Source of the DNA: Paramyrothecium sp. XJ0827
Lineage: Eukaryota; Ascomycota; Sordariomycetes; Hypocreales; Stachybotryaceae
Reading direction: 5' to 3'
NCBI GenBank assembly: GCA_020881915.1
Contig: JAJFPB010000003.1
Location: 4,960,001-5,024,000 of the forward strand
Length of the DNA: 64,000 nt
Shown here piece after piece: positions 1 through 64,000 of this stretch; the first letter of the stretch is position 1; each line of letters opens with the position of its first letter. Position numbers and translations under genes: made by a program. The notes under the pieces were generated by a model. It did not search any database and was not told the origin of the DNA. It saw only the letters and a program-made list of their open reading frames with translations.

Positions 1-1741
1 CTGGTCGCTTTAGCAGCGGCTGCTTCCGCTGTCGCAAGCGAAAGGTAAAGGTAAGAAATGACATTGCATGCCTCCGCTCTCGTAAATCCCTGTCGGTATG
101 TCCAGACACTCATTGCTCTTCTCTTCCGTGTAGTGTGACGAATCGAAGCCCTCGTGCCAGCGCTGCGTTGTGTATGGGCAGCCTTGCCCAGGCTATACCG
201 ATCAGTTCCACTTCCGCTACAGCAATGGCGGTTTGGCAGGGGACGGCACAGATTCGGCCTGTTCGTCTTCGCCCAATAAGCCCGAGTCGCCGACCCGAGG
301 ACCCGTCCAAGACAAACCCCATAACGAGCAGGACAATGCCAAGACGGTCAAAACAATTATTCCACGTCACATTGACCATTGCCAGGACGATATTTCGCTC
401 TCCTATTTTGTGAACCGTTTCGTGTCACCAGTTGCCATTGATGGCTTCCCTGGGCACCTTAATTTCGTGCCCGCGCTCTTTGATCACAGCCATCACGGAT
501 TGTTGGAAACGGCTACCTTATGCGTCGCGCAAATGGCAGCATACAACCAGTCAAAGGATAATAGGTTCCGAATGACTTCCTATCAAAACTACGGCAAGAC
601 AATCAAAGACTTGCAAAAAGCCATTTCCCGAGACGAAGAGGCCAAGGACGACAGAATCCTCGCTACCGTCCTACTTCTCTGCATCTTCAAAGTCAGCCAT
701 ATTCCCAATTCGCGACTCCAAACAACATCTAATGTTCGTGTCGAATAGGATATTAGCGGTGAAAGTTTTGGCGATGCCAGCGAGCATGCGGCGGGCATAT
801 ACCATCTTCTGGAACTGAGGGGGCTTGAGCAACTCGCCACCAATACAGGGGTCGAACTCTTGATCTTTGCGCTTATGAGACTTGTGGGTTTTCTAAAGAT
901 GCAAGAAAGCCTTTTCGGATCACGAGATATTAACTGAGGCTAGCATGTGTACGCGTTCCTACATAACGATGACACCTACAACGACTTGGGGGGAGCTACT
1001 ACATTCCTTGGTTTGTTCGATCCTTTGGTCCATGGCATGGCCATTATGTCGCAAATATTACGACTCAGAGGTATTATTTTGGCCGATCTCGCCACCAAAG
1101 AACAGGACATACCGTTGGAGGGTGGGGACTGCTTTAAGATGACCACCGATGACGGGGCTGAGTGCATCTTCCAGGCCTGCTTGGAGGCTTTTCAAGAATT
1201 AGATAGTTGGGAGGCGGAAGCTCCAGGATATTGGGAACGCAACTTCCAAGGTCGAACCGCTCCGCCACCACTGGGTCGAGTTGCATCAGCAAGTCAATAC
1301 TATGACCCGGAAACAGCTTGCACGACAATTCTGTTACGCTCGGCTCGCCTGGTGCTTCTTTCGAGCATGTTCCACTACTTCGGCCGGATACACGCTGTTG
1401 GCGCAGATACTTTTCTTGCTGCGCTTTCGGATGACATACGCCTGACAATCGATGACATGTTAGGCTGCGTCCCCTACGCCATGAATACTGTGATGGGGGG
1501 CCAGCAGATCGAGTCCCTCCCTCACGATGGAGCGGCAGCCCTGGTGATCCTGCACTCGGTGAGGGAGATGACCCGCTGCGGGTTTGCCACCCCTGCGCAG
1601 ATGCAGACTGCACAAGAGGTACTGAAGCGGATATATAAAACTATCGGCCTGCAGCTGACGTCGGCAAAAGATGCAGACTGGACACATTTGCGCGTTAGTC
1701 ATGGCCAGTCGGCTTGTCAGACAGATAGGTGTGCGTATTAG
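1..1741 (+). CDS. Zn2Cys6 transcription factor with fungal-specific regulatory domain (5' end outside window)
   Basis: This is a nuclear DNA-binding regulator cut by the left edge of the window. Inferred exons are 1-50, 134-691, 749-883 and 944-1741, all in one frame, giving about 512 residues. The binuclear zinc cluster is visible: GCFRCRKRKVK is encoded before the first intron and CDESKPSCQRC, then PCPGY, directly after it, so all six cysteines are present. The rest is a helical domain like the fungal-specific (Fungal_trans_2 type) region, including LEQLATNTGVELLIFALMRL and a DTYNDLGG stretch. The third intron removes two in-frame stops at 935 and 941; its donor could be 884 or 888, so that junction is least certain, and the second donor (GTCAGC) is weak. 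The next gene is a P450 on the same strand, a possible but unproven target. Confidence 0.85.
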
Positions 1742-2343
1742 TCAAAATAAACAAATTTCACAGGCAATCGCAGCCAATTGCAATGTTTGACTGTCACAGT
1801 TCGAAAGATTGGAACGAGTGTTTCAGCACTGTTCCGCCACGAGTTGTTGCAAGGCTTTACTCTAAAAGGCCACGACTTCGTGGCCAGATATTTAAGCGGC
1901 TAGTGAGGTGATTGGTGACGTTTCATCTACGCATGACATGGCACTCGCAAGCTAAACCCAATGAGATGTTGCCGTGCATACGCCTACCGGAGACCGGAAC
2001 CAATACGCTGTGGCACTGATAAGTCGAATGTTGGAACAGGGAAATGATAAATGTCTTGGTTCTCCTGATGAAAACAAGGTATAGAGAAGCACACGCATGT
2101 ACGTAATCTTGCCAGCCTTCACGTGTCACACAATTTGAAGGCGATTCTCTGCGGATAGTGAAGCGAAAAGCTCACCTTTCATTTTAAAACTAGCCAGAAC
2201 CCACGAAAGCGCAATCCAAGTACGGAGCAGGGCAAAACCACCCCCTTGCCGAAACCGATGCTAACTCGTCATCTCCAGTTCCGAATCCCTCGGAATCACC
2301 ACTGAATCTTAGCAAGATCGCATGTTTTTCACGAGGCTACATC
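1742..2343. other. Intergenic region upstream of the P450
   Basis: No coding potential of note is seen. This stretch holds the regulator's 3' flank and the P450 promoter. I see no convincing repeat, tRNA or strong TATA element. Confidence 0.5.
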
Positions 2344-4156
2344 ATGACCCTTTTCCATCAATTGATCAGCCTACCTGGCTTGACGCTGGCTGCCTTGGCA
2401 GAATCGCTGTTGTTCACAAAGCTTTGTGGAGGCCAACTCCCGATTCAAACACGGCTTCCCGCTCTTGTAGGGATATTCCTGGCGAATTATGCCTGCTGGC
2501 CGATTTTTTGGTTCATATTGTATCCAATATATTTTAGCCCGCTTTGCCGACTACCAGGCCCAAGGGTAAGTCATTCCGTCGTCATCGATTTCCTACGTCC
2601 AAAGTGAAGCACGAGGCACAAGACACCTGCCATGATACATTAGTTAACAAAAACTCTCTGCTAGACGATCATCACACCTACTAATCGGTCACTGCTCGAA
2701 ACCAAAAGGCCGCCAGGCGATCTGTTCTTCGATGTCGCAAATGCGTATCCTGGCGAGGGGCTCATCTACCTGAGTCCACTCCAACGGCAGGTGTTGGTGA
2801 CGAATCCACGTCTGCTTGCGGATGTACTTGTCCACAATCCTTACGATTACATCAAACCGGCTAGAATCAGTGCGTTCCTCAGACACGTACTTGGCGATGG
2901 ACTCGTTGTCATTGAGGGCGACAAGCACAAGTTTTTGAGAAAGAACACGATGCCCGCATTCAGCTTCCGGCATATAAAAGACCTCTACCCCATGATGTGG
3001 GCAAAGGCCGAGATCCTATCTACAACGCTGAAGAGGGAAGAGCTGAGTTCGAGTAAGGAGTCGGCAGTAGTCGAACTCTCCACTTGGGCTAGCAAAGTGA
3101 CACTGGACATCATCGGTATTGCTGGCCTTGGCCGAGAGCTCAACACGCTTGAAAGATCAACCGACCCTCTCTCGAATATTTACGAGGAGCTGCTGGAGCC
3201 ATCGTCTGAAAAGCTCGCCTTTGTCTTGACTGCCTTCGTCTTTGGCGTATCCACAGTGAAACTGTTCCCTTGGAGAATGAATGGCATCTTCAACCATCTG
3301 ACCACATCGCTAAGCTCGATATGTCGAACTTTGATTCGCGACAAGAGAGATGCCATCATAAAAAACAAAGACGACCATTTTGATGTCCTTTCTTTGCTCA
3401 TCAAGACAAACAACTTTTCCGATGAGGAATTGAAGGACCAACTCCTGACATTTTTGGCTGCCGGGTGAGCAAAACTGTCGAGCCGTCTGACACTTCTTGT
3501 TGACCTCAGCTAACTTCCCATCTAGGCATGAGACTACATCGTCAGCACTTACCTGGGCGAGTTATCTGCTCGCCAAACACCCCGAGCTACAAGAGAAGCT
3601 ACGCGAAGAGGTGAGAGAGGCGCTGCCGGCCAACGAAACTATTGGGGCGATGCCAGACTTGGCTACCACATTGGAGCAGATGCCCTACCTCAACGGCATC
3701 ATGAATGAAACACTGCGTTTATATCCGACCGTCCCTTTGACAATACGGGAGGCGATTCGCGACACCAACTTAGGGAACCAGCCCATACCCAAAGGTACCA
3801 GCCTCGTGCTATCCATGTGGCTGATCAATCGGTCAACTGAGCTCTGGGGCCCTGATGCTGCCGAATGCCGCCCGGAACGGTGGATCACGGAAGCCGGCAA
3901 GCCCAATCAAAACGGTGGTGCAGCGAGCAATTATCACTTTCTGACCTTCCTTCATGGTCCGCGAAGTTGCATCGGGCAGGGGTTTGCCAGAGCCGAACTG
4001 CGTTGTCTCCTCGCCGCGCTTGTTCGCTCGTTCTCATGGGATCTCGCCATGGACGAGAAAGACATTCTGCCGAGAGGGGCCATTACCATCAAGCCCGCGA
4101 ATGGGTTGTATTTACGACTGAAACCTTTGGATGGCCTGACGGAGGTTGGCGCATAG
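2344..4156 (+). CDS. Cytochrome P450 monooxygenase
   Basis: A membrane-anchored haem monooxygenase of about 550 aa, normal for a microsomal fungal P450. Exons 2344-2565, 2665-3464 and 3526-4156 join in frame. The N-terminus is hydrophobic with several membrane-like stretches, followed by a proline-rich hinge (CRLPGPR). The I-helix motif AGHETTSSALTW is created across the second intron, the K-helix ExxR is ETLRLYP, and the haem loop is FLHGPRSCIGQGFA with the ligand cysteine near 3970. The overall pattern recalls CYP3/CYP5-like fungal clans, but I cannot assign a family or substrate. It sits between a Zn2Cys6 regulator and a secreted alpha-galactosidase. All canonical catalytic motifs are intact. 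Confidence 0.93.
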
Positions 4157-4727
4157 TGGTCTGCTCGTGATCGTGGTTGGGATGCGGCACTGGCGGCATT
4201 GAATTGACGAGTGCTCCAAATATCTGCCGATGGTCATACAGGAGCATGAGATGGAAGGAATATAATTTCTAAGGACTCACCATTGTTAAATTAGCACATG
4301 ATTTAATTAATGCAACAGCTCGTGACTTCAATCTTCGAGGTTGGTAGTATTTATCGTCGTCAGGATGCTCTGTTACACCCTCTCGTAGACCACGCGCGTA
4401 CAAAAGTGCGGAGAACGCGGTTGGAGCTGTCGATCCCTCCATCTGGTTACTCTCAATGTAAGTTTGTTAAAGCGTCTTACCCAAAGCGTGCTGTCCATGT
4501 GTCAGCACCGCTTTGCATTGTACGCATAGCCAGGGATTCTATTGGCTCGGCAGCAGTACGCAACTTGAGTCGGCTGACTCCTGTTTGCTGCAACCAACCA
4601 AATCAGGGTCCCAGGCAAGTGACGTACCATAAAACCGCACGCATAAGCCTACTCGTCTGCGATATCACTCACTGCTCAGTCCTCGGGTTCCTCGATTCTC
4701 AACAACTTGAGCACCGCTTAGTTCAAT
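4157..4727. other. Intergenic region upstream of the alpha-galactosidase
   Basis: Contains the P450 3' flank and the alpha-galactosidase promoter. An open frame from about 4310 has no recognisable protein features and overlaps the next gene's start, so I treat it as noncoding. Confidence 0.5.
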
Positions 4728-6329
4728 ATGAGACATTATATTCTCGCGGCAGTCTTCGCGCACGCCGCCATCGCGGTAGAAGCCAGCGCACCGAAGCTCG
4801 GTAAACGGCTCGACAACGGCTTGGGTCTGACTCCGCACATGGGTGCGAGTAGCTGGGTGAGTGTGGACCTCTCGCTCCCAGAGAGGTGAATTGATCACTG
4901 AATCCTACTAGAACGTGGCTCAATGCGACTCTGCTACCGAGAACTACACACTGGCTACTGCTGAACGATTCATCACACTGGGCCTGAAAGACCTGGGATA
5001 CTCGTACATTAATATTGATGACTGCTGGGCTATGAAGACTCGGGATTCCTTTGGCAACCTCGTACCTGACGCAGAGAAATGGCCTAATGGTATCAAATCT
5101 GTTGCGGACAAGCTCCACTCCATGGGCTTGAAAATGGGTCTCTACGGCTGTGCTGGAACTCTAACCTGTGCTCGCTACCCGGGCTCGTGGGGTTATGAAC
5201 TCCAGGATGCTAAGCGTCTCGCTGAGTGGGACATTGACTTCTGGAAGCACGACGCTTGCGAGATACCGTGCCCGAGCGAAATATCCCCCAATTGTCACAC
5301 CCGACCAATTTATGAAAAGATGCGCGATGCTCTGGCCAGTGTCCGGGACATCAAGAACATCCACTACAATCTGTGCCAGTGGGGCCAGAACAATGTCTGG
5401 ACATGGGGCAGCGGCGTGGCCAATTCGTGGAGGATGTCTGGAGATAACTGGCAGAATTGGGAGGACACGCAGAGGATAGCAAGCGAGGCCGCCCGCATTG
5501 CCCAGTATGCTGGACCTGGCGGCTTCAACGACCTGGATATGCTGGTATGTTTGCACCCGAGCATCATTTTGACTGGATTCGCTGACACTTATAGATACTT
5601 GGCAACAACAAACTGACAGAGACTCAAGAGAGGACGCACTTTGGTATATGGGCGATTTGCAAATCACCATTGGTTCTCGGCAACGATTTGACCAAAATCT
5701 CCAACTCCACCCTTGCTATCATTAAAAACAAGGCACGTTTCTTGCACGTCCTGCAATGCAATGCCGTATTGACTGACTCCCAAAAAGGGCATAATCGACA
5801 TCAATCAAGACAAACTTGGAAAAGCTGCTGCCTATTTCCGACCCCCTGGTTCCCCAGAACCAGTGTTCGCGAGGATCTACCCTTACTGGGCCGGCCCTCT
5901 CAGCGATGGCGTGGTCATCGGCTTGGTAGCCGCCGGCGGCGCGGCAAACCTCACGGTCAACTTCAAGGACGTCCCCGGTCTCGCCAATGAAACCTACAGC
6001 TGGAAGGAAATGTACAGCGGCACATCGGGATCCGGCACAAACGTCACTTTCAACCTTGCAAAGGATGACATGGCCGTCATACGGGTCAACACGACCCAGT
6101 CAACCGCGCAGGAGGTCCACGACCCGTCAACTAGTGTCGGGAGTGAGTGTATAGCTGTGATGAACGGGCAGTGTGGCGGCAAGGGTTGGAATGGGTGTAC
6201 ACGCTGTGTTTCTGGGACCACGTGTACATCCACGGATGGTGAGTTCTCGTTCCAAACCTGAAAGATGGCTGCTAACAGGACATAGAATGGCACTCGTTTT
6301 GTGTGCAGGACCGGATTGAACTGCTCTGA
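4728..6329 (+). CDS. Secreted alpha-galactosidase, GH27, with C-terminal CBM1
   Basis: Predicted to release terminal alpha-1,6-galactose from galactomannans and raffinose-family sugars outside the cell. Exons 4728-4856, 4912-5544, 5595-5732, 5788-6238 and 6286-6329 give about 464 aa. A signal peptide (MRHYILAAVFAHAAIAVEAS) precedes the barrel. GH27 hallmarks are INIDDCW, WKHDAC with the likely nucleophile near Asp157, and SWRMSGDNW with the acid/base near Asp221. An Ig-like C-terminal domain is followed by a CBM1 (NGQCGGKGWNGC...CTSTDEWHSFC), completed only after the last intron is removed. The third intron (5733-5787) starts with GC rather than GT (AAG|GCACGT), yet splicing there restores the frame exactly. 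The opening TPHMGASSW and the KHDAC signature are slightly divergent from classical family members. Confidence 0.93.
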
Positions 6330-6792
6330 GCGTATCTGCTTTCTTTGGTTCCCCATTCATGTAGCCTGACGATTGGATATTATTCTCGAGTCATCAAATT
6401 TCGCCCAGTAATATTTCTACGGGCTCATGGGAGGCGAATTTTTTCTTGAGTGGCTGGAAATGCCTGAAACGCTCGAAGTCCGCGGTGGGCCTCTGGAATC
6501 AATATGCATAGCCGTTCTTAACTTTGCAGCTACGTGATAGTAGGAAGCAGCTAGAATATCTTAAACTTGCGCGCTTTGCCTGCTGCTTCGGACTCACGCA
6601 TTCAAGGTGTTAGTTCCATGAACCGCCTGCTATGGCTATTTCATCGATAGCGAAGCCACACCTGTTGTCTAAACTCTTGATCGTTTTGAATATGACTGTA
6701 CTTGCCGAGAAATACTGTATCTATTAGATGTTGATATAATACCCAGACTTACGTGGGTTAAGTCTTCGAAGTTAAAAATACTCCTCAAACAT
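6330..6792. other. Intergenic region between convergent genes
   Basis: AT-rich 3' flanks of the convergent alpha-galactosidase and MFS genes. No other feature seen. Confidence 0.5.
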
Positions 6793-8313
6793 TCATGCTG
6801 AATCATCACCCTCGCTCGTTGTTTGGCTGGGCTTTTCTCGTTCTGGCATCCATCTCACTCCCACTGTGAATACCACGCCCAGCGGTATCAGCAACACCCA
6901 GGCCAGCTGTCCTCCTAGAATCTGCTCCCGCACACCAATAGCATAAATGACCGTTGATACTCCAGGGACGATGGCGCGAAGGCCACTCGCGGCAGTGAGC
7001 GCAATTGCGTTCAGCTCGCCTAGCACATGCGGGTCGGGGGACACGTCATTTATTGCGAGCTGGACGCCGGTAAATGCCATGGAAACTCCCGGTCCTACCA
7101 CAGCAACAATGGTGCCAATGGTCCAAAACCACGCAATGGCAGTGGGGCTACCGTCACGTAAGAGGGAGTTTAGGACCATGTATCCTGCAAAGAAGAAGGG
7201 GTAGACAATTGCACAGAGCTCCAAGACGCCCTTGGTGCCGAAACGGCGATGCAGGATCGGAAAGGCGATGAGAAGCCACAATGCCTGACTCACCCCTTGA
7301 ACGGCCATGTAAGCAGAGATAAGCGATGAGCTAAACCCCATGCCACCAAGGTCAACAGGTGTATATAGGACTACTGGCATGATTGCGGTGAACACAAAGG
7401 CGAGAGTCATGACGTGATTGTACAACCAGAGCGCGAAGCCTACGCCTGGAGACTTGATCAGCTGCCACATGGATGGTTTGGCTGCAGCTGGTTCAGTTTC
7501 CGTCCCATCTTCCTGGTCATTCTTCTCTGGCGGGAGAGTTTCTTGGAGGCAGATGGCGCTGACGATGGCACAAATGAGGCTCATCAGTCCAACCATGAAG
7601 CCGGCCAAGGCATATGGATATTCTTCAAAGAAAGCTATCCCCTTGAAGACACCAGGATACTGCGTGACAGGGTCCGCAAGGCAGCCACCAATAACTGTCC
7701 CGATGAAGAGACCCACATTACCACCGAATGCGAACCAACTGAAGGCCCGGGCTTGCGTTTTCGGGGTGCTGTGGTCGGCAATCATGGTTCGGATAATGAG
7801 GCCTGATCCGGAGAACACGCCGGCTAGGGATCGGAACAAGAACATCTGCGGCAGCGTCTTCGCCATGCAGAAGAGCACAGGGCCGACGGCCATGCCGAAC
7901 AGACTGATCAGAAGGACGGGTTTCCGACCTACCCGGTCGGCAAGGCGGCCCCAGAAGATCAGGACCAGCATCTGAGTTGCCGAGAAGATGGACTCGATGA
8001 GACCGCTGTAGAAGCCCACGTCTGACTTAGGAAGATGTCCGTTGCGCTGCACCATTTCAGCAATAAACGGGAATATCGAGAAGAAGGCGATGGGCTCCAT
8101 CATTCGCGCGTAGCACAACAGCAAGACCTGCATGACAGGCAAAGGCTTGTCATCTGCACGCTTAACGGTCGCAAGGGCCGGGGGCACATCCTTTACTGGA
8201 AGGGCGCCTTCGGTGGTGCCATTTGGCACAATGTCCTCTCCACTGAGCAGAGGCGTCGTTTCCGTCGTCTCAGTGTCCTGCCGGACATTGCGGCGAGTGG
8301 CTGATTGAGCCAT
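6793..8313 (-). CDS. MFS transporter, DHA1-like (12 TM)
   Basis: An integral membrane secondary transporter of 506 aa without introns. The start chosen is the first ATG (8313), opening MAQSATRRN; there is a polar N-terminal region containing TTPLLSGED, a vacuolar/plasma-membrane MFS style tail. The loop 2-3 signature WGRLADRVGRKPVLL is intact and is followed by the expected twelve hydrophobic segments, with a central charged loop (PPEKNDQEDGTE). The pattern resembles fungal members related to the plant ZIFL/tetracycline-resistance-like group (proton antiporters for drugs or small acids). The substrate cannot be deduced. It is transcribed away from the neighbouring small secreted protein region and convergently with the alpha-galactosidase. 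Confidence 0.9.
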   Translation of the reverse strand: MAQSATRRNVRQDTETTETTPLLSGEDIVPNGTTEGALPVKDVPPALATVKRADDKPLPVMQVLLLCYARMMEPIAFFSIFPFIAEMVQRNGHLPKSDVGFYSGLIESIFSATQMLVLIFWGRLADRVGRKPVLLISLFGMAVGPVLFCMAKTLPQMFLFRSLAGVFSGSGLIIRTMIADHSTPKTQARAFSWFAFGGNVGLFIGTVIGGCLADPVTQYPGVFKGIAFFEEYPYALAGFMVGLMSLICAIVSAICLQETLPPEKNDQEDGTETEPAAAKPSMWQLIKSPGVGFALWLYNHVMTLAFVFTAIMPVVLYTPVDLGGMGFSSSLISAYMAVQGVSQALWLLIAFPILHRRFGTKGVLELCAIVYPFFFAGYMVLNSLLRDGSPTAIAWFWTIGTIVAVVGPGVSMAFTGVQLAINDVSPDPHVLGELNAIALTAASGLRAIVPGVSTVIYAIGVREQILGGQLAWVLLIPLGVVFTVGVRWMPEREKPSQTTSEGDDSA

Positions 8314-9287
8314 TGTGGCGAGGCGAGGTTTGTTGCTGTCCGTCCCAGCCACGACACGAGTCAACAGAAAATCCTGCGCAGGTACGTCGAGAGAAGGACA
8401 CGTCGCAGGAGACTCGATCGGAGCGCTGCTGTGACGAAAGAAGTTGAGAAATGATATCTCTCGGAAATTGGATGATTGATTTGGTTATAATGTTATCCAC
8501 TTTCTCGTTGGTGATTATATAATCAGACAAAAGTTCCCTGTGATGCGGATATAACAGTGAAACGTGAGCATGTCCGGCACCCACTGCATTGTCCTGGCTT
8601 CACTGTATTATCTGCTAGTAAGAGAACGCAAGAAGCTAGTTTGCAAAGAGCGAAAGAGGCCTGTCGATCCCGGGCCCGGTTTTATGGGCCGTTGCATTTC
8701 TGGCCATCTGTCCAGGCTCCTGTTTCCTCTTCTCTCTGACACCGATAACAGAAAGGCTCGACGAAAAGTTCGGCATCCAGTCCGCCCAAGTAAACCACGA
8801 CTGAGGTTTTGCTTTTCTTTTCTCTCTCCCTCGGGCTGGCCCATGAGACGACCAGGTAGTGGATGCAAATACAACGAAACACATCCAGTAGGAATTGTCT
8901 GATACTCGGAGCATCAGATACAGCCGCAAAGTCAACAGTGAAGATATGTGCAATGAACATAATGTGCAACGAGGCACCTGAAATGCTTGAAACATCTGTT
9001 CGATCATAAACTTCGATGACGATGGATTACGATACGAGAGAACGGATCCTTTAGTACACTGGGTGTCCACCCAGACTTTCGGCCGGCTTCATTGGCTGCT
9101 CACGCCGTCGGCCCTATTGCTGCAATTGCATTGAGAACCAAAATCATCAAAACATATTATTCACTTAACCTAATCCAGGTAATCCGATGCCACTTTCTGA
9201 GTTGCTGTTGTTTTCCGAGCTAGAATAAGACATGACAAGAACCCGGGACATGTGTCCTGCAGTGTCCTCCCAGAGTGACGCATCCGC
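8314..9287. other. Intergenic region, MFS promoter side
   Basis: Contains the promoter of the minus-strand MFS gene and the 3' flank of the small secreted protein. Short overlapping open frames on both strands look like chance frames. No RNA gene or repeat seen. Confidence 0.45.
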
Positions 9288-9662
9288 CTAACAGCGGTAT
9301 GTACATTTCCAGCTTCTGGCCCCGGGTGCTGTCGCGCAGCTCTTTGCGACCCAAGCGTTAGACGTCCGGGCTACCTCGTGCTGGCAGTTGTCGTCCGCGT
9401 ACATGTAGCAAGTTGTACCCCAGAAGAAAATGCCCTGGGCTGAAACACTGCTGATGGGCTTTTCGTAGACCTTCATGCAAGTGTGAGAGCACTGGTTCAG
9501 TCAGCAAATGGTCTTCGCAGTCATCATATCATACAATATTGCACGTACATCGGGAGTGATCGACCACACTTGGTCGCCTCCGCAATCAGTGCCAGAGAAA
9601 ACAGCGCCGGTCTGAGCAGCCACCGTGGTAGCACAGGCAAGGATAGCGAGGGAGAAACGCAT
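9288..9662 (-). CDS. Small secreted cysteine-rich protein, 105 aa (effector-like candidate)
   Basis: Not recognised as a named family. Two exons (9662-9549 and 9491-9288) are joined by a 57-nt intron with donor GTACGT and a GCTGAC branch site next to the CAG acceptor. The first 16 residues (MRFSLAILACATTVAA) form a clean signal peptide; the mature protein starts near Gln17 and has eight cysteines, an even number suited to four disulfides, ending in WKCTYRC. Its size, secretion signal and cysteine content match fungal apoplastic effectors or antimicrobial-like proteins, but function is inferred only from this architecture. A TATAAA element lies about 120 bp upstream of the ATG. The first exon is short enough to be missed by simple gene callers. 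Confidence 0.8.
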
Positions 9663-9780
9663 ATTGCTTGCAATTCGGGTAGAATAATGAGAAGCTTCGG
9701 GTTTAAAACGAAAAGGATCTGGAGGGATGTCTGCTGGTGACAGTGAATAGGATTGAGCTGGTACTGACAGTCGATTACTC

Positions 9781-9786
9781 TTTATA
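9781..9786 (-). promoter_or_regulatory. Probable TATA box for the small secreted protein
   Basis: TATAAA read on the minus strand, about 120 bp upstream of the ATG at 9662. Position and sequence fit a core promoter; not otherwise supported. Confidence 0.4.
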
Positions 9787-11474
9787 TGAACAGCAACTCA
9801 AGATAAACACCCATGCAAGATGAGGATGCTTAAAAATAGCCCCAGGCGAAATTGTATGCCATGACCTTGTCAGCTAATTGTCGTGGGGCAACACCCGAGT
9901 CAGCTTGGCGGCGATTCCTCTTTTTGGATCTACCGATCCTATGACGGAAATTCGTACCCTGGCAAGCACTCAACGCTCAAAGTCTTCGGATTTGTCGAAT
10001 CCTCGGAGTGTTGCGAGAGAGATAACATTCTACGAGGCAAGTCTCGCTTCCATGTCATCATGAAATGGAATAGTTCTCAATTCACGAAGTAAACAAGAAG
10101 CAGACTATGGGTTGACGGCCGGAAGGGGCGCGTCAGAGAATGTTATAGAGTACTCAACGTACGCGATATGCCTTCCATTTCTTTTCCAGAACCTGGTATC
10201 AATTCGCATCCATAGTCCGAGGATCCGGCGCCTGTGAGCCAACGGCACGAGACCCACAGGTTAGGTCTTACAAGCGCCTGGGGTTCTTTCGCTGAGCCCC
10301 CATGCAGCACCGCGGTCGTATTCCTATGAGCCTGCTCCTTGGTTTATGCTCAAGCATGTTGACGAACAATCCGGGACGCAGTGTCAGGAGACGCCTCGTT
10401 TTGCCGAAAGCACCAACGCATGCATACCTGTTGGAACGACCTTGTTTACTGACTTCTCAGGGTAAGCTTGTCAGGGGTCTTGTAGTGGTCCGCGTCTGAG
10501 CCACAAATCCCCTGTAGCCGCCGCTAAGTCTAACTTGCTAGATGGCTCGATTCTAGGTTAATTAAATGACACTAACACCGGGAAGGGGTAGCTTCTCGGC
10601 TGCGGTCTGCCAGTGCTGAGGCGGTGATTAACAGGATGCGAGCCCCGGACAAGGACGACAAGGCCATCCGTACTACCCTCGAGCAAGTTAGAACTGGCCC
10701 ACTTGCTCAAGATTCATGGCTGACGAGGGGAAGTGCATAAGTCATTCGCGTTCTCAGGTACTATTTCTTCTGGGCATATACGGCTGTCCGGAGAACAGAA
10801 CCAAAAGTTGTTGCGACGCTGCCGGCGCTGCCGGCGCTGAGATGAGTGTGATGGCAAGGAGTCCGCTTTTGAAAACAGCTACCAGTCGAGGTAGGGATAT
10901 TTCTGGAAATGTATGAAATAATTATCTGCCCAGTTTAACTCTTTCGATCGTGAGACTTCCGCCGTGCGAGCATAGCTATGTCTTCCTGCATTCCGGAGAC
11001 ACACTCAAATTGAGACCGCTAATGGCGGCGCGCGCAGCTCAACTGTCCCCTTCCTCATGCGCTTCAGCCTTTTTGAGACTGTAGGACGAATCGCACGCAA
11101 CCCTATTTTTGTCGGCTTCAGACCCGGCTTCTTCGCCATCTACAAATACAGGCAGGTTATCAGTCCCACTCGCATCGATCCATCGTGTTAGCAGCATGCC
11201 TGTGTATGGGCTATGAATCGAGCCTCGTCAACATCAGGCCTAGTGGTCTTTACACCAATTGAATACCGTTTTTGCCATATCCAACGCGAAGAACGTCTTG
11301 GCTTCTGGCGCAACATCACATCTCAGGCTCACGCGGCTGTTTGTAAGGAGGCTCCTTTTGAAGTAAAATATTAAGAATTACGGGGAGTTAAGCTGAAATA
11401 GATTCTTTCGCCTGTTCAGGCATGAAGAGACTACCCTTCTGTATTCCGTTTTCCCACGAGCAGGCCTACACCGC
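9787..11474. other. Gene-poor region
   Basis: About 1.7 kb with only short unsupported open frames. A frame around 9883-10092 (containing SSFWIYRSYDGNSYPGKHS) looks faintly protein-like but has no signal peptide or family match I recognise. Nothing else is supported. Confidence 0.4.
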
Positions 11475-11870
11475 CTATGTGAAGCTGACCCTCGTTCCGT
11501 CTCGAAACCGCAGAGCCAGCGTCGGTATTTCTTCCCACGGCCCGGGATCGCGACTCTCCAGTTTCTGAAATCTCTGGACCAGGCGGGTTGTGACATATCC
11601 AACCACAATTAGGGCATATTGCTGGCCGATGCAAATACGCGGTCCACCATTAAATGGCAAGTAACCCCAGCTAGGCTGAAGTTTCCCACTTTCCCAGCGC
11701 TCAGGACGAAATTCATCGGCGTATTCTTCGTAAATATCGAGACGTCAATGCATGGCATAAACACAATTTGTGTTCCCTTTACCACCAACACCGGCGAGTT
11801 GTCGTCTTTGCCATCACCAACTGGCAAGACCGAGGGGCAATGCATGTGAATTCCTGGACAAATCCCCCTT
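11475..11870 (-). pseudogene. Decayed C-terminal fragment of a CYP52-like cytochrome P450
   Basis: Only the last ~130 codons of a P450 are visible. From high to low coordinates they read: a region with VLPVGDG and KGTQIVF (before the meander), a frameshift, then a frame with DEFRPERWESGKLQPSWGYL, the intact haem loop PFNGGPRICIGQQ and the ending RDGTRVSFT plus a stop. The order LPVG...KGTQ...FRPERW...W-GYLPFNGGPRICIGQQ...ESRDP is typical of the CYP52 (n-alkane/fatty-acid hydroxylase) family. Breaks: a one-base deletion near MHR and an in-frame TGA directly after Met-His where the family has Arg. No N-terminal half, I-helix or ExxR was found upstream, so it is a truncated relic. Confidence 0.8.
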
Positions 11871-13248
11871 TCAACCTCGTGTTTTTAGAAAGGACGCGGA
11901 ACTTGCTTATATGGGGCCACACCCCCCGACTCAAAGCCAGGGCTTGAGATCCTGGCTGATCAGCTATTACAGCTGGAAACAATGTTACTGACTCTGAGGC
12001 AGAAAAGATGCTCTCTAGATGTATATCATGGCAAGCATCACATGCAGCACAGTTGCACGGGCGAGGAGACCGCAACGATGAAATCTTGGAGCTCTCTCTC
12101 CTTGGCGCCGCTATAGGAGTGCTCAAAGATTCACGTGAACATATATCAAATGATTTCATAGACCGAGCAATGGCATGGAGCAAAGGGAGAACGAGTCACT
12201 TATCCCAGGAACTTCAAAATCTACCCTTAAGTAAAGGTTCAACTGCTCTCGAGATTCGCGGGAGAGTAACTGGGTTTATGAAGGGCTATGGTAGTGCAGG
12301 TGCTGGATCTACTCGATTTGTTGACGGATGGTGAGACGCCACTACCTGGATATCTATCATAAGCCATCCGATCGGATGGAAAGAAATACCACAACAATAT
12401 ATGCGGGAGCTAATTGTCAGATTTTTCAATGCATGGTGCGCAAAGGAGAGAGTTGTAGGCAAGGACATACGAGCAGGCCCAGACGAAGGCGGCGACTGCC
12501 CCGTATTGGCTGGGTGATTTTATAGGCTCCACTCCAGGAAAGGCCCGCAATCCTTCTCTGTGTCTCGCCGTACGTGAGCTTAAGTCATTTACTGATCAAG
12601 CCAAAAGCAGAAGCCATGGTTTCCTCAAGTCCAAGTGCTTGACTTTAAGATAAGTAGCAGCAAGTTGACCTTTGCTGGGGATTCAGGCGATGGATACAGA
12701 CTCACGACTAATGTTAGGGGATGAGAAGCGCCAATAAGCACTCCTGGATAATAGTGGCTTGGTGAGGTTGTTAGGTAGAACAATCAGGAGAGAGGATTAA
12801 GCACGGGCAAATCGAGGATGTTTGAACATGGGGTGTAAGGCAACTGACGTGTGCTTCCTAATCACTCTTTTTTAGAACATGCACCCATTCTAACGCATAA
12901 TTACACCCTCGCTAGTTTTCAGGCGAGTATAGTCAATAATACAATGATAAATTCGCTGTTTACGTTCGATACAACTTACAAGGTAAACCAATTCCTACCT
13001 TGCATGATATTATAGCCAGACATAAGGCATGATTGCAGAAGATTAAATTCCTGACATGAGGTAATGGCGCAGTCGAAAAATAAATGCAAATAGCTTCCAG
13101 GTGTTGGCCCCGCTGAGTCGGGGCATTCGTCATCATTATGTCAAGCAGTGTTTGCCCTCATGCTTCCCCTCACCCCCAAAATTTAATTCAACGATACCAT
13201 GGTCACAGAGTCTCAGTTGACTAGAATTTAGCGGCAAAGGGAGCGACC
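11871..13248. other. Gene-poor region
   Basis: Open frames at 12008-12334 (+) and 11779-12183 (-) overlap each other and show no recognisable motif. This may include more eroded P450 sequence, but I cannot align it. It ends with the promoter of the SET-domain gene. Confidence 0.4.
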
Positions 13249-14669
13249 ATGATTCCGAGAAATGAATTTTCTCTTGCTTTCTTGCCAGGGTGGTGCAACA
13301 AAAACAGGATTATGTTTCATGGCGTCACCGCGAGGGAGTTTGAAAGCCGTGGCAACGGATTAATGGCCAAGGAGAACTTCAAAGACAATGGCGACCTGGG
13401 AGACCCTTCATTACAGCTTCTGGCCATTCCGGAAGAGGTGATTCTTTCAGCTAAGACTGCGTTCCAGCACGCCTCAGAGAACAATGATTTCCATCAACTC
13501 CTTGCGGCCGTAGGATACCAGGTACGGATTTGCGACATAAAGACGTTGATTTAAGAGTTCTAAGATAACTGTCATAGTCGGAAAGATACTGCGTACTGCT
13601 TTACATGGTACTGCTCCTGTTATCTTCAGTCGACCCACACAACAGTCAGCCGCGGGAAACGTGCCAACCTTGGATGCAATATATCCAAGCTCAACCGTCG
13701 AATGTGCCTGTACCAACCATGTGGTCAGAAGCAGAGTTATCCCTGCTGGAAGGAACATCAATGCAATCGGCAGTAGCAGCCAAGGTGGAACTCTTATCCC
13801 GAGAGTTCAGGCACATACAGGACAAGACGAGGGAATTGCCCTTCTGGCGCGATGTTTTTGAACATGTTGTTGCTCTTGATGATTGGACGTGGCTTGACGC
13901 TTTATTCCGCTCCCGCTCGTTTGACCTGCCCCTGTCAGGAGAGTCAATGATACCTTGTCTAGACTTGGTCAATCATGATAAGGACAGCAGTACGTTTTAC
14001 CAACAAGATACTCATACGGGCGTTGCCAAACTTGTGCTCCGTAAGGGCCTATCCTTGTCGTCGGGGGATGAGATCACAATCAACTACGGGAAACACAAAC
14101 CAGCTGCAGAAATGCTCTTCAACTATGGTTTTGTCGAATCTAATTCCGCCAATCAGACATTAGTCCTTCCCCTTGATGAATTGCTGAAAGGACAAGGGAA
14201 CGACTCCTCGCTCCAGTCAAAGTTGGCTGTTTTCAGTGCCGCTCCCATGTTGGAGCTGAAGGTGAGCGCAAGCGGAGCCTGCCGCTGGGCGTCTCCATTC
14301 TTATATCTAATATGCACTACCGAAGAAGATGGTCTTCTTATCAAACCGGTAGTCTCGCAAGGTGCGGCAAGCCTGAGGCTTCTGTGGCAAAGCACCGATG
14401 TCACAGATATGGCGAGGATGTTTGATGTCTTGGTCAACGGGAGTAAATCACAGAAAGTGGTGGAGCATCGAGTGGTTTCTGTCATTGAAAGAATCGCCGT
14501 GGAGCAGCTCGAAAAGTTGAGAAAAGCTGACGAAGGCATCAGACATCACGTTGACAATACGAAGGGACTTATCAGAGAGGAAATCCAATCAGCAGCTTGT
14601 AGTTTTCGAGTGATCGAACGAACTATTCTCGAAACATTTATCAAGAAGCTGGGGGATAAGAGACTGTAA
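13249..14669 (+). CDS. SET-domain protein (SETD3/RKM-like protein methyltransferase)
   Basis: Probable S-adenosylmethionine-dependent lysine (or histidine) methyltransferase acting on non-histone targets. Exons 13249-13521 and 13578-14669 give about 454 aa. The N-terminal portion FLPGWCNKNRIMFHGVTARE resembles the first part of the split SET domain (substrate-side Gly-x-Gly region: ESRGNGLMA). The SET core follows with MIPCLDLVNHD and SGDEITINYGKHKPAAEML then FNYGFV, matching the conserved N-H and NYG/YGF motifs. The C-terminal third, with ERIAVEQLEKL-type helices, resembles the Rubisco LSMT substrate-binding domain. It stands alone between gene-poor regions. The substrate is not predictable from sequence alone. 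Confidence 0.85.
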
Positions 14670-15915
14670 TTATTGTACTAGGATGCTATTCGTGCAATGA
14701 CTAATACTTCGCGATTCGGTAACTAGCTAATTCAGGTTGGAATGCGTATGATATGCCCCCTAAGAAGCACATGTCTGATATGTCCTTCATTTCGGTTGTT
14801 ATTATCCTCAAATCAATACACACTAACCTTGCGTTAGCAATCATATCGAATGTTTTACATCAGCCGTGGTGGACATATCAAATGAACATGCTCGAGTAAG
14901 AACTTAATTATTGCAGGGTCCTCTAACGCAAATTCCACGAAGGAAATAACGCAGGCTAATTGGCTAGTACTAGATCATGGAAGCGGCCATAAGGGATTCT
15001 CTTTTACTTTTATCTTGAGCCCATCCGGCATCGTGTCGAGGGAGAAACACAACCGCTAACGTCTCTCAGTCGACAAGGCTCAAAGCGAGATGCCTATGTA
15101 TGCACCGCCAGCCATTATTCTATGTCAGTGACTATTTATTGAGCGCTGGAGGAGTGGTTTACTCGTGTGGAGGTCTCCTTGTACGCCCAAATGGCTTGAG
15201 CAACCCCAATGGCGTATAATTTGGCCCAACAATGTGAATCCGTCCGAAAAGGTCTCAAGCCAGTGGCCATCGTGTCTTTCGTATGACCCTGCGACATCGT
15301 ACCCAGGCTAAGTTTGTGGAGATGGCAGGGCCGCCAAGGCGCTGGGGGCGAATCTTATGCGTTGGAAGGGAGACTTTGTCTGCAGACTACCTACAGGTAG
15401 TAGCCAAGGTTGATTAAGCTTTATCCGCCTCAAAGCTAAGTCATGGGCCAAGAATATGTTACTTCTTTTTTTAGCTTTTTTCTCGTGTTTCAGCTCTTGG
15501 CATGTTTTCCATCCAGGGGCATTTTCCCACGTGCGTTGAATGCTTTGGCAATAGTACATCTTGGCGGCTGGGCATGCCACTGCGCCGACCTGGTTTTTCC
15601 AACACGAGTTCATCAGCGAGCACAGCCGCTTCAGCCGATCTTGGCTCCGTATCAAAGGGAAATTTCCATGGCAAGTGGTGAGCAAAAATAACCGGATTGC
15701 AAAACAGTCTATTGTTAATAGTAGCCAAATGGAATCTGTGGCTGTGCGGTTCTGGGTTTTTCTGCTAATCGCTTGCATGGTTATAAAGTAACCAGTGCAT
15801 GCTCCATTAAAATCACTTTCAGTTTCTGTAGAACTATTAAGAAGAACTTGCAATTGCGTGCACAAGCATAAGCTACTTCCCACATATTCTCTAACAATAC
15901 TACATCAATACAGGG
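14670..15915. other. Intergenic region
   Basis: About 1.2 kb. A 191-codon minus-strand frame (15308-15883) has no signal, domain or codon pattern that supports it. No RNA gene or clear repeat is seen. Confidence 0.45.
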
Positions 15916-17734
15916 ATGTTAGTGGCTCTAGAAGAGAATGATAAGTTGGCTCAGTGGTTGAGTTTCTTATCACGGCGTTTCTTCCGCCTTTCTCTGCTAG
16001 GGCTTTTGGTTCTTTCACTGTTCATGGTCATCGCGCCATTGACTATCATGGTAAGTCTTGACGAACGCGCAGGCTTTCCTCAGAGAGTGAAGAGCGTTAA
16101 CGTATGATCAGGGCCGCGATTACTATTCCAGGAGTATTTCGCAAGTTAGCAGCTTCGCAGATATTCCTGCTCTAGGAAATAGCGATTTCTCAAAAGTCGA
16201 CAGTACTGAACATGACCAAGGTCCCCCAGAAGTCATAAAGTCTATCCCGGGTCATGTCGATGGAGTGACGTCTGAAAGCAAAAATACAGACAGCATCACA
16301 GAGCCACAACCCGGAGATCATCGCTTAGTTTACATACTGCCTGCCAACAACCCAGGCTCAGCATTATGCAAGGTGGTCTCCAGCGGCATGGCCCTGGGCT
16401 ACCCAAGCCCAGTCGTCGTAAATTGGGGACAGAATTACCGTGACCGAGGACTTGGGGGACCTCACTTGGCCAAGATAACTGGTGCACTGGAGTATCTAGA
16501 TGCCATGAGTCATGAAAAGACCCATGAGGAAGACAAGCTGAGCGAGAATGACTTAGTCGTGCTGGTTGACGCCTACGACGTTTGGTGGCAGCTTCCACCT
16601 GAAGTCTTGATCCAGCGTTATCACGAAACCAATAAGGCTGCTAATCAACGTCTAACCCAAGCATGGGGCACTGAGAGTGGCATGCCAATGAAACAGACCA
16701 TCATCGCATCCACTCAGAAGAGGTGCTGGCCTACCACCGATATGCCCTCTCAACTGCACTGCGATAGTCTACCGGACAGTCCGATGCGCTCGGATCTGTA
16801 CGGTGATGCAACAGATACGCCGCCAGAGAAAAGCACAAACGAAAAGGGCGAATTCCATGATGTGCGACCCAAGTACCTCAATAGCGGCACCATCATTGGC
16901 CCGGTTGGAGATATGAAACGCTATCTGCGTCGGGTCCAAGAACGAATGGACAGAACTCTCGCAGTGTATCCTGACCTCTGGAGCGACCAGGGTGTCTTCG
17001 CCGAGATACTTGGAGAGCAAGAAATGTGGCGGACTCGGCTTCGGGAAGCGCACAAAGATGACTTATGGAGAGCTGGTAGAGAACTTCTAGCAATGGCGTC
17101 AAGCGAGTTCGAGTTCCATGTTGGACTGGACTACGCTCAGCAGCTCTTCATTCCCACGGTCTTTAAGGAGGATGACGGTGACATTGTTGCGCTCAATAAC
17201 CAGACGTACATTCAGGAGCGCTCGGAGCAGCTCGGCATACAGCCTGTACGACTGAATGGCTTGCCAGATGATATCAAGCAAACCCAAAATCCACTGGAAC
17301 GATTGAACGGAAAATCGAAGCAAGTCATGCTTGATTGGGGCGAGATGCCACTGTATGTTGATTTTTACAGTGAGGCCATCCCGGTGGCAGTTCATCATAA
17401 CGCCCACAAGGATGGTCTCAAAGGTCGTCGTGTGTGGTGGTGGGATCGCATGTGGTTTTCGCCTGACCTGCGTGCTCTTGTACAGGACTACCTCACGATA
17501 CCCCTGAAATCGGAACCCTTGGCCAGCTTATCTATCCATGGTTCGAAGGTTAGATATTGGGCGTTGCCTTCCGAAAAGAATAAAAGAAAACCACGGTTGT
17601 TCAATTCAGGGGATGCTAGTCGAGGGCTTGGAGAAATCGACCTCGATGTCCTCTGCCTGGACAAGGAACCTTCGGCAGATAGCGCTCAACCGTGGTTCGA
17701 AGAGGTTTTCCGAGATGGCGAGGGCCCCTTATAA
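15916..17734 (+). CDS. Type II membrane glycosyltransferase, PLOD/GT25-like fold
   Basis: Predicted Golgi/ER glycosyltransferase of about 585 aa. Exons 15916-16050 and 16112-17734 join in frame. The first exon encodes a short cytosolic tail and a single hydrophobic anchor (LLGLLVLSLFMVIAPLTIM), typical of type II enzymes. The catalytic region has LVVLVDAYDVWWQLPPEVL, which matches the DxD-like donor-binding segment of the glycosyltransferase domain of procollagen-lysine enzymes, and later YLNSGTIIGPVGDM and WSDQGVFAEIL, the conserved acceptor/donor motifs of the same fold. The tail contains an unusual RRVWWWDRMWF motif. The acceptor is unknown; the family is common but poorly characterised in fungi. 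Confidence 0.8.
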
Positions 17735-18381
17735 TGCATGATTAGATAGTAATTAGTACGATAATGAGATACGAATTTCTTTCGCTATGTCATAATATTC
17801 ATTTTCAAAATATCAAAATCGAGCGGTCTGCTTCGAGAAGCTTGCGCTCTTCCCTCATCACAATCGTTATTATGGTAGTGCGAATAGTTCTCTGTAGACT
17901 ACTCCATGGCTTTTTCCGAGACTTTCGGTGCCCAATTCCTCCAGCAAATGTTATTGCGCAAGCATCTTACACCGGATGTGTCGGATTTATGTATCGTGTT
18001 CAATACCTGATCAGCATTTACGGCATGTGGTCATACACCAAGTCTAATAAATAGCTCATTGCTTTTGCAAGAGATGTTCGACCACCGCTCCCGATATGTG
18101 CTTACTACCATAGTCCTACATCTACATACTCGGTGAAGATTTTTGTTAATGAGCTGGAATACTGTACAAGCACATCACTGAGTTCGGCAGCTGTTCATCA
18201 TTCCATTCATTGGCAGTGTGTCACCATTATCGAGCATTACGGCTTTGAAAATTGCCACGTGCCACCTGGGCCGAGATCATATGAATATGTTTCTTAAAGA
18301 GGAGCAGGTAGCTCGAGAATGAATTGTCCTGGCACGTTTTTGTGAAAACATGAGTTGAAACATGCGATAGCCTGTATCAAA
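17735..18381. other. Intergenic region between convergent genes
   Basis: 3' flanks of the glycosyltransferase and the P-loop kinase. A 96-codon plus-strand frame (17764-18054) is unsupported. Confidence 0.45.
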
Positions 18382-18984
18382 CTAATTGAGAATCTTCTTC
18401 AATACAAGATCTCGGTTCTCCTCAACTGTGCCTGACGAGTCCAGAATGATAGCATTGTACTTCGGCCGGCAGGGGTTGTTCATCCAGTGTTTGAAGAGGT
18501 CTCGGGGATTATCTCCCTGAGAATTACACGCAGCTTCAGGAGGGCGGTCGACGCCGGTCCGCTGACTTCTCATTAGTTTTCGTGCGCGGAGCCTGTCATC
18601 TAGCAGGTCGACGTCCTCCACCCTGCACTCGACATACCAGTAGGTAAACCCGTATTGTTCAGCGAGCGCTGCGCCTTCATCAAGGCCGATTTGGTGGTTG
18701 CAAGGACTATCGATGATAACACTGAAACCCTGGCTCATCACTTCCTGCACCAATGTCCATTGAAGGCGATACGCGCGCTTTGCCACCTGTTCAAAAGACT
18801 CGTTGCTGTCCTCAAGTAGAGCAGACCTGATAATGTCATGATCGATAACGAGTCCACCCAGGGCCTTCTGTAACAGCTTGGCCATTGTGCTCTTTCCAGC
18901 GCCGGGTACGCCGGCCATTTGAATGAATAGCTTAGATCGACTGCCATGGTTATGTGCCTTTGCCTGGTCCGATAGGGAAGCCAT
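18382..18984 (-). CDS. P-loop ATP-binding kinase-like protein (AAA_33 / zeta-toxin-like fold)
   Basis: A 200-aa single-domain nucleotide-binding protein. The start is the first ATG (18984), with A at -3 and G at +4. The Walker A motif is GVPGAGKSTMA, preceded by a beta strand (KLFIQMA). LVIDHDIIRSAL fits the second strand and the lid-proximal Asp of small-molecule kinases, and SVIIDSPCNH is a plausible Walker B-like strand, followed by a lid with several arginines (RLRARKLMRSQRTG). This arrangement is that of the AAA_33/chloramphenicol-phosphotransferase-like group. The substrate is unknown; it could phosphorylate a small hydroxylated metabolite. No introns. Confidence 0.8.
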   Translation of the reverse strand: MASLSDQAKAHNHGSRSKLFIQMAGVPGAGKSTMAKLLQKALGGLVIDHDIIRSALLEDSNESFEQVAKRAYRLQWTLVQEVMSQGFSVIIDSPCNHQIGLDEGAALAEQYGFTYWYVECRVEDVDLLDDRLRARKLMRSQRTGVDRPPEAACNSQGDNPRDLFKHWMNNPCRPKYNAIILDSSGTVEENRDLVLKKILN

Positions 18985-19517
18985 GTTCTTGATTTCAGAT
19001 GGAAGATATGCGATCCTGTGTTCAAGCGTACTCAATTTGAGGCTATGCAGCAGCGAGGCAGAAAGCAAAGTTATTCACGGGAGAAAAGTTTGAGGCTGCC
19101 TGCGACACTTCTGGCGGGGAACAATTCGTTTACTTGCATACCTACTTACAAATGTTCCGTCACCCTTTCTGCTTACATGAACTTCTTGACAAATTCTGTT
19201 CGGTCTCCATCCTTCATACCCGGGTAAGGAGTACTGATCTGGCCGTGGGCTTCCACGTTCTGTGTATCGAGCAAGCTTGGTTGTCTAGGGCTGCCTCCTA
19301 TCTCAGGAAGAATGAATGGGACGGGTAAATTAGCATTCCAGCTTTCCTTTGTTAAGACACCATGCACGTGTCTCCGATCATGGCACTTGTGCATTTCTGC
19401 AGTTCCACGCAAGAGGATTCAACCTGCTTCCTGCTCACAATCATATGGAAGAGCGAGTGCGTTGTGGGGACCAAAAAGGAAACGAGATGGGGTCGAACAA
19501 GCAAAAAATAACTCATC
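18985..19517. other. Intergenic region
   Basis: Promoter side of the P-loop kinase and 3' flank of the tRNA gene. No other supported feature. Confidence 0.45.
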
Positions 19518-19602
19518 TGCCCCGTACTGGAATCGAACCAGTGATCTTGTCATTGCCACTGAGGGATACTAGTGACACGCTATACCACTTAGCCAACGGG
19601 GC
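19518..19602 (-). tRNA. tRNA-Thr (anticodon AGT), with a 13-nt intron
   Basis: Read on the minus strand it starts GCCCCGT and ends ACGGGGC plus the discriminator A, a perfect 7-bp acceptor stem. The D arm contains GGCTAAGTGGTATAGC, and the T arm is ACTGGTTCGATTCCAGT with a perfect stem. The anticodon stem is TGTCA/TGACA. The loop reads C-T-AGT-A, then a 13-nt insert (TCCCTCAGTGGCA), then A. The insert sits one base 3' of the anticodon, the standard eukaryotic tRNA intron position. The intron boundaries are inferred. Confidence 0.92.
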
Positions 19603-20942
19603 TTGTGCTAGATGATATGTGATTTGCTATTGTTATTGTTGCTTAGAAATTGTGTTGTGTGTGACTTCGCTACTGTTGAACAAGGTCCTTATAGCGAAGT
19701 ATACCCTGCACGAGGTCAATCACCACCATATGTCATTGGTGGAGATCATTTTGTCTTCTTTTCCGACCATGTTAAAGTAGAGAATCTATGGAACACTCTG
19801 GGCTTCTGCTTTGTCATCTCTGTTTTTATAGAATGTGTTTTCATTGGAGTAAAATCAGGCATGGCTATTTCCTCTTGATTGTGCGGTCCCACTTGGATTG
19901 CTTCACTGTGGGCAAAACCAACTAAAACCAAATCCAAAGGCGCATCGGGACGAACCTTCCGCTGCTGCTGATAATAACAACGGTTAATACGGTAGGAATA
20001 ATTCTAGCTACTCTTAAAATAATATTTACTCCCCCCTCGCTTGCCTCAAGAACGAAGTGCCTATTCACAACCGGGACTAGGAATAGTCAGTAATTCGGAC
20101 AAACAGCTCAGAATGTCGGCAGTTGAGTAACGTCAGTATGGAATTCAGCAGAAACTGAGAAATGCATGTGACGCAGCAGAAAGGAGAAATGCTTGATTAT
20201 CGGTGACTTGGGCTCAGCGTAGTAGCTCTTATCCGACGACCCGAACCGCGTGAAAACATCATACAGCTTTCAAGGCAAGCAGCGAAAGCCACGGCACGGA
20301 AATGCATGCATGAGCAAGGGTACCAGAATTCCCTGTATGAAGATCAGCAGCCTCGTCTGAAGTGGTGCGCCAAGGTCGTGGCAGTGTGTGAGATTGATCA
20401 TTCGGACTTTTATCTGCCTTGCCGACACCTAACGATGACAGGGAGAACTTGCGTTGGGCCCCATAAAACAATTAACTGCGGCGGCCCGAGTGGTTAGTAC
20501 ACTGGCGCTGCGTAAATCCGGCCACTTATGGGTGTTTCAAAGATAGACTTTGACAGGCAACTGGCCTCGTTAGTGAAAGGGCCCGTCTCGCATTGGTGGA
20601 GCAAGGAAAGGGATGATCACATTGTGCAGGCACCGCATGGAGGTGATCAAATTGCGTTGCCATAAACAGGGATCGTGCCGCCGTCTCATTTGTGGAGAAA
20701 AAGAATGGCCAAGCCGCCACGCACACTCAATCGGAGATATCCACTCCGTTTGAAACCAACCCTTTTGTCATTTCGATACTTCGGAAAGTCACGTTACTAC
20801 ATTTTCGATAAGGCAGTTTGCTTGATTATCATATATATTCTATTCTCCGTGGCCACGCCAGACTAGTGAGCTTCTGCTTGTCTTTGAGGCCTATTCCAAC
20901 TTTGCGCAAGTGTCACTCGGTACGAGTTACAACCAACTCAAG
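19603..20942. other. Intergenic region with a tRNA-like head fragment
   Basis: No gene is supported. Around 20477-20520 the sequence GCCCGAGTGGTTAGTACACT resembles the D-arm/A-box of a class II tRNA, but no T arm or matching acceptor follows, so it is a tRNA relic or SINE head at best. The last ~120 bp hold the LPMO promoter, with an ATATATAT run near 20830. Confidence 0.4.
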
Positions 20943-21714
20943 ATGCTTTTTTCAACAACTTTCATGTATCTGGTCGGGGGTGCCATGGGACATGCCGTGA
21001 TGACCCAGCCTGTACCACGCAAGGTACAGATTGCCTTCCTGAAGCCATTGAGTAACTGGTGCTGACCATAGTCTAGACTGGCGCAGAACACAAGAAGGCG
21101 TGTGGCGAGACTGTGCAAAAGTACTTGGAACGCGGTGAGTGCTACTCCATGCCTAGGGCTTGTCTTAATTCCATGGCTCTAATTTCGTGTCTTCAGACAA
21201 GGCCGGACCCATTGAGAACGCGATGAAGTATGCCGACGCCAACTACAAATGCGACGCCTACCTCTGCCGAGGCTACCAGTTCAACGACAACAAGAGCAAT
21301 GCCAAAGCCCTCAGCGCCGGAGATGTACTGGACTTCCAGATCGACCTTATTGCAGGTCACAGGCCTGGATATGCCGTAGGTCTCATCCATACATCTTGTT
21401 GACGAAAGATGCTAAACCTTGACCAGAACGTGTCGGTCATCGATACCACGACCAATGCTGTCATAGGAGAACCATTGAAGACATGGGCAGAGTGGCCCAT
21501 GAGCGGTCCCGAGCCTCAAGACGACAGTAAGCACCCTTGGGTATATTAATTCATCCTTTCCGCTAACCATCCCGTAGCTGAGTTCAACATTACTATTCCC
21601 GACGGCCTTGAATCATCCTGCAACGTCGCAGGCAAGTGCGTCATCCAGTGGTACTGGTATGCTATCAAGAATGTACAAACGTATGAGAGCTGCGTAGACT
21701 TTTACATCAACTAG
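20943..21714 (+). CDS. Lytic polysaccharide monooxygenase, AA16-like
   Basis: A secreted copper enzyme predicted to cleave crystalline polysaccharide (cellulose in characterised AA16 members) oxidatively. Five small exons (20943-21023, 21077-21134, 21197-21375, 21427-21526, 21578-21714) give a 184-aa protein. The signal peptide MLFSTTFMYLVGGAMG ends exactly before a His (HAVMTQPVPRK), giving the N-terminal histidine brace. A second candidate His lies in AGHRPGY near residue 101. The spacing YKCDAYLCRGYQFNDN, NVSVIDTTTNAVIGEPL, CVIQWYWYAI and TYESCVDFYI fits the AA16 family closely, and the cysteines are well placed for disulfides. No CBM is attached. The gene was assembled from exons, none long enough to stand out alone. 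It lies near two pectin lyases. Confidence 0.87.
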
Positions 21715-23937
21715 CGTAATCATAATAAGAAGAAATCAATCAATTACGACCCAAGTTTCGGGACGGAAGAAAGGACATAAGAATTAGTCTCATTGATGGT
21801 GAGCTGGAGACTATACGAGTAAAGTCTCTGTAACGGATCGCTCCAGTCTTCTTCTCGGTGACTGAACAGCAAAGGCAACAAGCCTTGCAAAACCCAGGCA
21901 ACCCAACTTGCACGACTAAACCTGAACATCGAGTGCCCCATTATCATCTTTGGATCTCCTATTCCAGCAGGGGCTACTATGTCCTTGATTCGTGAAGTGT
22001 CTGAGTAAAACTAGGAGATATCCCAAGTTTCCCCAGTTAAACGGCGATAGAACTTATTCGAGCTGTGTCTCTTATACAGGACTCGTTTGCTAGCAGTACA
22101 GTCAGTATCGGCTCATACTTTGCGATGATAAGATAGACGTCCGTCAGCAAAGAAAGCGTTACTAGCTTTCTGGCCCTTAAAAGTCATGTTCTGGTCATTG
22201 GGCACCTCATCCAAACTTGTGCGCCAAGATTAGGCTGCGCCCATGTCTATAATGATTGACGAGGTGGTTCCCACTACATCTCTTGGCACGTCAGTAGATT
22301 CGACAGGAAATCAACGATCGCAGAGAACCGTTCTGGAAGTGTCATATCAAGAGATACGTAGAACGTCCTGAATACGAGGGGATTTGCAACTCGCCTTACA
22401 CGACGAGAGCTTGAGCAGATGTCAGCATCATCAACATTGGTCTAATGTCATCAAGCATTTCCACAACTTGGGAGCATGCATGATAATTTCCGAGAATTGA
22501 AACCCAAGAATCAGAGACTTGAACCAATGGAAGATGGGCGGGAGGCAGACCAAGATAGGATTGCAGCGACCAGGCAAGCAGCCGAGTTCAACATATGGAA
22601 CTATGCCATGGCGACAACAAGTATGCTAACTTTTTGGCGGCGAAGCTTGAGCATTATCTGCAAGAGATGATGATGGCGAAAGAATTCCAGGACGGAACGA
22701 ACCACTGAAAAATCACCAGAGACGTATGGACGTGCTGAAAGTCACCGAAATTTCCCAGGCTTTCTTCTGCGAAATGGACGCTATAATCGACGTGAGACTT
22801 ACTAGCCTCTGACTTGGCTCAGGAGCGATGCAATCAACCCATCTCATCAATATCTTCAAACTGTTCAAGCCTATTCAGGGTTTTATTCATCCTGTACTGA
22901 AGCGCACGAATTGTTGCGACCTCAAGCTGCCGCTTTCGTTCAACATTTCGTTATGGTGATAGAACATCATAAGCGTTGGACAACACGAATCCTGGCGTAG
23001 TCATGTTTAGCTCAACTGGCCACAAACGAGATCCTGCAGCGTCAGTGTCTTGTCCGAATGGGCAGAGGTGGGGTCTACCATGCCAATACTCATGGTCAAT
23101 GGGCACTATCTCAGAATAGGCAAGTATCTTGGGAAAAGAATGATAAACTAGCTTGAATGAATGCGCGCTTGGAAGAATTCCCAACTCGGCTCCAGCATTC
23201 GTATGGGGAATCATTTTTATCCAAAACAGAACAGCACCAAATGACCTACAGCCTCAAATAGGCAGTCTGGCCCATGCTTTACGTATCAGAACCTTGCACG
23301 AGAGCACTTCGGGCTCCTCCATTCGTTCCCACGTGTGACCAAACGAGCAGCCCACGAGGATCGGGCGCCATGCCGGATGCATGAAGACAGGTTGGTGCTT
23401 GCGGGGATATCCCCTATTTGAGAGGGAGCCTTCGGATTTCGACCAGATTGGACGATTTGTTTCAGGTATAGGGAATAAGCTTCTACGGTCGGCAACTCGG
23501 TGCCGTACTAAGTGGTTCTGTAACTCCACTTCCGATTCCTAGTGCCTTCTTCCAGATTACAGGACATTTTCTAACCAATAACAGCCCGTCAAGCTATTGC
23601 TCGTATTCAATGCTCCCGGGATGGGGCCTGCCACTCCTGAGATGCATGGCATGGGGGACGGACAGAGGGAGGGGGATGGCAAAGGGCTTTGAAGACCCCA
23701 GTATCGTGAAAGACATACGCGCAAGTTTGTATATCAGGAACATGGCTGCCCAGCCCTGTAGCCTTATTCCGATCTCATGTTTCTATCTGGTCAATTCACA
23801 TTCGTTTCTTTCGCACACGTCTCTTGCAGACCGTCATTCTTTTGATTCTAACAACTTCTCACGTTACGCTGGCGTACATTCTCAATTAACCACAAACAGC
23901 AGTGCATTCTTTATAACAACACGCGACATTCTTTACA
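21715..23937. other. Gene-poor region
   Basis: About 2.2 kb without a supported gene. Around 22370-22700 a plus-strand coding-like relic (containing EADQDRIAATRQAAEFNIWN and, in another frame, AAKLEHYLQEMMMAKEFQD) is broken by frame changes; I do not recognise the family. The last few hundred bases hold the promoter and pyrimidine-rich leader of the pectin lyase. Confidence 0.45.
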
Positions 23938-25386
23938 ATGCATTTCCAAACAACTTCACTCCTGTTGAGTGCCATTGCCATGGCCACAACAGCCTCTGCG
24001 CAATCCGTGGTTGGCAAGGCTTACGGCTTCGCCACCGGCGTCACCGGTGGTGGCTCTGCCGCAGCCGTGGTTCCCAGCTCTGCCAGCGAGCTCGCCAAAC
24101 TCCTCGCCGACGACACGCCCCGGACTATCGTCATCAACAAGGCTTGGGACTTCACCGGTACGAAGGCCACCGGGTCCGGATGCGATCGAAAGTCCTGCAG
24201 CGCCAAGAGCGGAGGCCAGCTTTACCTCGGAGATTTGTCTTGCGGCGGCTCCGACAACGTTGCTGTGAGCTCCATCAGCTACGACAAGGCTGGTACTGAG
24301 CCCCTCATCGTTGGTAGTAATAAGAGCATTATTGGCTCCGGCGGAAAGGGTGTCCTTAACGGCAAGGGCCTTCGCATTAAGAAGGGCGCGAAGAACGTCA
24401 TCATCCAGGGATTCGAGGTTACAAACCTCAACCCCGGTATCGTCTGGGGCGGTGATGCTATCGACTTGCAAGGCGGTAATAATGGTGTCTGGATCGATCA
24501 CATGAAGATTTCCAAGGTCGGCCGCATGTTTATTGTTACCCACTACGACGGATCCCGCGTTACCGTTTCCAACAACGAATTCGATGGCCAAACAACTACA
24601 TCTGCCTCTTGCAACAACAACCATTATTGGACCATGATGTTCTATGGCAAGGGCGACCAGGTCACTCTCGACAGGAACTACTTCCACGATGTTTCTGGCC
24701 GTGCTCCTAAGCTCGGTGAGCCTGGTGTCACTGGTACCTTCCAGGCCAGCAACAACTACTTTAAGAACATGAAGGGTCACGCCTTCGATGTCTACCCCGG
24801 CGCTAGTGCTCTCCTTGAGGGCAACGTTTTCGACTCCGTCTCTACCCCTATCACCAAGCAGGGCGCTTCCGTCTCCACTGTTTACACCGTCAAGGATGCC
24901 TCCGCCGCTTCTGCCTGCTCGTCCTCCATTGGTCGTGCCTGCGAGGTCAACAACCTGTCAGCCAGTGGTGACTGGCCCTCGCTCAAGAACACCGGTGCTC
25001 TCTCTGCTTTGGCTAAGGCTAAGAACTATCTTGTTAAGCCTGTCGCTGCTAGTAAGGTAGCCAGCCTCGTCGGCGGCTCCGCTGGCCCAGCCAAGCTTGG
25101 CTCTTCGTCCGGAACTGCTCAGCCCGCCCCTGCCCCTGCTCCTGTGGAACCTACGAAGCCAACTGCAACTGCTCCTGCTCCTGCTCCTGCTAAACCTACC
25201 ACCGCCCCTTCTACTGGAGCTGTTGCCGCAGCCTGGTCTCAATGTGGCGGCCAAGGATGGAAGGGTGCCACCAAGTGCGCCTCTGGCACTACTTGTGTAA
25301 AGCAGAACGAGTGGTACTCTCAGTGCCTTACCGGTGGTGCTCGTCGCAAGGCTCGATCTGTTCGCCGTCAACAGATCCGCATTTGA
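23938..25386 (+). CDS. Secreted pectin lyase (PL1) with C-terminal CBM1
   Basis: Predicted extracellular enzyme cleaving methyl-esterified homogalacturonan by beta-elimination. Intronless, 482 aa. The signal peptide ([20 protein letters not shown]) is followed by [16 protein letters not shown], the typical pectin lyase start. Catalytic features of the parallel beta-helix are VWGGDAIDL (Asp near 173), VWIDHMKIS and [10 protein letters not shown] (Arg near 255), with the HYWTMMFYG strand. A Pro/Ala/Thr-rich linker (about residues 395-430) connects to a CBM1 ([11 protein letters not shown]...[11 protein letters not shown]), followed by a basic tail [10 protein letters not shown]. Pectin lyases with an appended cellulose-binding module are less usual than single-domain forms. 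A second pectin lyase follows on the same strand. Confidence 0.95.
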
Positions 25387-26680
25387 GGTCCTCGAACACT
25401 GATTTGGTCATCGCATGCGCATTTAAGCGGGTGCAAATGTGCCATAGCTGCGAGGCAATCCTCAATATTAAAGTGTACATATTAGAAAAATTACTGAGGC
25501 AATAAAATTAATGCGCGCCAGTAGCGCCAATACAAGACATCAACGACATCGTTTGCCCACAAGCTGTCAGGGAATGAAAAGAGTCCCAACGTATAATGAC
25601 GAGTACTTGAAGTGTGTGCTAGGATGAAGAAATTTAAGACATGGCAACAAATCTTGGCCAGAGTTCTCCAAACCCAATATCACGAGGACTTCAGCCAAAT
25701 GGACCATGCATGTCAATAGAATACGACAGAAGTACATAAGAATCTGGCTCCTGTATACCCTACGAGGATATACGAAAATCGGCTGACCTCAAGTATGTCC
25801 TACACGACTAATGGAGACTTTGCAATTGCACTTTGATGAACGAGAGATTAAACCATAGCTGCACAACCGTAGTTGTCGTATGATTGTCTCATACAGCTAG
25901 AATATCCATCAGTACCAATTGCTCATCGGACACACATGACGGTACACATCTGCTACAGCCTGTGCTCATGTTGGCTTAGATCGAGGGCGTGCCAATTACC
26001 ACTATACCGAATAAGTATATCTTTAGCCAAACAGGTATGGGGCACGAAAAGGGCTGATGATGATCAGCCTTTGTTTCATTTCAATTGGTACTAGCGGCCG
26101 ACTTAATGGCGAAACATCAGTTCATCGCAAGTTGAGGCATGGCCTCATTTGGGAACAAGCTACAAATTGAGCTACGCGTGGCCATACCCACATATTACAG
26201 TTTCACAACTATTAGGGATATTTAAGTGAGCCAAGAGAAGTGGGCACCTCGACAGGCGTTTCTTTAAAATGAATGCTTACGAGTTTCCTTGGTTTTGCAT
26301 ACATGACCACTATAATAACACAACCGCCATCATCCCTGTACCTTGCACGTTATCGGCATTTGAGCGAGCACAATGAGATCTACACGATGCAGGACGAAAT
26401 CACTAGATTCCAGGAAGATTAGACCGTGGGACTGGAGAGGATATGGGTATGGCGAAGCATGCTATCCTGAGTAGGGTTAAATAACAGTCGTGCCCGGACC
26501 CCGCATCAGCAACGGATGTTTCTCTATTGTTTATACCCAAGCATCTTCTACCCTAGTACAAACCAACAGGGACGTGACAATCGAATTAAATTGAATCGTT
26601 CGGCTTACACTCGCAACTTCAACCACTTCCCTTGCTGGCCGTGCATTTTGTCTCCCTGGCTCACGTCTTCAGCAACAAAG
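25387..26680. other. Intergenic region between the pectin lyase genes
   Basis: About 1.3 kb of AT-rich sequence with the 3' flank of the first and the promoter of the second pectin lyase. No additional gene is supported. Confidence 0.45.
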
Positions 26681-27866
26681 ATGCGTTCAGCTTTCGCTCT
26701 ATCCGCGGTCCTGGCTGCTTCTGTGCCTTCCATCTCTGCTGCCGCCACAGGAGAAGCTGAAGGGTTCGCTGCCGGCGTTACTGGTGGAGGCAGCGCGCCG
26801 GATGTGTTTCCGACGACAACCGATGAGCTCATCGAATATCTTGGTGATTCAGAACCGCGAAACATTGTGCTTACAAAAGAGTTCGACTTCATTGGCACTG
26901 AAGGCTCCGCTACCGAGTCTGGATGTGCACCGTGGGGTACTGGCTCAGGGTGTCAGGTTGCTATCAACCATGGTGATTGGTGCAACAGAGAACAGCCTGA
27001 CGCCCCAAAAGTCGATAGCATAATGTACGACAAGGCTGGCGTAACTGGAATTACTGTCACTTCCAACAAGTCTCTGGTTGGTCAAGGTTCGTCAGGTGTG
27101 ATCCGTGGCAAGGGCCTCCGCATCAGGGGCGGAGCGCAGAATGTCATCATCCAAAACGTGCACATCACCGAGCTAAGTAAGTCTGGAAGTCGAGTACTCA
27201 GAGAAGGGACAAGCTGACAAATGAAAAGATCACCAGTACGTTTGGGGCGGTGATGCCATTGACCTTGATGATGCCGATATGATCTGGATCGACCATGTCA
27301 CCACGTCGAAGATCGGTCGGCAGCACTATGTGGCTGGGAATGGTCCCAGTGGCCGTGTTACCATCTCAAACTCGGAAATCGATGGCCGCACCGACTTCTC
27401 TGCCACTTGCGATGGTCATCACTACTGGAACATGCTCCTGATCGGCTCTAACGACCAAATCACCCTTAAGAACAACTACTTCCACGGCACGAGTGGGCGG
27501 TCACCCAAGGTTGGCGGAAATACCGTAATGCACGCTGTCAACAACGTTTGGTCTGACGTGTCGGGCCAAGCTTTCGAAACGGACTCAGGTGCCAAGATCC
27601 TAATCGAGGGCAATGTTTTCGACAATGTTAAGACCCCGATCAAGGCAGGCTCGGGTCAATTGCTCGCAATAAATGCAGGAGACACTGGTGAGCAGTGCGA
27701 CAGTCAGCTTGAGCGTTTGTGCGAGGCCAACGCGCTTAGCGGCTCTGGAAGCATGAGCGCGGATGATGCAAGTATTTTGAGCAGCATCAAGGCTCCGGCT
27801 GCCGCAGCGCCCGCCGACGAGATCAAGAACAGTGTTATTCAGTCGGCTGGCTTTGGAAAACTTTGA
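26681..27866 (+). CDS. Secreted pectin lyase (PL1), single domain
   Basis: A second pectin/pectate-lyase-family beta-helix enzyme, 377 aa. Exons 26681-27176 and 27229-27866 are joined by a 52-nt intron (CTAA|GTAAGT ... AAAAG|AT), which recreates [17 protein letters not shown]. The signal peptide is [20 protein letters not shown]. Hallmarks include [13 protein letters not shown] near the mature start, [20 protein letters not shown] and [11 protein letters not shown] with the catalytic-site Arg. No CBM or linker is present. It is clearly paralogous to the preceding pectin lyase, but diverged (this copy has an intron and additional cysteines such as [13 protein letters not shown]). The tandem arrangement points to an old duplication. 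Confidence 0.93.
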
Positions 27867-28162
27867 GGAGCATGGGTTGATAACGACTATGATTAGATTT
27901 ACAGGTTAAGCGCAATGAAAATCATGTCTTAAAAGCTTGTCATGTACCGAATGAACAGTTTTGTGAATACGAAAGTAAATCGATTCCCATTACATACCGC
28001 CATCATGAGGCCCTGGTAGGTTTAGATCGGGTCGCATGCCACTTGGTGTAAACAACTTTAGGATTTCTGAACAGGATGGAGATAAATTTTTAAAAACAAA
28101 GATTGCTTCCGGGAACATATCATATCTTCCGAGCCAAGCTGTCATGTATTCGAGTCACGGCC

Positions 28163-28513
28163 TCACAGGCGTTCGGCAAAGTAGCACTTGAATGAGCTGT
28201 AGATTCCAGCATTGGAAATACAATTCTGCCCCGTTTGATAAGACTTGGCAAGGGCGTAAGGGCCTTTGCAGTCGCGGTCCTCATGGAAATGACAAGAGCA
28301 ATGTCGACCCCAGCAATCTGCGATGTTGACGCTGTTGCCATAGTTGTAGTTGTAACACCCCCTGGCGTTCTCGGATGCCCACGTTACAGTCGGCTAGCTT
28401 TTGTATGAGGAGCAGTGCTGATCTTTGTAATAGTTGATCTGCATCTGCTTGGCTGCAGCATCGGCGCCTTGCAAGAGTAGAACAAGCGTCCCGAGGATTC
28501 CCGCGTTGATCAT
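28163..28513 (-). pseudogene. Small secreted cysteine-rich protein gene interrupted by one in-frame TAG
   Basis: Read from the ATG at 28513 the frame gives a hydrophobic leader (MINAGILGTLVLLLQGADA) and QMQINYYKDQHCSSYKS, then TAG at 28396-28394. It continues in the same frame with TVTWASENARGCYNYNYGN, NIADCWGRHCSCHFHEDRDC and CISNAGIYSSFKCYFAERL to TGA at 28163. The pattern (leader, QINYY start, WxxxNxCYNY, NIADC, CxCxFxxDxxC) matches a widespread family of small fungal secreted proteins of unknown function. Total length would be about 115 aa. No intron fits around the TAG, and only this one codon breaks the gene; CAG to TAG would be a single C-to-T change. An upstream in-frame ATG exists at 28609. 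Confidence 0.7.
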
Positions 28514-29121
28514 TATCGTGGCGATAACCTTCTTGGGGTAACCTTCGTACTTGCTATCCCCACACAGGTACTGCACTGCCATCCTTGGGTCCTGCTCTGT
28601 TAGCGCCAAGTACTACTGCTACTATTCCAACCAGGGTCGTGAGAGATGCGGTTAAGGTCGGGCGTTGCAGCAAGAGTTAGTTGGCAGCCTAGCTGCTATC
28701 GACACGCAATCTATGAGACGTGTTGTCTCGACTACGCTGTCAAAGCTTTCTGTATCCATGCGTCTTTCTTAGTTGGGAAAGAATCGAGTTTCAGATCATA
28801 CTTTGAGTCTCCGACAAAATTCAACTGAGTTGCGGTCACAGTTTCGAAAGTGTCTTAGTCTCTCTGCGTAGAGATTCGTGAGCCATTCTGAGTGATTCAG
28901 GCTCTTGTGGTGCCACAAGGTGCCAGAGAACGTGCCATCAAGCATTCAGATCCTCAGATGGCTAATGATAAGCACTAATCAAAAGTCGTACTCCACTCCC
29001 CAAGTTTGTTTGGAGAGTAAGCTCCTCAGCATGAACTTGATGTACATGATCAAGTCCAACCGAGAAAAGTGGCAAGTCACAGAATGGATGCGAACCCACA
29101 TTATTGCGCCTTGAATGAAGC
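28514..29121. other. Intergenic region
   Basis: Upstream flank of the broken secreted-protein gene. No supported gene or RNA. Confidence 0.4.
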
Positions 29122-29289
29122 ATAAGTCAAGGGGAAGCTGACATCCCCTGGAACCTGACATCCCCTGTCATGTTTACCTGATTTTTTGCAAATTTTAAAG
29201 CTATAGGGTAGGCACGTAAAAATCAAGGTAAAAATGACGGGGGATGTCAGGTTCTAGGGGATGTCAGCTTCCCCCCCCCTTTGACTTAT
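29122..29289. mobile_element. Palindromic MITE, about 166 bp, TA target site (Tc1/mariner type)
   Basis: Long terminal inverted repeats face each other: the left arm begins ATAAGTCAAGGGGAAGCTGA and the right arm ends with its near-exact reverse complement (CAGCTTCCCCCCCCCTTTGACTTAT, shown in part). Each arm contains two direct copies of CTGACATCCCC. The arms are about 60 bp, with pairing resuming near the centre (GTTTACCTGATTTTT against AAAAATCAAGGTAAA). The outermost TA on both sides fits a TA target-site duplication. There is no coding capacity. It could fold into one long hairpin. Confidence 0.8.
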
Positions 29290-29663
29290 CTGGCATCCAG
29301 CCGCTGCGGTGGCCTTCGGGACAGTATAACTGGCGAGTGAAAGATGATGGGTGGAAGCCGCCAAGACCAATCCCTGTCATCTAAAGCGGTGCTAGGAGAT
29401 TGCTTTTGCACGCGATCTCGTTTTTGGGCATTCATCTGGACCACTTATCCTGTCAGCTTACAAAGGGGGAGGGGTGTTGCTCTCTACATAATCGATCATC
29501 AGGGGTTTGCACGGCTCGGCACGTCAATAAAGATTTCACAATTCCCCAGGGCTCTTCGCGAACAGGTTGCAACCATTCTTTCTCTTTTCGTAGTGGTTCA
29601 AAGAGCAATATTTCGAGCCCAGGTGCTTTGTCGATATTACGCGGTCGAGTTTTGAGGCTGATC
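29290..29663. other. Intergenic region upstream of the glycosyltransferase
   Basis: Promoter and leader of the UDP-glycosyltransferase. An in-frame extension upstream of the chosen ATG is open but has no ATG-initiated, domain-like content. Confidence 0.4.
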
Positions 29664-31346
29664 ATGGCACTTTTGAAACAAGCCATACTTTTTGGGCCGA
29701 TACCGTTGGCTATTGTGGCCATCGCTATCGCTCTCCTCCGTCCGGCCGCACAGCCGGTCACAACAGAGAAGCTGCTCATTCCTGGCCGGAACAACACGGT
29801 GCTCTTCATCACATCAGAAGCCAGTGGCTTGTCGAACGTACACGTTGCAGCCACCTCAGCGCTACTAGAACACCATCCGACGGTCGAAGTTCATTACGCC
29901 TCTTTCCCAAAATTGCGCGAAAAGCTGGGTCGCATCTCAGAAGCAGCAGTGGCCAGGAACCCTGCTGCAAAACCTGTCATATGGCATGAGTTGCCGGGCG
30001 CCGACATGACAGAGGCTTGCCTCAGAAAGTGGAAAAACTTCGACGGCTTAGTGGCCGCCCCTGGATTCGCTGGGCTCGGAAAGACCTTGAAGGATCTGTC
30101 GGTTGTGATGAGTCCCTGGGAGCAAGAAGAACATTGGCGATTGTATATGGAACTTCTCGGGATAATCGAGAAAGTAGACCCAGCCGTTGTCGTTCTTGAT
30201 AGTTTCTTCCACCCAGCTTCTGATTTGACAGCCAACTCGGATCGTCGATTTCTGTTTCTGAGCCCTAATACCGTTGCTGAGCTCTTTGCTTCGCGTCAAC
30301 CCTGGGGCGCGGTGTTCTGGAAATACCCTGCGTGAGTCGCTCTGCCTCAAATCCCAACGAATTCTGCTAATTGTGCAAAGGCTGGCGTCTGGTAGCCCAT
30401 TTCCTATTCCGTGGAGACTCATACCGCACAACGTTCTTTTTCAGCTTCGTTTGATCTGGGGTATTGTGATGAATCCGGCACTGAACGGGATGCGGAACTA
30501 TCTGGAACAAAAAGGTGTTAAAGACGCCACCAACTTGAGTATTGAGTCAAAGGGAGTCCCATTTCTGATTGCGACCTTACCGGAGGTTAACCTACCGCTT
30601 GAGGTATACCCCAATGGCACAAAGTTCGTCGGACCGGTTGTCATTGAGACTGCGCCAGCTGCAGAGCAGGATCCCGACTTGGCATTGTGGCTCAAACGAG
30701 CGCCAACAATGCTGATTAACTTGGGAAGCCTCTTTCAGTACTCAAGGGATAAAGCAGAAGCAATGGTTGGGGCTCTCTCAACGGTTCTGGCAGAGACACA
30801 AGATGTTCAGGTGCTCTGGAAATTCCGCAAGGCTGGAGATTACACCGATGAGGTTTTTGAACCTGTAAAATCTCACATCGACAGTGGGAGACTCCGGATT
30901 GAGACCTGGCTGCAGGCTGATCCTGTATCACTGCTTCAAACAGGCGATATCACGGTCTTTGTGCATCATGGAGGCGCTGGCTGCTACCACGAAGCAATTT
31001 GGTAAGTGAATGCGCTGTTTTGCTGTTACATACTCTTGCTCATTGTTGCTCTAGGACTGGCGTCCCACAGGTTATTTTGCCTCTCTGGATAGATTTATAC
31101 GGCGTGGCTCGGACAGCGGAGTATGTTGGCATTGGTGTTTGGCCTGGCAAGGAGACAGCCCCAGTTTGGAAGCCAGAGGCACTGGCCGAAAGCTTCCTGG
31201 AAGTGCTTGTAGGAGAGCGCGGCAGGTCAATGCGGGAAAAATCAAAGGCGTTGGCCGAAATTGCGAGAGGATATGGAGGCCGTAACAGTGCTGCCCAGGA
31301 AATCGCCAGAATGGCCACTTTGGCTGAGACCTCTATAAAGGTTTGA
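29664..31346 (+). CDS. UDP-glycosyltransferase, GT1-like, membrane-anchored
   Basis: Predicted to transfer a sugar from a UDP-sugar to a small acceptor. Exons 29664-30331, 30381-31001 and 31055-31346 give about 526 aa. The N-terminus MALLKQAILFGPIPLAIVAI is a membrane anchor or signal. The C-terminal GT-B half has LINLGSLFQYS and the donor-site signature FVHHGGAGCYHEAIW (residues about 416-430), continuing across the last intron as TGVPQVILPLWIDLYGVA, the HGG and PLxxDQ-like positions of GT1. It is the first gene left of the RiPP precursor and convergent with it, so it may glycosylate the peptide product. That is positional inference; it could also be an independent sterol or secondary-metabolite glucosyltransferase. 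Confidence 0.88.
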
Positions 31347-32101
31347 CATGTTGAAGTAGTAAATGGCGGTTGGCTTCAAGAAGTTGATCACATGAGAAAA
31401 GTCCTCCATCTGCAGTTAGCAATCAGCCAGAAGCTGAATTTGGGGCGTCTGCAATGATAGGATATCAGCATATATTCATTTTTAAATATTCTTTGTAGAA
31501 GATTCCTGTTCGAATGGCTGGCCCGTCCACATCCATAGTGCGAGATTATACTGACACGCTGAAATTTAAAGCGTAGTACACAAGAACATCTCGACACCAC
31601 CTTGAAGAAATTTAAAAGCGCATGTTTGTTTTTTATCCACCACTTTTCTGGTTACATTTATACTTCAGAGACTTGCGACATATGTTTCACACCTCCGATT
31701 AACGTCATTTCAAAAAGGATGCTAGTTTATGCTGTTTTACAAATACAGAACTGACCTCACGTGGTATCAAATAGCTCGAGAAACGTTCCACAAAGAATCT
31801 ACTCCTGCACTTCAGTAAGTCAACGAGGACAATAGCCATGAAGATAATATGTCGAGGCTTCTAGAACATAGAAATAGACTGATTGCACTCGGTGGATATG
31901 AGTTTATTTGAGAGACTATAAGATAGAAAGGATTGTAGAACCTCCTTTGCGTCTGCTACCTCCTTGGGCATTCTGATAGACAAAAATCCCCACCTCATAA
32001 CAATTTCAGTTCACTTGTGCCAATCGTCAGCTTGGTTGCAAGATTTGGGCGCATCAATGTGACAACCATAGGCAATGGTATCAGGATGAGCCTTCCGAGT
32101 C
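31347..32101. other. Intergenic region between convergent glycosyltransferase and RiPP precursor
   Basis: AT-rich 3' flanks of both genes. No gene supported. Confidence 0.45.
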
Positions 32102-33184
32102 TTAGACAGTGGGCACGGTGGGCACATCATCGGTGTGACGACCATAGGCGACAGCGTTAGGCACCTCCTCCACATCGTTGATCTTGCGGCTATAGGCGAC
32201 AGTACCAGGCTCGCGCTTTTCGGTCGACTTAACAGGGACATCATCAGTGTGACGGCCATATGCGACAGCACTGCGCTCGACAGTGGGAACGGAGGGCACG
32301 TCATCAGTGTGTCGACCGTAGGCGACGGCACCAGGACTGCGCTTCTCGGTTGGCACAGTAGGTACATCATCGGTGTGACGACCATAGGCGACAGCGTTAG
32401 GCTTGACAGGCACGTCGTCGGTGTGACGGCCATAGGCAACGGCAACACCGCGCTTTTCAGTCGGGACGGTGGGCACATCGTCGGTATGGCGACCATAGGC
32501 GACGGTGTTAGGCTTTACAGGGACATCATCCGTGTGACGACCATAGGCAACGGCAGCACCGCGCTTTTCGGTCGGCACGGTAGGGACATCATCGGTATGG
32601 CGACCATAGGCGACGGCGTTAGGCTTTACAGGGACATCATCCGTGTGACGACCATAGGCAACGGCAGCACCGCGCTTTTCGGTCGGCACGGTAGGGACAT
32701 CATCGGTATGGCGACCATAGGCGACGGCGTTAGGCTTTACAGGGACATCATCCGTGTGACGACCATAGGCAACGGCAGCACCGCGCTTCTCGGTGGGCAC
32801 GGTGGGCACATCGTCAGTGTGGCGACCATAGGCGACAGCGTTGGGCTTGACAGGGACGTCGTCGGTGTGACGGCCATAAGCAACGGCAACACCGCGCTTT
32901 TCAGTCGGGACGGTGGGCACATCATCGGTATGGCGTCCATAGGCAACAGCGTTGGGGACAGAGGGCACATCGTCGGTGTGACGTCCATAGGCGACAACAC
33001 CAGGATCGCGCTTCTCTGTCGACTTGACGGGCACATCATCGGTGTGGCGACCATAGGCAACAGCTTCACTCCAGTTAGATCAAGTTCACAAGAAGGATGT
33101 TTTCCTCATACCGCCAGTTGGGGCCGCGGTGGCGGTGGCCGCGAGAATGGCCACGACAGCGGCGGCGGAAAGCTTGAAGTGCAT
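32102..33184 (-). CDS. Repeat-containing secreted RiPP precursor (dikaritin/ustiloxin-type, kexin-processed)
   Basis: Exon 1 is 33184-33112 and exon 2 is 33063-32102, separated by a 48-nt intron (GTATGA ... TCTAAC ... GAAG) just after the signal peptide; total 344 aa. MHFKLSAAAVVAILAATATA is a signal peptide. The rest is almost entirely repeats: 16 exact copies of YGRHTDDVP, nearly all preceded by Val-Ala, and one variant (VAYSRKINDVEEVPN, about 32156-32212). Eight Lys-Arg sites (mostly PTEKR or STEKR) cut it into segments that mostly carry two cores each, the first ending VKPN or SVPN and the second TVPTEKR. This layout (leader, tandem near-identical cores with one Tyr, KR spacers) is that of ustiloxin/phomopsin-type precursors. 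Two UstYa-like genes follow divergently. The cyclised residues are unknown. Confidence 0.93.
32491..32850 (-). repeat. Tandem 111-bp repeat units inside the precursor gene
   Basis: A 37-codon unit (18-residue segment starting Gly-Ala/Val-Ala plus 19-residue segment ending in Thr-Glu-Lys-Arg) recurs with a 111-bp period. Adjacent copies beginning near 32594 and 32705 appear identical at the nucleotide level, including silent sites, whereas outer copies differ. This indicates recent unit duplication or gene conversion. Confidence 0.85.
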
Positions 33185-33323
33185 GTTGGCGATGGGTTTG
33201 TCAACTGAGTCGTTGTGATGGAAGATGTATGGTAATGCGAGAAAGTCTCAAATGTAGTGTAAGCCTGTTGGAAGGTGATCTGATATCCTGCTTCCTCCAG
33301 TCGATGCTGATCTACAGCAGGTA

Positions 33324-33331
33324 TTTATATA
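33324..33331 (-). promoter_or_regulatory. TATA box of the RiPP precursor gene, within a divergent promoter
   Basis: TATATAAA on the minus strand, about 140 bp upstream of the precursor ATG. The 722-bp interval 33185-33906 separates the precursor (minus) from the first UstYa-like gene (plus) and so serves both directions. No binding-site inference is attempted beyond this. Confidence 0.5.
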
Positions 33332-33906
33332 CTTTGTCTCACGGGTCTCAAGGCTTGAAATTCCGAGGGGACTGTAAGAGCCTTGCAAAGCCATCCACTC
33401 TCTCCACCCTCACTCTTTGGCAAACTCGCAAAGCTATCCTCTCTGGAAATGGTTCCACGGCATCCGCAATCAGAATGACGAGCTCTATTCCTGCAGCTCG
33501 TGCCAACCTGAAGTCCAGTGCTAGTATCGTGATGCTTCAGTTCAGTCGGACCAAAGTCAGGCGGAGTGTGGAATAAGCCTGCATATCACAGCGGCAAGCC
33601 TCGGTTACATTGTCACATATCGTTCTACCGTATGCTTCTACCGTATGCAGAAGGTGTCTTTGAATCGATAAAGTTCCACTGGGATGTTTCAGCTCCGACC
33701 CACTGTCCGGAGACAGCTGCAATACTACATCGGATAGAAAGCAAAAAGTGGCACCCGAATTCCTACTCCCGTTGACCATCACCCTAATTGCTGGCAGTCT
33801 CTCGGTCTCCCGCCCCTTTGAAAGCATCTTCCCATTTTCACAAAACCGTTGAGCTCATCTTTTGCAAAGACTTGTCGTGTCTTCCAAAGCCATTTACATT
33901 CACACC

Positions 33907-34824
33907 ATGGCAGGCGTTTTTCAAAAGAAACTGGAGCACGCTCCTGAACGTGATGATGAAACTATCTCCCAAGAGAGTCTTATCGACACTAGCATCACCA
34001 AGCTCCAGAAGAAGCGGGCGAAGAAAAGATTGATTCCGTGGATTATTGCTGCCATTGCCGGCATCATCACTGCAGCTATTCTGGGCTTCATGGTAGGCTC
34101 CTTGTCACAAGGCAACGCAAATGCCGTTCAGGATGGTGAGTAAGACAATGCGTCTGGTTCTTCTGTTATGACCAAAGTTCTAAGTCTCCAAGCAGATATT
34201 GTGTTCAGTGAGCTGAACTTGGACCGAAAATTAAGTCCCAATCACAAATCCAGCTGGAGCACCCACGAGGTGGACTCCATCTACCTTCAACCCCCGAGCC
34301 CTGAGGTTGATGCCGCATGGGACGAGTTATCTCTTGAAGATTTCGAGGTGACGACAATCAGCGGAGAGCAGGCGCGAGCCCTCGGCCGCGATGTTAGCCT
34401 TCTCTCCAAAGTGCCCGAGAGCTGGGGCCTGGGGCCAGATCGCTATTTCGTCCAGATCCACGTATTCCACCTGATTCACTGCCTGGATGAGGTCCGCAAG
34501 TACATACATTACGACCACTATCATCTGGCAAAATTTGGGAAAAAGCCGACGCCCGAGTTCATCAACCACAAGAATCACTGCCTGCACATGTTATTGGAAA
34601 ACCTATTGTGCCAGAGTAGCAGCGACGTGATTACGCACAACTGGCGAGAGACGTACCACGTTCCCTTGGCTGACTTCAACCCGCCCAGACAGTGCAGGAA
34701 TTTCGATGCGCTGAGGGCTTGGGGAAAGGAGCATGCGATACCAGACTATCGATCGAAGTGGATCAAGCTTCAAGTTCCGTCGGATGCAGTGGTCCTACCT
34801 GCACCGACACCAAGATTGTACTAG
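33907..34824 (+). CDS. UstYa-like (DUF3328) oxidase, first of a pair
   Basis: Predicted membrane-anchored enzyme for oxidative peptide macrocyclisation in the RiPP pathway. Exons 33907-34135 and 34196-34824 give 285 aa. The N-terminal cytosolic tail is charged (KKRAKKR), then comes one transmembrane helix (LIPWIIAAIAGIITAAILGF). The lumenal part carries the two diagnostic histidine-cysteine motifs: HLIHCLDEVRKYIHYDHY and, after a spacer, HKNHCLHMLLENLLCQSS, followed by DVITHNW and NPPRQCRNF. This HxxHC ... HxxHC arrangement is the signature of UstYa/UstYb proteins of ustiloxin biosynthesis. It is divergent from the precursor gene, sharing its promoter interval, which strongly suggests co-regulation. 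The substrate core is inferred from proximity only. Confidence 0.92.
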
Positions 34825-35793
34825 CACTAGCAGAATTACGTTATGGAATGAAGGATCAGAGTAGAGACTTGATAAGCTATGCAGACGCACAGTTCAATTG
34901 CGAAATCCGAGACAATTTGTACCAATAAGTCAAGACAGCTGGCTGTACCGCCTCCGTCAGCACGGAAGACCTGCCGAACCTGGAATGAAGAAACATCGTT
35001 CATGCAACATCTCAGTTCAGCTACATGCACTTACGCATACAGTTGGAGACTTATGTCTTTAATTGAGCCGAAATGATCGCGCCATTATGCCACAAATGGT
35101 TCCATTAGAAGAGAACGCACACAGCGTGCATTCAGCTAAGAATACCACGTGTGACGGCAAACAACATGTCATGTCGTGTGACTCTGCAAGGGGAGATGAA
35201 AAGGCACCTAGCAACCACCATGTTGCATTCGCTGCAACAGAAGCTGCCTCATCTAGGGGTGTACTCTCCTATGTAGTATTCGAGGCTTTCCACAATCCAC
35301 CTGAACGGACAGCATAGAAGTGGATGCTACCTAATCTGCGTTACCCCCTTCAGCCCTGGCACGGACCATCACGGCTGGGATGACGGATTAGGAGAAGGGA
35401 ACGACAATTATGTCCCGAATTTCTGCATCCCGGACTAATATTGTCCAAACTAGGCATCGTTTCGGCTAATGCCGTGACGGGTAGGCATGCATGATGCAGA
35501 AATAGGCGCCAGAAATCTAGATCCTATTGTTACAGGACCCTTTGGTTTTCTCGAGGTGGCGCACGCAGTGTCAGCAATATCCCGACGGAGCAACCAGATT
35601 CCTTCCGATCCAGCGCGTCTCCCGATGCGCATCACGAATATGTTGCCTCCCGTCAACCCCGTGGATATCGTCTCCTCCCTCTCATCGCTTCAGAACCGCT
35701 CCTAGGGCCGCGGGCAAAACTCAGTGGCCAACAATGTCTTGGGCTCGAGCCTTCACGCAACACTTCAGGAATGGAGACGCAGAGAAACCCACC
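34825..35793. other. Intergenic region between the two UstY-like genes
   Basis: About 970 bp. The frame of the next gene is open far upstream (from about 35527), with an additional in-frame ATG at 35734; I see no domain there. No separate gene is supported. Confidence 0.4.
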
Positions 35794-36831
35794 ATGACAT
35801 CAAAATATGTGCCCCTGACTCTAGAAGAGGAGCAGGATGTGCAAGTGAGTCGGCACTCATTGTCGGGCAGCACTTCATCAACTGACCTGGTACAGGACGG
35901 CTTCGTGACAAAGCCAAGATGGCGCACCGCTGCCGACGTGAGCCTACGGTGGCTCAACCGGATTATGGTCGTGTTTTCGGTTTCGTGCCTCGTCCTGGCC
36001 TATAACCAGCGTCGTGGAAGCTATCAGTGGCACTTGAAGCAAACTTCTGCATTTTGTAAGGCCCTCTCCTACAGCAACATGATCATCCTATGATAGAGAA
36101 CTGACGCGCTTGAGCCAGCACCTCTCCTCGAGAAGATAAACCTTGGCGAGGCTGTCAGCCGATACGAGGTCAACGAGCTTTTCAACCGGCCTGTTGATCC
36201 ATATCGCGGTGCACCATCGGCCGAAGTCGACGCTCTCTGGGAGTCCATCTCTGATATTGGTATTATTCTGATTAGCGGCGAGGACGTCCGCCGACTTGGC
36301 AAAGATCCAACGAAAACAGTCAAAGCACCAAAGCATTGGGGTGAGGAGGCAACTCTCTGCTACCGTTTGTGATGCTCGGACCTAACAGGATCTCTAGGCT
36401 TTGGTGGCGATGCGCACCTTGCACAAATTGACGGGCAACACCGGCTTCACTGTCTCAATGTGCTGCGCAAGTGGGCGCACTACGATTACTATTTCCGCCC
36501 TGCGTATGGGGACGATCCCGGGGTGCTTCACAACTCCCACCGAGACCACTGTCTGGCTTTGCTGTTGCACACTCTAACCTGTCAACCGAGTTTGGATATT
36601 ATCACGCACAACTGGGTAGACACCCAGCCGTATCCGGTACCAGACTTCAACATGAACCGTCAATGCAAGAACCACCAGAAAATCATGGACTGGCAGCATC
36701 GGAACAGAATCACGGCGGAGCAATGGGACGAGGTTGCAGAGATGGCACGGCCAAAAGAGGACTTCATCTTGCCTTTGTGGCCAGAGCTTGTCGAAATAAA
36801 CAGGAAGAATGGACTGAACGCGACTGTTTGA
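35794..36831 (+). CDS. UstYa-like (DUF3328) oxidase, second of a pair (UstYb-like)
   Basis: Second DUF3328 protein, 305 aa from the chosen ATG (an upstream in-frame ATG at 35734 would add 20 residues). Exons are 35794-36055, 36119-36340 and 36398-36831. The opening MTSKYVPLTLEEEQD is typical of this family, followed by a membrane helix (IMVVFSVSCLVLAYN). The two signature motifs are QHRLHCLNVLRKWAHYDYY and SHRDHCLALLLHTLTCQPS, then DIITHNW and NMNRQCKNH. Known dikaritin pathways generally need more than one UstY-type protein, so a pair beside one precursor is the expected minimum. The two proteins are clearly diverged, so they may act as a heteromer or at different steps. Confidence 0.92.
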
Positions 36832-37382
36832 GACGCCAGCGCGTCAAATCTTGCACAATCTAAGAATAGCAGGGCTAGATTTTCAATACCAATAGTCAAT
36901 ATTCCCCGCCGAGCCGGCAGCTCCGTTGTCCAATTGAAGTAACCAATGCTTTTTGCCCCGATGCAACCCACACCAACTTAAGGAACCGGCAGGGCTTGAC
37001 AATGTGACCACCACTACATAGCCGGCTTTCCGATCATGCTGCTGCACTCGATATTTCGTCATCTATAAGGGTGCACTCACCTGCCGAGTTGGGATGACAG
37101 CAGGCCGCTGTCTCACCCGATTCGGGCGGCCGGCATGCTCAATCCAACCACCCCGCCAGGGTCCTTGCAGGCAACCATTTAAACTGAATAGCTGGCGGGG
37201 GCATTGGTTTCAGCTCGCTGCAATATTTCGACCTCTTCGTGCACGCTTGGACATGTGTGTTGGTTGCGGGCACGTTACTTCGGCATCGTCGCTCGTCATG
37301 TTTGACTCGACTTCGGTCTGCACCGCAGTTACCCTCTTCCCACACTCCATTCTTCCAGTTTGCTGCCAGACGAGTCTCCATA
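36832..37382. other. Intergenic region upstream of the M61 peptidase
   Basis: Promoter and leader of the peptidase gene. The peptidase frame is open to about 37239 with another in-frame ATG, but that extension looks like leader rather than domain. No other feature. Confidence 0.4.
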
Positions 37383-39176
37383 ATGCGTATAATACACATT
37401 CAGGTTGACTTGAGAGAAGCTCCGCGTGGCCTTATCCACGTCCGGGTAGAACTTCCCGTGCAGCCCGGCACTGTCGCCCGCTTGACGACACCTCTTTGGA
37501 TCCAAGAGTCCCACAGAGACAACGGGCCGGTCTCGGGCATTGTCGGCTTGTACTTCTCGGCCCGGAACAAGACGCTACCCTGGCGGCGCAACCCTAAGGT
37601 TGCATCCGAGTTCTGGGTGGATGTGCCCCTTGGTGTAGAGACGGTGTGTGGGGCATTCGACGCTGTCATCACGCGTAAAGTCACAAGACGCCTTGTGATG
37701 CTGGACTGGGAGCACGTGCTCCTCTATCCTTCTCGCCGCGACGTCAGAAACATTCTCATCCAGGCTCGCATTATCGTGCCGGTAAGATGGGGCGTCGGCA
37801 CGGCCCTGCAGGACCTCGGTGGGGTTGGTGTCTCAAACACTGCTGACGGCTCAGGAGAGACTCTGACTTATCAACCGGCCAGCCTCGACCGCTTAGCTGA
37901 CTCGCCCGTTTTGACCGGCCTCAATTTTCAGGGGCTTACAATCTCCCCCGACCATAGGCACATCCTTTGCGTTGCTGGAGACACGGCAGAGTCGGTAGCG
38001 ATACCCAAGACGACGCAAGCCAAGCTAGCAGCTCTTGTGAAGCAAACACAGCTTGTTTTCGGGTCGAGACACTACGATACCTTTCGTTTTCTTGTTGCCC
38101 TTACCGATTACTGGTCCGCCTATGGAGGGTCTGAGCATCACAACTCCTGCGATATTTTTATTCCAAGCAAGGCGTTGCTAGGACCTGAAATGCTGGAGAA
38201 GTACGGGCCTGTATTAACACACGAGTTCATCCACTCATGGAACGGAAAGTATCGCCGCCCAGCCGGGCATGCGCCTCGTGATTTCGCAACGCCGCTTGAC
38301 GGTAGGCTCTTGTGGGTGTATGAGGGCCTGACCCAGTACTACGACGGCGTCATCTCCGTTCGTAGTGGTATCATGTCACCCCTTACCTACCGGGCAGAAC
38401 TTGCCAATCACATCGCTTGGCTGGAAGGCCGGACAGGACGTCTGTGGAGGTCCACTGAAGACACAGGCACTGGCGCCAGTCTTCGCGCAGGATCTGCATG
38501 GGAGAACTGGGCACGTAGCGGACAGGATTATTACTATGAAGGAATCATGATATGGCTTGATGTTGATACCATTATCCGCAGCAAGAGCGAGGGTAAGCGC
38601 TCACTTGATGATTTCACAAGGGCGTTCTTCGGACGAGGGATCACGACAGAACCCAAAGTCGTGCCTTACACTCTTGATGAGATAATTTCTCACCTCAACG
38701 CTGTCACCTCTCATGATTGGGGGGCTTTCTTCAAAGACAAAGTGTTGAATCCTTTGCCGAATGTGGATATCGAAGGTGTCGAGCGCTCTGGGTACCGTTT
38801 CTCTTATAGGCGGGAGCCACAAGTGGGACAGCACAGCGACAAATCAGTCAAAGACGCAATTTGGAACTCTGTGGGTATCAAAATTGCCGAGGGCGGCGAG
38901 TTGGAGGATGTGCGTCACGGCGGTCCTGCTGACATTGCTAAGGTCGCACCGAGGCAAACTATCACCAAAGTTGGTGGGAAACCATTCGATTTGAAGACAC
39001 TTGCCGTGGCTGTCAATTCGGTGAAAGCAGATGGAGGCGACCCTATCCAGCTCATTGTAACACAAGAAGGGGACGAGTGGTCAGTGGAGATCTACTATGC
39101 GGACGGGCTGCGATATCCGGTGCTTGAGCGACAGCCTGGTACGCCAGATATACTCTCTTTTATCCTTATGTCGTAG
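37383..39176 (+). CDS. M61-family metallopeptidase (glycyl aminopeptidase-like) with PDZ domain
   Basis: Predicted zinc aminopeptidase, 597 aa, intronless. The N-terminal M61 beta domain begins MRIIHIQVDLREAPRGLIHV. The gluzincin site is HEFIHSWNGKYRRPAG (His280, Glu281, His284) with the third ligand Glu314 in LLWVYEGLTQYYDG. Toward the C-terminus, a PDZ-like segment (EDVRHGGPADIAKVAPRQ, ITKVGGKPF) is the usual companion of M61 enzymes. Family members are best known as glycyl aminopeptidases with preference for N-terminal Gly or Ala. It sits right after the UstY pair, and five of the kexin-released precursor segments begin with Gly, so a trimming role is plausible. No signal peptide is evident at the chosen start; an upstream in-frame ATG at 37239 gives a more hydrophobic N-terminus. 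Confidence 0.9.
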   Translation: MRIIHIQVDLREAPRGLIHVRVELPVQPGTVARLTTPLWIQESHRDNGPVSGIVGLYFSARNKTLPWRRNPKVASEFWVDVPLGVETVCGAFDAVITRKVTRRLVMLDWEHVLLYPSRRDVRNILIQARIIVPVRWGVGTALQDLGGVGVSNTADGSGETLTYQPASLDRLADSPVLTGLNFQGLTISPDHRHILCVAGDTAESVAIPKTTQAKLAALVKQTQLVFGSRHYDTFRFLVALTDYWSAYGGSEHHNSCDIFIPSKALLGPEMLEKYGPVLTHEFIHSWNGKYRRPAGHAPRDFATPLDGRLLWVYEGLTQYYDGVISVRSGIMSPLTYRAELANHIAWLEGRTGRLWRSTEDTGTGASLRAGSAWENWARSGQDYYYEGIMIWLDVDTIIRSKSEGKRSLDDFTRAFFGRGITTEPKVVPYTLDEIISHLNAVTSHDWGAFFKDKVLNPLPNVDIEGVERSGYRFSYRREPQVGQHSDKSVKDAIWNSVGIKIAEGGELEDVRHGGPADIAKVAPRQTITKVGGKPFDLKTLAVAVNSVKADGGDPIQLIVTQEGDEWSVEIYYADGLRYPVLERQPGTPDILSFILMS

Positions 39177-40377
39177 AATTCTGTGGCTCGTCTTGTTCAT
39201 GTCAAGAAGCCGAATACTTAGAGGCTCATTATGTACCCTATGGCTGCTACTTTATGTGAATGTTGACTAGAAACATGGAAAAGGGACTGCTGGAAAGATA
39301 AATTTATTTCATGTCTCATCGCGTATGTGAATTATATGAATCTACCCGAGCTCTTCATTACACTTCACTATTACAATTTTAGCTATTCAGAGCCCCCCCC
39401 CTATCATACCAGAAGAGACGGCTTGAGTTGTTGGTTCTAGATTCTAGAAGCGACAATCAAAGTTTCAAGAACAACGTGGCATTGGCGGTATTGCTCTTCA
39501 GGGCGAGATACTCTAGAGACCATCATTGCAACCATCTACATGAATTCCAACAGTGCCTACTTCCACTTCTAAATTAATACATTTCTAACCACGCGCTAAT
39601 GTACATGGGATGCTGAGGATGAGGCATTTTGCATTGGCAAGTTGAAACATCTCCCCAGCGGAAAAGTATCAACTTGTTCTAGCTTGGACTGAACTTGCGG
39701 CTCTGTCTTGGTGGTTTGTGGCTCTCAAATAGCTCGCATAAGCGACTTCAATTGAGAGAAAGAAGAAGCCTAGACATGTGTTTCTCCTAAAATGACAAGA
39801 AAGAAAGACAGAAAACTAGCTTGGCAGATATCAGTTGGGTTTGTTGACCACACTTGAGACGAGGTGGGTCGACTGCTCGAAAGGTGTTTGCCAGCAGAGG
39901 AGAATCCAATAATTTTGATAGTCATCGACCTCCGATTAGCTTCCGTCGCCAGTCATGTTATTGCACAGACAATGCTCTATCCTACGGTCCAGGCACGGAA
40001 CGGATAAGGCGTGCACGTCAGGCCCACAGGGTACCGAATGTGGAGATGGCTTGCGCCCTCCAACTACATGTTGTATGCAGGAGGCGCTGTCAGTCAAAGG
40101 CAAGGAAGAGCCTGCTTTCGCACTTTCGGCTCTAGATGTAATTACCGAGATGATCCTGCGTATATCATTATCTAATTTAGCTTGTGCCCATTAGCTCTGA
40201 CGGGTTGATCGATTCGGGCAAGCCCTCGTCGGGTGTCGTTTTGACTCCGACCTTCGGCGCTACCATTGCGCCATACCAGACTTTCGCCGCCCTGAACCCA
40301 AAAAAGAAGTGGTACGAAAGGCAACCAGGCTGCGTATGATTTACTTCTCGTCCGACTTTCAAGTGAGCTTCAGGATC
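39177..40377. other. Intergenic region
   Basis: About 1.2 kb. Short frames at 39854-40194 are unsupported. A possible upstream exon or longer leader of the following oxidoreductase cannot be excluded. Confidence 0.4.
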
Positions 40378-41412
40378 ATGGGCACCAACGACAGGGAAAA
40401 AGGGCGTGAGGCATGTCTGGAGATCAACCCGAAGGGCTTCTTTTTGCGACCTCCCCCAGAGCCTCACAATCTTTCAACATTCCTGACAAATGACGAGAAG
40501 CTTTTCCAAACCATCCATATGGGTGCAGCAGTGGTTGACGTCAGGAAATGGATGCTCGTTGTTGATGGCATGGTTCAGAAGCCATTTACTCTTACTTTTG
40601 ACCAGCTATGCAGCTTACCGACGACTACAATCACATCCTTCCATGAGTGTTATGGCAGTCCACTAAAACCTCCAACTGAAGCGCTCTGGCGTATCGGCAA
40701 CGTTACATGGACTGGAGTCGCGCTATCGCATATCATCGATCTAGCGGAACCATACCCAGAAGCACAATTCGTCTGGTCTGAAGGGCTAGACCACGGTACA
40801 TTTGCCGGCGTTCACTCAGATTCCTATCAAAAAGACCTGCCCCTTGCAAAAGCACTCAGTACCGAGGTGCTCGTGGCCTTCGCCATGAACGGGGAACCAT
40901 TGAACAAGGAACGGGGAGGACCCGTACGACTTGTGGTGCCAGGCTGGTTCGGTACGAACTCAACAAAATGGCTTTCCAGGTTGTCTGTACAGGATCGAAG
41001 GGCGCCGGGCCCATATACCACGACGTTCTACAATGAGTTAGATCCTGGGGATCCCCTTCAACAGAGGCTACGACCAGTGTGGGCTGTGGATGTGAACTCT
41101 ATGATTACGTCGCCAGCGCCCGGTTCAATATTTCATGAACCTCGTGTGACTATTGAAGGATGGGCTTGGGGCAATGATGCAGTAGAAAAGGTCTTGGTGC
41201 GAGCCGGGGCAGACCAGCCTTGGTTCGAAGCTGTTGTCAGTAAGAGAACTGGATTTAGCTGGCAGAAATGGGAGCTTTCAATCTCGTTGCCGAACGGAGA
41301 GCACACAGTTTCGGCGCGTGCCGCGACTTCTTCTGGTCAGCAACAGCCCTTGACTGGCCGAAGAAACCATGTTCATTCGATCACACTGTCTGTTCGTGCT
41401 GGAGGTGTTTAG
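40378..41412 (+). CDS. Molybdopterin oxidoreductase, sulfite-oxidase family
   Basis: Predicted Mo-cofactor enzyme of about 344 aa. The start at 40378 is chosen because its context (A at -3, C at -1, G at +4) is much better than the in-frame ATG at 40336. The Mo domain includes DVRKWMLVVDGMVQKPFTL, the region with the candidate Mo-ligand cysteine (ITSFHECYGSPLKPP), and ALWRIGNVTWTGVAL and GGPVRLVVPGWFGTNSTKW, both conserved in the family. The C-terminal half resembles the Mo-co oxidoreductase dimerisation domain (RVTIEGWAWG). There is no haem b5 domain, so it is not a complete animal-type sulfite oxidase. It lies within the putative RiPP cluster and could oxidise the peptide or a sulfur group, though this is positional inference. 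Confidence 0.85.
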   Translation: MGTNDREKGREACLEINPKGFFLRPPPEPHNLSTFLTNDEKLFQTIHMGAAVVDVRKWMLVVDGMVQKPFTLTFDQLCSLPTTTITSFHECYGSPLKPPTEALWRIGNVTWTGVALSHIIDLAEPYPEAQFVWSEGLDHGTFAGVHSDSYQKDLPLAKALSTEVLVAFAMNGEPLNKERGGPVRLVVPGWFGTNSTKWLSRLSVQDRRAPGPYTTTFYNELDPGDPLQQRLRPVWAVDVNSMITSPAPGSIFHEPRVTIEGWAWGNDAVEKVLVRAGADQPWFEAVVSKRTGFSWQKWELSISLPNGEHTVSARAATSSGQQQPLTGRRNHVHSITLSVRAGGV

Positions 41413-41505
41413 CCCGAAGCAAAGTCCGCTCCTGTTTCATGCGTTGGCCAGTTACATGGTTGGTGATTGAACAAGAACACGAGGGGATTCTCAGACGCAT
41501 GATTT

Positions 41506-42768
41506 CTATCTATCTAGTGCTGCAACTATTCTGCGAAGGCCTTCGTCAAGTTCATGCATCGGCAGGGAATATACGATTCTGAACCAGCCCGGTTGCTCAG
41601 ATCCGAATGATTCACCAGAAGCCACCAGAACCTTCTGATCCGCCAGAGACATGACCAGGGCTTCATTCGCATCCTTCGATGTCAGATCGGGGTGTCTCTC
41701 CTGAAACGCAGCACCCAAGTTCACCCAAACAAAGAAGGCGGCGTTAATTCCAGGGGCTAGTGGAACTCCATGCCCTTGAGCCCAGGTTTCCACAAGGCTA
41801 TACCTTTCGGCCAGACTCGCTCGGTTATCTGCGATGAACTTCTCTGTCCACTCTTGGTCATCCAGTATGTCGACCACGGCCGCCTCCGCAAGCGAGGATG
41901 GAGAGCTGTGAATGGAAGTGTATGAGATCGCCCCGTGTAGATCCGGGTTCTGCTGTGATATCACAGCCCCGATGCGCAAGCCGTTGACTCCAAAGTCTTT
42001 CGATGTGCCCCATACCACATGTAACAACGAAGGGTCTATTAGATCCGTCGTGTTGATTGACAAGCAGGAGTGGAACTGCTCTCCAGGGCCCCAAACAGAG
42101 AGGGCGTAGATCTCGTCGCTGATAAGGTGTATCTGATACTTCTGGCAAAGCTGCATCAATTGAATGATTGTGCTGCGTGGATAGCAGCGTCCAGTAGGAT
42201 TGTGTGGGTTGCATAGAATGATCCCCTTGATTCGTTCGCCCTTTGCTTGAGCACTGAGCAACGATGCCTCGTACCGCCCTGCTGCCTCTGGACCAAAGGG
42301 GTCGACGTCTGCAAAACTCACTGGAGCTGTGTTGACATGCATCCTCGATCCCAAGGTGGTCAGAAACGCTCGAAAATAAGGCCTGCCCACGAGGAACGCT
42401 TCCTCCGGATCAGCGAGAGCCCAAGCCAGCTGCTCAACTGCTGAGCAGCAGCCGTTCGTGACTGTAACGTCGCTGGGATTGATAGCAATGGCGGGCCGGA
42501 GGTGCGTCGTGAGGAACCTCGATAGCACAAGTTTGAGTCGATTCGTTCCCGTGGTTCCCTCCCCGTATGTGAGCATGTGCTGGGTTACTTGAACACCAGA
42601 AAGTAGACGGGGAAGAAGCCGTGAGTGCATCAGGGTGTTTTCCGCCATAGCCATGCTGACAAACCCTCCCGGGTTGCTCTGAGGGTCCCAAAGGTTCTTT
42701 AAAACCTCCCAGATGAGTGTCTTGCTGTTTGCCTTGGCGGCGTCGCGTCCTCGACTGGAAAGCGACAT
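41506..42768 (-). CDS. PLP-dependent aminotransferase, ACC-synthase-like (class I/II)
   Basis: Predicted fold-type I pyridoxal-phosphate enzyme, 420 aa, intronless; the start is the first ATG (42768). Visible landmarks: the N-terminal SMAMAENTLMH and TYGEGTTGTNRLK, the NGCCSAVEQLAWAL segment, ILCNPHNPTGRCYP (PLP-aspartate region), LISDEIYALSVWG, and WGTSKDFGVNGLRIGAV carrying the Schiff-base lysine. This pattern is that of ACC-synthase-like proteins common in fungal secondary-metabolite clusters (for example the C-S lyase type in gliotoxin-like pathways). It may act as lyase or transaminase rather than true ACC synthase. It is divergent from the adjacent MFS exporter with 370 bp between them. 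Confidence 0.9.
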   Translation of the reverse strand: MSLSSRGRDAAKANSKTLIWEVLKNLWDPQSNPGGFVSMAMAENTLMHSRLLPRLLSGVQVTQHMLTYGEGTTGTNRLKLVLSRFLTTHLRPAIAINPSDVTVTNGCCSAVEQLAWALADPEEAFLVGRPYFRAFLTTLGSRMHVNTAPVSFADVDPFGPEAAGRYEASLLSAQAKGERIKGIILCNPHNPTGRCYPRSTIIQLMQLCQKYQIHLISDEIYALSVWGPGEQFHSCLSINTTDLIDPSLLHVVWGTSKDFGVNGLRIGAVISQQNPDLHGAISYTSIHSSPSSLAEAAVVDILDDQEWTEKFIADNRASLAERYSLVETWAQGHGVPLAPGINAAFFVWVNLGAAFQERHPDLTSKDANEALVMSLADQKVLVASGESFGSEQPGWFRIVYSLPMHELDEGLRRIVAALDR

Positions 42769-43138
42769 TGCGATAGAACTGCCGTATGACGTACTGAGGG
42801 TTACAACGATGTATGTCGGCTTGATGCTACTGGCAGGCTGTCTTCCAAGATTGATTGTCAATCACATCTACTTATGGCTTTCCGATGTCGCCGTGGCTCG
42901 CGCTGGAATGCCGGTCGGGAAAGTCGGGAAAGTCGGAAGGTAAAGATTCGTATTAGTCCCAGCGCTAATCTGCTTGTTTTCATCAATGCACAAGTCAGTG
43001 CTGCCCCATACGCCCTCTTCTTGACATTCTTAGCGCCGTTCGTTTATTTCTGCTTTTCCATCTAGTGTGAGACGGCCCGCCACTTGTCAATTCTTGCAGC
43101 CCAATCTTGTCCTAGTTGCTCGCCCATTGCTATCGACC
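42769..43138. promoter_or_regulatory. Divergent promoter between aminotransferase and MFS exporter
   Basis: The 370 bp between two opposed start codons must hold both promoters. No recognisable operator motif was identified. Confidence 0.5.
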
Positions 43139-44793
43139 ATGGCTACAACGACTTTGACAATCCAGGCTCACGGGCCAGTTACCCAAGATGAACAAGAGCT
43201 TGGCGGACTTGGAGCCGCTCCGATGCAACTCGGCACGCGCACCGATCGAGGATACGATCCTGTATACTCTAGATTCACTATTGCTCAGAAAAAATCGGTT
43301 ACGTGGATTGTCGCTTATTGCGGACTTTTGGCATCCATGTCTACGACAAGTATCCTTGCAGCTGTCCCCGAGGTGATTGAGAGTTTCGAGACTACGACAA
43401 CTGTCATCAACATTAGCAATGCCTTATATCTTGTTGTGGTTGGCTTTTCGTGCTGCTTTTGGGGTCCGATGGCTGATACGTTCGGACGCAAACCAGTACG
43501 AATTTGCACTCGATCAATCAATCGCTCTGGGCACTGATGGAATTTTGATAGGCCTACATTGCTAGTACTGCTCTCTTCATGTTGGCTTCCATCGGCACCG
43601 CGCTATCGCCAAATCTCGTTGCTTTCTTCATCTTCCGAGCTTTGACTGCCGCACAGTCGACGGCTTTTCTCGTACTTGGATCAACCTGCGTCTCGGACAT
43701 CTACCATCCGGTCTGTCTAGCACCCTCGTAATGGAGTAATGGAGCATCTTCTAATTGGGAGTCAGGTCGAGCGTGCAACTGCTATGGGTTGGTTCCTGAG
43801 GGGTACACTGTTCGGCCCCGCATGTGGTCCAATCATATCTGGAATCATTGTCACGTACACGTCTTGGAGAGTCATATTTTGGCTTCAGGCAGCTATGACA
43901 GGAGTAGCACTTCTTCTCGCCATCTTCGTGCTACACGAAACGCTACAGCAGATTCGGTTCACCGAACTACGAGGAAAAGAACTATCCACTATAACCAGGA
44001 CACTGTGGGACTGGTCAAATCCCATCCTGGTCATCAAGTTGCTAGGAGAGAGGAACCTGTTATGTATAGTATGCGCTTCACCATACCCAGCAGGTTGATT
44101 TTTGTGAACTGACTTGATGATCAAGAGCATTGCCTCGGCAACAATGGCATTTAACATGTATTCGCTACTTACACCCATCCGTTACATCCTCAATCCAAGA
44201 CTCGGATTGACGACTCCATTGCAGTCGGGTCTACTCTACCTAGCGCCTGGAGTCGGTTACCTAATTGGATCAGTCATTGGCGGTCGCTGGTCAGATCGCG
44301 TAGTTAAGGTATGGGTCAAAAGACGTGGCTTGAGATTGTGGGAGGACAGACTTCGGGGCAGTCTCCTACTGATGGGGCTCGCATTACCTGGCTCAACATT
44401 ACTATACGGATGGGTGGTCGATCGGGGTGTTGGAGGCATTGCTTTCCCAGTCATCTGCATGTTCCTCCAAGGCGCTTCCCAGACCTGGGCGTTCCCTTGC
44501 CTGAATACGTATATCATGGATGTCATGCAGCATAAGAGTGGCAAAGCATCAGGTGAGTGAGTCGCTTACTGTTAAGGGATGCGGATTACTGAACAAGTGT
44601 AGCCAGCCATTACTTCGTACGATACGCATTCGCAGCTGTTGCAACAGCTAGCTGCATTCCGCTGATCGATAGCATTGGGGTAGGATGGACTGTTACCATC
44701 TCCTCGGCAATGGTCTTTATTGGTACTGGATTAGTCCTTCTTACAATTTACTCTGGTGGATCTTGGCGGAGCAGGCATAGGGTAGGAATCTAG
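43139..44793 (+). CDS. MFS transporter, DHA1-type exporter
   Basis: Predicted proton-coupled drug or metabolite exporter, about 478 aa. Five exons are inferred: 43139-43495, 43552-43710, 43766-44068, 44126-44552 and 44603-44793, all joining in frame. After an N-terminal tail, TM1 begins KKSVTWIVAYCGLLASMSTT, with the loop motif GPMADTFGRKP at the end of exon 1. Exon 2 supplies FRALTAAQSTAFLVLGST and exon 3 the antiporter-like motif region (GWFLRGTLFGPACGPIISG). Exon 4 contains APGVGYLIGSVIGGRWSDR. The chain is somewhat short but continuous. The gene borders the putative RiPP cluster and could export its product; only position supports that. Confidence 0.88.
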
Positions 44794-46592
44794 AAAGGTG
44801 TCGTTCAGACCTTCAACTGTAGAGCCTGGCCAGATGAATCGAGGAAATTCTTCTCAATCATTAGCATTCAACTCGATTATATCTTGGTTCAGACGCTTTC
44901 AACCACGACGAGCAAATTTGTCGTGTAGATTTTGTCTAGTTATCAGTTAGATTAGCATCAATTGTATCCCAACAATAATAGGTGGTGGGTGTCACGACCG
45001 ATCTCCATCTCAGTCGCAGTCATGGCGCAAAAGTTACTACCTGAGAAGAGAACGCCCAGAATACCTAATCTCACCCTGCCGCTCCACGACTCGTTAATGA
45101 AGCACTTACGTCCGCCGCGCCCAAAGCTTCACGGACTTCCGGCCAGCGGGATACCTGTAAAGTTATCCTCGAGCAAAGACCTGGTCTAGGCCATGGTAAC
45201 TTGCTCATCGCACACCCTTGGCAGAACGTTCGCTTCAACTAAATTGGGATTGCCTGTCGTTCCTGCTCCCGCATGCCACTAAATTGCGGGTATTGTCTTC
45301 TCCGGAACACGGGATCATTTCATTTACAGAAGTATGCTGCGAAATCGTGATATCACGGCCAATCTAAACGTGTGCGCATGCGCGCCGCGCAAATTTCGCT
45401 GATCATTTCCCGAGGTTGCCTCCATGGAGGAGTGCCCTGTTTGAAGCCGAGCGGTATCAATGAGCTGCTTGAGAGGGGCTGTAACGTTGAGCTAGGAGGC
45501 ATTGAGACAGCAGATTACAGGGCTTGTCAGATTGGCCAATCCGCGTGGTTCATGAGCGGCTACTGCATGATGATAGATTGCAAAACATACGGGTCAATGA
45601 TGATGCCCAGCGTCTGACATTAACCAAGGTCTGTTGGAGGCTTGATTGGGGATGAAGCCCAACTCTTAACGAACCGCAAAGTCGCTCTTGTTTAGGGGCA
45701 TTGGTCTCCAAGGGCCCCAGGCGACTGAAGAGCATCGATACCCACTCGATCGGGATTGCTTCCTGGAATGGAAGCCGGAAGCCCTACAGCCGCGGTAGTT
45801 TCAAGCTCTAATCTTCCCCCGATCCGTCCTGTTCCAGGCCTTCGCCTCCACCCTGTGCTTAGCTCCGGACTGTGTGCTGCCGTAAATGTTACCGACAGAA
45901 GGCAATGCCCGCTAGCCCTGCGATTGTGTTCGCCGAACCCCGGATGATCCTGCGGGATTATGCTTCTCCAACGGGAGTCGCTTCCGACCCTGCCGTTAAG
46001 CGCCGGCCTGCACGGGCAATTTGATTGCCTATTGATCAGACGCAAGTGCGACAAACAACACAGTTTGTCCGTATGCGACAGAGTGCCGGTTTAATACGAG
46101 CACACCGTGTCCATCTCCAGTCCAATCACAGCACAGTGCACGTCTGGGTTCATTGAAGGACAGCGAGGAAACATGGAAGAGCTAGAACTTCCACACAAAT
46201 ATCCTGTTTGGAAACTACGTCTTACATAGACTACTTGGCCCTCCTCACTTCTCGCTCCCACAAAGAACGTGACTCAAATGTAACTCCGTGATATTTAGAA
46301 GACATGGGAGGGTCAACTAAAAGTGCTGTTAACATTGAAGATTCCTTCATGGCAGCCAGTGGGATGATAGACTCGTCGGCAACAATGCATCAAAGATGCG
46401 GCTAAAAGCGATACAGATGCCCCCTTGACTGGGAACTTCAGATGACGAGAGAATGCTGAGTGTATCTGAGTATAACACTATCGCTTATTATAGTCCTAAC
46501 AGAAGAACATATTACCTCTTAGCTTGGTAAGGCATAATGGCAAGTCTAGCTAACTCCAATCTTGTAGCTAAAGGCTACTATAGCATCTTCAA
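44794..46592. other. Gene-poor region
   Basis: About 1.8 kb with no supported gene. The stretch around 46440-46600 is AT-rich and TA-dinucleotide-heavy, as in RIP-affected or old transposon-derived sequence. Overlapping short frames appear random. Likely marks the right border of the cluster. Confidence 0.45.
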
Positions 46593-47459
46593 TTATCCCG
46601 GTACCTCATATCTTTGTGTGTCAGGTACCTCAAACTTTTGTTCGGCCCCCGGAAGCTCGTAGGTAGCAACACTATCAATCTCATGTAAGGCCTCGAGCCT
46701 AGGTTGGCCTCTAGATCCCCTTCTCCAGCAAATGAATGCGGCAAGGCCCACAAGGACGGCGCACCCAACACCAACGCCGATTCCAATGCCGATTTTGGTC
46801 GAGGAGCTAGGCGGCCGCGGTGGCTCGGAGTCATCCCCAGGTGGAGACACAGACGTACTGGACGATCGAGATGAGGTGTTTGATATTGTCAGCTTTGACA
46901 CGGTTGGATTCGGCGTAACACTCGTATTTGGTATTGACGTGGTTGTTGTACCGTTTGTCACAACCTCCCCGACACCAGCTAGTCTGATGGAAGTCTCGGA
47001 CCCTGTGTGTTATCAGATTCTGTCTTCTAGATCTACTGGCCACTTACCTTCCACCGCAAAGGGATCATCGCAGCCCGCCTGGGCCTCTCTCCCTCCCTGC
47101 TCGTACAAACGATATGACCGCAAACAATAATATTTGCCGGGCGCACATCTCCAAGCGAAGCCAATGTCGCCCTCTGTCTCCTTGCAATACGTCGGGCAGC
47201 TTTCGTCCTCCCACGTCTGATCCGTACAAGTCCCTCGAGCATACCAGTCTTTAGTGCCTTGGGTGTGTGGACCGCCGCCACGGAAATAGCACAGGCCGTT
47301 GTCTAAGCAGTTTTGGCCTATATAGCAGCATATCGACTCAGCTTCGTCTGTGCACGGAAAATAATCCTCAGCGACGAGGCCGTTGGGGTAGTAGCATTGT
47401 CTATCGCACAGCGCTATGGGAATGAAGCTGGCGAGGCCGAACAAGAGTGTGGTCCGCAT
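46593..47459 (-). CDS. Cysteine-rich single-pass membrane protein (unknown function)
   Basis: Not assigned to a named family. Exons 47459-47048 and 47002-46593 give 273 aa. The signal peptide MRTTLLFGLASFIPIALC is followed by an extracellular domain with many cysteines (RQCYYPNGLVAEDYFPC, SICCYIGQNCLDNGLC, TYCKETEGD, WRCAPGKYYCLR). Then come a Ser/Thr/Pro-rich stretch, a transmembrane helix (IGIGIGVGVGCAVLVGLAAF), a stop-transfer CWRRG, and a cytosolic tail ending QRYEVPG with repeated VPG/LPG-like elements (ATYELPGAEQKFEVPDTQ). This architecture recalls fungal cell-wall sensor or plasma-membrane surface proteins. No homologue is recalled with certainty. Confidence 0.82.
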
Positions 47460-48815
47460 AATCACAGCGGTTGATAATATCAGGACATTTTCCAGAGTCA
47501 AATTCAACCATCAGGCGCTTAAGGTGGGAGATGCCAGGAAGCACTGCATATAACGGCTTTTCCCCGTGCTCCGTGGCCCCTTATTCTCCTTGCACAGTTT
47601 TGCAAGTCACTGCGATAGGGGAGAAGTCGCCGATCGCTTGTGATCATTGCGTGCCAGTGGCGCCGATTTCTGCTACGGAACAGGCAGCTGCTTGTGCACA
47701 ATGTAGCACTGGAGGGGACACTTGAGGTTGGAGCGTAACGCGGATGCAACTCTGCGTTTCCGACCGGCATCGCCCCCTAACCAATGACACTCTACCCGGT
47801 ATAGCGTAATCCTGGCCATGTATCTTGGCTATTTACTAAATAGGATGGTGACATTCTTAAGCTCAATTTCAGGGTAGCAGTGTCGGCAGCCAGCCAACTA
47901 AGACGTTGGCCCTTGATCTGCAGGTGTTGTTAGAGATTAAAATAGTAGCTGGCTGAGGGTGCTGAGATAGGCCTTGCGTTACACCCTGAATATGATCCGG
48001 TACTGAAACGCAGCACGTTTTCTGCAGACGCGGGATTAAGCCCAACACGAATCAAGTCGCAAGACAAGCTGTAAGAAGCCGGAGTGCAAGATCTTGAGCG
48101 CTTTCCCTCCTGGTCCATTAAGCTGCGGTCCGAAACCCAACTTTAGTATATTTTACCCCAACGATTACTTCATTCGAAACGAGATTCGAGCTTGAAATCC
48201 CAATAAATCCGATAGAACTCTGAGATTCTACTAATCCCACCCAACTGGGTTCCCTCCCAGGCCCTGATGAGAACCCTGATATCCTAGGGAAGAGGAAGAG
48301 TAACATAACATTGTGGAAAAGTACGTCCCTGGAAAGGCTTGTCAAGCCACCCGGGGTTCTGAAACCTGAACAAGGGTGCTCAATCGGAAGATGCCGAATA
48401 TCACTACTATCGGCAAAATCCTGACGGCAGCAGGCCCTTTAGATAAGGGCTTTAGCGAGCAACCCAGCCAGCCGGGAGCCAAACCAGCTACCACTACCAT
48501 CGCCGAAAAGGATGCCGGGCCCACTAAGGCCCCCAACCCATCCAGTTTCATCCTGTCGTAAGTGAGCATCTTCACCGGAATCAGCACTAGGTGGGTCCCA
48601 ACTGGCTCGATTTCGCCAGCGAGGTGGTACAGGATAGCTAATAAGATAGCCACCGCATAGTCATGTTAGAGTCATCTTTACCTCTTTTGATATGTAACCT
48701 TAAGCTTTACGTCTTTCAATTACTACATGTATGAAGAAAACAGCATAGTAAGGAAACTGGATTGGTTATGTAAAGTAGAATCCACTCAATAACTACCTAA
48801 TGCTTGATTACATAC
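47460..48815. other. Gene-poor region
   Basis: Minus-strand frames at 48118-48345 and 48342-48653 are hydrophobic in places but show no motif I recognise. No reliable gene or RNA. Confidence 0.4.
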
Positions 48816-49320
48816 CTACTTTCGAGAATCCTTCCTTTCCTTAAGCCTTCTATGTACATTCTTAGTGTCTACTAGCTCAAACACGATAGTATCCACGGCC
48901 GGTTTCAAAGCTTTGTTATCGATGAACTTCATAAGATCCCTAAGTTAAGACCTAAATCCACCGAGAAGACCGCGAATAGTGCAGGTCTATGTAAAAGCAA
49001 AGAAAAGAGGCACCGATTTCGCTTCTCCTCCCACATATTCTGCTATAATCACGATGCCCTCCACACGTATAGCTGCGAGAGTCTGTGGAAGCGTTTCATT
49101 ACCTCCATTATCTATAATCATGTTAAAACCCCTCCGGTGAGGTGTAAGGTCGCGAGCTTCTTTGCCCCAGATCTCTGAACTGGTGCGGTAGTCAACCATA
49201 TAAGCTGCGCTGGCGGCCTGCAAACTTGCTGCTTTCTCGGGGGTTAACGTGGTCGCCAATGGTAGAACCAGCCGCCACCGCAATTTATAATGTAGTAATG
49301 CCTAGAACAGAGATTGGGAG
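48816..49320 (-). pseudogene. Decayed zinc-type alcohol dehydrogenase (MDR) C-terminal remnant
   Basis: From high to low coordinates the minus strand reads fragments of an MDR dehydrogenase: AVAAGST, a frameshift, TPEKAASLQAASAAYMVDYR, EIWGKEARDLTPHRRGF, MIIDNGGNETLPQTLAAIRV and KSVPLFFAFT. An in-frame TAG (48989-48987) follows, then TCTIRGLLGGFRS, a TAA, and LRDLMKFIDNKALKPAVD with IVFELVDTKNVHRRLKERK to a final TAG at 48818-48816. These follow the Rossmann-fold and C-terminal order of fungal zinc-binding dehydrogenases. The two internal stops lie where Gln is plausible, consistent with C-to-T changes. The catalytic N-terminal half is missing. Confidence 0.75.
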
Positions 49321-51484
49321 TCTTACGGGATGGGGCGAGGAGTACCCGAAAGGGAGGAAGATACCGGCAGCATCGTGTCTGGTGCTGCGATGTTGGCTCA
49401 GTGTGCCGCCGAAAGACAGGAGATTGCATGAACAGAGGCCAAGGGGCAGGGGACGGGGGATGCCTGGGAGACAGCTTAGAAGACAGCATGGATGAGGGAC
49501 TGGAGACACGAATTCCAATGGACAGGGTAGTGTGGCAGAGAGGGTGGTAATTGCGGCGGTGTCTTCTAGTCGCTAGTTATCGGCACGGACGTTGTTGTGA
49601 TGCTATCGTAGGGGTTGGCGCCACAATCACTGTCATCTTCTCCCGAACACAACCTCCAAGACGCCAGCCGAGTTCCCTACGATGTATTCACGATACGTGC
49701 AACAAACTCTCAAGCCTGTTCCAGAATATCTCCTAGAGACAGGCACAAGGGCACGGCATGGCTGCGCACTTGAGTTGCGTTGCCCAAAAAAGATCGAAGT
49801 CCATCCAGCCAAAAGCAGCTTCATACTCAGACAAAGACCCTGCGCTACCAGATAGCTTCACTTGTAGATTTTAGGAGTCGCCTCGTGGATAGTCATCGAC
49901 AATGCTTCTGATCGAGATCACGAAAGCTGCGGCCATCGTCATGGACGTGGCAATGTGCCCTCCGGAATTGTAACCGGGATCTTAGCACGGTTTTTGGAGA
50001 CGTAAGGCCTTAGAACTTCTGAGGCACAAGAAAAGATGGTTGAGTGGTCCTCGTATGTGATGCAACGGATACGATACTGTATGGTGGTCCACGGGTCACA
50101 ACTCGCAGTCCCAATCGGATCGCTTTTCTGAGCCGGATTCCTTAGCCATCTCGACCCAGGCGTCGAGAATTGTCTTTGGCTCGTACTGGACGCGCTCAAG
50201 CGCTATATCGCTTCCTCGAGGGTTTCGTCGTAGCTGAGACGTCCGATATCGAGGAGGCATTGTTGCTGCTGCCCGGCTGGCTACTGGATTCTGGAGCGGG
50301 AGATTTATTGGGTTGGGCAGCGCAAAAGCGTCAACGGAGCTGATGACGACAGATAAGGTGACGGATTTTGCGCGATCATAATGAACCAGTCCATGGTGAA
50401 GGAACGAGGCTGAGGCGTGAGGTCGTGGATCCCTTCCATCGTGGATAATCTCATTTCGTCTATTGGTAGGACAGGCAAATGACACGTACTGAATGGCCAG
50501 AGCCAGCGAGGAGTGGAGACACGCGATGCCTGCCGCCTCGTGACAATTTAATTGAGACAGGGGTCTGGCTGGTTTTTCGTACGTAAAACAGCCTATCACA
50601 GGCATACCCAAAGCAGCTGTGCCGTTTCCTTGGTCTGGAGGACAGGGACCTCGGGTTGGTTTCCCAAAGCAGTTCTGTGGCTGTAGGGTAGGCTTCGACC
50701 CCCAATCGTGTGTCGTGGCAAGGGAGAGCACCTGCTATGCTATTCGTGATTGATCGTCATTGACCAGAGATGAAAGACAGTGGCTCACATGAGTCCTTTG
50801 AGAACATTCAATTGTTGTTTTGGATTTGACACATTAGGCTGTGAGTAGTGCGGGCATATTCCCCCGACTGAAAGGTAGAGGCCAAATGTGCAAGAAGCGT
50901 GGCATGACAGACACTTACATTCCATGCGGGGCTCAATCAAGTTTCCCGACATACACTTCTAGGCAAATCCACATGTTTGTTACATAGGTTTATACAAATG
51001 ACTCTGCCGCCCCTATCTACATCATAACCATTTTGCCTAGGTTCAGGTTACTTTGAGATATCTTGTTCGCCTCGATAGCCATGTCATACTGTCATACCAG
51101 CAACAAGCGTAACTGGATCGAACGCCACAAAAATCTCATTGTTCGGGACATCTTGGATTATTTAAATGATAAGATCCAGGGCGAGATTAAGATTCATTTT
51201 TATTTTTAATTACTTTATATTATTATAATCTTTTATTTTAGTATTCATCGCTAGTCTAACAGGATATTTCCAACAGGCTAATTTCTGGCCCCACGTAGCG
51301 CAAGTATAGTATGCGGTAGACCTCTACTAGTCCCCAAGCAAGCAAGCAAGCATTGGCAGCTGGGTGGTGACGTGACGCGGGGCTTTGATCACGCTTTCAC
51401 CCTTATTACTATTATTTAGAGGAAGAGCCTCCTGTGCTGCGAAATACCTCATGCGATGTCATTCTCAAATCTTGTCCAAATACC
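49321..51484. other. Gene-poor region, partly AT-rich
   Basis: A 211-codon minus-strand frame (50096-50731) and later fragments (for example LSGSAGSLSEYEAAFGWMDF near 49830) have a coding-like look but no recognised family and no consistent splice pattern. The stretch 51150-51250 is strongly AT-rich. No supported gene; the promoter of the histidine phosphatase is at the right end. Confidence 0.4.
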
Positions 51485-52132
51485 ATGTCCCCTTTGATAT
51501 ACCTAGTTCGACATGCAGAATCAGAACATAATGTTTCAAAAGACTTCTCACAAAGGGACCCGCCTCTCACCTCTTTAGGTCTTTCTCAAGCATCAGCCTT
51601 GGCCAATACGTTCCCTGATCCAGGGTCAATCGCCACTGTATTCACTTCTCCACTCACGCGCACCCTACAGACGACATTGGCGGGCTTTTCCCATATCCTA
51701 AGCCAACAATACCTCAAGAACAATGGCAACGAAGAAGGTGCCCATCTCATCATAGACCAGGACCTACAGGAGCGAAGCAACCTTCCCTGTGATACAGGAT
51801 CCAGACGTTCTGCGCTAGAGATAGCCTTTCCACACCTCGACTTCAGCATTCTGGATGAGGATTGGTTTGTTAAAGACGGCCTCTACGCGGCCGACGATTC
51901 TGCGGTTGCTGCACGAGCTAAAAGATTTCGGGAGAGGTTGCGAGATACGATTCAAGACATTCAGGGGAGCAAAGCTTCCTACGGGCGGAAGAATGTTATC
52001 GTTGTAACACATGGCGTATTCATGAAGCACCTTTGTGAAGACATGACGATTGATCTTCCTAAGACAGGCTGGAAGACTTTTGTGATTGGCAATGGGGCTG
52101 ACGGTGAGGTGGTATTGAATCCCATTCAATAA
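51485..52132 (+). CDS. Histidine phosphatase superfamily protein (phosphoglycerate-mutase-like)
   Basis: Predicted phosphohydrolase, 215 aa, intronless. The start chosen is ATG at 51485 so that the catalytic strand follows immediately (MSPLIYLVRHAESEHN); an earlier in-frame ATG at 51434 adds only a short extension. The RHA(E) motif carries the phospho-accepting His9 or equivalent. TSPLTRTLQTT supplies the second conserved Arg, and VIVVTHGVFMKHL the second catalytic His. Length and motifs fit small cytosolic branch members that dephosphorylate sugars or other metabolites; the exact substrate is not inferable. Confidence 0.9.
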   Translation: MSPLIYLVRHAESEHNVSKDFSQRDPPLTSLGLSQASALANTFPDPGSIATVFTSPLTRTLQTTLAGFSHILSQQYLKNNGNEEGAHLIIDQDLQERSNLPCDTGSRRSALEIAFPHLDFSILDEDWFVKDGLYAADDSAVAARAKRFRERLRDTIQDIQGSKASYGRKNVIVVTHGVFMKHLCEDMTIDLPKTGWKTFVIGNGADGEVVLNPIQ

Positions 52133-53799
52133 ATTATAATGTCGGTCCTTCAACGCATTTCATGAGCCGCCATAGTGACAATAACCTCGGGGCTTAAAAT
52201 GCCTGACTTGTCTCATAAACACGCCCATTGGATTCGCTTCTATCATCGACGCAAACAAATTACATTTCAACCTGTGTAACACATCGCGACCTGGACAGTT
52301 CGTTCATCTCTTAATTCGTCTTGCCCTTTTGTGACTGCATATAATTCTGAACAAAACCTGCAACTCTTCATATTTGCGTTGGTGCAGACGCTGATGTTCG
52401 TCAATTCACCGTGTAAGAGGACCGAGGTTTGCTTGGCGCATCACAACTGATTCTATTCGTAGACCGTTGTGTGTCGCTGGACTTTACGTAAAGCAACTAT
52501 TCGCCTTCCTAACTTGATTCATGTTAACACTGCTCCACAGGGCCTGTAATCAGTGCTCTATATTCTTGCCAGCTTTTCCAGTGGGTCCTGTCTCTCCACG
52601 ACGGGTCTTGTCATAGCTTGCTGAGGAGGAGAACGGAGACAATGAGTGCAATTCTCAGGTCGACGATGAAATCGTGGAAAGTCAAGATTGTCTCGATTTT
52701 GATGCAGGATCTGCGCGCTGTACCGTAAGTTGCCCAAGCTTCAACTCCCAAATGACGCCGGGTTAACAGTGATCGATTGCAGTTGAGGGCAGTTGCCGGT
52801 AATGGGAAAAGACATGTACGGCAAATGTAGGGTTCTGTCCGCAGTCTGAGATTGATCTGCGATGCAGCTTGGCAGTATAGTGCAAAGCACCATATTCTTT
52901 GGGTCTGGCTCCGCAATCCACACTTTTCTTTACTGGCTCGAGTTGAGAGCGACTCGGAGCTTGTAGATTTACAAGAATGGATCTGAACGTTTTCAGAATT
53001 GATACGAGTTAGTTAACCACGAATCTGGATTTTTGTCCAGACGGTTGCTTTCAGTGGCGATCATGGCATTGTAACTTTGAAAACTGGCCATCACTTAGCC
53101 GCCTGCGACCGCTGACTTACGCCATCGTGCCTCAGCAGTTGGTTGCGTCGCTCAGATGTTTTTTGGCGTCACTGGCGAACTGGCCCGGGAGATGAAGAAG
53201 TCAGAAGAGTTGATGCGCACATGTGTATGAAGCGGAAATCCAGGATCGACATACCGGCAAAGGATGCGATTCCATGTGACCAGCCTGCCTGCATCAGCTA
53301 CACGGATCTGGGACCCGACGAAGGGCAATAACCAGACTTTTTTTTCTTCCCCGATCATTTGTCGCCACGCATCGCTAAATAAGCAGACTCGACAAGTCTC
53401 GAATCATGGCGCGCGCTCTGGAGCTCCACATGGTGCTCAGCTGCTGGTCGCCAAGTTTGGTCACTGGGACAGCCCGTGAGATCAGCCTCACCGGCACCAG
53501 ACAACCAAAGAATGGGGAAACGACATCACCAGTTCCCCGGTCGGGGACTGTCCGGCTTTTCGGTCAGATCGCCTCGAGAGACAAGGCCATTGATGGGCGC
53601 TTCCAAGGTTGTTGGTAGTTGGGCTCAGGTGAGGCATTTGGTTACCTTGAATCAACAATCACCCCATTGTTCAATTGAAGCCTTTCGGAGCAGAGCAGCA
53701 CAATCACCGATTCAGCAAGCGTGCTTCCAGTTACCCTGTAGATCTCCAGGGCGGGCCGGGTTTCGGCCAGTAACTGAAACTGCCTCCAACGGCTCAGCT
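52133..53799. other. Intergenic region
   Basis: Minus-strand frames at 52611-52923 are short, mutually overlapping and without recognised motifs. No supported gene. Confidence 0.4.
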
Positions 53800-55695
53800 G
53801 CGTCGAGTGTGGCTCACGGTTCGGCCTCGTGTTCCGCAGCTTAGCGCCCTGACCCCCTTCCCATCCTCTTCCATTCGCCTTCGCCTTTCCGTCCCGACGA
53901 ATTATTACTCGTCTTCTTTTTATAACAAAGCTGAACGTGTTTTGCTCTGCCGGAGACACGACGCTAGACATCGTTTCGACAGGACCAGGGGCATCAGCGA
54001 CCACAATTGTCCGTTGCCAAGGTCCCCTCGTCAGCCAATCCCACTCGGGGCCCCGGTCAGGCTTGGCATCATTAAGCTCGCCTATTTCCACTAGTTTCGG
54101 AGTGAGCACGCGCATTGCCGCTTCGAGGAAGGGCGCTGACCCTCCAGCCGTCCCCCTACCGCGGTGCCCAACCAGCAAAGGCAGAGAGCCCAGGGCCAGA
54201 ACCAAAGCTGCCCCCGCATCGGCCCTATTCACCTCAGTCTCGATCCGGCCAACAGGTTCCACCTGGAATGACGGCCCGGCGAGCGAGGTCGAGCGTTTGA
54301 CACCTTTCCCCCGTGATATGATCCCACGGTGAAAGCTTCGATGGGCGGGCCAGCCAGCCCTAGGCCCCAACCCCAGAGCGGCAATGTCGCCCCAGGCGCC
54401 TCGCCTCGCCTGGCCTGGCCTGGCCTGGCCATGCCGTTGCCAATGAGACGGGTCCTGACGAAGCTCTGGCGGCTTCCCTCAGCCGGGCCCTGGAGAGATC
54501 GCTTCCGATGTGGTCTGCGGGCATCGTGGCCCCGCGTCCAGATTGGGCTCGACACAATGGCAGCGCGCAGGATGCGGATGGTGATGCCATTCCCACTCAG
54601 GCGACCGCAACTTCGCAGCTCCGCGACCGTCACGGTGAAGCTCGCTCTGGGCTCTGGCTCTCCTTGTTCTCCTTTCGCAATGGCTTCAAACAGACGAAAT
54701 CTCGCCAAAAAAATCCCACGAGGAAGCCTCCCTTGGCCATGCCGTAGGGCGCACCCCCCTTTTCCCACCTCCCTTTCCTTTTCCTCCCTCTGAAGCGAGT
54801 TGATCCGCGCTTTGAGGCACTTCACTTTGATTGCAGTGCAACCACACGGGGGCCCCATCCTAGGGCCTGGGCATCGCGTGGCTGTTGCATCGTACAGAGA
54901 AATGCTTGGGCGCCATGCTGTATGTACCGTAGAGTACGGCACGGCGGTAGCTTAGCTAGTAGGGGCCCGCAATCAAACGAGTTTGATTTGCCCAATTCCC
55001 CCCGCGAACCCCTGCAAATTCTCCTGAGTGAGAGTTCCTCCGGATCGCCTGATTGAAGATCTCCGTGAGCGGCGGCGCGCGCGACCAACAGTCCAGTCTC
55101 TCTGGCTCGATTTGGCCTTCTGCTGCTGCCGCCGAAAACTTACTCACGGTGCGCGTCTGCCCCAATGGATCCCAAATCCGCCCAGCCGAAGGAAACCCCA
55201 TTGCCTCGATCCTGATTGACGCCGTGCCGCAAGGGCGCATGGGTTTGGATTGGGCTGGCTTGGTGTGGCGCGCCAGAGGGAGGGTGGTATCTGAAGGATT
55301 CGCGTGGCACGACGAGGGCTTTGCATTGGGACACTTGCTTGCTCCGTGGACGAAGGCCCTTGTCCGGGGGCCCGGCTACCTGCCAGTCTGGCTCTGGTCT
55401 TGGCATGTTCCTGCGTTCCCCCTTTGGGCCCGGCCCTGAGGCAACGCGAGCCGAAATCACAGCTGGAGTAATCCCCATATCCGGGGTAGGCCCATGCTTG
55501 TTTCCCATGGACGCTGCCCCAGATGCCCGTTGGCCGCCCACCCTCTCGGATCTTGGTTTGATCTTGCGTGCATTTCTGGTTCGGATTTGTGGCAGCGGGA
55601 TCCGACACCGTCGCTTAACCGCTGCTATGTGAGCTCGCAGAGGGAGACAAGAAAATAATCATAAAGGCGACGCTGCTGCCCATCCCTCGAGACCC
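53800..55695. other. Long GC-rich upstream region with overlapping open frames on both strands
   Basis: About 1.9 kb of clearly GC-rich DNA ahead of the sugar transporter. Many long open frames overlap on both strands (for example minus 53642-54370 and 54229-54942, plus 55216-55632), which is what high GC content produces by chance. None shows a domain, signal peptide or splice-supported continuation. A short tandem of TGGCC occurs near 54410-54432. It may be an extended promoter or noncoding-transcript region. Confidence 0.45.
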
Positions 55696-55786
55696 TCTCT
55701 CTCCCCTTCCATCGTCTCCATCATCATCCTCGCCCCGGTCTTCTTCGCCTCAAGAATTGACCCAGTGGTAACACCCGATCACCAAA
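55696..55786 (+). promoter_or_regulatory. CT-rich core promoter and leader of the sugar transporter
   Basis: A pyrimidine-rich tract (CTCTCTCTCCCCTTCC and CATCATCATCCTCGCC) lies just before the ATG, which has a CACCAAAATGGCC context. Such tracts and contexts are typical of highly expressed fungal genes. Confidence 0.55.
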
Positions 55787-57698
55787 ATGGCCTACTCTCA
55801 GGATGAGAAGGACTCTGGCGTCCACGAGGTGACCAAGCCCGACGCGGTCGTCCACACGAAGACCGCCGTCGGTGATGAAGCCTTCCAGGCCGCCATGCTG
55901 AAGGAGCCACCTAGGTGGTTCGCCAGCCCCATCATCATCCCGGCCATTCTCGTCGCCTTCTGCTGCTCCACCGCCAACGGTTACGATGGTTCTCTCTTCG
56001 GTACTCTGCTCGCAAACAAGGATTTCAAGGCTTTCTTCGGTGTTGAGAACAAGGGCATTGAGGCTGGTACGTGAAGTCCTCCCCAGTCCTAACTGGGCAC
56101 ATCTTCAGGTGGAAAAAATTCAATTAACCACTCCAAAACAGGTATCGTCACCGCCATGTACCAGATTGGTTCCGTCGTCTCGATCCCCTTTGTCGGTCCT
56201 GCCATTGATACCTGGGGTCGTCGTGTCGGCATGTTCATCGGAGCTGCCATCATCGTCCTCGGTGTTATCGTCCAGATCACCTGCATCAACACCAACAACC
56301 CCGACCAGTTCATGGTTGGTCGTTTCTTCCTCGGTTTCGGTGTCCAGATTGCCGCCGCCGCTGGTCCCATCTACGTCGTCGAAGTTGCCCACCCCGCCCA
56401 CCGTGGTGTCCTCGGTGGTCTCTACAACGTCATGTGGCCCGTCGGTGCCCTTGTTGCCAGCGGTGCTGTTCGTGGCGGTAACAACGTCGGCGGAAACACC
56501 AGCTGGATGATCCCCGTCGGTCTCCAAGCCATGTACGTCTCATTTCCCTCTATTTACTCCTGTCTTTTCTTGGCCTCGCTTTTAACACAACCGCAGGTTC
56601 CCCGGTGTCATCTGCCTTTGCGCTCTGTTCCTCCCCGAGTCCCCCCGTTGGCTGTACACCAACAACAAGCGCGAGGAGGCCAAGAAGGTCCTCACCAGAC
56701 TCCACGGCAGCGGCAACCCCGAGGGCGAGTGGGTTAAGCTGCAGCTGAACGAATATGAGGAGTTCCTTGAGCTCGAGGGTTCCGACAAGAAGTGGTGGGA
56801 CTACCGTGCTCTCTTCAGGACCCGCGCCGCTTTCTACCGTCTCACTTGCAACTGCATCGTCTCTTGCTTCGGTCAGTGGGCTGGTAACGGTATCGTCTCC
56901 TACTTCCTCAGCGCTTTCCTCGACACCGCCGGCATCAAGGAGGGCACCCAGCAGATGGACGTCGCCCTCGGCATGAACGCTATCCAGATCGTCTTCGCCA
57001 TGGTCGGTGCTTCCGTCGTCGACAAGGTCGGTCGTCGTCCCATGTTGATCATCGTCAACATTGTCTGCGGTCTTTGCTGGATTGGTGTCATCGTCCCTGC
57101 CTCTATCGCCAACATTACCGATGTCGAGGACGAGGCCCAGACCTCTGCTGTCAGCCCCAACGTCTCCCGTGCCATGTTGGCCTGGGTCTACATCTTCCAG
57201 ATCTGCTACTCCACTGGTTGGACCCCCATGCAGGCCCTCTACCCCGTCGAGGTCCTCAGCTACGAGATCCGTGCCAAGGGTATGGCTTTCAGCGGTCTCT
57301 TCACCAACTTCGGTATGTTGCCCACCCAGATGCAATTTGTGCACTTTTGCTAACCCTGTTACCACAGCTCTTCTCTCCAACCAGTTCGGTGTTCCCGTCG
57401 CTCTTGCCGATATCTACTGGAGGACCTACATTGTCTTCTGCGTCTGGTGCTTCGTCCAGGCCATCGCCCTGTTCTTCCTGGTCCCCGAGACCAAGAACCG
57501 TACCGTAAGTTGAAACCATTTCCATATCTGCGATGAGTACCATTCGCTAACCTGGCCATTCTGCAGCTCGAGGAACTCGATCGCATCTTCTCTGCTCGCA
57601 ACCCCGTCAAGGCTTCCACCGAGAAGAAGCTCTACGAGGTCGACAGCCACGCGAACATTGTCCACGTCGACAACGTCACCCACAGTGCCACGGCTTAG
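55787..57698 (+). CDS. MFS sugar transporter (lactose-permease/hexose-transporter-like)
   Basis: Predicted plasma-membrane sugar:proton symporter, 551 aa. Exons 55787-56066, 56142-56532, 56597-57312, 57368-57504 and 57567-57698 join in frame. After a charged N-terminal tail, TM1 includes AFCCSTANGYDGSLFG. Family motifs are IDTWGRRVGMF (loop 2-3), VVEVAHPAHRGVLGG (PESxR-adjacent), LFLPESPRWLY, DKVGRRPMLI (second-half repeat), and the closing VPETKNRTLEELDRIF. Codon use is strongly biased to C-ending codons (for example GTC, ATC, AAC, GGT), stronger than in neighbours, suggesting high expression. The substrate may be a disaccharide, hexose or galacturonic acid. Confidence 0.95.
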
Positions 57699-58227
57699 AT
57701 GTCTTAGATGTCCTTTGTCAAGCACGTTTCGCTCGGCTTCCCTCATGCGATGGTATCTTGCTAGGCCTTAAGACGCCCCTAGCTCTTGAGCCTGAAACGC
57801 AGCAGATATTCCGCATTGATGAAGTGGAGCGGGGTTTTCGTTGCTGTTGTGTCATGAGTCGTTCGTTTTCATTGTAGCCGTTGGAGGCAATTAATATGGC
57901 CAGTGGCGGGTAATGCATGGCCGGTAGTTGCAGAAGCAGACTGGGGTCAATAAAGATGCCATTGCGCAAATAATTTGCATTAAGTGACATGCTTCGAATC
58001 ACAACCTGTCAAAACATTTGAATCAATATTATCGTGCAATGTGTAAATGCAATCGCCGTATCAATCATTGACTCCCATACGCTATCTAAGAAAGAACCCA
58101 TGCACGCTCATTCATCCTCGTCACAACATGATGAGGCCAAGCTCACATAGATCAAGATGACAGATACCTCCCATTCCTAAGCGCAAGCGCCGGGTCCCCC
58201 TTGACATGCGGAAGCACACACAGTATT
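57699..58227. other. Intergenic region between convergent genes
   Basis: 3' flanks of the sugar transporter and the amidohydrolase. No other feature. Confidence 0.45.
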
Positions 58228-59601
58228 TTACTGCACGACAGTCCGGAGGTTTGATTCCGGCGGATCCCACACAACATCCTTGATCGCGTGCCTGGGTCGG
58301 GCTAGGACCTTGACCATTTTCCCGGCTGGATCCCCAATTTCCCATTGCTCTTCGTTTCTGATCATCAGCATTGGCATTAATGGACTCCCCTCCCTCAGCA
58401 AGGAATTTGGCACTTGATGAGTTTTGGAAGGCATGATTGCCTCTCTAGCTCGAACGCTCACGGCTTCATACAAAAGCTTTGCCTCGTTCTCTGTCCCAGC
58501 GTGATAGATCCCTACACCCCAGCATGCTAACGCCAAAGGATCACCAGTTCCATACGGCGTGAAGGCATTGCCGACGTTGTTCACCGCCAAGGCAGCGCTG
58601 AAGCCATACTCGTTGATCATCTTGGGGACATTCAGGGTGCCGCTTGGACGGGCAAGAGGTGTGTCCCTGTCCTTTTTGTCAGATGCGGGCCGCCCCATCA
58701 TGAAAAGGTCGCTTGTGGGCAAGCCCACAAAATGGACTGGTAGTTTCGCGCTTTTTATCCTCTCAGCAAGTGAGGATAGGTCGGCATGAGAGGCTTGGGA
58801 GAGGCTGGTGGCATGGCCAAGAACAACTGTCGCTGCGCCCTTCTCCGTGGGCCAAGAATTGGTAATAAGCATATCTAACAGGTAATTGAAAGTGTTCAAA
58901 GCCTCACTTCCATTCAGGTTGTACTCAATGTGGAAGTCTAAATGCTTTCCACGTTGCAAAGCTGTTTGTATCGCCCATTCTATATTCCGTCGTGAGCTCT
59001 GAACATCCTTCTCGACGTATGGCGTCGTTCCAATAACGTCGATCAACGTGCCGAATTCTTCGATGGCTGTCGACATGAGAGACCTGTTCTGTTCGCCATG
59101 CTCGGTGGAAAAGATGGGGTCTTGCGCGAAGGCGCATATTTGTACCTCCACAAGGTGCGCAAAATCTTCCTTGAGCCGTATTGCCATCTTTAAAGGCCGA
59201 AAGCCTGTGACATGGTCGATCTCAACGAAAGCTCGGAGGGTAGTGACACCATGTTTGTAGCTGCTGGCGAGAAGTTGCGACCCTCGCAGGTACAGATCGT
59301 CGTCAGTGTAGCGTTTCTTGGCCTCGGAAGTGTTGGCAAGAGCTTCACTAAACGTGCCAGATCGAAGAGCGAGGTCCGAATAGTCCGGGTGGTCAGCCGA
59401 AGGCGGGTGATTGCAAGTCAGGAGATATGCCTTGTCAAGGTGAATGTGCGGGTGACACAAAGGCGGAAGTAGCAAGCTTGGTGGTCGCTCGGGGTCTGTA
59501 TTCGTAGATGACTTCATAGACACGACCGAGCCGTTTTCTACATCGATGTCCCATCTCGCTGCCGGCTCCTGCAGTGGAAGGATGATGTTGTGCAGCTTCA
59601 T
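58228..59601 (-). CDS. Amidohydrolase, cytosine-deaminase-like metal-dependent hydrolase
   Basis: Predicted TIM-barrel deaminase or amidase, 457 aa, intronless, with a clear ATG at 59601 (MKLHNIILPLQEPAARWD). The metal-site motifs are LCHPHIHLDKAYL (HxH with an Asp-Lys typical of the cytosine deaminase branch), LDFHIEYNLNG (metal His and substrate Glu), VVLGHATSLSQ (metal His), and AVNNVGNAFTPYG (positions of the final Asp loop, here with Asn-Val-Gly-Asn). The substitution of the usual Asp by Asn in the last motif is worth noting, although several fungal members have it in a similar context. The substrate is likely a cyclic amide or purine/pyrimidine analogue. Confidence 0.9.
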   Translation of the reverse strand: MKLHNIILPLQEPAARWDIDVENGSVVSMKSSTNTDPERPPSLLLPPLCHPHIHLDKAYLLTCNHPPSADHPDYSDLALRSGTFSEALANTSEAKKRYTDDDLYLRGSQLLASSYKHGVTTLRAFVEIDHVTGFRPLKMAIRLKEDFAHLVEVQICAFAQDPIFSTEHGEQNRSLMSTAIEEFGTLIDVIGTTPYVEKDVQSSRRNIEWAIQTALQRGKHLDFHIEYNLNGSEALNTFNYLLDMLITNSWPTEKGAATVVLGHATSLSQASHADLSSLAERIKSAKLPVHFVGLPTSDLFMMGRPASDKKDRDTPLARPSGTLNVPKMINEYGFSAALAVNNVGNAFTPYGTGDPLALACWGVGIYHAGTENEAKLLYEAVSVRAREAIMPSKTHQVPNSLLREGSPLMPMLMIRNEEQWEIGDPAGKMVKVLARPRHAIKDVVWDPPESNLRTVVQ

Positions 59602-60229
59602 GATTTCATCTGATTTGTGTAGGTGGGGAGATTGTGCTCCAATCTGAAGCCTGAGACTAATTGATTTGGTGACAAATCATTGATTTGCCCTCAACTAGCA
59701 GCGTGTGGGGTTCGGCCGTCTCAGCATTTCAAGGCGGGATTGACTCGAGGGGAAATTCGTAAAGTAGAGCAGTAATAAACTTACTGGAGTTCCTGGCAAT
59801 CAGAGGTTACATGATCAAGATATTCCTCCTGCAATGGAGGCGACGCGGTACCTCCTCATATTCGCTGACGTCTCATGATAGCAATAGCTGGGTGAGTTGA
59901 AGACAGCATTCTAGAGGAATCTGTCGATATCGAAATTCTCAGTGTCACATTTTCGATACTCTAAAACGCAATACTGCAGCAATCGAAGTCAACGAGCCGC
60001 GTTTGGCCAAATCCACAGCACGACTCAATGCTGTCGTGGTATCCTCGTTTAAGGCAATGAAGCAGCCGCAGTGGTAGCCGCGAAAATCTGAAGCAGCGCA
60101 GCCCGCAATTGACGTGGTCAATAGATGCTACATTATTGTTCCCCACCACAATATCAGGGATCGCATGACGGCTGTTGGCTCTCGATATTATTGGTTTGCA
60201 GGAGTGCAACTCGGATATCCATCACCAGG
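59602..60229. other. Intergenic region
   Basis: Promoter side of the amidohydrolase. No supported gene. Confidence 0.4.
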
Positions 60230-60640
60230 CATCAGGCCAAATATGGTCCTATGGAACCGTTGTCTCATACCTGTTTGAGCGGGCTTGCCCGTCCTTAGAC
60301 CCTCCCCTGGCCCCCCAATTTACTGCTGGCCAACTCAAGATACATCGTTGTCGATGATGCGGCCTCATCCCTGGACCTGGAGGATGTGGATGTGATCCTC
60401 GTTACACGGTAGAGGTATTCGGCCCGCGATGAAAACGCATGGTTTGAGCGGCTTCTGAAACACATATAGGATGACCTAGATGGCGGCCGCGTCCGCGTGA
60501 TAGGTATCTCTTTTTGGCCATCAAATTATTGGACAAGCTATGGGTGCCAAAGTAGAGCACAACATATATGTGTGGGAGTCCAGTGTGAGCTCAGATCAGG
60601 GGCGGCAAGTGTTCAAGCTCAATATGGTAACTCTCTCTCT
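60230..60640 (+). pseudogene. Decayed class I glutamine-amidotransferase-like gene fragment
   Basis: The plus strand carries broken pieces in the order of a GATase1 domain: YGTVVSYLFERACPSLDPPL, a frame change, RYIVVDDAASSLDLEDVDV, ILVTR followed by TAG, RYSARDENAWFERLLKHI followed by TAG, and DDLDGGRVRVIGISF. A one-base insertion follows, then FGHQIIGQAMGAKVEHN and WESSVSSDQGRQVFKL. In intact fungal members the GVCFGHQ segment holds the nucleophilic Cys; here the corresponding position reads Ser (GISF), and no catalytic His-Glu part is present. The relic is broken by two stops and at least two frameshifts. Confidence 0.75.
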
Positions 60641-60934
60641 CTCTCTCCCTTGTCCTCATCTGCGGCATGAATCAAGCTTACATAGCCACTGTATCCTTCC
60701 TATGACAGAGTATGCAGCATGTGCATCGCCGACACCACGTATTTAACTGTCAGAGATGCGGATCTAGGAAATCAGGTGGAAGCGAGTGTGAAGTGTTGTG
60801 GATGTTCATTAGCTCCAACTATTAAAGCATATGGTGACTTGCGCGAAACGTTTCACACTGTTTGTGAATTAAAACGGCCGATTTTGGCAGCCACTAGCTC
60901 CCTACAGGCCCATACTGCACATGCAGCTCAACTT

Positions 60935-61551
60935 TTACTTCTTAGCAACCAGTTTGGCGAGATCGGCAAATGCCTCTTTGCGCTTGAACTTGGCATCCTC
61001 GATAACGCCTGTGGCAAAGAGTGTTAGAAGGTGAGAATCAACACATCACAGATCAATGGACGTACCGGCATCGGCATCACTGGAGAAGTGCGCAGACCAG
61101 GTGAGGTAGGCGTGTCCCTCGTTGTGCCCCGAGGTGATGGGATAGACTCGAATTGTGCTCACGATGGATGTGTAGCTCAACGCAGGCTCAGAGGAGATGA
61201 CACTGTACGTGACGTAATGGTCGATTGACTGTAGTTGGGCATAATGGTCAGCGCCTTCACTTCACGTGCGGACAAGCTAGCATAGAAGCGGGGTTCGGAT
61301 TCGCGATATCTGGGCGTACGAGGAGAGTTACTCACAGAGTGCTCTTCCTGCTTGACTTGCAGCACGGTGCCGTCCTTGAAGGTCCACTTGACAATGTCCG
61401 TCTCGTCAGAGGCTCCCTTCAGCCACTCGCTCTTCTCGAGCTTCGACCACCACTTGGAGAACTCCTGGAGCTTGATGAGATGCCAGACATTGCTGAAGGG
61501 CGCCTCGATGACGACGGACTCGTAGATGGACGTGGATGTTGGGACGGGCAT
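60935..61551 (-). CDS. SRPBCC (polyketide cyclase/START-like) fold protein
   Basis: A small ligand-binding protein of 150 aa without a signal peptide. Three exons are inferred: 61551-61336, 61228-61066 and 61008-60935. The N-terminus MPVPTSTSIYESVVIEAPFS, followed by VWHLIKLQEFSKWWSKLEKS, is typical of the START/Bet v 1-like superfamily beta-alpha-alpha opening. The later part runs VTYSVISSEPALSYTSIVST, a glycine-rich strand (SGHNEGHAYLTW) and a long C-terminal helix (IEDAKFKRKEAFADLAKLVA). The protein has no obvious catalytic residues in this superfamily sense, so it is likely a lipid or small-hydrophobic binding protein or an uncharacterised cyclase-like enzyme. Splicing restores the frame at both junctions. 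Confidence 0.87.
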
Positions 61552-62287
61552 TTTGGTTGTTCTGATGCTTTGCTTGATGGCTTGTGTTGGGGTTTACGGA
61601 TGGATGACCAGAAATGAGTTTGGGGTTGAAGTCGAGAATCAAGATATTCTTTCTCCATTGATGTGGATTGCTCACTGGTGGCGTCATAGGCGTCATAGGC
61701 TGCTACACTTCCAGCCAATCTCCATCTGGTTAGTAACGACGGTGTCTCGCCGTGTCGCGGCAAAGCTTTTTGTCTTGGGTGCGTGTCACCAGCCCACACA
61801 CTCCACTTTGATCGGCCTTCGAAAGGAGCAATTAATCTACACGCTAGCAACAATTCACCACCATTTACTTGTTCTCGAGGGGGAAGCGGTATACAGCATC
61901 ACATCTCACCTTTTCAACTTATATCGGCATGGTCAAAAGTCGGTCGCACCACCCTCTCAATCACGGAGCAACACCGCGTCGTAGATTAGACCAGAACATG
62001 GACCGCACCACCAAGGTTTGTGGCTGATTCCAAAGTGGCCGCGGGAGACTGTGGCCATACGATCGAGGCTGAGGTGCTTTACATGGCGTGGCGCTGCCCT
62101 CCAGCGGCATCAACTCATGCATATGTCCGATATGCTAGACATGCAATTATCTGGTGGGAATAATGTAACTGAACAGCTGAGCCCCCGCTTTCAGCCATTG
62201 GAGTTATCTTGTATCCTGCTTGCAGTACTCGTAGCCTTTTTTTTCTTTCTTTTTCTTTACTCGGAATGCTCAACACATCTCGATACA
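61552..62287. other. Intergenic region with pyrimidine-rich leader
   Basis: Contains the promoters of the divergent SRPBCC gene and the F-box-like gene. The F-box-like frame is open upstream to about 62018 and contains a T/C-rich run near 62235 that would read as a hydrophobic stretch; I consider it 5' leader. Confidence 0.45.
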
Positions 62288-64000
62288 ATGCCTCAAACGT
62301 GCCTCTGCCGCTCTATGGGGTTGCCTTGCAACCATCCAGATGCCTTGCTACGTTTACCACTCTCTGTTCGTCAGCGAATATACTACTACGCGACGGTTCC
62401 CGCCGAAGATGAAATCACAATTAATAAACGGGATGGGTTTCGGGGACTGTCACACAAGCTCTCTCTCGTTTGTCGTCAAGTCCGCACCGAAGTGGAGCAA
62501 ATGATATTCTCGCGAAACACCATTATTTTACAAGAGGACTACCTCTCTGAAGGGCTCCAATTCTTTGCCAACCTTTCTGAAGACGCTTGTTCAAATTTAA
62601 GGGCCCTACATATAGTCCTGAGAAGGCTGCATTGGCAACCTGGGGAGTCTCCAGCGTGGCCCTGCATTGGACTCTGGCAAAAAGCGGCTGAGCACATCCT
62701 GCGGAACGCAAGTCCCCAAAAGCTCAAGCTTTATGTCATTTGTGACATCCAAAGCTTTTCTCTGGAGGAGCAGGATGCTATTTTGCAACCGCTGCGGAAC
62801 GCTCAGGGCATCCTCGACGAACTTCATTTACGACTTGCGATGGGAAAGAAGGGAAATCTCACTGCCGTGGCTCGTGACGTGGCTATCAAAGCCCAAGCTC
62901 CCAGGCGCGGAGCTGTTTTGAGAGAATTCCGTTTCTTTGACCTACCCAAGGAGCTCCGACGGCAAATCTTGCTGCACACTAACTTGGTGACCCCAAGTCG
63001 GAAAGTTCAGTGGACTCTAGAGTCTGGGTTCGCTGTGCGCTTCGATCTCTGCATGTGCGACAAGGTCGTCTGTCAAACCGACGATCTGAAGCGAGGTGTG
63101 CCTTATGTTAAATGTCGTGCTGGGTATAACTTCTGTCCAGTCGTCCACAGTTCATATTCTCCGAGTTGCACTCATAGCTTCAGCCCTCTTCCTTTATTTC
63201 TGGTCAGCCGAGCTTTCTATGCCGAAGCAGCTGAAGTCTTCTATTCGCAGAATCGTATCATTCTTCTTCCCAGTTCAGCCCCAGAGCAATGCGTCTATAT
63301 TTGGGATGGAGCGCCTGCGCACGCCGCGGCCATCAACCGAGGGAATGAGCGCCTGGCAGGCGTAGCCGTGGAATCGATCAATGGGAAGATGTACATGAAA
63401 CGCGACACCACAGGATTGTTCCTCGAAAGGATGAAGACTGAAAACCTCCGTCACCTCCGAAAGCTTGAAATTGTGTTTCCCGGCGTTCATAGCGAAGCGA
63501 ATCTGTGCAACACAAACCCAATATACGAAGAGTGGCTCCAGGCAGTCAAGGTTCTCGCAGCTTGTGCTAACGTTCCGCAATTGTCACTGTCCATATATAT
63601 TTGGACGACAAGAGTTCGGATAAACTTCCTCCAGGTTTCTCCCATGCTAACTCCTGTCCTCGATGAACAAGTCGAACGTCTTATCTTACCATTGCGAGAA
63701 CTCGCCCACATGAGAAGTTTATTTATCCATGCGGAATGGACGAGACATTGGTCCCCACCAAAACTATACAACGAGATTGAGAAGCGGCGCCATGGCGGTG
63801 TCAGGGAGCCTAACTGCGGTGGCAGGGGGCTCATTGAACCACCTGGTCGAGCACAGGGTGTGGAGGAGAAGGAGAAACACTGGGAGAGATTGGTCATGGG
63901 TAGCGACTATAACGGTGACTTACTGGGCAGGGGAGACGAGTTGCCCAGTCCATGGTTGCGGGGCTTTTGGCCCGCCAGAAATTATTTCAAGCATGAATGA
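62288..64000 (+). CDS. F-box-like protein with two F-box-type segments (unknown function)
   Basis: A 570-aa protein ending with TGA at the last base of the window. The start ATG (62288, MPQTCLCRSMGLPC) is preferred over an open upstream extension. The segments LLRLPLSVRQRIYYYATV (about residues 17-34) and FRFFDLPKELRRQILLHTNL (about 215-234) both look like degenerate F-box helices of the LPxExRxxIL type, followed by strand/helix regions (FLVSRAFYAEAAEVFYSQN) usual in fungal F-box proteins of unknown function. A charged tail follows. Such proteins typically serve as substrate receptors of SCF ubiquitin ligases; here this is inference from pattern only. Confidence 0.7.
   Translation: MPQTCLCRSMGLPCNHPDALLRLPLSVRQRIYYYATVPAEDEITINKRDGFRGLSHKLSLVCRQVRTEVEQMIFSRNTIILQEDYLSEGLQFFANLSEDACSNLRALHIVLRRLHWQPGESPAWPCIGLWQKAAEHILRNASPQKLKLYVICDIQSFSLEEQDAILQPLRNAQGILDELHLRLAMGKKGNLTAVARDVAIKAQAPRRGAVLREFRFFDLPKELRRQILLHTNLVTPSRKVQWTLESGFAVRFDLCMCDKVVCQTDDLKRGVPYVKCRAGYNFCPVVHSSYSPSCTHSFSPLPLFLVSRAFYAEAAEVFYSQNRIILLPSSAPEQCVYIWDGAPAHAAAINRGNERLAGVAVESINGKMYMKRDTTGLFLERMKTENLRHLRKLEIVFPGVHSEANLCNTNPIYEEWLQAVKVLAACANVPQLSLSIYIWTTRVRINFLQVSPMLTPVLDEQVERLILPLRELAHMRSLFIHAEWTRHWSPPKLYNEIEKRRHGGVREPNCGGRGLIEPPGRAQGVEEKEKHWERLVMGSDYNGDLLGRGDELPSPWLRGFWPARNYFKHE

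Follow-up and report, generated by a model that had tools for sequence, protein, structure and literature searches.

A seventeen-core precursor gene beside two UstYa genes in Paramyrothecium probably encodes a Kex2-processed fungal RiPP

The precursors of ustiloxins, phomopsins and asperipin-2a are described as having a leader and repeated cores, and their peptides are released by Kex2 and cyclised by DUF3328 enzymes (PMC6514808, PMC9233826). According to the same sources, the peptidases that trim the peptides along these three routes are incompletely known. UstY enzymes have been reported to be dicopper oxidases (PMC12186524). A 2022 review puts the number of confirmed dikaritin groups at three, with victorin in addition (PMC9233826), and few UstYa-dependent peptides have a known structure compared with the 1758 candidate precursors accompanied by UstYa (PMC9233826, PMC7329392), a number that comes from the report by Umemura 2020 of DUF3328 neighbours at 1758 of 7878 Kex2-repeat genes (PMC7329392). 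In that report, mating-factor or pheromone genes with a DUF3328 neighbour appear as three exceptions only. Le Marquer 2019 takes the XA/XP pattern of Ste13 as a sign of a peptide hormone, and describes this pattern as absent from cyclic-peptide toxin precursors and epichloecyclins (PMC6339444).

Here, we describe a repeat-bearing gene in a 64-kb window of the Paramyrothecium genome, the window being the whole stretch of DNA analysed (C9:4960001-5024000). The original prediction for this gene, a signal peptide, one intron, 16 exact cores, one variant and eight KR sites, is confirmed, the leader being signal-peptide-like by eye and the intron predicted (Table 1). Its shorter description, 17 repeats with YGRHTDDVP, is correct for the number of copies; 16 of them carry this exact motif and the seventeenth reads YSRKINDVE. 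The variant contains an additional dibasic pair, RK, and one spacer has ER where KR is expected. By eye, the leader looks like a typical secretion signal, and alignment reveals a similar leader in three homologs. The 48-nt choice of intron preserves the reading frame, and a 43-nt version ending at a closer AG was ruled out because it breaks the frame. Two further signals at the locus were rejected: the hit of the precursor to a phage coat protein model in Pfam (45.4 bits against a cut-off of 27, with no single stretch passing) was judged to be a repeat artefact, and the 372-aa open frame of the other strand mirrors the repeat.

Table 1. Positions of the precursor gene, its parts and the neighbouring genes within the window
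Feature	Position	Strand	Basis
Two-exon precursor gene for a 344-aa protein with leader and 17 core copies; start ATG at 33184, stop codon at 32102-32104	32102..33184	-	
Leader, signal-peptide-like, residues 1-21 (MHFKLSAAAVVAILAATATAA)	33122..33184	-	By eye; homolog alignment
Predicted intron, 48 nt, GTATGA...CTAAC...AG	33064..33111	-	Sequence signals
Array, 17 cores (16 YGRHTDDVP, 1 variant), 8 KR sites; 37-aa (111-nt) two-core unit	32120..33061	-	
Variant core YSRKINDVE	32168..32194	-	
Decayed core copy past the stop codon, in another frame	32052..32083	-	
UstYa-1, HLIHC (34468) and HKNHC (34567); predicted intron 34136-34195	33907..34824	+	PF11807 E=2.3e-40, second exon
UstYa-2, intron-split, HRLHC (36439) and HRDHC (36538)	~35794..36831	+	PF11807 E=1.4e-10 and 2.5e-29, two segments
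M61 peptidase, HEFIH (HExxH)	37383..39176	+	PF05299
Probable UDP-glycosyltransferase, with introns	29664..31346	+	Weak PF06722 E=8e-4, below cut-off, 1 of 3 segments
Molybdopterin (sulfite-oxidase-like) oxidoreductase, start codon uncertain	40336..41412	+	PF00174 E=3.2e-47
PLP-dependent class I/II aminotransferase	41506..42768	-	PF00155 E=4.1e-43
MFS transporter, several exons	43139..44560, end approximate	+	PF07690, three segments, one below cut-off

The tandem array in the precursor DNA has a period of 111 nt and a score of 968, and this score, together with the different DNA forms of the cores that leave the amino acids unchanged, argues that the array is not due to chance. A degenerate DNA search for the core (0 mismatches, CGN arginine codons) across the fungus's own genome (51.8 Mb in 15 contigs) recovered these 16 copies and no others. 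The 16 cores are written in 13 DNA forms, which require at least 13 synonymous changes and no amino-acid change. A random single change in the core is synonymous in 19 of 81 cases, and 13 synonymous changes out of 13 have a probability of 6.5e-9 under a simple model of equal rates and minimum changes. Across the five 37-aa units, the two cores together have 12 synonymous and no replacement changes, and the spacers have 10 synonymous and two replacement changes (P=1.3e-4 under the same model, the units not being independent), indicating that the spacers are also constrained, though less strictly than the cores. Units 1 and 5 differ at 10 nucleotides and at no amino acid. Purifying selection acts on the precursor cores, and the locus is very probably a real gene under selection.

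Cutting after KR divides the precursor into nine pieces, the first with one core and the other eight with two cores each; seven of these eight have both cores intact, and the remaining one joins an intact core to the variant. KR cleavage by itself therefore leaves the cores of the eight later fragments unseparated. Gly is the first residue in five of these eight fragments. The genome has one match to the kexin-type P-domain.

Two UstYa genes lie next to the precursor gene. UstYa-1 is divergent from it, with the two start codons 722 bp apart, and UstYa-2 starts about 2.6 kb from the precursor start. The UstYa-1 protein has a single N-terminal hydrophobic segment (by eye), and, of 205 candidates, 46 are homologs of its second exon at E<=1e-10. 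In 42 aligned sequences, comprising UstYa-1 and 41 of these 46 homologs, both HxxHC motifs are invariant (H104, H107 and C108; H137, H140 and C141). A structure model of the second exon has a mean pLDDT of 79.5; this model has no PDB fold match at E<=0.001, and a sequence search returned no solved relative.

Beyond UstYa-2 is an M61 peptidase gene, which is the only PF05299 match found in the genome. Its two best solved relatives are named putative glycyl aminopeptidases, one of them matching at 318 bits, and the frequent Gly at the start of the Kex2 fragments suits this name. The M61 protein has no obvious signal peptide by eye, which argues against a role in the secretory lumen. On the other side of the precursor gene, the HHGGAG...GVPQ pattern presumably marks a UDP-glycosyltransferase. 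We infer that the M61 peptidase and the glycosyltransferase take part in the cluster, and the MFS transporter is a possible exporter. Cluster membership of the molybdopterin oxidoreductase, which scores below the cut-offs of the sulfite dehydrogenase models, and of the aminotransferase is uncertain, and all five of these genes may lie outside the cluster. The glycosyltransferase side also has two genes for pectate lyases, of which one carries a cellulose-binding domain (window 23917-27866). A cytochrome P450 gene (window 2665-4153), at a distance of about 28 kb, is probably outside the cluster. The window contains no tyrosinase, which has 47 matches elsewhere in the genome. S41 peptidase (PF03572) has 0 matches in the genome, in a search that diverged or intron-split genes could escape, and the Pfam scans of the window found no methyltransferase domain among the 35 ORF segments that they covered.

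Relatives of the precursor occur in other fungi. A search with exon 2 alone (321 aa) returned no homolog at E<=0.01 among 7999 scored candidates; since a local control demonstrated that phmmer keeps such repeats, length limits are the suspected cause. A shorter query, which reaches shorter proteins, picked out three homologs from 2506 candidates at E<=10. They come from two Rhypophila species and one further assembly, and carry database names such as hypothetical or unnamed protein. All 11 of their intact cores fit AYGR[HY]TDD[VI] by eye, six with His and five with Tyr, a count that excludes two degenerate copies (VAYTKGDDV). The original prediction had proposed searching fungal proteins with the repeat, and this search yields three homologs in which the core is kept, with an exchange of His and Tyr at one position. 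Each homolog has three to four intact cores, compared with 17 copies here. KR occurs three times in one homolog and once in each of the other two, which means that they too contain cores without an intervening KR, but one of them, P0047, includes KR-bounded single-core fragments.

The oxidase and the precursor also appear together outside Paramyrothecium. In Rhypophila decipiens, the precursor (QBC37DRAFT_406585) and a UstYa protein (QBC37DRAFT_406584) have consecutive locus tags and lie on contigs of equal length (31,299), which suggests that the two genes are adjacent. Over its full length, UstYa-1 shares 77% identity with a protein of Paramyrothecium foliicola and 52% with one of R. decipiens; its closest relative is Hypocrealean. 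The homolog searches did not find a P. foliicola precursor, although they found its UstYa. Rhypophila belongs to the Sordariales and Paramyrothecium to the Hypocreales, and the core is accordingly common to the window fungus and a Sordariales genus, here with its partner oxidases.

Taken together, we interpret the gene as the multi-core precursor of a Kex2-processed, UstYa-modified fungal RiPP, with a probability of roughly 0.85. The multi-core RiPP precursor put forward in the original prediction is therefore well supported, chiefly by the two adjacent UstYa genes and by the consecutive precursor and UstYa tags in R. decipiens. Further support is provided by the selection on cores and spacers, the conservation of HxxHC in UstYa, the greater identity of UstYa-1 to its relatives in other fungi than to the other UstYa copies found in this genome, the cores of the homologs, the repeat ORFs at five of the 15 UstYa loci of this genome (see below), and the frequency of DUF3328 neighbours at Kex2-repeat genes and their rarity at pheromone genes in Umemura 2020 (PMC7329392). 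Several observations point the other way, namely the absence of a tyrosinase from the window, the P. foliicola precursor that was not found, the 10 of 15 UstYa loci without a KR-rich repeat ORF in the DNA examined, the five other neighbouring genes that may lie outside the cluster, and Ste13-like dipeptides of the kind reported absent from cyclic-peptide toxin precursors (PMC6339444).

In the proposed pathway, the leader would route the precursor into the secretory pathway, where Kex2 would cleave after the eight KR sites leaving one fragment with a single core and eight with two cores each. Next, the two UstYa oxidases encoded nearby would oxidise or cross-link the conserved core AYGR[HY]TDD[VI]; to judge from the family, its invariant Tyr is the most likely site. 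In ustiloxin and phomopsin, Tyr is joined to Ile. The core described here is charged and lacks Ile in the 16 main copies, and a different cross-link chemistry could thus arise. If single cores are the product, they must also be trimmed on either side and separated from each other, given that KR leaves the two cores of each fragment joined; the M61 peptidase is a candidate for this step. Later, the product may be glycosylated and exported by the MFS transporter. The two-core fragments make core trimming after Kex2 testable, with the M61 peptidase as a named candidate.

The two-core fragment could instead be the product itself, with both Tyr residues modified, one by each UstYa, or with the two Tyr residues cross-linked to each other. 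This is compatible with the RiPP interpretation and is consistent with the pairing of cores in all eight fragments after the first KR, with an array period that equals the 37-aa pair, and with the amino-acid identity of units 1 and 5 and the constraint on the spacers. However, spacer constraint is equally explained by enzyme recognition, homolog P0047 has single-core fragments, and the RK pair in the variant core, if used, would cut the last fragment. We consider a two-core product unlikely. A more specific proposal, in which Kex2 frees two-core pieces of about 35 to 40 residues as the processing unit and possibly the product of the RiPP family, two different UstYa copper oxidases modify them and a dedicated M61 peptidase cuts between or trims the cores, is in our view quite unlikely; if it were true, a fungus would be employing an M61 peptidase in a RiPP pathway. 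Among the literature matches listed, no fungal RiPP pathway with an M61 peptidase is apparent by title or abstract opening, and the wording "two core peptides" or "tandem core" does not occur for precursors.

The dipeptides at the fragment ends also fit a Kex2-repeat protein that releases unmodified linear peptides, similar to pheromones or hormones and trimmed by Kex1 and Ste13, with the UstYa genes as unrelated neighbours. The dipeptide following KR is XA or XP at six of the eight sites (DP, GA at three, SP and EP) and GV at the other two, and an XA dipeptide directly precedes Tyr in all 17 copies here (as VA) and in all 11 intact homolog cores. However, by eye, only one of the eight N-termini (SPGAVA-Y) allows Ste13 to trim all the way to Tyr. 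The mark of alpha-type pheromones, a full XA/XP ladder leading to each peptide, is thus present at one of eight N-termini, complete trimming is barred at the other seven, and the second core of each fragment is out of reach. The co-occurrence of UstYa-1 and the precursor here and, by locus tags, in R. decipiens also argues against unrelated neighbours, as does the near absence of DUF3328 neighbours from pheromone genes in Umemura 2020 (PMC7329392), and we judge this explanation very unlikely. A repetitive structural or surface protein of the repellent type, with no small product, would agree with the leader, the repeats and the Pro/Val-rich spacers, and has a precedent in Ustilago maydis Rep1, which is processed by Kex2 into peptides that stay on the hyphae (PMC6339444), but is extremely improbable in view of the UstYa linkage and of a charged core that is strictly conserved across species while the repeat number varies from 17 to three or four.

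The same genome contains further UstYa loci, as 28 UstYa exon matches group by position into 15 loci. At least five of the 15, including the precursor locus, have a KR-rich repeat ORF, and five is a lower bound because the loci were not covered equally: besides the window, the DNA examined spans 20 kb at each of six loci, 10 kb at each of another four and some 3 kb at each of the last four. The DNA examined at the other 10 contains no KR-rich repeat ORF, and neither does the rest of the 64-kb window. In tblastn searches, UstYa-1 is at most 35% identical to the other UstYa copies of the genome, leaving out a 19-aa piece at 47%; a 91% match (L040) is UstYa-1 itself. When the genome was searched with the precursor protein, a single match besides the gene itself emerged (E=1.3e-6, 22% identity); it corresponds to another repeat protein, encoded on contig C8 close to UstYa matches. 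A Kex2-repeat precursor with ten STNNQAGWG repeats and nine KR/RR sites lies near UstYa matches on C8 near 562 kb (L050:6204-6812). On C5 near 591 kb (L053:1922-2686), several UstYa matches adjoin a Kex2-repeat ORF with eight DADAA repeats, mostly DADAAEKYKLY, which resemble the DADAATXYV[A/V]D motif given in Le Marquer 2019 (PMC6339444). Repeat ORFs with UstYa matches nearby are also present on C9 near 4.742 Mb (L056:2152-2793), with HHQGAKTN...NANGRKNRNGNNKR units, and on C10 near 5.535 Mb (L055:8864-9094), where a short ORF of 77 aa has an ADGF-KRDEEV repeat. On C15 near 2.6255 Mb (L045:437-883), an ORF with a signal-like leader and four ADAREKPSIWLRE repeats has UstYa matches nearby; it is without KR, and its locus is counted among the 10.

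Comparison with described systems places the precursor in the broad UstYa/Kex2-repeat class, which it fits. The class calls for an N-terminal secretion signal, which the leader resembles by eye, for three or more repeats, each of 8 aa or longer and flanked by dibasic sites, and for a DUF3328/UstYa neighbour; the locus has 17 cores, eight KR sites and two such genes. Like the KEPs (Kex2-repeat proteins) accompanied by UstYa that Umemura 2020 and Le Marquer 2019 describe, it combines a signal-like leader, repeats bounded by dibasic sites and a nearby DUF3328 gene, and AYGR[HY]TDD[VI] differs from every motif given in the main-text sections consulted. The core is unlike the named dikaritin cores, as the original prediction held, and its letters were not found in fungal papers by a search of main texts; AYGRY alone gives literature matches that are unrelated by title. 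The suggestion of an ustiloxin/phomopsin type holds for the broad class. UstA and PhomA likewise have a signal-like leader, 16 and 8 KR-flanked cores, respectively, and UstYa-family enzymes (PMC6514808). However, their core is EDYxI (PMC6339444), in contrast to AYGRHTDDV here, and they come with a tyrosinase, a methyltransferase and an S41 peptidase, none of which our searches turned up, the methyltransferase search covering 35 ORF segments of the window. Without an EDYxI core, and with neither tyrosinase nor S41 peptidase found, the precursor falls outside the ustiloxin-phomopsin subfamily.

Epichloecyclin (GigA) has a core different from that of this precursor. Its similarities are a leader, repeats, KR sites and Tyr cyclisation, and it is described with four repeats (PMC9233826, PMC6514808). 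MfuP, of a Myxococcus lanthipeptide cluster, is likewise an M61 peptidase encoded among RiPP genes, although it is bacterial and cuts inside a lanthionine ring (PMC10885120), whereas the M61 role proposed here is inferred. Asperipin-2a of Aspergillus flavus (AprA/AprY) is similar in its repeated cores, in the DUF3328 oxidase encoded with the precursor, and in that its four genes include neither a tyrosinase nor a methyltransferase; it differs in its FYYTGY core, its one UstY, the isoflavone reductase AprR and the transporter AprT (PMC6514808). To call the locus an undescribed system was therefore too strong. The core family is new, the UstYa-accompanied Kex2-repeat class to which it belongs is known, and within this class the precursor is unusual in having two cores per KR-bounded fragment and the sole M61 gene found in the genome beside its UstYa genes.
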